Positions 1-38,720 of a stretch of 38,720 nucleotides of DNA are shown piece after piece. The position numbers and the translations under genes are program-made. Below the pieces are notes generated by a model. The model was not told where the DNA came from and did not search any database. It was given only the letters and a program-made list of their open reading frames with translations. The stretch is taken from NCBI GenBank assembly GCA_003222535.1, contig QHWJ01000341.1, positions 1 to 38,720 of the forward strand, in the 5' to 3' direction. Source of the stretch: Acidobacteriota bacterium (GTDB lineage: Bacteria; Acidobacteriota; Vicinamibacteria; Vicinamibacterales; CAVVIG01). Numbering within the stretch: the first letter of the stretch is position 1; each line of letters begins with the position of its first letter.

Positions 1-259
1 AATCGCGTTCGTCATCCTACGGACTGGTCCACCACCTCCGATTGCTCCCCACGCCGCCTCGCGGCGGCGCAGTTATCGTCAGTTTCAGGCCGGAGAGCGT
101 ATGCCTGGAGAGGACTTGCACCTCTCTGGATGTGTGCGCTTGGCAGCGCGCGTCGCTTCGCGACGCCCGTCGAACCGCCTCCGTTTTTCCTCCGTTTCTT
201 CGTTTCTCTGTGGTTAACCCGTTACCTCCGGACCCTCCGATAACTCCAAGGACCGCCTC
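1..259. repeat. Intergenic region with hairpins, no gene
   Basis: No credible gene is seen here. Three hairpins are visible: a CGCCGC/GCGGCG stem at about 52-69, a GAGAGG/CCTCTC stem with a 7-base loop at about 107-126, and a perfect 7-bp stem GCGTCGC-ttc-GCGACGC at 150-166. A pyrimidine-rich tract of Ccgttt-like units follows at about 177-219. The last hairpin plus tract resembles the repeat element at 16450-16560, so this is probably one of the genome's dispersed intergenic repeats. It may also carry the promoter of the ABC transporter, but no convincing -35/-10 pair was found. Confidence 0.45.
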
Positions 260-2065
260 GTGAAACTTCTCTCCACGTACTTGAGGAATTACCGTGGCCT
301 CGTGGGGCTCGCGCTCACGCTGGCGACGATCAATCAGGTCTTCTCGCTGCTGGATCCGCTGATCTTCCGGCATGTCATCGATCAATATGCGACGCGGTTT
401 CAGGAATACACGACCGGAGAGTTCTTCAGAGGCGTCAGTCTTCTGCTCGCCGCCGCCGTCGGGGTCGCGTTCGTCTCGCGTGTCGCGAAGAACTTCCAGG
501 ACTACTACATCAACGTGATCACCCAGCGGCTCGGCGCGCAGCTGTACGCCGACGGGATTCGGCACTCGCTCGAGCTGCCGTATTCCGTGTTCGAGGATCA
601 GCGCAGCGGGGAGACGCTCGGCAAGCTCCAGAAGGTGCGAACTGATGTCGAGCGGCTCATCGCCACCGCCATCAACGTGCTGTTCACGTCGCTTGTCGGG
701 ATCATCTTCGTGATGACCTACGCGTTCAGCGTGCACTGGCTGATCGCGCCGGTGTACTTCCTGACGGTGCCGATTCTCGGGATCCTCAGCTCCGTGCTGA
801 GCCGCCGTATCAAGCAGATCCAGAAGGTGATCGTCGCGGAAACCACGGCGCTGGCCGGCTCGACGACCGAGTCGCTGCGCAACATCGAGCTGGTGAAGAG
901 CCTCGGGCTGCAGCGGCAGGAGATCGATCGTCTCAACGCGACGACCGGCAGGATCCTGAGCCTGGAGCTGAAGAAAGTCCGGTATCTGAGGAGCCTCAGC
1001 TTCATCCAGGGCACCTCCGTCAACTTTCTGCGCACGAGCATCCTGTTTTTGATGTTGTACCTGATCTACACGCGCGCGATCACGGTCGGCCAGTTTTTTT
1101 CGCTGTTCATCTACTCGTTCTTCATTTTCGGGCCGCTCCAGGAGCTCGGGAACATCATCAACATCTATCGCGAGACCGAAGCGTCGCTCAACATCTACGA
1201 GGACATCCTGCGCATTCCGAAAGAGCCGCGGCCCCTGAGCCCCGTGCCGGTCCGGGAGCTGCGGACGCTCGGGTTCGAGCACGTCACCTTTCAGCACCAA
1301 TCGGCCTCGTCTCCGGCCGTGAGCGACATCTCCTTCAGCGTGCGGCGCGGCGAGACGGTGGCGTTCGTCGGACCCTCGGGCGCCGGCAAAACGACGCTCG
1401 TGAAGCTGCTGGTCGGACTCTATCAACCGTTGTCGGGCCGCATCGTCTATGACGGGATTCCGGGCTCCGAGATCGACCTCGACGGGCTGCGCGCGCGGAT
1501 CGGATTCGTCACGCAGGACACGCAGCTCTTCTCGGGAACGATTCGTGAAAACCTGCTGTTCGTGAATCCGACCGCCGCGGACGCCGAATGTCTCGATGTG
1601 CTGCGGAGAGCGGCCTGCGACAATCTGCTCGCGCGCGCCGACCGCGGCCTCGATACGGTGATCGGCGAGGGCGGCGTCAAGGTGTCGGGCGGCGAAAAGC
1701 AGCGGCTGTCGATCGCGCGGGCCCTGCTGCGCCATCCGCGTCTGCTCGTCTTCGACGAAGCCACCTCGTCGCTCGACTCGCTCACCGAAGAAGGGATTGT
1801 CGACACGATCCGCGACGTCGCCACCGGCGCCGATGCGATCACCGTGCTGATCGCCCATCGGCTGTCGACGATTCTGCACGCCGATCGGATCTACGTGCTC
1901 GAGCGCGGGCGCATCGTGGAGACGGGGCGCCACGACGAGCTCGTCGATCAGAAAGGGCTGTACTACGCGATGTGGCGGCAGCAGATTGGCGAGCGGCGCG
2001 GCCTCGAGGCCAGCGCCCTCGCGGCGGTGCGGGCAGCCCGGATGGCGCCCTCTGCGGCCGGGTGA
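260..2065 (+). CDS. ABC transporter, fused permease and ATPase (exporter type)
   Basis: This 601-residue protein has the half-transporter layout of MsbA/LmrA-like exporters: a membrane domain of about six helices (residues 15-320), then a nucleotide-binding domain. The Walker A motif GPSGAGKTT is at residues 371-379, the Q-loop at 418-420, the signature VSGGEKQ at 475-481, Walker B LLVFDE at 495-500 and the switch His at 533, so the ATPase looks intact. It should act as a homodimer in the inner membrane and export a lipid, peptide or drug; the substrate cannot be told. The start is GTG, chosen because AAGGA lies seven bases upstream. It has no partner gene on its strand. Confidence 0.93.
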   Translation: MKLLSTYLRNYRGLVGLALTLATINQVFSLLDPLIFRHVIDQYATRFQEYTTGEFFRGVSLLLAAAVGVAFVSRVAKNFQDYYINVITQRLGAQLYADGIRHSLELPYSVFEDQRSGETLGKLQKVRTDVERLIATAINVLFTSLVGIIFVMTYAFSVHWLIAPVYFLTVPILGILSSVLSRRIKQIQKVIVAETTALAGSTTESLRNIELVKSLGLQRQEIDRLNATTGRILSLELKKVRYLRSLSFIQGTSVNFLRTSILFLMLYLIYTRAITVGQFFSLFIYSFFIFGPLQELGNIINIYRETEASLNIYEDILRIPKEPRPLSPVPVRELRTLGFEHVTFQHQSASSPAVSDISFSVRRGETVAFVGPSGAGKTTLVKLLVGLYQPLSGRIVYDGIPGSEIDLDGLRARIGFVTQDTQLFSGTIRENLLFVNPTAADAECLDVLRRAACDNLLARADRGLDTVIGEGGVKVSGGEKQRLSIARALLRHPRLLVFDEATSSLDSLTEEGIVDTIRDVATGADAITVLIAHRLSTILHADRIYVLERGRIVETGRHDELVDQKGLYYAMWRQQIGERRGLEASALAAVRAARMAPSAAG

Positions 2066-2073
2066 ACCGCGAT

Positions 2074-2207
2074 TCACTGACGCTCTATATGGGCCGCCGA
2101 CGTCAGGATCGCGATCCCGCGGAACGGGTTCAGGTCCAACAGGTCCCGATCGCCGCTCGCGACGACGTCGGCGCGCCCATTACCGCCACCTCGAGAAACT
2201 CAGAACA
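2074..2207 (-). pseudogene. C-terminal remnant of a PIN-domain toxin
   Basis: On the minus strand one frame reads SEFLEVAVMG and, after a one-base shift, a second frame reads GRADVVASGDRDLLDL and on to a stop at 2074. Together they match the end of PIN-family toxin components, where an FLE-A-V-GRAD segment is followed by SGDRDLL and a hydrophobic strand. The first two thirds of the domain and any antitoxin are missing. The remnant sits between the ABC gene and the NHL-protein gene, antisense to both. Family assignment rests on motif recognition only. Confidence 0.6.
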
Positions 2208-2282
2208 GGTGTATAACCGTGCGCGACGTAGGCGGCGGAAAGAAAATCCCGGCTGATGGGCGAGCAGAGGGACGACACGAAC

Positions 2283-3365
2283 ATGAAGAAGAAAACACGC
2301 GTTCTGTTCAGAGCGGCGACCTGTGCAGCGCTGGCGATCGCCGCCGGGATCTTGTGGCCGCCCTCCTCGCTCGCGCAGGGCGGAGTGCCCAAGTACGAGG
2401 TCGATCTCTCCTGGCCGAAGCCCTTGCCTGACCGATGGGTACTTGGCGGGTTGGGCGGAGTCTGTGTCGATGCGCAGGACCACGTGCTCGTCCTCAATCG
2501 TCAAGACGTGCTGGACGGAGACTTGAACGCGGGGCACCTGGCTCCTTCGGTGATCGAGCTCGATCCGGCCGGCAACGTGGTCAATTCCTGGGGGGATCCC
2601 AATCTTCTCGAGGCTCGCCTCCATAGCTGTCACTTCGACAAAGACAACAATGTGTGGATAGGCAGCGCCCCGTCCGGCATGGTGCAGAAATATGCGCACG
2701 ACGGAAGCAAGCTCCTGTTGCAGATCGGGAAAAAGGGCGCGTTCGATTCCTCCGACGGCACGTCCAGGGGTCAGCCTCTCAATTCGAACGCCGCGCAATT
2801 CTTCATGCCCTCCAGCATCTTCGTCGATCGGCAAAACGGAGACGTGTACGTTTCCGATGGCGAGAGTAGAGGAGGCAACCGCCGCGTCGCGGTGATGGAT
2901 CGGAACGGAAAATTCTTACGCCAGTGGCAGCCGGACGGCATGCAGACAGTGCACTGCATGACGGTGGCCAACGATGGGCTGGTCTACGTATGCAACCGGG
3001 AGGGATCCCGGATACAGGTGTACGACAAGATGGGTCACTTCATCAAGAACATCGAGGTCCCGTGGAAGCCTTACACGCCACCTGCCGATGGGAAACCCAA
3101 GGAGAGCGGAGGCTCGGCTGTGGCGCTCGATTTCTCTCACGATTCAAACCAGAGGTTCGTGTACCTCATCAACCAGAATAATTCGCAGATCGAAATCATC
3201 GACCGCCAGACCGGCAAGATCCTGTCGAGCTTCGGTGGGGGCGTCGGCCACTTCCCCGGTCAATTCGACCAGCCTCACGGCATCGCCGTCGACTCGAGGG
3301 GCAATGTCTATGTCGCGGAAAACCGCGGGAAGAGGATCCAGAGGTTCAAGATTGCTGGTCTCTAG
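2283..3365 (+). CDS. Exported NHL-repeat beta-propeller protein
   Basis: The protein (360 residues from the ATG at 2283) starts with a Sec signal peptide ending near SSLAQG. An in-frame start at 2256 is possible but would put nine polar residues ahead of the KKK signal-peptide start. The rest is made of repeated blades of the form GI-V-D--GNVYV-D, for example near GIAVDSRGNVYVAENRGKRI at the C terminus, typical of NHL proteins and of the peptidylglycine alpha-amidating lyase-like group. It is probably a periplasmic or surface protein; whether it is enzymatic or only binding cannot be decided. It ends in a strong hairpin terminator shared with the convergent gene. Confidence 0.8.
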   Translation: MKKKTRVLFRAATCAALAIAAGILWPPSSLAQGGVPKYEVDLSWPKPLPDRWVLGGLGGVCVDAQDHVLVLNRQDVLDGDLNAGHLAPSVIELDPAGNVVNSWGDPNLLEARLHSCHFDKDNNVWIGSAPSGMVQKYAHDGSKLLLQIGKKGAFDSSDGTSRGQPLNSNAAQFFMPSSIFVDRQNGDVYVSDGESRGGNRRVAVMDRNGKFLRQWQPDGMQTVHCMTVANDGLVYVCNREGSRIQVYDKMGHFIKNIEVPWKPYTPPADGKPKESGGSAVALDFSHDSNQRFVYLINQNNSQIEIIDRQTGKILSSFGGGVGHFPGQFDQPHGIAVDSRGNVYVAENRGKRIQRFKIAGL

Positions 3366-4134
3366 GAGCCCGTTCGAGTAATGCCTCACGGGCTCCTAGT
3401 TCAACGGACTTGTACAAGCGCTCATCGAGAGGGCTGCCGGACATCGGCTGCAATGTGTCGCGGTACTGCCTGGTGTGCGGAGCGGCGGCGTGCGCGTCGA
3501 GCGCTTTCCGGCTCGACCAGATCTCGATGACTGTGAAGTGATTCGCGCGCATCGTGTGTTGCAGGACGTCGAACCGCAGACACCCCTGTTCCGTACGGCT
3601 GGCCTCCGCCAATCGTGTGAGCAGCCCCGGCGCGTCGGTCTGACCACCGCCAACCGTGTCGACGTGCGCGACGACATGGAGGGCCTGGCCGCTTCCCACG
3701 GCAGTCGCTGCAGCGACGGTGAGAGCTTTGTAGGGGCGCTGGTCGTAGTCGCTCAGGCGAATCGACTGGAGTCGGTCCCGAAGCTGCTTCGCGTGCGCGG
3801 CCATTCCGTGGGCGTCGAACGCCTTCTGATCCTTCCACAGTTCAACGATCGCGAAATGACCCGGCCGACCAACCTGCTCGAGCAGGTCGAAGCGAACGTA
3901 ACCGTCCTCCCGGCGGCTCGTGTCGCGATACGGCTTGAACGCTGCGAGCGCCGCCGCCCTCGCTGAGGGCATGACTTCGACGTATGACACGGCGTAGCGG
4001 GCGGCGTCGGCAGGTGCTTGAGCATGGATGTGCCCGCCGAGGCTGGACGGGAGGATGACTAAACCGAGCAGGAAATGGGCCAGGCGGCACAGGGGAACCC
4101 TCTTCCAAGGTTCGCTGTCCGCCGTTTTCGCCAC
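3346..4134 (-). CDS. Exported protein with two ABM (antibiotic biosynthesis monooxygenase) domains
   Basis: Two ferredoxin-like ABM domains lie in tandem. The first begins near RYAVSYVEVMPSARAAALAAF and contains HFAIVELWKDQKAFDAH; the second begins near HVVAHVDTVGGGQTDAPGLL and contains HFTVIEIWSSRKALDAHAAA. The paired FAIVE-W/FTVIE-W motif and the following A-DAH are typical of the family. I place the start at the GTG at 4134 because AAGGA lies six bases upstream and the product then opens with a signal peptide ending at HAQA; the frame is open up to a TTG at 4269. The last codons run through the hairpin at 3362-3399 and overlap the end of the convergent NHL gene. Such proteins are often small-molecule oxygenases, but the substrate is unknown. 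Confidence 0.78.
   Translation of the reverse strand: MAKTADSEPWKRVPLCRLAHFLLGLVILPSSLGGHIHAQAPADAARYAVSYVEVMPSARAAALAAFKPYRDTSRREDGYVRFDLLEQVGRPGHFAIVELWKDQKAFDAHGMAAHAKQLRDRLQSIRLSDYDQRPYKALTVAAATAVGSGQALHVVAHVDTVGGGQTDAPGLLTRLAEASRTEQGCLRFDVLQHTMRANHFTVIEIWSSRKALDAHAAAPHTRQYRDTLQPMSGSPLDERLYKSVELGAREALLERAPRDQQS
3362..3399. terminator. Bidirectional hairpin between convergent genes
   Basis: A perfect 12-bp stem (CTAGGAGCCCGT and its complement) encloses a 14-base loop. It begins within the stop codon of the NHL gene and is also translated as the C-terminal end of the ABM gene on the other strand. There is no long T run, so it may be a hairpin-only terminator. Confidence 0.7.
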
Positions 4135-4247
4135 CGGAGAATCCTTTCGCCCCGAATCTTCCTGACCGTCAACGACATCGGCATCGGCCGTGGGGCGCAC
4201 GTTCACACGGCGCCGCTGGCTGCGTGATGTGTTCAAGGGCACAGTCG

Positions 4248-5390
4248 TCACCGAAGTTCCCGGGGCCAATTCCCATCAGGCATCGGGACGGGTTTCAACC
4301 ACGTCGGATCGATTACAACGTGTCTGATGCGCTGACGTTTCCAGGTATACGTCACATGCACGTGACCGTCTGAGCTCTGAATAACGGCCGGGTACGAGTA
4401 TTCGCCGGGCGCACTTTCGAGGAGCAGCGCGGCGTCCCACGTTTTGCCGTCACGGGAGACCGATACGTTCAGCGGCGATCGGCCCTGCGTGGTGTGGTTG
4501 TACACGATGAGGTGGCGGCCATCGCGGAGCGTGACGGCGTCGATGCCGGAGTTGGGATTCGGCAGCGAGGTGAGCGAAATCGGAGCCCACGTTCGTCCGC
4601 CGTCACCGGACCACGTCTCGAAGACGCGCTGCGACCGCGTGCGTCCGAGGGCCTGGAGCCTGCCGCCCGGGTGAACAAGGATGCTGGGCTGGATCGCGTT
4701 GATCGGGCTGGCATCGGCAGAAGCCGATGGAAACGCAGCCGTCCACGTCAGGCCGGCATCAGTCGTGCGCTCGAAATGCACGCGCCACGTGCTCGGGCGA
4801 TCAGACGACTCGGTACTGCTGGGGGCAACGAGTGTTCCATCTGAAAGCTGTAGGAGCTTGTTCTTGATGGGACCAAGTATGCCGTCCGGCAAACGTCGTG
4901 CGTCAGTCCAGGTCCGCCCGCTGTCGCGAGACGTTCGAACCATCCCCCACCAGCTTTGGGGACTTGGGCCCACCTTATAGAACAGCATCAGCGCCTTGTC
5001 GGGCACGTCGAACAGAACCGGGTTCCAGCACGGGTACCGCCTGCCATCCGGCTGGGTGCCCGTCGCGACCTCGATCGGACGTGTCCACTCGCCCGCCAGG
5101 TGTCGCGACAGCCAGATGCCGACGTCGGCCGCCCCTTCACGCGTTCCGGCAAACCACGCCGTCACGAGCCCTTCTCGCGTCTCGACGATGGTCGATGCAT
5201 GTGCACTCGCGAACGGGGCGGTCTCGAAGACGAACTCGGAGTCGGCGATTCCAGCGAAGGCGGCACCTTCCTTGTTCTTTTCCCGAGTCGCAGATTGCTG
5301 AATTGCCGGCAGGCCGGCAACGGATGCGGCGATGATGCCAACGACCGGCACGACCAGCACGACGATGGAGAGGATGCGGGAGTTTCTCAC
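4248..5390 (-). CDS. Exported sialidase-like (BNR repeat) protein
   Basis: After an N-terminal hydrophobic segment (SIVVLVVPVVGIIAASVAGL) the protein carries at least four Asp-box motifs of the S-D-G-TW type: SRDSGRTW, TTDAGLTW, SGDGGRTW and SRDGKTW. These mark the six-bladed propeller of sialidase/BNR proteins. The start is GTG at 5390, preceded by AAAGGCG; the frame is open upstream to 5474 but the signal segment favours the internal start, giving 380 residues. The family includes exo-sialidases and unrelated glycan-binding proteins, and I cannot identify a full catalytic Arg triad, so hydrolase activity is uncertain. The double-ABM gene follows 113 bases downstream on the same strand. Confidence 0.82.
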   Translation of the reverse strand: MRNSRILSIVVLVVPVVGIIAASVAGLPAIQQSATREKNKEGAAFAGIADSEFVFETAPFASAHASTIVETREGLVTAWFAGTREGAADVGIWLSRHLAGEWTRPIEVATGTQPDGRRYPCWNPVLFDVPDKALMLFYKVGPSPQSWWGMVRTSRDSGRTWTDARRLPDGILGPIKNKLLQLSDGTLVAPSSTESSDRPSTWRVHFERTTDAGLTWTAAFPSASADASPINAIQPSILVHPGGRLQALGRTRSQRVFETWSGDGGRTWAPISLTSLPNPNSGIDAVTLRDGRHLIVYNHTTQGRSPLNVSVSRDGKTWDAALLLESAPGEYSYPAVIQSSDGHVHVTYTWKRQRIRHVVIDPTWLKPVPMPDGNWPRELR

Positions 5391-5509
5391 GTGGCAGCGC
5401 CTTTTCTCTCGCCGGAGGCGGACATCGCGCGGTTCTCCAGATGCTCTGCCGACTTCGTCGAAGGAAACCGCCACGCCCAGATGGAACCATTGTTGCTCGA
5501 GGAGGCGCC

Positions 5510-5665
5510 GTGCCCCTCGACATCGTCATCGGGCGTGCCCTGGCGTGCTGCGTTTACCCCTCAGCCTCGTGGCGCCGCTTGCCGGCAACCGGTCGCGTGC
5601 TGCTCGTCGCCGCGTATGTCGGCGCCGGCTACGTGACCGTTCTGACGCTTCTCTTCATCGCGTGA
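5510..5665 (+). CDS. Small hydrophobic protein (51 residues), unknown
   Basis: A GTG codon at 5510 is preceded by GAGGAGG with a four-base gap, an excellent ribosome binding site. The predicted product has an amphipathic N-terminal part with Cys-Cys and SWRRLP, then a C-terminal membrane helix (RVLLVAAYVGAGYVTVLTLL). No family can be assigned. It lies divergent from the sialidase-like gene, on the strand opposite both neighbours. The ribosome site, hydrophobic pattern and immediate stop after the helix argue that it is a real small membrane protein, but a chance ORF cannot be excluded. Confidence 0.5.
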   Translation: MPLDIVIGRALACCVYPSASWRRLPATGRVLLVAAYVGAGYVTVLTLLFIA

Positions 5666-5749
5666 TGTCGTCCTGGATCGCCGGCCAGCATGGCGACGAC
5701 GACCGCCGCGTCGCCTTGGTCGTGGAGCCAATGGCGAAAAGCGCGTGCA

Positions 5750-7528
5750 TCAGTACTCCCAGCTCGTGACGTCAGCGCCTGGCGGCGCGGTCTTCCGCCA
5801 GCGCTCGGCCATCAGCCGGATGAAGCGGCTGTTGTAGGTGAGCCGCGAGATCGCGTTGACGTGCTCGTGATCGCCGCTCCAGCAGTGCTCGTCTTTCATC
5901 CCGTAGTCCACCCGCGCGTCCGCCGCCGGATTTGCCGACTTCAGAAACTCTTCGGCCAGGTAGACGGCATTGTTCAGGAAGAAGTTATCCGACAACCCGA
6001 CGTTGAGCGTGATCTTGCCGCGCAGCTTCGGTCCGAGCGTCGCCCAGTCGCGCTGCATGATGTGGACGAGATCGTAGTGCTCGCGCCAGTACGCGGCGAC
6101 CGTCCTATCGACCTCGCCGGTGCGCTTGTCCCAGATGCGCTTTGGATACCCGTCGGGCCCGACCGGGGAGAACACCGCTTCCCAGATATCCCACTGGCCG
6201 CCGGATCGTGATTTCGTGCCCAGGACGAGCTCCATCATGTTGTTCTGCTCGACGGTCGAGCGGGTCTGGCCGAGATAGTCGCGCAGCCCCGGTCTCGGCG
6301 TCCGCTTGAACGGTCCCTCGGAGTAGTAGGCGTTCTTGTGGTCGTAGATGTCGACGACCGTATAGGCGCGGAAATCGATCGGATCGGGACAGTTCGCCCA
6401 GGCGCCGTTGTAGAGATCCGGATAGAACACTTGAACGCCGAGCGCTTCCCACCCACCGGTCGAGCCGCCATACACCGCACGCGCCCATGGTCCGATGCCG
6501 CGAAAACTCCGTTCGATATACGGAAGCAGCTCGTACGTGATCGCGTCGCCATACGGACCGAGATTCTCCGAGTTCACTGCGTACGAGTCGTCGTAGTACG
6601 GGTTCGCGTGCTGAATGGTGACCAGGATCACGCGGGGGAAGCCCGGTCCGGTCCATTGCTTGAAGAACGCGTATCCGTACTCCTGCTGCAGGCGGTCGTA
6701 GCCGTACTTGACGCAGAGCTCGCCCTCGTGGCCGTTCGGACAGTACCTCGCGATGTTCGCCTCGTCTGGCAGCGGCAGCTTCGGGTCGGGAGGCGTCTCG
6801 CGCCATCCGGACACCTCCTGCTGAAAATGTCCGTGGTAGATCGCGAGCGGATAGTGCGCGTTTGGATGCGCGTCCCATCCTTCGGGCAGCGTCACGAGCG
6901 CGCCGAGGTACATCGGCCGGCCCCAGAACTTCGTGAGGCGCTCGCTTTGGATTCTTATGCGCTTCACGTACTTCGTGTCGGCCAGGTCCGGGAGCGGCGC
7001 GATTTTCCTGTCGAGCGAAATGCGCAGCGGTCGATCGCTGGCCGGGTCGATTCGAATCTTCGCCGGCGTGCTGTAGAAATTGCCTGGCGCGCTCGACCAC
7101 TGCTGTCCTTCGCCGCGATCCGGCGGAAGCTTGACGGTGTGGCCGTCCGACCGCTTGAACGTCTCGTAGACGTGCAGGAGTCCCTGGACCCAGTAGTCCC
7201 CGGCCTTGATGTCGCTCAGGCTCTGCACCGGGTAGCCGAGCACGCCGGCGTGGACGATGGCATCTTGACCCGGTTTGAGTCCCTCGACGTCGACGCCGAA
7301 GATCTGCGCCGTCCGATCGTTGTCGGACACCTGGAAACGCGGCTCGGTCCGCTGGTCGGTCGAGACCAGCAGCAGCATCCGTCCGTCGAGCGCCGCAGTC
7401 GTCTGCGAGGCCGGGACCGAGAGGAGCACGCGAAGCGGTGCCGCCGCTGCGTGACTATCGAACCGCGCCGCTCCCGCCGCGATCGCGATCACCAGCGCGA
7501 ACGCGGAGACCACACGTCGTGTCTTCAT
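5750..7528 (-). CDS. Exported alpha/beta hydrolase, putative esterase
   Basis: The 592-residue protein starts with a signal peptide (residues 1-30, Ala-rich cleavage region). An N-terminal beta-rich domain is followed by an alpha/beta-hydrolase core. The nucleophile elbow GGSTGGW places the catalytic Ser at residue 356, and the C-terminal DEHCWSGDHEHV segment supplies a candidate catalytic His. YHGHFQ near residue 231 could form the oxyanion region. It resembles esterase-D-like or enterochelin-esterase-like exported hydrolases of Acidobacteriota. It is likely periplasmic and monocistronic; the ATG is preceded by GGAAAGG. Substrate is not predictable. Confidence 0.8.
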   Translation of the reverse strand: MKTRRVVSAFALVIAIAAGAARFDSHAAAAPLRVLLSVPASQTTAALDGRMLLLVSTDQRTEPRFQVSDNDRTAQIFGVDVEGLKPGQDAIVHAGVLGYPVQSLSDIKAGDYWVQGLLHVYETFKRSDGHTVKLPPDRGEGQQWSSAPGNFYSTPAKIRIDPASDRPLRISLDRKIAPLPDLADTKYVKRIRIQSERLTKFWGRPMYLGALVTLPEGWDAHPNAHYPLAIYHGHFQQEVSGWRETPPDPKLPLPDEANIARYCPNGHEGELCVKYGYDRLQQEYGYAFFKQWTGPGFPRVILVTIQHANPYYDDSYAVNSENLGPYGDAITYELLPYIERSFRGIGPWARAVYGGSTGGWEALGVQVFYPDLYNGAWANCPDPIDFRAYTVVDIYDHKNAYYSEGPFKRTPRPGLRDYLGQTRSTVEQNNMMELVLGTKSRSGGQWDIWEAVFSPVGPDGYPKRIWDKRTGEVDRTVAAYWREHYDLVHIMQRDWATLGPKLRGKITLNVGLSDNFFLNNAVYLAEEFLKSANPAADARVDYGMKDEHCWSGDHEHVNAISRLTYNSRFIRLMAERWRKTAPPGADVTSWEY

Positions 7529-7659
7529 GGCTGTGCCTTTCCGTAATCCTACCCGACCTCGCTACCACTGGGGAAAACCCCCGCGCGCGTGGAGTAGATG
7601 CGGTCGTGTCCGGCTTCAGCCGGACCTACAACGGGAAACTCCCGCGCGCGGGGAGCAGA
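7529..7659. repeat. Intergenic hairpin repeat, copy 1 (GTCCGGC type)
   Basis: A perfect 7-bp stem with a TTCA loop (GTCCGGC-ttca-GCCGGAC) lies at 7608-7625. The same 18 bases followed by CT recur at 21636-21653. A CCCGCGCGCG motif occurs on both sides of it. It separates the alpha/beta hydrolase gene from the downstream end of the TA pair and is probably a dispersed repeat that can double as a terminator. Confidence 0.6.
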
Positions 7660-8064
7660 TCAGTCAGGTGGACAAATAAGCGGAAGCATTTCGCGCTTGT
7701 TCCGTCGATACGCGCGGAAGTCCTCCCGATCGACGGTGATGACGGCGTGACGCGGATACAGCTCGCTCATGCGAATCAGGCACAGATCGGCCAGGTCGGG
7801 ATGCCGGTCGGCGTACCGTTTGGCGAGCGCGGTCAGTTGCGGCAGATGATCGTTGCAGGCGAACGCGATCGTGATGAGACCGTCCGAGATCATGGCCAGC
7901 GGCAGCGATGCGCTTTCGAGATGGAAGGCACTCTCCGCCAGCACGGCCTCGCACGTCAACAGCGGTTCGGTCACGCGCGAGGCGACGCCTACCGCCCAGT
8001 CGTGATGCGCGTCATTGCGGTTCGCGAACGCGACGAGGAACCCCGTGTCGGCGATGCCCTTCAT
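7660..8064 (-). CDS. vapC: PIN-domain toxin (VapC-like)
   Basis: The 134-residue protein has the PIN ribonuclease signature: an N-terminal Asp in GIADTGFLVAF, an acidic residue in the AVLAES segment, and the C-terminal pair in HPDLADLCLI and AVITVDREDF. These acidic residues bind the metal ions that cut RNA. Its ATG overlaps the antitoxin stop codon (ATGA at 8061-8064), so the two are translationally coupled. The frame stays open upstream to 8229, but the overlap and the N-terminal motif fix the start. Length is usual for VapC toxins. Confidence 0.88.
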   Translation of the reverse strand: MKGIADTGFLVAFANRNDAHHDWAVGVASRVTEPLLTCEAVLAESAFHLESASLPLAMISDGLITIAFACNDHLPQLTALAKRYADRHPDLADLCLIRMSELYPRHAVITVDREDFRAYRRNKREMLPLICPPD

Positions 8065-8273
8065 TTGCGTGAGAAGCCCCTCCTCGCCGACAAGTCCCTC
8101 GGCCCCCGCGCGATCCCCGCCAGCCGCATGAACGATTGTGACGCCGACGCGGCCTTCGCCCGCTCCAGCTGATCGCGCACGATCTTTCCTTGAGACACGC
8201 CGGTCCTGTCGGATTCGCGCACCAGCCACTCCGCAAGGTCAGCGTCAAGACGAACCGTGATCGTGTGGCTCAT
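8061..8273 (-). CDS. Ribbon-helix-helix antitoxin (CopG/RHH type)
   Basis: The 70-residue product begins MSHTITVRLDADLAEWL, a ribbon-helix-helix strand followed by a helix, with the conserved TGVSQGKIVRDQLERA second helix. This fold binds operator DNA as a dimer, and the C-terminal tail is expected to block the toxin. The longer frame up to 8417 is rejected because the RHH strand normally sits at the very N terminus. It precedes and overlaps the PIN toxin. Autoregulation through the site just upstream is expected from the family. Confidence 0.85.
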   Translation of the reverse strand: MSHTITVRLDADLAEWLVRESDRTGVSQGKIVRDQLERAKAASASQSFMRLAGIARGPRDLSARRGFSRK

Positions 8274-8295
8274 ATGGCAATATTGTATTACATCC
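8271..8295 (-). promoter_or_regulatory. Possible promoter/operator of the RHH-PIN pair
   Basis: Directly upstream of the antitoxin ATG lies the 8-bp palindrome CAATATTG (8278-8285), overlapping a TACAAT-like -10 on the minus strand. AT-rich palindromes of this kind suit RHH repressors. No clear -35 was found. Confidence 0.35.
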
Positions 8296-8507
8296 ACGCC
8301 TCGATGCGCGGAGCTTTCCGTGTTCGCGTCACGCCGACGCCGGGAGTCAGGATGACGGAAATACCTGGCCGCACTCCTCGGACCCGGGTGTATAACGGTG
8401 CCCATCCGGGCGGCCAAAGTGGACTCCCGGATCTGACGAACCGGACCTCGTCGTTTTCCTCCTTTGGAGGCGGTGGTTTATTCGAATTTCTCCCAAGGAG
8501 GATGAGC

Positions 8508-9770
8508 ATGGACAGGCGGAACTTTTTCAAGACCGGCGGCATGGCGCTCGCCGGATTCGGCCTCGCCGGCTGCGGCCCCAAGAAAGTGGTCCAGACGGCG
8601 CCAACACTGCCGAGGGCGCTCGCGTTCGCGCCACGGCCCGCGATCGACTTGACGCCCCCGCGTATCACGTGGGAGCGGGTCATCCGGACGACTATCGGCT
8701 TGCGTCCGCACCGCGACTCCGGCTTTGTCCTCAAGGGGGTGAAGTTCGATGACAGGACCGTGATCCACGACTACGGCTTCGGTGGCGCCGGCATGTCGCT
8801 GGCCTGGGGCTGCGGGGCGATGGCGGCCGACATGGCGCTGGAACAAGGAGACCGTCGTGCGGCGGTGCTCGGTTGTGGTTCGCCAGGCCTGACCGCGGCG
8901 CGACAGCTGCAACGGCGCGGCTTCGCCGTCACGATCTATACGCTGGCCGTGCCGCCGTACACGACGTCGAACATGTCGTCGGCCGGCTTCACGCCAACCG
9001 CGGGGCTGGTGTCTGCCGACCAGCGCACGCCGGCGTGGGACGCGCAGTTCAGGCAAGCGGCTGAGATCTCATACCGGCAGCTCCAGCTGCTCGCCGGCGC
9101 GCCCGGTTACGGGGTCTACTGGATCGACAACTACAACGCCACGGACGATCCGACTCCTCCGGCGGGCGGAGGTCCTGACGGCGATCTGGTTCCCGAGCAC
9201 CTGCGGACCGGCCGGGACCGGGAAGTGCTGGGCCCGGGCGAACATCCGTTCCCGACCAAGTACGCGATTCGCACGTCGGCATTGGCGATCGAGCCGTCGA
9301 TCTATCTCGACGCGCTCGTCCGCGACTTCGTGCTCTTCGGCGGCAAGATCGTCATCCGCAAGTTCGACACGCCACGCGATCTCATGTCGCTGAGCGAGCC
9401 GGTCATCATCAACTGCACGGGCCTGGGATCCAAAACACTCTTCGAAGACGAGGAGCTTGTGCCGGTCAGAGGGCAGCTCACCGTGTGCATCCCGCAGCCC
9501 GAAGTGCACTATCGGGCGTCGGGCCGTCTCCCGAACAGCACGATCAACGCGAGCATCAATCCGCGGAGCGACGGGCTCGTCATTGGCAACATGCAGGAAC
9601 GCGGAAACTGGTCGCTCGAACCCAATGAGGAAGTGCGCCAGCAGAACGTGAACGCGGCCATCGCGTTTTTCGCGGCAATGCGCGCCCCGACCGGTGGAGT
9701 CCGGCGTACGCGATCCGGGCCGGGACCGGCCATTCCGAGCCTGGAAAGCTTCTACGGATTGGAATCCTAG
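8508..9770 (+). CDS. Exported FAD oxidoreductase, DAO family, circularly permuted motif order
   Basis: AAGGAGG six bases upstream fixes the ATG at 8508 (420 residues); the frame is open back to 8190. The N terminus RRNFFKTGG plus a lipobox-like LAGC at 19-22 indicates export, perhaps as a lipoprotein. D-amino-acid-oxidase family motifs are present but reordered: the segments normally near the C terminus (IGLRPHRDSG, 63-72, and the YGFGGAG-SLAWGC block, 85-102) precede the FAD-binding AAVLGCGSPGLTAAR (118-132). The middle of the family, with RGQL at 321-324 and SDGLVIGNMQERGNW at 354-368, follows and ends the protein. It should oxidise an amine or amino acid outside the cytoplasm; the substrate is unknown. 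Confidence 0.83.
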   Translation: MDRRNFFKTGGMALAGFGLAGCGPKKVVQTAPTLPRALAFAPRPAIDLTPPRITWERVIRTTIGLRPHRDSGFVLKGVKFDDRTVIHDYGFGGAGMSLAWGCGAMAADMALEQGDRRAAVLGCGSPGLTAARQLQRRGFAVTIYTLAVPPYTTSNMSSAGFTPTAGLVSADQRTPAWDAQFRQAAEISYRQLQLLAGAPGYGVYWIDNYNATDDPTPPAGGGPDGDLVPEHLRTGRDREVLGPGEHPFPTKYAIRTSALAIEPSIYLDALVRDFVLFGGKIVIRKFDTPRDLMSLSEPVIINCTGLGSKTLFEDEELVPVRGQLTVCIPQPEVHYRASGRLPNSTINASINPRSDGLVIGNMQERGNWSLEPNEEVRQQNVNAAIAFFAAMRAPTGGVRRTRSGPGPAIPSLESFYGLES

Positions 9771-9771
9771 A

Positions 9772-10074
9772 TTTGAGCGGCGAGAAGTCGGTGGGGGTCA
9801 CGAACGTCGATTCCACCTTGCCCACCAGCGGTCCGTTGGCTTCCGACGTGTCGCGCAGAGACTTCCACGCCGGGTCGTTCCGGAAATCGTCCCACGATTT
9901 CTTCGCAGCCTCACGGCTCTGGTGAGCCAGCACGTACAGGTAAGTATTCTGCGAGGCGGGCTCCTCGGCGGCCACCGAGTAGAACACGCCTTTCATGCCG
10001 TGCTTCTCGAAGAGCGCGGCCTCGCCTTCGCGCATGCGCTTGACGAGCGTGTCCAGCTTGCCAGGGGAGCTTCT
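9772..10074 (-). pseudogene. NIPSNAP-family fragment lacking both ends
   Basis: The minus strand reads PGKLDTLVKRMREGEAALFE, then Y-LAHQSREAAKKSWDDF, DPAWKSL and VESTFVTPTDFSPLK, which is the core and end of a NIPSNAP-fold protein. The usual N-terminal ELRTY strand is absent: a stop codon (10075-10077) lies just before the fragment, next to the amidohydrolase ribosome site. At the other end the frame runs without its normal stop into the oxidase gene. The piece is antisense to its neighbours and has no start signal, so I call it a remnant. Confidence 0.7.
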
Positions 10075-10089
10075 TCAAGGAGAACGACC

Positions 10090-11421
10090 ATGAGATGGAA
10101 GTCCGTGCTGAGACCGCGCCTTCGACTGGTAACGATCGCGGGGGCGCTGGTCATTCCTGCAGTCGTGTGGGCTCAGGCCCAGACGGCTCAAGTGATCGCG
10201 GTTCGCGCGGGGCGCGTGTTCGATCCCAGATCGGGCACGAACGTCACCAATCAGGTTGTGCTCATCACGGGCGAGCGAATCAGCGACGCCGGTCCCGCCG
10301 ACCGCGTACAGATTCCCGCCGGCGCCAGGGTGATCGACTTGAGCCAGGCGACCGTGCTCCCGGGCTTGATTGACGGTCACCTGCACCTGACCGACGCGGC
10401 CGGAGGGCTGCAGCATCAGATGATGGTGGCGCTCTACAGCGCCACGCAGAGCCTGAACGCCGGCTTCACCACGCAGGTGGTGATGGGGTCGCATGGCGGC
10501 GGATACGCCGATGTCGAGTTGCGCAAAGCGATCGAGAGCCGCCTCGTCCGGGGGCCGCGTCTGCTGGTCGCCGGACCTGTCCTGGATATCACGACGCCGG
10601 GAAACGACACGTTTCCGTTGGACTTCAAACCGTTCCGCCCGAACATCGTTGCCAATGGACCCGAGGCGATGCGCGCAGCCGTGCGCGAGCTCGCGCACTA
10701 CGGCGTCGACCATATCAAGATGACGACGACCGGCCCGTTCGTCTTCAAGCCGAACGGGGATATGGTGAACCAGGCGCTTCCGAGTCTCGAGGAGCTCAAG
10801 GCCGCGGTGGATGAAGCGCATCGACGCGGTCTGTTCGTCGCCACCCATAGTTATGGAGGCGACGGCCTCAAATGGGCGCTCGAAGCAGGGGTCGACGACA
10901 TCCAGCACGCGGTCGCAGCCGACGACGCGGACATCAAAATGTTTCTCCAGAAAAACCTGCCGGTGACCGCCACTATTCTGGACATGCGGCAGGATGAACC
11001 GGGCGACCTGAGGCGCTTTGCGCCCCACAGCCGCTGGCGCCTGATGGAGCAGACCTGGAAGAAAATGCTGGCCGCCGGTGTTCGGCTTGGTTTCGGGAGC
11101 GGCGCCGCGCCGCCGCCAGGACGCGTGTTCAACCAGGCCTGCAACTGTTCGCACGGCGTGCAGGCCGAGATGTTCCCGATCTTCGTCCAGTGGGGAGCGA
11201 CCCCTGTCTACACGTTGCGAATGGCGACGACGGTCAATGCGGCGATCATCCGCATGCAGGACAGCGTGGGCACCATCGAAAAGGGCAAGTACGCCGACCT
11301 CATCGCCGTGGCCGGGGATCCCTTGCAGGACATCACCGAGATGCAACGGGTCACATTCGTGATGAAGGGCGGGGAGGTCGTGCGTAACGACGTGGCTGCG
11401 CGCGCGATGTCCTCGCGGTAA
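10090..11421 (+). CDS. Exported amidohydrolase (imidazolonepropionase-like), altered metal site
   Basis: A signal peptide (to about VVWAQA, residue 30) precedes a 443-residue amidohydrolase. The composite beta-sandwich surrounds a TIM barrel with GHLHL (His97, His99), HIKM (Lys210), ATHSYG (His253) and IQHAV (His273). The last metal-site Asp, normally in a GTD-G motif, is replaced: the equivalent stretch reads GFGSGAA (334-340). The C-terminal GTIEKGKYADLIAVAGDPL is typical. AAGGAG seven bases upstream supports the ATG at 10090. It is probably a periplasmic hydrolase of amides, peptides or lactones, if still active. Confidence 0.86.
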   Translation: MRWKSVLRPRLRLVTIAGALVIPAVVWAQAQTAQVIAVRAGRVFDPRSGTNVTNQVVLITGERISDAGPADRVQIPAGARVIDLSQATVLPGLIDGHLHLTDAAGGLQHQMMVALYSATQSLNAGFTTQVVMGSHGGGYADVELRKAIESRLVRGPRLLVAGPVLDITTPGNDTFPLDFKPFRPNIVANGPEAMRAAVRELAHYGVDHIKMTTTGPFVFKPNGDMVNQALPSLEELKAAVDEAHRRGLFVATHSYGGDGLKWALEAGVDDIQHAVAADDADIKMFLQKNLPVTATILDMRQDEPGDLRRFAPHSRWRLMEQTWKKMLAAGVRLGFGSGAAPPPGRVFNQACNCSHGVQAEMFPIFVQWGATPVYTLRMATTVNAAIIRMQDSVGTIEKGKYADLIAVAGDPLQDITEMQRVTFVMKGGEVVRNDVAARAMSSR

Positions 11422-11592
11422 CGGAGAAAACGGAGACAAAACGGGGACAATGGGATCACAAGCCCGCTCGAGGCCTCATCCACGTTAATCCACTTTCCAG
11501 TACTTGTCCGAAAAGAAGAGCACCACGAAAACACGAAAGCACGAAATACACGAAAACCGGATCTTTAAGGTCTTTCGCGTCACGCTGCGATT
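11422..11592. repeat. Intergenic region with tandem CACGAAA units
   Basis: There is no gene here. Four CACGAAA units spaced 8-9 bases apart occur at 11524-11555. Further upstream (11423-11450) is an ACGG-purine-rich tract. Such stretches are common low-complexity intergenic repeats in environmental bacteria. Confidence 0.55.
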
Positions 11593-11716
11593 GAGCTGAC
11601 GACATTCAACGCAGAGCCCGCTGAGTCCGCAGAGGATGCTTCCTTTGCGAACTTTGCGAGCTCTGCGTTCGATCCGTTGTGGTGTTGTTCTAGGTCAGGT
11701 CTTTTGGGTTGCGCCG
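11593..11716. repeat. Dispersed 124-bp repeat, copy A
   Basis: This segment and 14711-14834 are about 90 percent identical over 124 bases. Both run from GAGCTGACG to GGGTTGCGCCG. Copy A carries perfect 10-bp inverted arms, AACGCAGAGC and GCTCTGCGTT, so it can form a large hairpin. It contains the first ATG of the frame that continues into the surface-protein fragment downstream and therefore marks its 5' breakpoint. Confidence 0.75.
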
Positions 11717-11740
11717 ATCACGAAAAAGATCGCGCATCAT

Positions 11741-12889
11741 CGTGGTTTTGGTCGAATCATCGTCTTCGGCCCTCAAACGTTCCAGCGCGCAACCGGCAAT
11801 CCCGTGACGGTGACCCGAACGTTCGCGATCACGGGACCACTCGATGGATACACGCTGCGCGTGGTGAACCGCGGCGTGACGAGTGCGGTGATCGCGCTCA
11901 ACGGCCGAGCCGTGCTGAACCCCGAGGATTTCAAGGGCCGTAAGGGCAAAGACGAGGAGAAGGATAAGAAGGGCGATAAGGACCGGGACAACAAAGACTC
12001 TGACAAAGGCAAAGACAAGGGACGCTACGATCGGGACGGCGACTCGGACTTCGTGCCGCTCATCGAGCGCCCCGTCGATCTCCGCGCCGGGAACAATCAG
12101 ATCGCCGTCGAGCTCCGAGGCAAGCCCGGCGCGTCTCTCACCGTGGAAACCTTTACTTGTGCGGACGCGGGATCGGGCATCGCCATCTGTCCGGCGGCGG
12201 TCGTCGTTTCGGGCGAAGGCGCCAATCAGGTCATCTCCGGAACGGCGACCGCCGGCAATACGGCGGAAGCGAGCGTCACGCTGAACATCGACAAGACGGC
12301 GCCGATCGTGACCGCGAGTCAATCGCCGGACGCGAATGCGCGCGGCTGGAACAACGGCCCGGTGGTTGTCACGTTCGCGGCCACCGACGCCTTATCGGGC
12401 GTTGAGCCGGGCACTCTCAGCGCGCCGGTCACGCTCTCGGGAGATGGCGCGAACCAGTCGGTCCCTGGCCAGGCCAGGGACCTCGCCGGCAACGTCGGCT
12501 CGGTCACGCGCGCCGGCATCAACATCGATCAGGCCAGGCCGATCATCACCGTGGCGCTGTCGCCGGATCCCGGCCCGGGGGGCTTCGCCGCCGTCCCGGT
12601 GACCGCGCACTTCAGCTGCAGCGACGCGCTCTCGGGCGTCCTCACCTGTCCGTTCGACCAGGTCGTCGGTCAGGAAGGCTCGAACCTGACGGCCACGGGC
12701 ACTGTGACCGACTTCGCCGGCAACAACGCGGACGTGACGAGCGCGCCCTTCGGGGTGGACCTCACGCCGCCGACGATCACGCTGTCTGTGCCACCGGCGA
12801 ACGCCAACAGCTGGTACAACGCCGGGACGAAGTCACATAGCGACGTCACCGCGCTCCGCGGCGAACACTGGCGTCAGTTGACGCTATAA
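11741..12889 (+). pseudogene. Fragment of a repetitive Ig-like surface protein
   Basis: The frame is open from 11636, but real homology seems to start near GFGRIIVFGPQTFQR (about 11741). An N-terminal beta-domain (FAITGPLDGYTLRVVNRGV) holds a Lys/Asp-rich linker ending DRDGDSDF, a possible calcium-binding stretch. Three or more Ig-like repeats follow, each with an ACSDALSGV or TDALSGV core and a closing DLAGN or DFAGN followed by ID-T-P-I. The first repeat joins the N-terminal domain abruptly, without its start, and the last repeat breaks off after SWYNAG, followed by about 20 unrelated residues. There is no signal peptide. I read it as a truncated surface or secreted protein. Confidence 0.68.
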
Positions 12890-12890
12890 T
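12885..12890 (+). promoter_or_regulatory. Consensus -10 box (TATAAT) for the Uma2 gene
   Basis: TATAAT ends seven bases before the GTG start codon, so the expected transcription start coincides with the start codon and the message would be leaderless. A TTGACG lies immediately upstream but too close to serve as its -35. Confidence 0.5.
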
Positions 12891-12896
12891 CGTGTC

Positions 12897-13448
12897 GTGC
12901 GAACGACAACATTGCTTCGGGCCGAAGAGTTTGCTCGCGTCGCCGGCGTGCTTGGCCCCTGCGAGCTCGTGAGGGGAGAAATTGTCCGGATGTCGCCGGG
13001 TGGGTTTCGTCACAGCAAGGTGACCGGACGGGCTTTCTTCCTCCTCGAGGTGCACAACCAGGCACATCGCCTGGGCCACGTCCTCGCGGGAGAGGCCGGC
13101 TTCATCGTCCGCCGAGGACCCGACACGGTGCGCGGCGCCGATGTGGCCTTCATCTCTTATCAACGCGTTCCGAAGGACGCGCAGGTCGCCGGATTCCTGG
13201 AACAGGCGCCGGAGCTCGTCATCGAAGTGCTCGGCGAAGACAGGTCGTGGAGCGAGATGGAAGAAAAGATCAGCGAGTACCATGCAGCGGGAGTGGACAT
13301 GGTCTGGGTGCTCGACCCACGAACGTTGACACTGCAGGTCTGCCCGCGCGGCTCTTCGCCGGTTCTCCTTCGTGAAGCCGACATCGCGAGCGCGGATCCT
13401 CAGGTGCCTGGATTCTCCTGCCGTGTCGCGGACTTCTTCGCTGACTGA
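12897..13448 (+). CDS. Uma2-family PD-(D/E)XK nuclease-like protein
   Basis: The 183-residue protein matches the Uma2 (DUF820) family in order and length: CELVRGEIVRMSPGG at 22-36, GADVAFI with the metal-binding Asp at 82, PELVIEVL with Glu110, the Lys of EEKISEY at 124, and the closing GVDMVWVLDP. These residues make up a restriction-nuclease-like active site, so it appears intact. Uma2 genes are scattered in many copies in cyanobacteria and Acidobacteriota and have no settled function. It begins with GTG, with no Shine-Dalgarno but a TATAAT close by. It lies tail to tail with the DUF433/DUF5615 pair. Confidence 0.87.
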   Translation: MRTTTLLRAEEFARVAGVLGPCELVRGEIVRMSPGGFRHSKVTGRAFFLLEVHNQAHRLGHVLAGEAGFIVRRGPDTVRGADVAFISYQRVPKDAQVAGFLEQAPELVIEVLGEDRSWSEMEEKISEYHAAGVDMVWVLDPRTLTLQVCPRGSSPVLLREADIASADPQVPGFSCRVADFFAD

Positions 13449-13521
13449 CGAAACGACTCGCTTCGGGACGGCAGGCGCGAGGGCGGAGCAGAATCAACGG
13501 CGTGTTTCCAGTCAGCGATTG

Positions 13522-13866
13522 TTATGGAATGGCAGGGCGATTCACGCGGATGAGCCGACCGGCCAGAGGCGTGTGCGCGATGATGGCCGCTTGGATTCGT
13601 TCGGCCTGCTCGTGGAAGTCGAGATCGAGCGAGCAGACGATGATGCCTGCGTGAGATAGTTCAGCGGCGTGCAGTCGGACAAAGTGCTTTCGATTGAGAG
13701 TCATGACGGTTCGATCGTCGGCAGTCGCCAAACCGAGGACGGCCTCGTCTGTGAGCGACCGTCCGGCCTGGCCCACGTCGGCAATGGTCAGGACGTCGTG
13801 CCCGAGTCGGCGCAGCGCTTCGACTACCCGCAGCGGAAAATTCTCGTCGGCGAACAGGCGCGCCAC
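13522..13866 (-). CDS. DUF5615 PIN-like toxin
   Basis: The 114-residue protein opens with ARLFADENFPLRVVEALRRL and continues GHDVLTIADVGQAGRSLTDE and TADDRTVMTLNRKHF, the pattern of the DUF5615 (Mut7-C-like PIN) family. The acidic pairs at DEN and ADD are the expected metal ligands. The start is GTG, six bases after the stop of the DUF433 gene, so the two are an operon. The family is regarded as the toxin half of a VapBC-like system. Confidence 0.85.
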   Translation of the reverse strand: MARLFADENFPLRVVEALRRLGHDVLTIADVGQAGRSLTDEAVLGLATADDRTVMTLNRKHFVRLHAAELSHAGIIVCSLDLDFHEQAERIQAAIIAHTPLAGRLIRVNRPAIP

Positions 13867-13872
13867 GGACGC

Positions 13873-14202
13873 TTACGCCGTCTCGTGATCGCGGATTTGC
13901 ACGTCGATCTGATCGCGATGCGAACGAACGTATGCCCACGCGTTGGCAAGGTCTTCCGCTCTCAGCGCCGGATACGAACGAAGCAAATCAGCTTCACTTG
14001 AACCGAGTCGCCTCGCTTGTTCCAACAGCCAAACCGGGATGCGCGTGCGGACGATAATTGGCTCACCGCCACAGACGCCAGCGATCGTATCGATGCCGGG
14101 GTACGCGTCGGCCAGATCCTGCGCTACCCGCTGGAGTAATTGTGCCTTTTCGCCGCGACTCATTCCGGAAAGCAGCGCTTCCGCTTCGTCGACCTTCCTC
14201 AT
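13873..14202 (-). CDS. DUF433 antitoxin partner
   Basis: The 109-residue protein ends in a DUF433 winged-helix domain: GGEPIIVRTRIPVWLLEQAR, followed by GSSEADLLRSYPALRAEDLANAWAY. The N-terminal half is helical and rich in Glu and Leu. DUF433 proteins commonly precede DUF5615 toxins, as here, and are expected to bind both promoter and toxin. I chose the ATG at 14202; the frame is open to 14286 but the earlier part looks non-coding. Confidence 0.82.
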   Translation of the reverse strand: MRKVDEAEALLSGMSRGEKAQLLQRVAQDLADAYPGIDTIAGVCGGEPIIVRTRIPVWLLEQARRLGSSEADLLRSYPALRAEDLANAWAYVRSHRDQIDVQIRDHETA

Positions 14203-14204
14203 CC

Positions 14205-14210
14205 TATAAT
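14205..14210 (+). promoter_or_regulatory. TATAAT -10 candidate for the DUF6922-like gene
   Basis: A consensus -10 hexamer lies in the 63-base gap between the divergent DUF433 and DUF6922-like genes. No good -35 is visible. The surrounding CCTATAATCC could also act on the other strand. Confidence 0.35.
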
Positions 14211-14265
14211 CCCCTTGTCCAGGTGAGATTCTACACCTGCGATCGCTGGCGCCGCTCGATTTGCA

Positions 14266-14541
14266 TTGAGCAACAAGCAGCAACACCTACGGCTCATGTT
14301 TTGGGACGCGAACCTTGACGAGCTCGATCCCACAGCATACCCGTTCTACGCCATCGAGCGGGTGCTGGAGTACGGAGGAGACGAGGAGGCCGTGGGTTGG
14401 ATGCGCCGGACCTTCACCGACGAACAGATTCTCGACGTGCTCCGCACGGATCGGCGTCTGACGCCGCCCTCGGCGACATTCTGGGCCTTCATCTTCGGTG
14501 TCCGCGCGAGCGATGTCGCCGCGCTCCACGGTGAACACTGA
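14266..14541 (+). CDS. DUF6922-like protein, likely antitoxin of an AbiEii-type pair
   Basis: The small protein contains LMFWDANLDELDP, then FYAIERVLEYGGDEEAVGWM and SATFWAFIFGV, which matches the short helical family that normally sits directly upstream of AbiEii/AbiGii nucleotidyltransferase toxins. The frame starts at a TTG (14266); an ATG at 14296 is an alternative, although it would remove residues before the FWD motif. Only the last few dozen codons of a toxin remain downstream, so this is an orphan antitoxin. Family name is from recognition and should be confirmed. Confidence 0.6.
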   Translation: MSNKQQHLRLMFWDANLDELDPTAYPFYAIERVLEYGGDEEAVGWMRRTFTDEQILDVLRTDRRLTPPSATFWAFIFGVRASDVAALHGEH

Positions 14542-14573
14542 CGTCCGTTCGAGTTCGGACTCATTGCATCGCC

Positions 14574-14717
14574 TGCGACATCCATCTGCTCAAGTCGCTC
14601 ACGTACTTTTCGGATGCCGAGCGCGAGCCGATGCCGGATCTGCTGGTCCCTCTTGAATGGTCGGCCGTGACACAGTTCTTCTTTTCGCAGGTTCCTAGCT
14701 TGTGGCGCCTGAGCTGA
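14574..14717 (+). pseudogene. C-terminal remnant of an AbiEii-type nucleotidyltransferase toxin
   Basis: The frame beginning CDIHLLKSLTYFSDAE and continuing PMPDLLVPLEWSAVTQFF up to the stop at 14717 matches the C-terminal end of AbiEii-family toxins, in which a LKSLTYF-DAE segment precedes a hydrophobic DW--V--FF helix. The nucleotidyltransferase core (several hundred bases) is absent. The last codons lie in the dispersed repeat that begins at 14711. Confidence 0.6.
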
Positions 14718-14834
14718 CGCGTTCAACGCAGAGCCGCTGAGCCCCCAGAGATTGCTTCCTTTGCGAACTTTGCGAGCTCCGCGTTCGATCCGTTGTGGGT
14801 GTTGTTCTACGTCAGGTCCTTTTGGGTTGCGCCG
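14711..14834. repeat. Dispersed 124-bp repeat, copy B
   Basis: This is the second copy of the element at 11593-11716, with about ten differences and one mismatch in its inverted arms. It lies between the toxin remnant and the 3' end of the gamma-glutamyltransferase gene. Confidence 0.75.
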
Positions 14835-14874
14835 GCTCCTTCGCTGTGTAAAACCGTTGCCTGCGTAGCTTCGT

Positions 14875-16407
14875 TTACCTGCCGCGGCCGAAGATCGGCG
14901 GCGCCTCTGGAATCGCGGCGCCATCGTGCCGCGGCTCGGACGCGCCGAAGTGCACGCCGGCACCGTCGCTCATCACCGCCTGGCCGTACCCGAACGTGCC
15001 GCTGCGCGGCGGGACGACCCGCACGTCGTGGCCCAGCGCCTTGAGCTCGCTCCGCACCTTGTCCGGGACAAGGGCTTCGATCTGGACGTCGCAGCCCGCG
15101 AACGATCCCTTCGTGAAGCGCCCCGCCTCGAGTGCCTGCTGGATGTCCAGGCCGAAGTCGGCGATGTCGGCAACGAACTGTGCGTGCGCCTGAGCCTGGT
15201 TGAATCCGCCCATGATCCCGAATCCAATCCTGACGTCGCCCTTCTGCATGAACGCCGGGATGATCGTGTGCAGCGGTCGCTTCCGCGGCGCCAGCGCATT
15301 CGGATGCTTTTCGTCCAGTGTGAAGAGTCCTCCCCGATTGTGCAGCATGATGCCGGTGCCGGGCGCCACGAGGCCGCTGCCGAAGCTGCCGTAGAGACTC
15401 TGAATCAGCGACACGATGTTGCCATCCCTGTCGATCACCGACAGATAGATCGTGTCGCCGCCTGGCGAATTCGTCAGACCGTCGAACACCGACGGCTCCA
15501 CGTTGCACGCGGCCTTTGCCGGGTAGGGCTCAGCGGCCAACCCGTCTTTCGCCCGCGCCCACGCGTCGGCGATCACTTCCGACACCGGAAAGCCGTTCTC
15601 GGCGTAGAAAATCGCCGGCGCCATCAGATCCGACATCGGCAGCTTGCCGAACTTGCTGCGCAGCGCGTCCCAGCCGGCCACGGCACCGGGTACCGTCACC
15701 GTATAGATGTATTCGCGCAGATCGGCGGCCGTCATTGTCCCGCCCTTCTCGCGTGAGATCGCGAGGATCGCTTCGGCGGTCCTGCCTTCGTAGAAGCCCG
15801 CCCGTCCTTTCTCCGCGATCAAGCGGAACGAGCCGCCGAGATCGGGATTCCTGAACACCTCGCCTGCTTTGGGAGCACGGCCGTTGACGAGGAACGCCTT
15901 CGCGGCGTATGGCTCGGCGGCCAGGCCGTCGGTCGCCCGGCCCCACGCGTCCGCGATGACCTCCGACACAGGGAAGCCGTTCTCGGCGTAGTAAATCGCC
16001 GGCGCCATGAGGTCCGACATCGGCAGCTTGCCGAATTTCGCGCGCATCGTGTCCCAGCCCGCGACGGCGCCAGGTACCGTCACCGAGTAGATGCCCTTTT
16101 GCGGCATCCGCTCCATGCCTTTCGCCTTCAGGAGCGCGGCACTCAGTCCGCTTGGCGCCCAGCCACCCGCGTTGAGCCCGTGCAGCTTGCCGGTCTTCGC
16201 CTCGTAATACATGACGAAGAGATCGCCGCCGATGCCGTCGAAGTAGGGTTCAACGAGCGCCATGACGGCATTGGTGGCAATCGCCGCGTCGACCGCGTTG
16301 CCGCCGTGCTCGAGCACCTGCACGCCCGCGCGCGCCGCCAGCGGCTGACTCGCGGCGACGATGCCGTAGGTCGTGGCGATCTTCGAACGACCGGCGATCA
16401 CATTCAT
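14875..16407 (-). CDS. ggt: Gamma-glutamyltransferase with internal duplication
   Basis: The 510-residue protein is recognisable from VLEHGGNAVDAAIAT near residue 40 and the small-subunit start GGDTIYLSVIDRDGN, where Thr319 is the autoprocessing nucleophile. The oxyanion GS-GSG and the C-terminal PRKRPLHTIIPAF and GF-IMGGFNQ motifs are present. The normal segment after TAADLREY is missing; instead residues 235-299 repeat residues 107-171 with 57 of 65 identities. The region that should hold the last part of the large subunit is thus replaced. The reading frame is intact, but folding and maturation are doubtful. No clear signal peptide is seen. Confidence 0.85.
   Translation of the reverse strand: MNVIAGRSKIATTYGIVAASQPLAARAGVQVLEHGGNAVDAAIATNAVMALVEPYFDGIGGDLFVMYYEAKTGKLHGLNAGGWAPSGLSAALLKAKGMERMPQKGIYSVTVPGAVAGWDTMRAKFGKLPMSDLMAPAIYYAENGFPVSEVIADAWGRATDGLAAEPYAAKAFLVNGRAPKAGEVFRNPDLGGSFRLIAEKGRAGFYEGRTAEAILAISREKGGTMTAADLREYIYTVTVPGAVAGWDALRSKFGKLPMSDLMAPAIFYAENGFPVSEVIADAWARAKDGLAAEPYPAKAACNVEPSVFDGLTNSPGGDTIYLSVIDRDGNIVSLIQSLYGSFGSGLVAPGTGIMLHNRGGLFTLDEKHPNALAPRKRPLHTIIPAFMQKGDVRIGFGIMGGFNQAQAHAQFVADIADFGLDIQQALEAGRFTKGSFAGCDVQIEALVPDKVRSELKALGHDVRVVPPRSGTFGYGQAVMSDGAGVHFGASEPRHDGAAIPEAPPIFGRGR
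15511..15705 (-). repeat. Internal duplication in ggt, second copy
   Basis: This encodes residues 235-299, a near copy of the segment at 15895-16089 (residues 107-171). The DNA copies differ at many positions, so they have diverged or come from a paralogue. Confidence 0.85.
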
Positions 16408-16597
16408 GATTGGGATCTTACTCTCGAGTCACGCTGCAATCATGTGCCTCCGGCGGTAAACACGGAGGACACAGAGGACACAGAGCACGATTCGACGCGG
16501 AGCCGCCGCTTCGCGGCGCCGCGTCGAATCGTCCTTCGTGTCTTCGTACCTTCGTGGTTGCATTTGATCTCGACGCCATCTGGTATCGTGTGCATCC
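16408..16597. repeat. Intergenic repeat with long nested hairpin
   Basis: Perfect 12-bp arms GATTCGACGCGG (16489-16500) and their complement (16519-16530) enclose a second stem CGCCGC-ttc-GCGGCG (16504-16518), giving an 18-bp stem with a three-base bulge. It is flanked by ACGGAGGACACAGAGGACAC and a CTTCGTGTCTTCGTACC tract that are themselves nearly inverted. The element lies between the divergent ggt and aminotransferase starts. Confidence 0.7.
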
Positions 16598-16803
16598 ATG
16601 AGCGGACGCCACTTCCTCCAGATCCCGGGTCCCACCAATGTGCCGGACCGGGTCCTGCGCGCGATCGCGCAGCCGACGATCGATCATCGCGGGGCGGCAT
16701 TCGCGGACCTCGCGCGTGACGTGCTCGACGGCGTCCGGGAGATCTTCAAGACGAGCGGCGCCGTCGTCATCTATCCCTCGTCCGGCACCGGCGCGTGGGA
16801 AGC
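16598..16803 (+). pseudogene. N-terminal fragment of class V aminotransferase (alanine/serine-glyoxylate type)
   Basis: The fragment begins MSGRHFLQIPGPTNVPDRVL and contains TIDHRGAAFADL and YPSSGTGAWEA, which is the start of an alanine- or serine-glyoxylate aminotransferase. After about 68 codons the homology stops and the sequence continues as a polysaccharide deacetylase in another frame. The PLP-binding Lys and most of the enzyme are missing. The start codon looks original. Confidence 0.75.
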
Positions 16804-17535
16804 GTCCCGGTCAACGCCGGCAACAATGCACCGCTCACGATGTCGGAGGGGGAATACGGCGCGTTGAGCGGCATTCCCCGGATCCTCAAGTTCCTCGATC
16901 GCGAGAATCTGCCCGCCTCGTTCTATGTCCCGGCCGTGTCGGCGCTGCTTCATCCGCAGATGATGCAGGAGATCAACAGGAGCGGGCGGCACGAGGTCGC
17001 GATGCACGGCTGGATTCACGAGGACCCGATGGCGTTGAACGATCCGGAAGAGGAGTGGCGGCTCATCTCGCAGGCGATGAACACCCTCGAGAAATTCGAC
17101 GGCAAGAGGCCGACCGGCAACCGGAACCCGTCGTGGACGATGAGCGTCCACACGATGGCGCTGCTCAAGAAGGCCGGCCTGCTCTACGACAGCAGCCTGC
17201 AGGCGATGGACGAGCCGCACGACATCCTGATCGACGGCCAGTCGGCCGGGATCGTCGAGCTGCCGGTGAACTGGATTCTCGACGACGCGCCGTTTCTGCC
17301 GCCGTACGCATCGCTGCCTTCGCCCCGGCTCGTGATGAAAACGTTCAAGGACGACTTCGATCGCGCTTACAGAGACGGAACGCTGTTCATGCTGACGATG
17401 CACCCGCATGTCTCGGGACAGCGCTCGCGCATGAAATATCTCGAGGAGCTGGTCGTCTACATGAAGTCGAAGCCAGGCGTGTGGTTCGCGACCGCGGACG
17501 AGATCGCGCGGTACGTCAAGCAGACTCACGAGTGA
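16803..17535 (+). pseudogene. Polysaccharide deacetylase lacking its N terminus
   Basis: From VPVNAGNNAPLTMSEGEYGA to the stop this matches the NodB-like deacetylase/allantoinase fold encoded next door, but the signal peptide and first strand are gone. The metal-site motif HGWIHE, the NPSW loop and the final MHPHVSGQRSR are kept. An in-frame GTG at 16795 exists but has no ribosome site, and the upstream frame belongs to the aminotransferase fragment. Expression as a cytoplasmic stub cannot be excluded. Confidence 0.72.
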
Positions 17536-17546
17536 AGACACACATC

Positions 17547-17630
17547 ATGGCTAATGGCTAATGGCTAATGGCTAATGGCACATGGTTAATGGACCCAGCA
17601 TTTTCCATACACATCAGCCATCAGCCATGA
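17547..17630. repeat. Tandem CTAATGG repeat with complementary tail
   Basis: Four perfect 7-bp units CTAATGG occupy 17551-17578. Two copies of CAGCCAT at about 17615-17628 can pair with the repeat's ATGGCT phase. The block separates the two deacetylase genes. Confidence 0.75.
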
Positions 17631-17664
17631 CGTGGTAAGGAGCCGTCAAGCTCCGGAGATCGTC

Positions 17665-18684
17665 ATGCGTTTCACAACATTCCTGGTACTGACGGTCGCG
17701 ATCACAGTCATCTCTATGGCCACGGGAGCCGCGCAGCAATCGCTACCCAGGGATCCTGGCGATCGGCAGCCTGGCCGGAAGTGGACCGAAGAGCAGTTGA
17801 AGCAATTCACCGGCGCCGTGCGCGCCGGGCGCAAGCTCACGCCCCGAAGCTGGCCCAACGGCGCGCGTGTGGCTGTCGTGCTGACCTTCAGCGTGACCAA
17901 CACGTCGAACAACTTCGCCCGCGGCGACTCGGCGGTCGTGCAGCTGACGGGCGGCGAGTTCGGCGCGCTGGTCGGCCTGCCGCGGGTCCTCGACGTCCTG
18001 GATCGGCAGAACGTGCCGGCGACGTTCTTCATTCCGGCGACGGCCGCGATCGTCGATCCGCAGATGATTCCCGAGATCGCCAGGCGAAAGCCCGACGCCT
18101 CCGCTCAGGGCAGGCGTCACGAGATCGGCGTGATGGGCTGGAGCGACGAGAACCCGCTGGCGATCGACAACGCCGGGGAAGAAGGCCGGCTGCTGACCAG
18201 GGCGACCGGCTACCTGACGAAAGTTACGGGCAGGAAACCGGTTGGCGCCCGCGGCCCGTCGTCGGTTCAGAGCCTGCACACGATGGGCCTTCTGAAACAA
18301 GCCGGCTTCGAGTACGACAGTACCTTGATGGCAATGGACGAGCCCTACGAGGTGCTCCTCAACGGTCAGCCCTCGGGCATCGTCGAGCTGCCGGTAAGCC
18401 GGATCCTGGATGACTACCCGACGCTGTCGGCGCCGAGGTTCGGACCGTCCACGTTGCCGTCGCCGGAACTGGTGTTCGAGAGCTTCAGAGACGACTTCGA
18501 CGGCGCGTATCAAGAGGGCACGCTCTTCCTTCTCACACTCCATCCTCAGTTCGTGGGGATGCGATCCCGAATCGGATATCTCGAGGATCTCATCACGTAC
18601 ATCAAATCGCAGCCGAACGTGTGGTTTGCGACGGCCGAAGAAGCCGCGCGGTATGTGAAGCGACAAGCGGGGATGACGAAGTGA
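17665..18684 (+). CDS. Exported polysaccharide deacetylase homologue, probable pseudoenzyme
   Basis: The 339-residue protein has a signal peptide (to about ATGAAQQ) and a full NodB-like barrel. GGAG six bases upstream fixes the ATG at 17665. Compared with the truncated neighbour, active-site motifs are changed: FSVTNT (75-80) replaces the usual FDVDNE, MGWSDE (157-162) replaces HGWIHE, ARGPSS replaces the R-PSW loop, and HPQF (293-296) replaces HPHV. Structural stretches such as FEYDSTLMAMDEPYE and GIVELPVSRILDD are well kept, so it is probably still made and folded. It may bind rather than cleave a glycan. Confidence 0.78.
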   Translation: MRFTTFLVLTVAITVISMATGAAQQSLPRDPGDRQPGRKWTEEQLKQFTGAVRAGRKLTPRSWPNGARVAVVLTFSVTNTSNNFARGDSAVVQLTGGEFGALVGLPRVLDVLDRQNVPATFFIPATAAIVDPQMIPEIARRKPDASAQGRRHEIGVMGWSDENPLAIDNAGEEGRLLTRATGYLTKVTGRKPVGARGPSSVQSLHTMGLLKQAGFEYDSTLMAMDEPYEVLLNGQPSGIVELPVSRILDDYPTLSAPRFGPSTLPSPELVFESFRDDFDGAYQEGTLFLLTLHPQFVGMRSRIGYLEDLITYIKSQPNVWFATAEEAARYVKRQAGMTK

Positions 18685-18746
18685 GCCTCGTGTGATGAGA
18701 GCACTCCTGATGCAGGCGCTCTTCGCACAACTGGAGAACAAAGGGA

Positions 18747-19560
18747 ATGAACGGGCCTCGCAGCAGATGGCGCATCGCTGTCGCCGCGGTGCTGATGCAG
18801 ATGGCGCTCGGCGCTGTGTACGCCTGGAGTGTGTTCCGGAACCCGCTCGCGACCCGTTCGGCTAGAGCAACGCCGAGGTCACGCTGACGTTCACCATCAC
18901 GATTCTTGTCCTCGGCTTCTCGGCTTTTCCCGGCGGCCTCTGGATGAATCGCCGGGGGCCTCGCATCGTTGCGGTCACCGGCGGCGTGTTATACGGAATG
19001 GGCGTCTTTCTCGCCAGCTTCGCCGGCCATCGCTTGTGGTGGCTGTATATCAGCTATGGGCTGATGAGCGGCATCGGGCTCGGCTTCGGGTACATCGTCC
19101 CTGTTGCGGTCCTCGTCAAGTGGTTTCCTGATCGGCGAGGCCTGATCACCGGCGTAGCCGTTGGAGGCTTCGGTGCCGGGGCGCTCGTCACCGCGCCCGT
19201 TGCCACGCGGCTGATCGAAAGCGTGGGCGTCCTGCGGACGTTCGCCTATCTCGGCGTCGCGTTTCTGGTCGTCACAGTCCTCGCCGGTTCGTTCATGAGA
19301 AACCCGCCAGTGGGATGGCGGCCCGAAGGCTGGACACCTTCGGCGTCGCAGGTCTCGCACCGCTCGGCCCCATTTACGGCCTCATGCTGACCGCATGGGG
19401 CATCGCGAGCGCGATCGGACCGCTGCTGATTGCGCGGTTGCGGGAGACGACGGGAACGTATCGCGGCCCGCTGCGCGTGATCGCCGCGGTCATGATCGTC
19501 TCCGCGCTGCTGCCGCTCGTCGTGTCGCCGCCACGGCCGGCGGTTTCACGGCAATCCTAA
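18747..19560 (+). pseudogene. OFA-type MFS transporter, three lesions
   Basis: The start MNGPRSRWRIAVAAVLMQMA and LGAVYAWSVFR belongs to the oxalate/formate-antiporter group of the major facilitator superfamily. Near 18863 one base is missing and the next Trp codon reads TAG. The sequence then resumes as NAEVTLTFTITILVLG and runs through helices 2-6 to RPEGWTPSAS. A large deletion follows, and only the last helix (YGLMLTAWGIASAIGPLLIA) remains in another frame. The gene cannot make a transporter. Confidence 0.82.
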
Positions 19561-19597
19561 AGGATCGCCCTACACGGCTACCCCTGAAAGGGTCGCC

Positions 19598-21595
19598 CTA
19601 CACGCTGAAACCTGGACGCCGCTCAAGCACTTCACCGACGGCGCGATGCGCTTCCGCGAAAGCCGTGTCGGTGTGCGGGCTCGCGCCGGCGTCGGAGTTG
19701 GCGACCGTGATCAGCCCGAAGGGCTGGCGCGCGATCACATTGGGCCGCTCGCCGGTCGATGTGAACACCCATTCCATCGGATCGTACAGGCTGTTGTAGG
19801 TGTACGCGTACCCATGCGGCCACCGGTTCACGGTGATGGCAATGATGTCGCGCGCGGGATCGAAGCCGCTCGAGCCGAGCATCCTGGCGAGCTGGTCCCG
19901 GATGTTCCGCTCGAAGGTCTCGAACGAGGTGTTGAGCAGCTCGGCGCGGCCGATCCGGTGCTGTTCCTTGCGCGGTTTGCCGGGCGCCGTCATCGATTTC
20001 GTCAGGTGCAGCGCGACCGGGTCGCCGGGCGTCCGCGCGTGCTGGAGCTCGCCCAGGCTCACCGCTTCGGTCAACGCGACGCTGGTGTGGAACATCGTCG
20101 GCGCGCTGACGCTGCTGATGCCGAGCTTCTGCCACGCCTTCCAGTTCTTCACGCCGACGCTCGTGTAGACGAGCGGCCCTTTGACCGCGTAGGCCAGCGC
20201 GTCCTTCTGCTTCCCGGGCAGCTCCGGTACGAGGTACGGGATGAACATGTTCCAGCACGCCATGACGCAGGCTTTGCCGCGCACGTCGTGCAGCCTGCCG
20301 CCGCGGTTGTAGGTGACCACTACTTCCTTCGCGGACGCGGCAGCGCCATCGTGCCGCACGTTCACGACCGTGCTGTTCAACCGGATGCGCGCCGGTTGTC
20401 CGGATCTATCGAGTCGCGCGTAGTTCACCTGCGCGGCGCCGGCGTCCTCCATCGTGTTGCCGGGGACCGCTTCGGGGATCAACCAGCGGACGAGCAGCCG
20501 TGCGACCGTCGCGTTCCCGTCGGGGAAGTGCACCGCCCGCTCCCCGGCTTCGACCTGCCGGCCATGTTGAACGCCGGGCAGATCGGCGAGCACGCCGTCC
20601 GGCGTGGGATCGAGATGCAGGCCCGCAAACCCGGGCTGGCCCATCTGCCATGCAAACAGGGCTGGCGTCGCGTCGGCGCCCACGCAGAAGTTGCCCTCGC
20701 CGAAATGCTGGAAGAACCACAGGACCTGTCTGTCGACCTTGGCGCTGTTCAGCAGGAAGTCCTGGTAGCTCATGCGCGCGAGCCGGTTCTTCTTCTCCGC
20801 CGACGGGAGACCCGCCAGGTAGTCGGGCTGTTGCCCGTCGTAGAGCCGCAGCATGTCTTGTTGCGCGCGCGCCGAAAGGGGAGTCTGCGCGAGGAATTCC
20901 GGCGTGTAGCCACCGGCCCCACCGCGTCCCCGGCCGGCCACTCCGGGCGCCGCGCCCCGCACGACGAGCCGATCCGTGCCCCACGTCTCCTTGTCGAAGA
21001 AATGGGCGTTGCCCAGACCCAGCGAGCGGTAGAGCTCGCGATTCTTCGTGTTGCTGGCGCTGAACCGCTCCAGATCGACGCCGATGTCGCGGAGCAGCTC
21101 TTTCGCGAACTCGTTGTAGCGGCTGGGCGCTTCGATGTTGAGCGTGCCGCCGTTGACGGCGATCAGACGTCCGTTGTGACGGAACTCGTTCCGCTTCGCG
21201 TGCCCGCCAAAGTCGTCGTGGTTGTCGAGCACGAGGACTCGGGCACCGCGCCCGACCTTCCTGAGAAAATAGTACGCGGCGCCCAACCCGCTCATCCCGC
21301 CGCCGACGATGACGAGGTCGTAAGCCTCGCCGGTATGGGCGGCGCTGGAGAGGTCCACGCTTTTTCGATCGCGCAACTGGTGCGCGGCCTCGAACGATCC
21401 CTGATGGTCGCCTCGCATGCCGGTTCGCGCCGGCGGGTAATAGTCCGGGGCTTGCTCGGGCGCATAGTCCTGGTCGAGGGCGAGCGCCCATTTCGGCATC
21501 AGGAGCGCGCCGGCGGTGGCCACGCTCACGCCGTTGACGAAATCACGGCGCGTGATCCTCCGCTGCATCCCGAGGCCGCGGTCGTTCGCGTTCAT
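19598..21595 (-). CDS. Tat-exported FAD oxidoreductase, spermidine-dehydrogenase-like
   Basis: The 665-residue protein begins with a twin-arginine signal (RRITRRDFVNG) and a hydrophobic stretch. The FAD site DLVIVGGGMSGLGAAYYF starts at residue 93 and is followed by VLDNHDDFGGHAKRNEF, a hallmark of spermidine dehydrogenase-like flavoproteins. A GRGRGGAGG insert lies at residues 221-229. The C-terminal segment YTYNSLYDPMEW and the final DAGASPHTDTAFAEAHRAV are also typical. AAGGAG five bases upstream supports the ATG. It likely oxidises a polyamine or similar amine in the periplasm. It follows the TonB receptor on the same strand after 82 bases, so a joint role in amine uptake and use is possible. 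Confidence 0.8.
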   Translation of the reverse strand: MNANDRGLGMQRRITRRDFVNGVSVATAGALLMPKWALALDQDYAPEQAPDYYPPARTGMRGDHQGSFEAAHQLRDRKSVDLSSAAHTGEAYDLVIVGGGMSGLGAAYYFLRKVGRGARVLVLDNHDDFGGHAKRNEFRHNGRLIAVNGGTLNIEAPSRYNEFAKELLRDIGVDLERFSASNTKNRELYRSLGLGNAHFFDKETWGTDRLVVRGAAPGVAGRGRGGAGGYTPEFLAQTPLSARAQQDMLRLYDGQQPDYLAGLPSAEKKNRLARMSYQDFLLNSAKVDRQVLWFFQHFGEGNFCVGADATPALFAWQMGQPGFAGLHLDPTPDGVLADLPGVQHGRQVEAGERAVHFPDGNATVARLLVRWLIPEAVPGNTMEDAGAAQVNYARLDRSGQPARIRLNSTVVNVRHDGAAASAKEVVVTYNRGGRLHDVRGKACVMACWNMFIPYLVPELPGKQKDALAYAVKGPLVYTSVGVKNWKAWQKLGISSVSAPTMFHTSVALTEAVSLGELQHARTPGDPVALHLTKSMTAPGKPRKEQHRIGRAELLNTSFETFERNIRDQLARMLGSSGFDPARDIIAITVNRWPHGYAYTYNSLYDPMEWVFTSTGERPNVIARQPFGLITVANSDAGASPHTDTAFAEAHRAVGEVLERRPGFSV

Positions 21596-21677
21596 GTCAG
21601 CTCCTTCGTCCGCCTGACGGCAGATACCACGTGGTGTCCGGCTTCAGCCGGACCTGGCGGTCCTGCATATATTCTCC
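21596..21677. repeat. Intergenic hairpin repeat, copy 2 (GTCCGGC type)
   Basis: The same 18-base hairpin as at 7608-7625 occurs at 21636-21653. It lies between the TonB receptor gene and the flavoprotein gene, where it could weaken read-through. Confidence 0.6.
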
Positions 21678-24509
21678 TCACCACTGCAACTTGAGCCCGA
21701 TTCGCGCGACGCGGGGCGGCGTGATCGCCACCGGCCGCAGGAAGGCGCTGCCCGAGCTCGTGGTCAGCGCCTGTTCGGCATTGGTGTTGAAGACGTTGTA
21801 CACGTCGAAGAAGCCGGTGAGCCGCGCGCCGCGTTGCAGGGTCACCACCTTCTCCGAACGGAGGTCGAAGACGTTCACGTTCGGTGTCCGCTCCGCATCG
21901 AACGGCTCGGCAAGAATCGTCGCGTTGCCGTAGTTCAGGGTTGCGACGAAGGTTCTTCCGAAAGGCGTTCCTGATTGATGCCTGAAGATCGGCGTGACGC
22001 GCAAGGCATAGGGAAATCTGAGCGTCGCGTTGATCTTTCCCTGCCAGGCCTTGAACCTGTTGCGTCCGCCGTCTGTGTTGATGAGCGCGTTCGGAGTAAA
22101 TGATGCTCCGCCACCCAGGCTGGTCTCATGGCTCCACGTTTCGGCGAAGCTCGCGAGCAGAGACCAGCGTCCGATCTCGCGCCTGGTGGCCGTGATCTCC
22201 CACGTGTAGTAGTCGCTGTCGGCAGAGTCCGGCAGGTTCGTCGTGAGGTTGACCGCCGGCAGGCCCACGAACTCAGGGGACAAATTGTACGCGGTGAACG
22301 TCGCGCCGTCGTCCGCGGTGCCGGCGCGGCCATCAGGACCTGGGTCGCGAACCGGCACGGCCGCACCGTACCCGCCGAATGGCCGATCGGCGCGGATCGT
22401 TCCGCGGACCTGACGCCGGCCGTTCCAGACGAACCCGGTCCGAACGCCGAGATTCGCGGCGACTTCGCGTTCGACATAGGTTGTCGCCTGTCGCGTGAAC
22501 GTGTTCTGCAGGCCGGGATCGAGCGCCGTGGACACGCTGCCGCCCGAGACGCCGAGCAAGGCGGCTTCCTCGCCCGGATCCCAGACACCGTTGCGGTTCA
22601 GATCGGTCGTCCAGCGGTACTGGCGATACCACGTCGCGGCGTTGGGGTTGATGCTGCTCGCAAAGTCGGCGCCCGGGTACAGCCAGAACTGGCCGTAGCT
22701 CGCCTTTGCGACGGTTTTGCCGTCGCCGGTCACGTCGTAACCAAGACCCAGACGCGGTCCCCAGTTGTTGTTCCAGGTAATGACGTCGCCGACCTCGGCA
22801 AACTGCAGCCCGCCCGGCCCTTCCTGCGCCGGGAGGAAGGCCTGCTGCCGATCCCAGCGAAGGCCGAGGGTGAGCGTCGTCCGCTTGTTCACCCGCCACG
22901 TATCGTTCGCGTAGAGTGCGTCGCTCAACACGCCGCTCTGGGAGAACGACGGAGACTGGTACACGTAGACCTGGCTCGGCGCGCCATTGACGAACAGCGA
23001 CAATGAGTTGGTCGCACTGGTAAATCCATAGAACGGATTGATGACAGCGTCACGCATGATCTCGCCGCCGAACTTGAAGTCGTGGCTGCCGCCCCATCCG
23101 GATTTGGAGTAACTGAGCGACCCGTTCACCTGTGGGCGGTTGCGGTCGAAGTTGATGCCGTAGACGCCGCCGGAGACGAAGTTGTTCGCGGTGTCTTCCA
23201 CTCGAGGAGCGGAGCTCTTGCCCGTCCGCCACCACACCGAATGATATGTGCCCGCGCGGATTTCGAGCAGCAGCGCGTTGGTCAGCACGGAGTTGTATTC
23301 GAGCTTCCACACGTCGGTCGGAAAATGAGAGCTCCAGACGGTGTCCGCGTGCATGATCGCGGGTGTCGTCCGTCCGCCCGCGATTTGAATCGCCCCGAGA
23401 TAATCCGGCTGATTCTTGTCGGCGTGCTGGAAATACCCGATGACCTTCCGGGCCGGCGTGATGTTGTAGGTCATCTTGCCGGTGCCGACCGGCACCCAGG
23501 TGTCCTGCACGTCGTCGACAAGCGTCGGATAGCGTTGGCCGGTGCTCGTGCGCCGGTACGCACCGTACCACCACAGCTTGTCCTTCTTGATGAAGCCTCC
23601 GAGATCCGCGTTGAAGTCCTTGAAGGCGGTGAGGCGGTTCGTGTCGACTGCCGCCAGGACGGTGCTGCCGGTCACACCGGCCGTCAGCTGGGCGGCGTCG
23701 ATGTTGTGCGTCTCCATCGAGTCGCTCTCGTAGTCGGTGTAGAGGGTCCCGTGGTAGCTGTTGCCACCCGACTTGGCGATCAACTGACTGAGCACGCCAG
23801 GGGCCGGCATCTCCGCCGTGTTCCCGACGGCGTTGACGGCGATCTCCGCATACGACCCGTAGTCCGTGTAGTACATGTCGCTGCCGCCGCCGCCGGCGCC
23901 TTCATTCACCATCATCCCTTCGACCATGCCTCGATTCACGCCCCCGGCGCTCGAGAGGCCATAGGCCGTGTACGGCTGCTGCGTCAGGGCGCCGCTGCCT
24001 CCGACGTCGAGGCGCGACATCGCGACGGCCGGGGCTTGAGCGACGACCGCCCAGAAGTCGCGCGATCCCGGCAGCGCCGCCAGCTTCTCGGTGTCGAAGT
24101 GGGTCGTGACATTCGTCGACTGGAGATCGACGACGGGTGATGCGCCGCTGACGGTGATGGTCTCGGCCACGGAGGCCGGGCTCATCTCGATGTTCACCGT
24201 CGCGGTGAAGCCGAGGCTCACGTGGATCCCCTCGCGCGTCGAGGTGGCGAAACCGGAAAGCTCGAACGTCAAGGTGTAGTCGCCCGGTGACAACGACGAA
24301 AAACGAAACAGACCGCTTTGATCGGTCACGGTGACGGGTGCTCCCATGACGGCGGGTCCGGAGAGTGTGACGGTGACGCCCGGAAGAACGGCCTTCGTGC
24401 TGTCAGAAACTGTCCCGTTGACGGCACCGGCCGTGCTGCTGACGGTCTGAGAGACGGCGGGGTTCGCGGACACGCAGAGCAAGCATGCGAAGAGGATGCA
24501 CCGCTTCAT
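21678..24509 (-). CDS. TonB-dependent receptor, Oar-like, with carboxypeptidase-regulatory domain
   Basis: The 943-residue protein has a signal peptide, an N-terminal carboxypeptidase-regulatory-like domain (GAVNGTVSDSTKAVLPGVTV to FATSTREG), a plug region and a long beta-barrel ending in the aromatic residue Trp (RIGLKLQW), the usual outer-membrane assembly signal. GGAGG seven bases upstream fixes the ATG at 24509. Such receptors are abundant in Acidobacteriota and are thought to import large substrates or act in secretion; the ligand is unknown. It precedes the Tat-exported flavoprotein gene. Confidence 0.9.
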   Translation of the reverse strand: MKRCILFACLLCVSANPAVSQTVSSTAGAVNGTVSDSTKAVLPGVTVTLSGPAVMGAPVTVTDQSGLFRFSSLSPGDYTLTFELSGFATSTREGIHVSLGFTATVNIEMSPASVAETITVSGASPVVDLQSTNVTTHFDTEKLAALPGSRDFWAVVAQAPAVAMSRLDVGGSGALTQQPYTAYGLSSAGGVNRGMVEGMMVNEGAGGGGSDMYYTDYGSYAEIAVNAVGNTAEMPAPGVLSQLIAKSGGNSYHGTLYTDYESDSMETHNIDAAQLTAGVTGSTVLAAVDTNRLTAFKDFNADLGGFIKKDKLWWYGAYRRTSTGQRYPTLVDDVQDTWVPVGTGKMTYNITPARKVIGYFQHADKNQPDYLGAIQIAGGRTTPAIMHADTVWSSHFPTDVWKLEYNSVLTNALLLEIRAGTYHSVWWRTGKSSAPRVEDTANNFVSGGVYGINFDRNRPQVNGSLSYSKSGWGGSHDFKFGGEIMRDAVINPFYGFTSATNSLSLFVNGAPSQVYVYQSPSFSQSGVLSDALYANDTWRVNKRTTLTLGLRWDRQQAFLPAQEGPGGLQFAEVGDVITWNNNWGPRLGLGYDVTGDGKTVAKASYGQFWLYPGADFASSINPNAATWYRQYRWTTDLNRNGVWDPGEEAALLGVSGGSVSTALDPGLQNTFTRQATTYVEREVAANLGVRTGFVWNGRRQVRGTIRADRPFGGYGAAVPVRDPGPDGRAGTADDGATFTAYNLSPEFVGLPAVNLTTNLPDSADSDYYTWEITATRREIGRWSLLASFAETWSHETSLGGGASFTPNALINTDGGRNRFKAWQGKINATLRFPYALRVTPIFRHQSGTPFGRTFVATLNYGNATILAEPFDAERTPNVNVFDLRSEKVVTLQRGARLTGFFDVYNVFNTNAEQALTTSSGSAFLRPVAITPPRVARIGLKLQW

Positions 24510-24574
24510 ATGTCGTCCTCCGTTTTCGGAGACGGATTTCGCGGCCATCCTACAACAATCCTGGAGAGCATTCG

Positions 24575-25146
24575 CATGAAGACGCGGAGGGCAGCCTCTG
24601 GATCGGCACGCAGAACGGCGGGCTGAATCGCGTGAAGGACGGCCGTGTCGTCTCCGTTTATACGGTGCACTCCGGCCTGACGGGAGACAACGCGATCAAG
24701 TTCACTCGTCTCGGCGGCGTGACGGTGACCGTCGGGGTTGAGGAGGCTCAAGATGATGGTCAGACCATCTCGCGGAGGACAACCGGATCAATCAGATGGT
24801 GGCGAAGCGACTGCTCGAGCGCTGGGGCCATGCCGTGGTCCTCGCGCAGACGGGTCGGGAGGCCGTGGCGGCGCACGCGCAGCAGAAGTTCGACGTCATC
24901 CTGATGGACATGCAGATGCCGGAAATGAACGGCTTCGAAGCGACCGCCGCCATCCGCGCGGCCGAGGGCACATCGAGCGACGGCACGCCAATCGTCGCGA
25001 TGACGGCCCACGCGATGAAGGGCGACCGCGAGCGGTGCCTGGCCGGAGGTATGGATGACTACGTCTCGAAGCCGATCAATCCCGCCGTCCTGTTCGACGT
25101 GATCGACCGGGTGTTGGTCTCGAGGATGTCGCCGGCGCCTATGTGA
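24575..25146 (+). pseudogene. Collapsed hybrid sensor kinase: propeller, ATPase and receiver fragments
   Basis: Three pieces of one kind of hybrid histidine kinase are joined. First comes a two-component-propeller blade (HEDAEGSLWIGTQNGGLNRV). It passes directly into the ATPase-domain motif NAIKFT--GGVTVTV at about 24689. After a frame change a complete receiver domain follows from EDNRINQMVAKRLLERW (24775), with the phosphorylatable Asp in ILMDMQMPEMNGFEAT, the Thr of AMTAHAMKGD and the Lys of SKPIN. The transmembrane, dimerisation and most ATPase parts are absent. An ATG at 24796 could still start the receiver, but no ribosome site is evident. Confidence 0.75.
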
Positions 25147-25250
25147 CTACACGTCAGCTGCTCGGGTCTGCCCTCCCTCAGTCTCAGGCGAGCGGCGATG
25201 GAGACAGCCTGACGCGCCTCACGTAGGCGTCGCCCTACGGGAAAACTCCG

Positions 25251-26909
25251 TCAGGTCAGCTTCAACACCTGCTCCATGATCAGCCGCTGCTCGCGATCGG
25301 GATCCTTCACGACGCGGCTGACGTGATTGAACACCATCGTGTCGCGCGAGGCGGCCGAATAGGCCGGCCACTGTGGAAGCTGCGGCGTATTCGGATTTCC
25401 CGTCTTCGCGAAGGCCACCCATGCCGCGCTCACCCTGGCGGCGAGGGCGTGCGTTTCCGGCGCGTCTCCCGTCGACGCCTTTGACTTGCTGATGTTGTCG
25501 AATACGAACGGGATCTCGATCGCGTGCGGCGTCTTCAGGTGCGGCGCCACTGGCGTCTCCCAGTCGAACCGATACAGGTAGGCCGGCGCGCGGCCGAGGT
25601 CCGCTTTCCGTCTCGCCAGCTCCCTCGTGTACGTCCCTCGCGGATGATCGGTGCCGATCAGCATGTAGAGGTCCCACGGCGACGCCTCGGGATGCGCCTT
25701 GCGGTACACCTCGATCACGCGATCCGGTTCCCCGCCGATGACGGCTTTCACGCGCTGCATCAGCCCCGCCTCGTCGAGGTCGAGAATCTCGTTGCCGCGA
25801 TGGAAAAGCGTCTCCTCGGTGCGGTTGTAGCCGATGAGGAGCGGAATGTCCGCCGACACCGACGGCGCCTTCGGGTCGAAGGGGTGGCCCGGCACCGCCT
25901 TGCCGTCGATCGTCGGTGAGTGTGGCAGTGTCCCCGGGATGCTCGACTTGAATCTGCCCGCCGCCGCGTAGTAGCCCCGCAGCAGCTGCTCGACGGGGAT
26001 GCTCTGGAGCTCACGCGCGTGGTCCGGCTTCAACCCGACCTCGGCCATCAGCATCTCGGTTTCCTTCGTGGCGTCCTCGCGCGCCGGCAGGCGCAGGATG
26101 GCCCCGCTCTCGATGACGGCACGGTGAAACAGACCCGCGGCGCCCGGCATCGCCATGAGCGTCGCCACCTTTCGGCCTCCACCGGATTCACCGAAGATCG
26201 TGACCATGTTCGGATCGCCACCGAACCCGGCGATGTTGTCGCGCACCCACTCGAGCGCGGCGACGATGTCGAGCATGCCGGCGCAGCCGGACAGCGCGAA
26301 ATCTCCGCCGGCGACGTCGCCGAGATACGTGTACCCGAACGCATTCAACCGATGGTTGATGCTGACGACGACGATGTCGCCGCGGCGGGCGAGGTTGGTG
26401 CCGTCGTAGAGAGGGGAGGACCCCGACCCGGTGGCGAAGCCGCCGCCGTGCAGCCAGACCATCACCGGCCGCTTGCGATCGGCGGCCACGCCCGGCGTAA
26501 AGACGTTCAGGACGAGGCAGTCCTCGCTCTCCTTGCCAAGCCCCTGGCCGGACGTCGACGCCTGCGCGGGCCGTGCGCCGGGATTCGTCTGGGGTGCGCT
26601 CGGTCCGTACGCAAGCGCATCGCGCACGCCGGTCCACGGTGAGGGTTTGGTCGGCGGCATGAAACGGTTCTTCCCGTCCGTCGGTCCGCCGTAGGGAATC
26701 CCTTTGAAGATCTTGATGTGTTCGACAGAAGTTCCGCGGACCTTGCCGTACGCGGTCTCCGCAACAGACGCGGACGCGCTCGCACCATTGTTCGTTTGAA
26801 ACCAGGCCGCCCGACGGGTGGTGACCGGGTCGAACGGCAGGAGGAGGCCAGCCTGCGTCCCCGCAACCAACAGCGATGCCTGCTTGAGAAAGCTGCGACG
26901 GTCGTGCAT
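25251..26909 (-). CDS. Tat-exported type-B carboxylesterase
   Basis: The N terminus DRRSFLKQASLLVAG is a Tat signal. The 552-residue body is a type-B carboxylesterase/lipase: EDCLVLNVFTP at 130-139, oxyanion HGGGF at 154-158, nucleophile GESGGG with Ser242, a candidate acid in NRTEETLF, and the His of KTPHAIEIPFVF. The triad looks complete, so it should hydrolyse carboxylic esters in the periplasm. AAGGGGG lies upstream of the ATG. It is transcribed away from the gene remnant at 27004. Confidence 0.9.
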   Translation of the reverse strand: MHDRRSFLKQASLLVAGTQAGLLLPFDPVTTRRAAWFQTNNGASASASVAETAYGKVRGTSVEHIKIFKGIPYGGPTDGKNRFMPPTKPSPWTGVRDALAYGPSAPQTNPGARPAQASTSGQGLGKESEDCLVLNVFTPGVAADRKRPVMVWLHGGGFATGSGSSPLYDGTNLARRGDIVVVSINHRLNAFGYTYLGDVAGGDFALSGCAGMLDIVAALEWVRDNIAGFGGDPNMVTIFGESGGGRKVATLMAMPGAAGLFHRAVIESGAILRLPAREDATKETEMLMAEVGLKPDHARELQSIPVEQLLRGYYAAAGRFKSSIPGTLPHSPTIDGKAVPGHPFDPKAPSVSADIPLLIGYNRTEETLFHRGNEILDLDEAGLMQRVKAVIGGEPDRVIEVYRKAHPEASPWDLYMLIGTDHPRGTYTRELARRKADLGRAPAYLYRFDWETPVAPHLKTPHAIEIPFVFDNISKSKASTGDAPETHALAARVSAAWVAFAKTGNPNTPQLPQWPAYSAASRDTMVFNHVSRVVKDPDREQRLIMEQVLKLT

Positions 26910-27300
26910 CGATCACCCCCTTGATGTGGGCGGATTATAGCGCGATGGAACGCCATTCCTTCGAGGCCACTTGAACAACTCTCAACTCTCAGGTCTCAAA
27001 ACGAAGGCCAGCAAGATCTTCTTCCTGAACAGCATGAACGCCGACAACGCGTCGACATGATCAAGGAAGGCGTGATGATCGGCTCCGCCAACCAGCAGGC
27101 GGCCGAGGTCGGCCGGCTGTACTCGAAGCGGACGTGCCGTGGTAGGAGGCGGACGTACCGTGCCGGGGAGAACGTCACGCTGACGCCGACGCCTCGTGGC
27201 ACATTCATCCAGGAGTCCTCACGGGCTCCCGAGACATGAGGACCAGGCAGGGCGGCCAGCCCTGCCTCTCCCACGCGACCCGCTCGGATGCGGAAGGCGG
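26910..27300. other. Intergenic region holding a decayed gene tail and a hairpin
   Basis: This 391-base gap contains the gene tail annotated at 27004-27146 and a hairpin with an 8-bp stem, GGCAGGGC-ggcca-GCCCTGCC, at 27246-27266. The hairpin has no T tail and probably belongs to a dispersed repeat family or ends transcription of the cupin gene. Confidence 0.6.
27004..27146 (+). pseudogene. Frameshifted C-terminal tail, possibly an HpcH/HpaI aldolase-type protein
   Basis: Reading KASKIFFLNSMNADN, then a one-base shift to VDMIKEGVMIGSANQQAAEV and GRLYSKRT, then another shift to PW and a TAG stop, rebuilds a plausible protein end of the form GR-Y-KRTMPW. Two single-base losses explain all three frames. 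The ending resembles that of HpcH/HpaI-type aldolases as I recall it, but that identity is weak. Nothing of the rest of the gene is present. Confidence 0.45.
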
Positions 27301-27777
27301 CTATCGGACGCCAGCATTTACTGTCTGGTCTTCGAGCGGGATCGTGATCACCACGCGATTGTCAGGACCCAGGTTCCTGGTGATGTGACCTTTCCCGGTC
27401 GTATCTTCGATCAGGTTGATGTGCCCTGGACCGATGGCGACCTTCTGGCCGCCCGCGACCTCGATCTCCGCGCGGCCGCTGAGCGTGATGACGTACTGGC
27501 GCCGCGGACCGGTGTGCCAGGCGTCGGATGGCGCCGGCGGCCTGCTGCTGAATTGCACGCCGGTCGCCTTCATCATGTCGGATACCCCGCCGCCGGTCAG
27601 CTTCATCTCGATCTCCTGGGCGTGGCTCAGGCCATCCGGACCCGTGTAGATCCGCGTCATCAGGATCGGCTTGCGCGTCTGAGCGACGACGGCGTCCTGA
27701 TCCGTCTGCGCTCTCCACAGCAGAACAAATGATCCGACAAGGGCCACGACCGCCAGGGGCCTGGTGAATGATCTCAT
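27301..27777 (-). CDS. Exported cupin-domain protein
   Basis: The 158-residue protein has a signal anchor (AVVALVGSFVLLW) and a single cupin barrel: QYVITLSGRAEIEVAGGQKV is the first cupin motif and GPGHINLIEDTTGKGH the second. The metal-binding pattern is incomplete, since the first motif lacks its usual HxH, so it may be a structural or sensing cupin. GGGAGG lies upstream of the ATG. It follows the cytochrome c gene after 15 bases, so the two are surely co-transcribed. Confidence 0.82.
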   Translation of the reverse strand: MRSFTRPLAVVALVGSFVLLWRAQTDQDAVVAQTRKPILMTRIYTGPDGLSHAQEIEMKLTGGGVSDMMKATGVQFSSRPPAPSDAWHTGPRRQYVITLSGRAEIEVAGGQKVAIGPGHINLIEDTTGKGHITRNLGPDNRVVITIPLEDQTVNAGVR

Positions 27778-27792
27778 CGCGTCCTCCCTTTT

Positions 27793-28293
27793 TTAGGGCT
27801 TGTACGGCTTCGACGCCGCGCCGACGATCTGGGTGAGCGTCGGAATGTCTTTCAGTTCCGGCGCGTGACTCTTGAACGTCCTGATATACGCGTAGATATC
27901 CTTCGCTTGCCTGTCGCTTAACGTGTTTTCGGCGTAGTTCGGCATGCCGGTCGACGGCGTGGCGGGCGCGACGTTGGCGCGGAAGCGAAGGAACGACACG
28001 AAGTTCGCTTCGGTCGCCAGGTTGAACGACCAGTTCCCCACAAACGCCCGGCCCGTTTCCCCGTTGAAGCCGTGGCATGCGTAACACGAGTAGTTGTAGA
28101 AGAGCGTCTTGCCGTTCACCGCGTTGCCGGTCACCGGACTGGTCGGCGGCTGGGCGTTCCCAGTCCCTCCGCCGCGCGCGCCGCCTCGCCCGCGCTCTTG
28201 AGCCGTTGCGGGCTGTTGCGCACGCGTGACCATTGGCGTGACGAGCGCCGCGAGCACCAACGCGACGAGCACGATTCTGGAACGACCCTTCAC
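27793..28293 (-). CDS. Exported mono-heme cytochrome c
   Basis: A signal peptide (to about TRAQQ) precedes a Gly/Arg-rich linker (residues 33-43) and a class I cytochrome c domain. The heme site is CYACH at 70-74 and the likely axial Met is in STGMPNY (117). The C-terminal helix DIYAYIRTFK is typical. The start is GTG with AAGGAG seven bases upstream. Its place between a ThDP enzyme and a cupin suggests it takes electrons from a periplasmic oxidation. Confidence 0.9.
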   Translation of the reverse strand: MKGRSRIVLVALVLAALVTPMVTRAQQPATAQERGRGGARGGGTGNAQPPTSPVTGNAVNGKTLFYNYSCYACHGFNGETGRAFVGNWSFNLATEANFVSFLRFRANVAPATPSTGMPNYAENTLSDRQAKDIYAYIRTFKSHAPELKDIPTLTQIVGAASKPYKP

Positions 28294-28370
28294 GTGATGT
28301 CTCCTTCATGACCGGGAGTGGTGATTCAACCGGCCAAACGCGCGAGCTGACGTTCGCGCTTGCCGGCGTT

Positions 28371-30338
28371 TCACCGCGGTTGCGTGATGACGTCGATCAG
28401 GTACGGCTCGCCGCGCTTGACCGAATCGACGCCGCGCTTCAATGCGGCCGCGAGCTTCGCCGGGTCGGAAATCGGCCCTTCAGCCGCCATGCCGTATCCG
28501 GCCGCAATCCTGGCGTAATCGATGTACGGATCTCTCAACGAGCACCCGATGTGTCCCCGGTCCGCGCCACGGCCGCGTACGCCGGTCATGTACTGGATGA
28601 ACATGAGCTCCTGATGCCACGCGCGGTTGTTGTGCATCACGGTCAGCATGGGCAGCTTGTGATGTACGGCCGTCCACAGCACGCCCGGCGCGTAGTTGAG
28701 ATCGCCATCGGTCTGCACGTTGATGACGATGCGCCCGCGGCTTCTGGCGGCGAGAGCCGCGCCAACCGAGGCGGGAGCACCATAGCCCATGCCGCCCGCG
28801 CCCTGGCCGCCGAGGTAGCTGTAGGGCTTGTTGTGGTCCCACAACTGCGCGTGGTGGCCGCCGGAAAAACCGCTCGGCGACGACAGACACCAGTCTTCGT
28901 TCATGATGAGCGGCCACAGCTCCGCGTAAATCCGAGCGGTGCTGACCGGACTGCCGTCCCACCCGCTTCGCTTGCTCTCGACCGCCTGCGTGATGGCCTC
29001 GATGCGCGCATGCTGGTTCGCCTCGGCGTGCCTGGCGGACCGATCCTGAATCGTGTGGCGCTTGTCGGCCGTCAACTGACGCTTGACCTCTTCGATGATG
29101 AAGGGGAGGCTGGCTTCCGCGTCAACCTGTATGACAAGTCCTGCCAGGTCGCCCGTACCGCCCCGTCCACCTCGACCGGATCCGCCACTCCCGCCCCGGG
29201 CCCCACGTCCCGCGATGCCGCCGAACCCGATGTTGGTGGTATCGCGACTGAGCAGCGTTGCCAGGCCCGGACCGTTGAGTGCGACTTGAGCGCCCGGCGC
29301 TTCCAACCCGAGCGTGTAATCGTACGTCGCGCTCGCGCCGGGGCCGCAGAGCGGATGACGTTGCGGAAAGCTCATCGGCCCGCCGGTCGCGCTGGTACTC
29401 GTCGTCGCACCGACGAGCTCGGCCAGCTCCACGGCCTGTAGTACGCCACGAGGCGTCCGCAGCCGCCCGACCGCAATCCTCGGATTCTGCGCCTCGACGA
29501 GACCTCTCGCGATCTCTCGCGCCTGGCCCGAGTCGATGCCGGTCGTCTGCGGCGGTCTGTAGCCCGGCACGCTGACGCCACGGGCCTCTTCCTTCTGGAG
29601 CTCGATATCGAGCACCACGAGCGTCGGCGCGTTAGGGGGCGTGATGGCCTCGTTGTACGCGCGCTGAAGGGCAACCAGCGACTCCTCGAGCGTCCTGGGC
29701 TGCGCGTCCCACTTCGTGAAACTGCGGACCATGCCCGCCATATCGTTGGCGGTGTGCGCCGCAATGAAGCCTTCGTCTCGTCCAGCCAGCAGCAGCACCG
29801 GCGCGCGGTCGTAGTAGGCCTGGTAGATGGACATCGCCGCGTGCTGAATCCCGATGGTGCCGTGCAGCAACGCGGCCATCGGCTTGCCTTCAGCCTTGCC
29901 GTACCCATGCGCCATCGTCACGGCGGATTCTTCGTGCAGCGCCGTGATGAGCTCCGGCATCCTGTTCGGTGGAGTGCCGTAGTTGATGAGCGATTCCTGG
30001 AGCCCTTCGAAACTCGAGCCGGGATTCGCGGCGACGTATTCGACGCCCATGTCCTTGAGGACCTGGACCATCAGATCGGATCCCGGACGGGTGATCGCGC
30101 GCACCGACAAGGGTGGTCGCGCATTCCCGGCGTCTCGCTCGATCTGCCTGGCGCTCGGCGGCGGCGCGCTTCCGGATTGTTCCGCAGCGCCACCCGGCTG
30201 GCCCGCTCCCGCCCCAGCCGGTTGAGCCTCGACGCCAGGAACATCCGCCACGAGTGCCGCGGCGCCGGCTGCCGCGGTTGCGGCCGCGCCCTTGAGAAAA
30301 CCACGCCGGTTCACGGGTGCCTTATTGGACTTCGCCAT
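28371..30338 (-). CDS. Tat-exported thiamine-diphosphate-dependent enzyme
   Basis: A twin-arginine signal (NRRGFLKGAAATAAAG, residues 10-25) precedes a ThDP enzyme of the acetolactate synthase/benzoylformate decarboxylase type. The catalytic Glu is in ALHEESAVTMAHGYG (Glu136). The ThDP-binding motif runs from DGDLNYAPG (544-552) to HNN (569-571), with the first Gly of the usual GDG changed to Thr. A GRGARGGSGGSGRGGRGG insert lies at about 377-394. AAGGAG supports the ATG. Export of such a cofactor enzyme is unusual and implies folding before Tat transport. It probably acts on a 2-oxoacid; the substrate is unknown. Confidence 0.85.
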   Translation of the reverse strand: MAKSNKAPVNRRGFLKGAAATAAAGAAALVADVPGVEAQPAGAGAGQPGGAAEQSGSAPPPSARQIERDAGNARPPLSVRAITRPGSDLMVQVLKDMGVEYVAANPGSSFEGLQESLINYGTPPNRMPELITALHEESAVTMAHGYGKAEGKPMAALLHGTIGIQHAAMSIYQAYYDRAPVLLLAGRDEGFIAAHTANDMAGMVRSFTKWDAQPRTLEESLVALQRAYNEAITPPNAPTLVVLDIELQKEEARGVSVPGYRPPQTTGIDSGQAREIARGLVEAQNPRIAVGRLRTPRGVLQAVELAELVGATTSTSATGGPMSFPQRHPLCGPGASATYDYTLGLEAPGAQVALNGPGLATLLSRDTTNIGFGGIAGRGARGGSGGSGRGGRGGTGDLAGLVIQVDAEASLPFIIEEVKRQLTADKRHTIQDRSARHAEANQHARIEAITQAVESKRSGWDGSPVSTARIYAELWPLIMNEDWCLSSPSGFSGGHHAQLWDHNKPYSYLGGQGAGGMGYGAPASVGAALAARSRGRIVINVQTDGDLNYAPGVLWTAVHHKLPMLTVMHNNRAWHQELMFIQYMTGVRGRGADRGHIGCSLRDPYIDYARIAAGYGMAAEGPISDPAKLAAALKRGVDSVKRGEPYLIDVITQPR

Positions 30339-30400
30339 CTGTCACTCCTTCGGGTCGGGCCAGATGAGACGTGAGATGCTGACGTGCCGGACGCTGCTTG

Positions 30401-31522
30401 TCACTGTGTCAGTGCACCGGGACGCAGGGAGCGCGCGTCTGACAACGGCCCTCGTCGAGCCGTGTAGGTCTTGCTGAATCCGTTGCGGCCGTTCACGATG
30501 GTGAACCTGCCAGTGGGTTCCACTGACGCTTTGATCCAGTGCCCCTTGCAATCCGCGGTGTCCTCGAGGTTCGCGATCATGTCTTCCGAGGTGTTGTGGT
30601 TCGGCGCTTTATCCAACAGCGAAAGATGCCCTTGCCAGATGCCCTCGATTCCCGGGATCTTCGCGAGCCTTGCGTAACCATTTTTTTCGTACGGTGTTGT
30701 CTTCGTTCCCGCAGGTGTAGTCGAGCGGACCGTCGTGTCGACCTGCCCGAGGCCCTTTCGAGGCCCATTGTTCACGACGGCAACTTGAGGGCGGATCGCA
30801 TCGAGCAAAGCCGGCGATCCCGCTCCGTCAAAGGCCCCGTGACGGCCTGTCTGATAGACCGTCACCGTACCGAGCTTGTTGACCGGGCACACGAGCTCCA
30901 TCTCCTTTTCCCAGTCGAGATCAATCAGGGCGAGGAGCTTGAATCTGCCGAACGTGAGCAGCGTGCCAACCATGTTCTGATTTTCGGGGCCGGCGGGAGC
31001 CTTCTGTTCCGTGCCGGCGCAGAGCGGATTCGGCCCGCCGCCGCCAAGCGGTTTTGCGAGGAGCTTTCCATCCGATGCAACAACCAGCGCTTGAAGACCC
31101 TTGATGGGAATCTGATCTCCGGGCTTCACGATCGTCCGTTTACCTGCCGCGGCCGTTCTGTAGCTGTCGAGCCATTTCTGGTTCACCGGTTCGATCTCAT
31201 CCCCACGACCATAAAACCTGTCTATCGGCATCATCTTCGAGAGCGCAGCAAGCCCGCCCACATGATCGGCGTGGTAGTGACTGATCACCAGGTGGTCAAT
31301 CTTCTTCAGGCCGGCTTGTTGCGCGGCCGCATGGATTCGTTTGGCGTCCCGGTCATCGACCTCGAAACCGGTGTCAATCAGCATCGATTCCCCCGACGGA
31401 GACACGATCAACGTGGCTGCTCCGCCTTCGACGTCTATCCAATAGATGTCCAGATTTCGGGATTGCGCGTGGAGCATCGCCGGCGAAAGAAGCAGCAGCG
31501 CCAGAACAAAGAACCGCATCAT
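30401..31522 (-). CDS. Exported metallo-beta-lactamase-fold hydrolase (ComEC-like)
   Basis: The start is ATG at 31522 with AGGAGG five bases upstream; the frame is open to 31708 but the signal peptide MMRFFVLALLLLSPAMLHAQ fixes it. The 373-residue protein opens with LDIYWIDVEGGAATLI and LIDTGF and has the metal motif SHYHADHVGG (His82, His84, Asp86, His87). This is the ComEC/Rec2-type MBL layout. It is likely a periplasmic hydrolase of a phosphodiester, ester or lactone. It lies 62 bases upstream of the ThDP gene on the same strand, so it may head that operon. Confidence 0.85.
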   Translation of the reverse strand: MMRFFVLALLLLSPAMLHAQSRNLDIYWIDVEGGAATLIVSPSGESMLIDTGFEVDDRDAKRIHAAAQQAGLKKIDHLVISHYHADHVGGLAALSKMMPIDRFYGRGDEIEPVNQKWLDSYRTAAAGKRTIVKPGDQIPIKGLQALVVASDGKLLAKPLGGGGPNPLCAGTEQKAPAGPENQNMVGTLLTFGRFKLLALIDLDWEKEMELVCPVNKLGTVTVYQTGRHGAFDGAGSPALLDAIRPQVAVVNNGPRKGLGQVDTTVRSTTPAGTKTTPYEKNGYARLAKIPGIEGIWQGHLSLLDKAPNHNTSEDMIANLEDTADCKGHWIKASVEPTGRFTIVNGRNGFSKTYTARRGPLSDARSLRPGALTQ

Positions 31523-31784
31523 AACGGCCTCCTCGTGCTTCACTCCAGAAGTGGAAGGCGCAGCCGGGAACGACGCCCTGCCGGCGCATCGACTATCGGA
31601 TCGACTCACCAGGCCCTGCGCCAGATCATTCCTGACGACGTTTCCGCCGCAGTTTGCGCGTCCAAGGCGAAGCGCGTGCGAGTCTAACACCAAGGATGCG
31701 TTTCGCAACTCTTCAGGAGGAAGTTGTTCGCGCCGGGCTCAATCTTCCGGAGGGATCGGTCAGGTGAGAGCGAGGTTCAATCAA

Positions 31785-32396
31785 TCAGGAGAGCAGGCGC
31801 GCGAAGGCATCCGGATGCAAGCGCCATCCCAGCAATCCGGCGAGGCCCATCACGACCCCGCCTGCGGTCGGGATGAGCGCCAGCCAAAAGAGCCACGGCT
31901 TGTGGGTCAGCGCCGTCAACGCCAGCAGGGAAATAGCGAGCGCGATCAGCGCGTCACACAGATCGAATTGATCGTCGCGAAAGTTGAGCGCGTCGTACGT
32001 CTGCTGATCGCGTTCCGCCTGGACGCGCAGCTCTTCCTTCTTCTGCGCCTGATCGGCGACCAGCCGCTCGAACGAGGCGATCGCGTCGCGGTAACCGGCC
32101 TGTTGTCCGGCCGGAGCGCCGGCGGCCGCCAGCTTGAGCTGGGCGACGCTCGCCGCGGCCACTTCCTGGCGGATGTTCCGAGCCTGGTAGAAGTTCCAGT
32201 GATCCAGCTTGTCGGCCTGAGCCTGCTGCATCGCCTGCACGATGTTGTCGTCCTTGACCTTGGACACGCCGAGGAACGTCGCGAGGAGCGCCACGGTGAT
32301 CGCGACCCGCGTGCTCAGCCGCGCCTTCGCGCGATCGCGCGACGCATCTGCCATCTCGGCCGCATCGCTCGCCGATTCCAACGGATCGATATCCAT
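31785..32396 (-). CDS. DUF4337-like membrane protein
   Basis: The 203-residue protein has an N-terminal membrane helix (RVAITVALLATFLGVSKVKDD), a long coiled-coil-like middle rich in Ala, Gln and Glu, and two C-terminal helices (FDLCDALIALAISLLALTAL and FWLALIPTAGGVVMG). The DKLDHWNFYQARNIRQ motif is a hallmark of DUF4337. Function is unknown. The ATG at 32396 was chosen for the family's acidic N terminus; no good ribosome site is present. Confidence 0.8.
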   Translation of the reverse strand: MDIDPLESASDAAEMADASRDRAKARLSTRVAITVALLATFLGVSKVKDDNIVQAMQQAQADKLDHWNFYQARNIRQEVAAASVAQLKLAAAGAPAGQQAGYRDAIASFERLVADQAQKKEELRVQAERDQQTYDALNFRDDQFDLCDALIALAISLLALTALTHKPWLFWLALIPTAGGVVMGLAGLLGWRLHPDAFARLLS

Positions 32397-33011
32397 CGCC
32401 GGATTGCCGGGAATTCTAGCAGGACGGCGTGAGGAAAGGGCAAGGGGCAGAGTGTCGCCGATCTCGCCGGAACGGGCCCTTCGACTCACCGCTCATCCTG
32501 AGCCTGTCGAAGGATGAGCGTCTCGCTCAGGTGCGGAGACCGCATGGTTCGACAGGCTCACCATGAGCGCTCATCCTGAGCTCGAAGGATGCGTGCTCGG
32601 CTGTTAAGCGTGGCATTTCTTCACCAGCTTGGCCCGGACCTGACCGCGGAACGCCGGGCGCATCGGCGCCGACCGAAGTTGCCGTAAATTCGCACGCAGT
32701 TCCCGCGGTCGGCGGTGATGGTGACAACCGCGGGTGTCGCCGCTCGCCGCTCGTCTCTTCCTGCAGCCGCGTCGATTCCTGAGGCGCCGGCATCTCCCGC
32801 TTCGGCAACCGATTCCGGCCGCATCGCGGATCGGCGCGCCCGGTGCGGCCCTTGCCGTGTGCCGTGCGGCCCTGGATCGGCTCCACGTTCACTGCGGGAC
32901 TCGACCTCTCAGCACCGTGCGCGCCTGCCGGCCAGGGTCCTCGTTTCACAAGGGAGGATTCGATGTTCACTCCCGATAGAGTGTTCACGTCGTTAAATGC
33001 GCGGTTGAGGA
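32397..33011. repeat. Gene-poor region with GCTCATCC-type hairpin repeat cluster
   Basis: A stem GCTCATCC (32491-32498)/GGATGAGC (32512-32519) with the core CTGAGCCTGTCGAA begins a cluster of direct and inverted copies up to about 32590. This is a widespread intergenic repeat of soil bacteria. From 32600 to 32960 I see no gene; one minus-strand frame ends AKLVKKCHA at 32604 and could be a protein end, but it is too short to assign. Confidence 0.65.
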
Positions 33012-33028
33012 TCACCCGCGGGGATTGA
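32963..33028 (+). CDS. 21-codon ORF, possible truncated gene start
   Basis: GGGAGG five bases upstream of an ATG gives a good initiation site, but the frame (MFTPDRVFTSLNARLRITRGD) stops after 21 codons, inside the 3' end of the convergent gene. It may be a leader peptide or the stub of a lost gene. Confidence 0.3.
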   Translation: MFTPDRVFTSLNARLRITRGD

Positions 33029-33515
33029 CCGATCGGTACGCCGTCACGAACTGATCGACGAACTCGCTGACTCGATCGCTCAGGAGCGCGCGCAAGCGAT
33101 TGGAGGTCGCCAGCCCGAGACGATTCACGCTCCATGTCGGGCACTGCAGCGGCGTGCGTGTCTTCACGCCGCGCGGGAGCGTCACCTCCTGCATCAGCGA
33201 CACGTCCACTACATACGGCAGCGGCAACGACGCTCCGGGATCGGCGACGGTCACGTGGACGTAGAGATACGCGTCCGCGTCCGGCGTGATGGAGAGCCCT
33301 GCCTGGCGGAGCCGGCGTTCGACATCGCTTTGCAGCGCCTCGGTGGCGAGACCCAGGTTTCCGACCAGCGGCCCCAGGTCCTCGACCACCACGCTCATCA
33401 CGGTGAGGCCCGTCAGGCTGGCGCGCTCGACGGGCGAGTCCCCTGCGGCGGCGCGCGCAGGATGAGCCGCAAGAAACCCGGCGACGACGAACGGCATGAG
33501 TGTGCGCACGTGCAT
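33012..33515 (-). CDS. Secreted protein of unknown function
   Basis: From the ATG at 33515 the 167-residue product has a signal peptide (LMPFVVAGFLAAHPARAAAG) and then a mixed alpha/beta domain with LQSDVERRLRQAGLSI and DAYLYVHVTVADPG, somewhat like lipoprotein-type domains that test for small beta-sheet folds. The C-terminal half includes VDQFVTAYRSVNP. I do not recognise the family. The longer frame to 33941 is rejected because it overlaps the VapB gene and operator on the other strand. Confidence 0.65.
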   Translation of the reverse strand: MHVRTLMPFVVAGFLAAHPARAAAGDSPVERASLTGLTVMSVVVEDLGPLVGNLGLATEALQSDVERRLRQAGLSITPDADAYLYVHVTVADPGASLPLPYVVDVSLMQEVTLPRGVKTRTPLQCPTWSVNRLGLATSNRLRALLSDRVSEFVDQFVTAYRSVNPRG

Positions 33516-33659
33516 GACCTCACTAGCCGGACGCTCTGCAAAGCCGCAGGGCGGCGTTCGATCCCGTGGTCTGGTGACGCGGGGACTCGCCTTCGCGGCG
33601 GGGGAAGGCGAGGCCCTTGAAACCGTTCCGAAGGGCTCCGGCTGACGTCCCAGAATGAT

Positions 33660-33682
33660 GATATATACTAATGGTATATATC
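33660..33682 (+). promoter_or_regulatory. Palindromic operator of the VapBC pair
   Basis: A perfect 9-bp inverted repeat GATATATAC-taatg-GTATATATC sits 19 bases upstream of the VapB start. It is the most AT-rich stretch in the neighbourhood and overlaps the expected promoter. VapB-type antitoxins bind such palindromes with their toxin. Confidence 0.75.
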
Positions 33683-33701
33683 GAGACGGGGAGCCAATGC
33701 A

Positions 33702-33944
33702 ATGGCCACGACTGCGAAACTCTTCCGGAATGGCCGGAGCCAGGCCGTGCGACTGCCTCGCGAGTTCAGGTTCGAGGGCGACCGCGTTCGGGTGCGTCGA
33801 GCCGGCCGCGGTGTTCTCGTGGAGCCGATGTTCGCGAGCGTCGTCGAGTGGTTCGCGGAACTTGATCGCTTCGGAGCGGAACCATTCATGGCCGATGGGC
33901 GTCGTCAACCGCCCACACCTGAACGGGCGATCTTTTCGCAATGA
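33702..33944 (+). CDS. vapB: VapB-type antitoxin (AbrB/MazE fold)
   Basis: The 80-residue protein starts [19 protein letters not shown] followed by [10 protein letters not shown], the swapped-hairpin AbrB DNA-binding domain of VapB. The tail [15 protein letters not shown] is the usual toxin-binding helix. Its stop codon overlaps the VapC start (ATGA at 33941-33944). It should repress its own operon through the palindrome just upstream. Confidence 0.9.
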
Positions 33945-34360
33945 CGTATCTCCTCGATACGAAGGCGTGCATTGCGCTGATCAATGGCACGCCCAAGGAT
34001 GTCCGTCGCCGGTTTCAGCGCGCCATCGCCAGGAAGGCGACCATGCTCGTTTCTTCCGTGGTCGCGTTCGAGCTGTGGTACGGGGTTGCCAGGAGCCGGC
34101 GCAAGGAAGCGAATACGCAGCGGCTGCAAGCATTCTTGGCCGGACCACTGGAATGGACGCTGTTCGATGAGGAAGATGCGCGAGAGGCGGGAGCGGTGCG
34201 CGCCGAACTCGAGATCGCCGGGAGGCCGATCGGCGCGTACGACGTGTTGATTGCCGGTCAAGCGCGACGCCGCGGCGCGACGATCGTCACATCAGATGTC
34301 GGCGAGCTCGACCGGGTCACCGGTCTGAAATGGGAAGACTGGGCGGTTTCCCGCCGTTAG
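33941..34360 (+). CDS. vapC: VapC PIN-domain toxin
   Basis: The 139-residue protein has all PIN active-site acids: Asp6 in [12 protein letters not shown], Glu in [12 protein letters not shown], Asp in [13 protein letters not shown] and Asp in [12 protein letters not shown]. It ends with the usual GLKWEDWA. It is translationally coupled to vapB and is expected to cleave tRNA or other RNA. The pair looks intact and functional. Confidence 0.92.
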
Positions 34361-34588
34361 AGACTAATCACCAAAATGCAGCGGCTCGAACTTTCGAGGG
34401 GATCATCCAAGCGACAGACGCGGCGAACGGAAACGGCGCGCTCGACGTCGACAGCCGCTATGTCAATGTCGATGGCGTCGGTTCGGAATAAAAGGAATCA
34501 ATTGAATTAATGGCGGCCTGGCCTCCGCGGGCGTATAGTCGGCGCACTCGGGACGCCAAAAGTGGAAATGCTGTTTAGGAGGGCCACA
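34361..34588. other. Intergenic region with possible gene tail
   Basis: From 34381 a plus-strand frame reads ARTFEGIIQATDAANGNG and on to SRYVNVDGVGSE and a stop at 34491; it looks protein-like but has no start and no recognised family. TATAGT at 34534-34539 is a possible -10 of the receptor gene. Confidence 0.35.
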
Positions 34589-37500
34589 ATGATGAGGCCA
34601 CTCGTTTCGGGGCTGGCGCTCTTCCTCGCGCTTGGCGGAGTCGCCGGCGCGCAAAACACCAGTCAGGTGTTTGGAAAGGTCACCGATGTTTCCGGCGGAG
34701 TGATGCCCGGCGTAACGGTCACACTCTCCAGTCCCGCGTTGCTCGAGCCGCGCGTGGCGTTGACGAGCGTGACGGGGACTTACGAGTTTCCGGGGCTCGG
34801 GATTGGGATGTACATGGTCAGGTTCGAGCTCGCCGGCTTCGGAACCCAGGTGCGCGAGGGGCTTCAGCTTCAGGGTGGGTTCAACGCACAAGTCAACGCG
34901 GAGCTCCAGGTTGCCAGCCTGGAGGAGAAGGTGGTCGTAACGGGCGTGAACCCGATCGTCGATATCCGGAGCACGACCCAGGGGACGCGCTTCAACGTTG
35001 AGGAACTGCAGGCGATTCCCTCGGCCCGTGATGTGTTCCAGGTGTTGACCCAGACACCAGGTATCGCCGGCGATCGTCAGAACGTCGGAGGGACCCACAA
35101 CGGCCAACAAACCGGCATGTTCTCCCGAGGCGCCGGTAACGGGCAGGCGAGGTGGTTCGTCGACGGCGTCGACCGGAACGACATCGCCAACGGGCGTCCG
35201 TTTGTCGTCGACTTCAACTCCGTCGAAGAGGTGCAGGTCTCGACGGGAGGCGCCGATGTCACAATGCAGACCCCCGGGGTGTTTGTCAACGTCGTCACCA
35301 GGAGTGGATCGGACGCGTTCCGCGGGGCCACATGGCTCTTCCGGACCGATCGCGCCCTCGGGTCGAACAACGTCACCGACGACCTCCGGCTGCAGGGGGC
35401 CAACTCCGGGAATCCACTCGTGTACACGAACGACTACGGCGGGCAGTTAGGGGGGCCGATCAAGCGGGGCCGCGCCTGGTTCTGGGGGACCTACGGGATG
35501 CAGAACGTTCGCCTGGGTGTCCTCAACTACTACAAGCCAACCGCCGACTGCGCGCCGGTTCAAGCCAGCCCGCTGGCGCATTCCTTCGCGAATGTCATCG
35601 ACTGCTTGAACGTGAACAAACAGGATGTGCCCGCGCTCGGCTCCAAATTCAACCTGCGGCCCTTCGCCGGGAATCTCGTCACGGTCGCCAATTCATTCGG
35701 TCAGCGAGTCGAGACGATACGGGGCGCCGACGACCTGCATCCCACGTTCGAAACGACGAACAAGATGACGTTCGTGAAAAAGAGCGACAGCACCTATGAC
35801 CTCGGGCTGCGCTACTGGAACACTGGCATCTGGGACCCCAGCTGGAAATTCGGGGACCAACACACGATCAGCGACCGGTGGCTGGTCGACGTGTCCTTTG
35901 GGCACCACTGTTGGTGCGACTCGATCGTGCCGCAGACGGAGGAATTACGGTTGGTTCAGCCCATGCTCGATCTCACCACGGGCACCTGGGGACGGTCGTG
36001 GTCTGATTCGAGCATCATGCTTGTGACAAACAACACGGTTGACGCGACGACCAGCTACTTCCTGCCGGGACGATGGGGGGGCGATCATTCCTTCAAGGCG
36101 GGTTACAAGAACGGCCACTTTGGTGAGGTCTACGACCGCACCTATAGCGGCCACGCGCAGGCGGTCTTCAACAGTCCGCGTCCTCTTCCGCTGTTCAGCA
36201 CACCCTTCACGGCGCGGGTGATCCGGGACTTCATCACCCCGGCATTCTTGGACCAGAACTCTGCGTACCTTCAGGACACGTATTCGCGCAAGCGGTTTAC
36301 GGCGATTCTCGGAGTCCGATGGGATCGGCAGGTGGACCACGTGGCCGCGGTTAGCGTCCCCGCACACGCTTTCCAGGGCCAGAGGACGATTGACGGGACG
36401 CCATTCAACTTGTTTCCGGCTCTCGAAGTTCCCACCGTCCGGGCCGGAGTGGTCTGGAATACCGTGGCCCCGCGACTGGGCCTCACCTACGATCTGACCG
36501 GCGATGCCACGAACGTGATCAAGGGGTCGTACGCAGTTTATTTCGATCAGCGATCGGCCGGTCAGTTGTCCAAGGCGTTGAATCCGGCCGGCTCCGCCCG
36601 AATTGACTTGGGGTGGTCGGATCTCAACGGGGACAACGTCGTGCAGGTGAACGAAATCAACCAGAGCCTCATCCGGTCGGTCACCGGATTTGACCCGGCC
36701 AACCCGGCGCGGCTGGTGAGCGCGAACACGGTCGACTCGGAAGTGACGGCGCCTCGCACCAACGAGATTGTCGTCGGGTTCGGCAAGGAGATGGCGGGGG
36801 GCTTCGGATTCAACGCCAGCTACGTCTGGCGGAAGTACGACAACTTCATCTGGCAGGACACGGTTGGGCTCAGCTCCGCCGACTACTCCGCGGTGCCGTT
36901 CACGCCCCCGGCGAGTGCCTGCCCATCCGGCGCCCGGTGCGAGACGGTCACTTATTACGTCCCGAACGCGACGCTGCCGAGCGCCTACGTCGTGACGAAC
37001 CAGCCGGACTTTCGCCATGTCTACAACGGCCTCGAGCTCGTGATCCGGAAGCGCTCGTCGCGCGGCTGGATGCTGAACGGCAGCTACTCTTACAACACCA
37101 CCATCGAATCCTACGATTCAACGGCGGCCTATGAAGACCCGACCAACATCGTTCGGCGCAATGGCTTCCAGTACGCGCCCGCTGGAGGAATCGGCGGTGG
37201 TGGGGGGTCCAACCTGGCCGGGATACCGATCAACGCGAAGTGGATTGCGAAGCTGAGCGGGTCATATCGGCTGCCGTACGACGTCAACGTGGCCGCGACG
37301 GGCGACTTGCGCCAGGGGTACCCCTTCGCGCAAGCCGTCAACATCCCCTCGCGACCCAATCGAGCCCCAGCGATCGCCGTGCTGCTCGACCCGGTCGGTT
37401 CGAAAAGGTTCCCGAACTTCGCGACCATGGACTTCCGGCTGGATAGAGCCTTCAACGTTGGGGGGATGAAGTTGCTGCCGTCGTTCGATATGTTCAACCT

Positions 37501-37618
37501 GTTCAATGCGAACACCGTGATGGGGCGACGGACGAATCAGAACGCCGCGAACGCAAACCAGGTCTTCGGGATCCTGGCGCCGCGGATCGCGCGGATCGGG
37601 ATGATGGTCAACTTCTGA
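34589..37618 (+). CDS. TonB-dependent receptor, Oar-like, second copy
   Basis: The 1009-residue protein begins with a signal peptide (SGLALFLALGGVAGAQ), then a carboxypeptidase-regulatory-like domain (SQVFGKVTDVSGGVMPGVTV to GFGTQVREGLQLQ), the plug start VDIRSTTQGTRFNVEELQAI, and a large barrel ending in Phe (RIGMMVNF). AGGAGG upstream supports the ATG at 34589. Shared design but low similarity with the receptor at 21678 suggests different ligands. Two Cys pairs (TADCAP/IDCL and HHCWCDS) could form disulfides in extracellular loops. Confidence 0.9.
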   Translation: MMRPLVSGLALFLALGGVAGAQNTSQVFGKVTDVSGGVMPGVTVTLSSPALLEPRVALTSVTGTYEFPGLGIGMYMVRFELAGFGTQVREGLQLQGGFNAQVNAELQVASLEEKVVVTGVNPIVDIRSTTQGTRFNVEELQAIPSARDVFQVLTQTPGIAGDRQNVGGTHNGQQTGMFSRGAGNGQARWFVDGVDRNDIANGRPFVVDFNSVEEVQVSTGGADVTMQTPGVFVNVVTRSGSDAFRGATWLFRTDRALGSNNVTDDLRLQGANSGNPLVYTNDYGGQLGGPIKRGRAWFWGTYGMQNVRLGVLNYYKPTADCAPVQASPLAHSFANVIDCLNVNKQDVPALGSKFNLRPFAGNLVTVANSFGQRVETIRGADDLHPTFETTNKMTFVKKSDSTYDLGLRYWNTGIWDPSWKFGDQHTISDRWLVDVSFGHHCWCDSIVPQTEELRLVQPMLDLTTGTWGRSWSDSSIMLVTNNTVDATTSYFLPGRWGGDHSFKAGYKNGHFGEVYDRTYSGHAQAVFNSPRPLPLFSTPFTARVIRDFITPAFLDQNSAYLQDTYSRKRFTAILGVRWDRQVDHVAAVSVPAHAFQGQRTIDGTPFNLFPALEVPTVRAGVVWNTVAPRLGLTYDLTGDATNVIKGSYAVYFDQRSAGQLSKALNPAGSARIDLGWSDLNGDNVVQVNEINQSLIRSVTGFDPANPARLVSANTVDSEVTAPRTNEIVVGFGKEMAGGFGFNASYVWRKYDNFIWQDTVGLSSADYSAVPFTPPASACPSGARCETVTYYVPNATLPSAYVVTNQPDFRHVYNGLELVIRKRSSRGWMLNGSYSYNTTIESYDSTAAYEDPTNIVRRNGFQYAPAGGIGGGGGSNLAGIPINAKWIAKLSGSYRLPYDVNVAATGDLRQGYPFAQAVNIPSRPNRAPAIAVLLDPVGSKRFPNFATMDFRLDRAFNVGGMKLLPSFDMFNLFNANTVMGRRTNQNAANANQVFGILAPRIARIGMMVNF

Positions 37619-37643
37619 CGGATGGCGAAATCCTGACACCGCT

Positions 37644-38477
37644 TTAGAGCGACCCCGCCTCCAACGCCCGGCTTGCGGCCAACTGATACACGCCGGGCGC
37701 GCGCATGGTCGCGTAGCCTTCGGCCACCAGCGCACGGTTTCCACGTCCGGCGTCTGGCCGCGGCAGGCCTGTCACGCGGGCCATCTCGCCGGGAATCGTC
37801 ATTCCCGCTCCCGCCAGAAAGCAGCGGGCGATTTCCCGTAGGGCGGTGTCCCGACTCACGCGCCGGGCCAGCGCTTCCGGAAACCGTCCGACGCCAACGG
37901 TCCAGATGTAAGTGAACTTCGGTTGATAGAAGACCTGGCTCGGCACCACGATCATGGCGGCCTGGAGTTCATCCACGCCTCTGGTGAACGCCTTGCGGTC
38001 TTTCACACCGGATGCATCGCGCAGCTCCGACGTGCTCATCTCCCATTCCTTGCGGAGCACGCTCAGGATCGCCCGCGCGTCTCTGCTCAGTCGCCGTTTC
38101 TCCTCCGATCGGCGCACCCCCCAGACAGCGTGAAAGTAGGGGATCATGCGAGGCGCGAGGAACATGGTTTTGCCGCGGGCGAATTTGGCGTAGTACACCT
38201 TGCCGCGTCCCACGACCTCGTCCTTCAACACCCAGGTGAGCGAGGCCTCGGGGTCTTTCTGCACGTTGCGTGGCATCACGGCATCGCGGCGCCCACAGAC
38301 CGCCACGTAGAGTGACGGGCCTGGTCGCCGGGAATCGGTCAGGCACGCGGCGAATCCGATCTGTTCGATGAAGCGTTCCGCGTCGAGGGCGGTCTCGACC
38401 TGCCGCGTCCCTTCGCGGCGCCAGCGCTCATCGCGGTACTCTTCGATCTCCGCTGGAATCTCTGGCTTGGGTCTCAT
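37644..38477 (-). CDS. Winged-helix protein, possibly AlkZ/YcaQ-related
   Basis: The 277-residue protein is soluble and basic, with the stretch [39 protein letters not shown]-like helices, a winged-helix segment ([20 protein letters not shown]) and a C-terminal domain ending in [17 protein letters not shown]. This matches a bacterial family I associate with AlkZ-like proteins, relatives of the crosslink-repair DNA glycosylase YcaQ, but the catalytic motif cannot be confirmed. It lies tail to tail with the receptor gene. Start is the only ATG near the beginning. Confidence 0.5.
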
Positions 38478-38720
38478 GAAGGCGGACAGTGAATATTACC
38501 GGGTCGCGGGTATTGGCGTCTCACGCCTTCGGCTCGTCTCGCGTCAACGCTTGCGGTCATCACAATCATTCAGGAATCGCGGTGCGTTTGGCTATGAGCG
38601 TGTCCGAGAACTGTGAACACGCTCCTGGGCCGAGCGCTGACGCAACTGACCGCTCGATCCAGGTGACCGCAGTTGCGCCGCGCAGCGACCTTTTTCCCTG
38701 ATAACGAACGTCGTGCGACA
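38478..38720. other. Window end, no gene seen
   Basis: The last 243 bases hold only short frames without homology or ribosome sites. The TAATAT at about 38493-38498 could be part of the promoter of the upstream minus-strand gene. Confidence 0.4.

Follow-up and report, generated by a model that had tools for sequence, protein, structure and literature searches.

Does a flavoprotein whose signature motifs stand in the reverse of the usual order represent a natural circular permutation of a D-amino acid oxidase (DAAO), and how is this order related to an export signal at its new N terminus? The question was raised by a gene in the window, as we call the whole stretch of 38,720 nucleotides of an Acidobacteriota contig that was analysed. 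To our knowledge, few enzymes have been circularly permuted in nature. Coordinates below are on the plus strand of the window unless another strand or locus is given.

Domain order and predicted fold

The gene is an intact ORF of 420 aa plus a stop codon at 8508-9770 (+), read directly in the sequence, and its product matched the Pfam DAO model. A Shine-Dalgarno-like AAGGAGG (8495..8501, likewise read in the sequence) lies 6 nt before the ATG at 8508, in agreement with the intact frame and strong ribosome site of a preliminary description of this DNA; translation could also begin at an in-frame ATG at 8502. Canonical DAAOs have the FAD motif at the N-terminal and the YGHGG-G block at the C-terminal side, whereas in the window protein this order is reversed. 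IGLRPHR (63-69) and the YGFGGAGMSLAWGC block (89-102; 8772..8813) stand N-terminal to the GxGxxG FAD motif block (118-132; 8859..8903, by alignment), and RGQL (321-324) and the SDGLVIGNMQERGNW block (354-368; 9567..9611) follow it, positions that bear out the order given in the preliminary description.

Pfam DAO (PF01266) matched the window protein at 83.6 bits (gathering cut-off 27.9), with residues 118-405 falling on profile positions 2-310 of 353. When the protein was un-permuted, a single match covered residues 5-345 and profile positions 2-353 of 353 (90.4 bits), and the alignment with human DAAO (6kbp_A) ran over 4-328 in one stretch, indicating a circular permutation that has kept the whole domain, with every part present once. 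In a phmmer search against the PDB, DAAO 7ct4 was matched out of order, with query residues 57-112 on 319-374 and 240-398 on 148-315. Furthermore, residues 46-113 alone matched 17 distinct PDB sequences (E up to 1), all of them at DAAO or DASPO C termini and the best at 7ct4 319-372 (E 5e-7). By homology, residues 50-113 (8655..8846) correspond to the DAAO C-terminal segment (~274-330), shifted to the N terminus, while residues 114-394 (8847..9689) correspond by Pfam, VIA and alignment to DAAO 1 to ~268-269, i.e., the FAD-binding and substrate domains. Both new termini fall in the loop around human DAAO residues 269-274. A linker of a few residues connects the former C-terminal helix with the former N-terminal strand, and the C-terminal tail of DAAO is absent; order and junction are directly apparent. 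The window protein is almost certainly a circularly permuted relative of DAAO/DASPO. Within residues 114-394, HPFPT (246-250; 9243..9257) was invariant in 25/25 rows of alignment A1. The C-terminal tail (395-420; 9690..9767) is variable and of low confidence, as seen from its pLDDT and dN/dS (see below).

An AlphaFold2 model built on 24 sequences (the window protein and the loci of a contig scan) had a pLDDT of 79.9 and a pTM of 0.77, with pLDDT 84-97 in the 10-residue blocks spanning 41-110 and <50 at 395-420; a single-sequence model (pLDDT 33) was set aside. Residues 50-113 were predicted with high pLDDT to form strands at 58-69, 74-80 and 83-89 and a helix at 95-111 (beta-beta-beta-alpha), an order which we take to fit the topology of the DAAO C terminus. 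The top 33 Foldseek rows were all DAAO/DASPO at 21-24% identity. VIA placed model residues 114-390 on DASPO 6rkf_B 2-264 (Z 19.4, 3.0 A, 256 residues), and its best rows other than DAAO/DASPO were CmiS2 (Z 15.9) and glycine oxidase (Z 15.8). Residues 50-113 were placed neither by Foldseek, whose alignment follows chain order, nor by VIA, in which no listed range started before residue 109. The sequence matches and the model indirectly support a position of these residues where DAAO has its C-terminal segment.

Two features flank the gene. A NIPSNAP-domain ORF (9580-10035, minus strand) converges on it with an overlap of ~190 nt at the 3' end, which lies outside the NIPSNAP domain and covers DAO residues from ~358 on. 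Upstream, 7660-8417 (minus strand) holds two small overlapping ORFs that look by eye like a ribbon-helix-helix/PIN toxin-antitoxin pair, the larger of which had no Pfam match at E 1e-5.

Permuted and canonical relatives

Homologues sharing the permuted order, for which the preliminary description had proposed a search, were indeed found: it was common to 73 non-duplicate sequences, and 20 relatives from the same searches had the canonical order. Together with the full-length Pfam match after un-permuting and the VIA alignment of the core, they bear out the natural circular permutation that had been suggested. The 73 sequences came from Acidobacteriota, Pseudomonadota, one Actinomycetota and one Chloroflexota MAG. 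A scan of genome contigs gave 24 loci, of which 20 were from Acidobacteriota-type MAGs, 3 from Woeseiaceae and 1 from Chloroflexota. Draws of genomes from the phyla were then compared. For the phylum of the window, 42 of 297 genomes matched (26 permuted, 7 canonical and 9 with short matches only, E >1e-4), where order was assigned by profile for one locus in each of 33 genomes. In the phylum of the Woeseiaceae locus (Pseudomonadota), 20 of 398 genomes matched at E 1e-10, all permuted and the seed included, while that of the Chloroflexota locus gave 15 matches in 251 genomes: the permuted seed, 13 canonical and 1 fragmented. Among 10 records of a plasmid collection, H1-H5 were permuted (H3 being from Nonomuraea, Actinomycetota), H7 was permuted but frameshifted and H8 was canonical; H6, H9 and H10 were left out of order scoring.

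The counts exclude frameshifted genes (L003, L004, L023, L114), another flavoprotein (L047), a fragmented one (L080), second copies from the same places (L043-L046, L081-L090), a duplicate of L020 (L034) and a near copy of L104 (L105); further copies from G041, G253 and G277 entered the neighbour analysis but not the counts. Near-identical pairs such as L091/L092, L097/L098, L052/L057 and L055/L058 were kept, so the counts are of sequences and not of events. Another intact paralogue in permuted order is present in the source genome (L002, 38% identity), and contig C138 of this genome (G000, L003/L004) holds a frameshifted fragment of a third. L025, of the Chloroflexota MAG and the sole permuted member in the 251-genome draw, grouped with an Acidobacteriota sequence (93/72); transfer or mis-binning is possible. 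In Mesorhizobium (L114:4735-5798) two CDS are annotated, which could have been a natural split enzyme; this was ruled out, since the reading frame is interrupted within the FAD motif, which marks the gene as frameshifted.

The permuted enzyme is a widespread bacterial family without a name of its own, and the annotated members that were examined are named only FAD-dependent oxidoreductase. When the PDB was searched with a profile, no permuted chain was seen among the 39 distinct sequences listed and no best stretch spanned the junction; best matches of DAAO/DASPO chains ran from profile 106-113 to 373-381. The titles and abstract openings of the literature matches listed describe no permuted DAO protein, the excerpts of PMC11334425, PMC1683948 and PMC13359353 contain nothing on one, and such wording is absent from PMC9844085.

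Compared with DAAO/DASPO (PF01266), the window protein is alike in sequence, FAD motif, carboxylate-binding Arg, YGHGG-G block and fold over 114-390, but differs in its order and in the loss of Tyr228 and the Tyr224 loop. It also bears a Tat lipoprotein signal, unlike eukaryotic DAAO, which is peroxisomal or cytosolic. Glycine oxidase ThiO (TIGR02352; 1ng3, 4ysh) shares the fold of the superfamily (VIA Z 14.8 and 15.8) but has canonical order, and the window protein scored 29.8 bits against the TIGR02352 equivalog cut-off of 250.8. The superfamily fold is likewise shared with Proteus L-amino-acid deaminase (5fjm, 5hxw; VIA Z 15.2 and 14.9), in which an N-terminal segment gives membrane association and the signal precedes the FAD domain in canonical order. 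The canonical bacterial relatives (L067-L079, L102-L108, L115) have the same motifs in canonical order, and 0/20 passed our Tat scripts.

Export signal, active site and neighbouring genes

The window protein starts with the export-like sequence MDRRNFFKTGGMALAGFGLAGC. Residues 1-22 (8508..8573) make up a Tat-type lipoprotein signal with twin Arg at 3-4, an uncharged h-region and an LAGC lipobox ending in Cys22, so that the export signal with lipobox of the preliminary description was recovered; R3, R4 and C22 were nearly invariant in alignment A1. The strict Tat script (RR followed by a 12-residue window that is both most hydrophobic and uncharged) was passed by the window protein. The Pfam TAT model, a profile of only 21 positions, gave 11.9 bits against a cut-off of 22.7 (E 0.24). 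Over the family, the strict script was passed by 62/73 permuted vs. 0/20 canonical sequences (Fisher p 8e-13, relatedness ignored) and the lipobox test by 54/73 and 0/20. Under a looser script, which accepts any uncharged hydrophobic 10-residue window, the figures were 67/73 and 0/20, 5 of the 11 permuted sequences that failed the strict script being regained. The remaining six were L017, which is truncated by a contig end, L064, with a stop just upstream, and L065, L110, L111 and L113, divergent permuted members without signal. From these features Tat export of the window protein is very likely, and it is probably a lipoprotein anchored at Cys22. However, the permutation is not demonstrably required for export: the four divergent members are permuted without a signal, and exported or membrane-bound superfamily members of canonical order exist, such as Proteus L-amino-acid deaminase. 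The two traits are therefore separable.

In human DAAO, Arg283 and Tyr228 bind the substrate carboxylate and Gly313 the amino group, according to an excerpt of PMC6279847. In our joint alignment the Arg283 column held Arg in 73/73 permuted and 20/20 canonical rows, the residue of the window protein being Arg66 (8703..8705). The Gly313 column held Gly in all 93 rows (73 permuted, 20 canonical); by alignment, this residue belongs to the DAAO YGHGGYGLTIHWGC, the counterpart of the YGFGGAGMSLAWGC block. All three Gly of the FAD motif were kept in 73/73 permuted rows. The SDGLVIGNMQERGNW block corresponds by alignment to the DAAO active-site strand, and the Tyr228 position lies a few residues before it. 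Here canonical rows had Tyr in 19/20, while permuted rows had Tyr in 25/73, His in 21, Ser in 12, Asn in 8 and others in 7; the Tyr224 loop was not conserved in permuted rows. The window protein aligned with Ser at Tyr228, though its column may be off by one because the loop is gappy: in the pairwise alignment with human DAAO, the position falls at a gap of one residue next to this Ser. Since the Tyr228 position is other than Tyr in the window protein and in 48/73 permuted rows, it is not certain that the chemistry is DAAO-like.

All-against-all BLAST of the ORFs of 82 loci, some of them duplicates, found no operon partner spanning the permuted family, and a conserved operon was rejected, many ORF clusters being antisense shadows. 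A prolyl oligopeptidase cluster occurred in 13/82 loci (Pfam-confirmed on all four tested: L015, L016, L024, L153), an amidase cluster in 6/82 (confirmed on L028, L142, L145) and a ThDP cluster in 4/82 (Pfam-confirmed on L024, L145, L147), with further ThDP neighbours in L110 by Pfam, L111 by NCBIfam, and L113 and L114 by annotation. Prolyl oligopeptidase, S15 peptidase and amidase genes stand near other permuted members. In L024 (Acidobacteriota), prolyl oligopeptidase and ThDP enzyme genes lie directly upstream on the same strand. In the Rhizobium, Bradyrhizobium and Nonomuraea members of the distant group (L110, L111, L113), the next downstream gene encodes a ThDP enzyme; that of L111 scored highest as indolepyruvate/phenylpyruvate decarboxylase, far below the cut-off. 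As a lead, these recurrent neighbours would fit an enzyme that oxidises amino acids freed by secreted hydrolases, with the 2-oxo acids passing to the ThDP enzyme; L110, L111, L113 and L065 possibly belong to a cytoplasmic pathway from amino acid to aldehyde. In L122-L125 (phylum of G298), hslV and hslU, the normally adjacent genes of a protease operon, are separated by a permuted DAO gene; HslV was recognised by NCBIfam in L122 and L123 and HslU in L122, and the remaining assignments were made by sequence.

An enzyme of another kind has to be weighed here. The window protein could be an exported flavoprotein dehydrogenase with a non-amino-acid or an L-amino or imino acid substrate, which hands electrons to a cytochrome or quinone and has lost DAAO-like chemistry. 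The poor conservation of Tyr228 and of the Tyr224 loop points in this direction, and so does Kozakia, where the permuted gene is followed after 5 bp by a cytochrome c gene (upstream are genes for an S9 peptidase and a serine hydrolase of beta-lactamase fold). However, an adjacent cytochrome c was recognised this once only, the carboxylate-binding Arg is invariant, a ThDP enzyme gene adjoins in L024, L110, L111 and L113, and the end of the permuted gene of L157 shares 4 bp with an overlapping amino acid permease gene. We hold the dehydrogenase to be somewhat unlikely. The window enzyme is moderately expected to oxidise an amino or imino acid, while D-specific activity is suggested with a little less than even confidence.

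Origin and meaning of the permuted order

Permuted and canonical sequences were firmly separated in unrooted trees. With human DAAO included, 29/73 permuted rows and 21 canonical rows fell on opposite sides of one branch (100/100); in 53-row trees (33/73 permuted) the split had an SH-aLRT of 100 from the core only and 98 from the segment only; and in the tree with all 73 permuted rows the canonical rows made up one side of a branch (100/100). With two ThiO-type paralogues (same genome) as outgroup, the root fell among the permuted rows, near branches of 18-48% bootstrap. Read literally, such rooted trees need two order changes, which is weak evidence because the outgroup branches are long (3.7 and 4.6 in the 73-row tree; 2.7-4.6 changes per column over the trees).

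If the order changed more than once, by at least two permutations or by one permutation with a later reversal, this would mean that the divergent L065, L066, L110, L111 and L113 were permuted separately or that the canonical order was regained. Besides the ThiO-type root inside the permuted rows, this is favoured by the starred branch (97/92) that, once human DAAO was added, joined these five divergent sequences to the canonical rows, by the segment match, which starts at profile ~13-15 in the divergent group vs. 1-2 elsewhere, and by the missing signal in 4/5 of them. However, the deep supports in the 73-row tree are low (18-48%), the outgroup branches are very long, and the AU test did not reject a single permuted clade (p 0.506 and 0.339). 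Without ThiO, the tree with human DAAO kept the 29 permuted rows on one side in 100% of 200 bootstrap trees, and the break lies in the same loop. Recurrent change of order is improbable in our view, and one origin of the permutation is likely. Of the monophyletic exported clade for which the preliminary description had proposed a test, the separation from canonical relatives by one branch and the mostly exported character stood; as a rooted clade it is likely only.

The order could also have arisen by fusion, if a DAO gene received at its front the C-terminal piece of a paralogous one and then lost its own. Permutation by duplication goes via such a fused intermediate, and the end products of both routes are alike. 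No ORF with the segment on both sides was found among the ORFs scored for order. Nevertheless, the segment-only (98) and core-only (100) trees gave the same permuted/canonical split and both pieces matched the same PDB family best, which makes fusion of paralogues very improbable.

Purifying selection acts on both parts of the protein. Against the 94%-identical L005, dN/dS was 0.065 (50-113), 0.084 (114-394), 0.30 (1-49) and 1.24 (26-codon tail), and against L007 it was 0.36, 0.23, 0.24 and 0.41, respectively. For 114-394 it was 0.11 against L006 and 0.15 against L008, where synonymous sites of 50-113 were saturated. An artefact, be it chance motif order, misassembly or a pseudogene, would agree with the single frameshifted relatives (L003/L004, L023, L114) but is refuted by 73 non-duplicate frames with the same order, by this selection and by the confident fold model.

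As a whole, we consider it probable that the window protein is a DAAO-family FAD enzyme which arose by one permutation and is exported by Tat as a lipoprotein that oxidises amino or imino acids. A canonical DAAO-like protein would have been circularly permuted in what we infer to be a single event. Because the new N terminus bears a Tat signal and a lipobox, the probable course is that the protein takes up FAD on folding in the cytoplasm, is exported via Tat and stays in the cell envelope through a lipid anchor at Cys22. There it would most likely bind an amino or imino acid by Arg66 and oxidise its C-alpha-N bond, giving a 2-oxo acid and ammonia, in a pocket that is probably altered, given Ser at the Tyr228 position; oxygen or a respiratory carrier are candidate electron acceptors.

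For annotation, the finding means that order-dependent methods truncate the match, the best Pfam stretch stopping at 310 of 353. Biotechnology could profit from a DAAO-like enzyme that is stable and exported and has its N terminus free at the surface. More tentatively, and with the odds against it, an ancient permutation may have founded an envelope-anchored branch of DAAO, in which the N terminus, moved away from the FAD-binding strand, was freed for a Tat signal and anchor, and the substrate changed with the loss of Tyr228, as probably did the acceptor. Its envelope enzyme would then act on what secreted peptidases and amidases release and supply a ThDP enzyme with 2-oxo acids. One family here offers both canonical and permuted relatives for comparison, together with a strong association with export, and whether permutation eases the export of a cofactor-loaded enzyme is a testable question.
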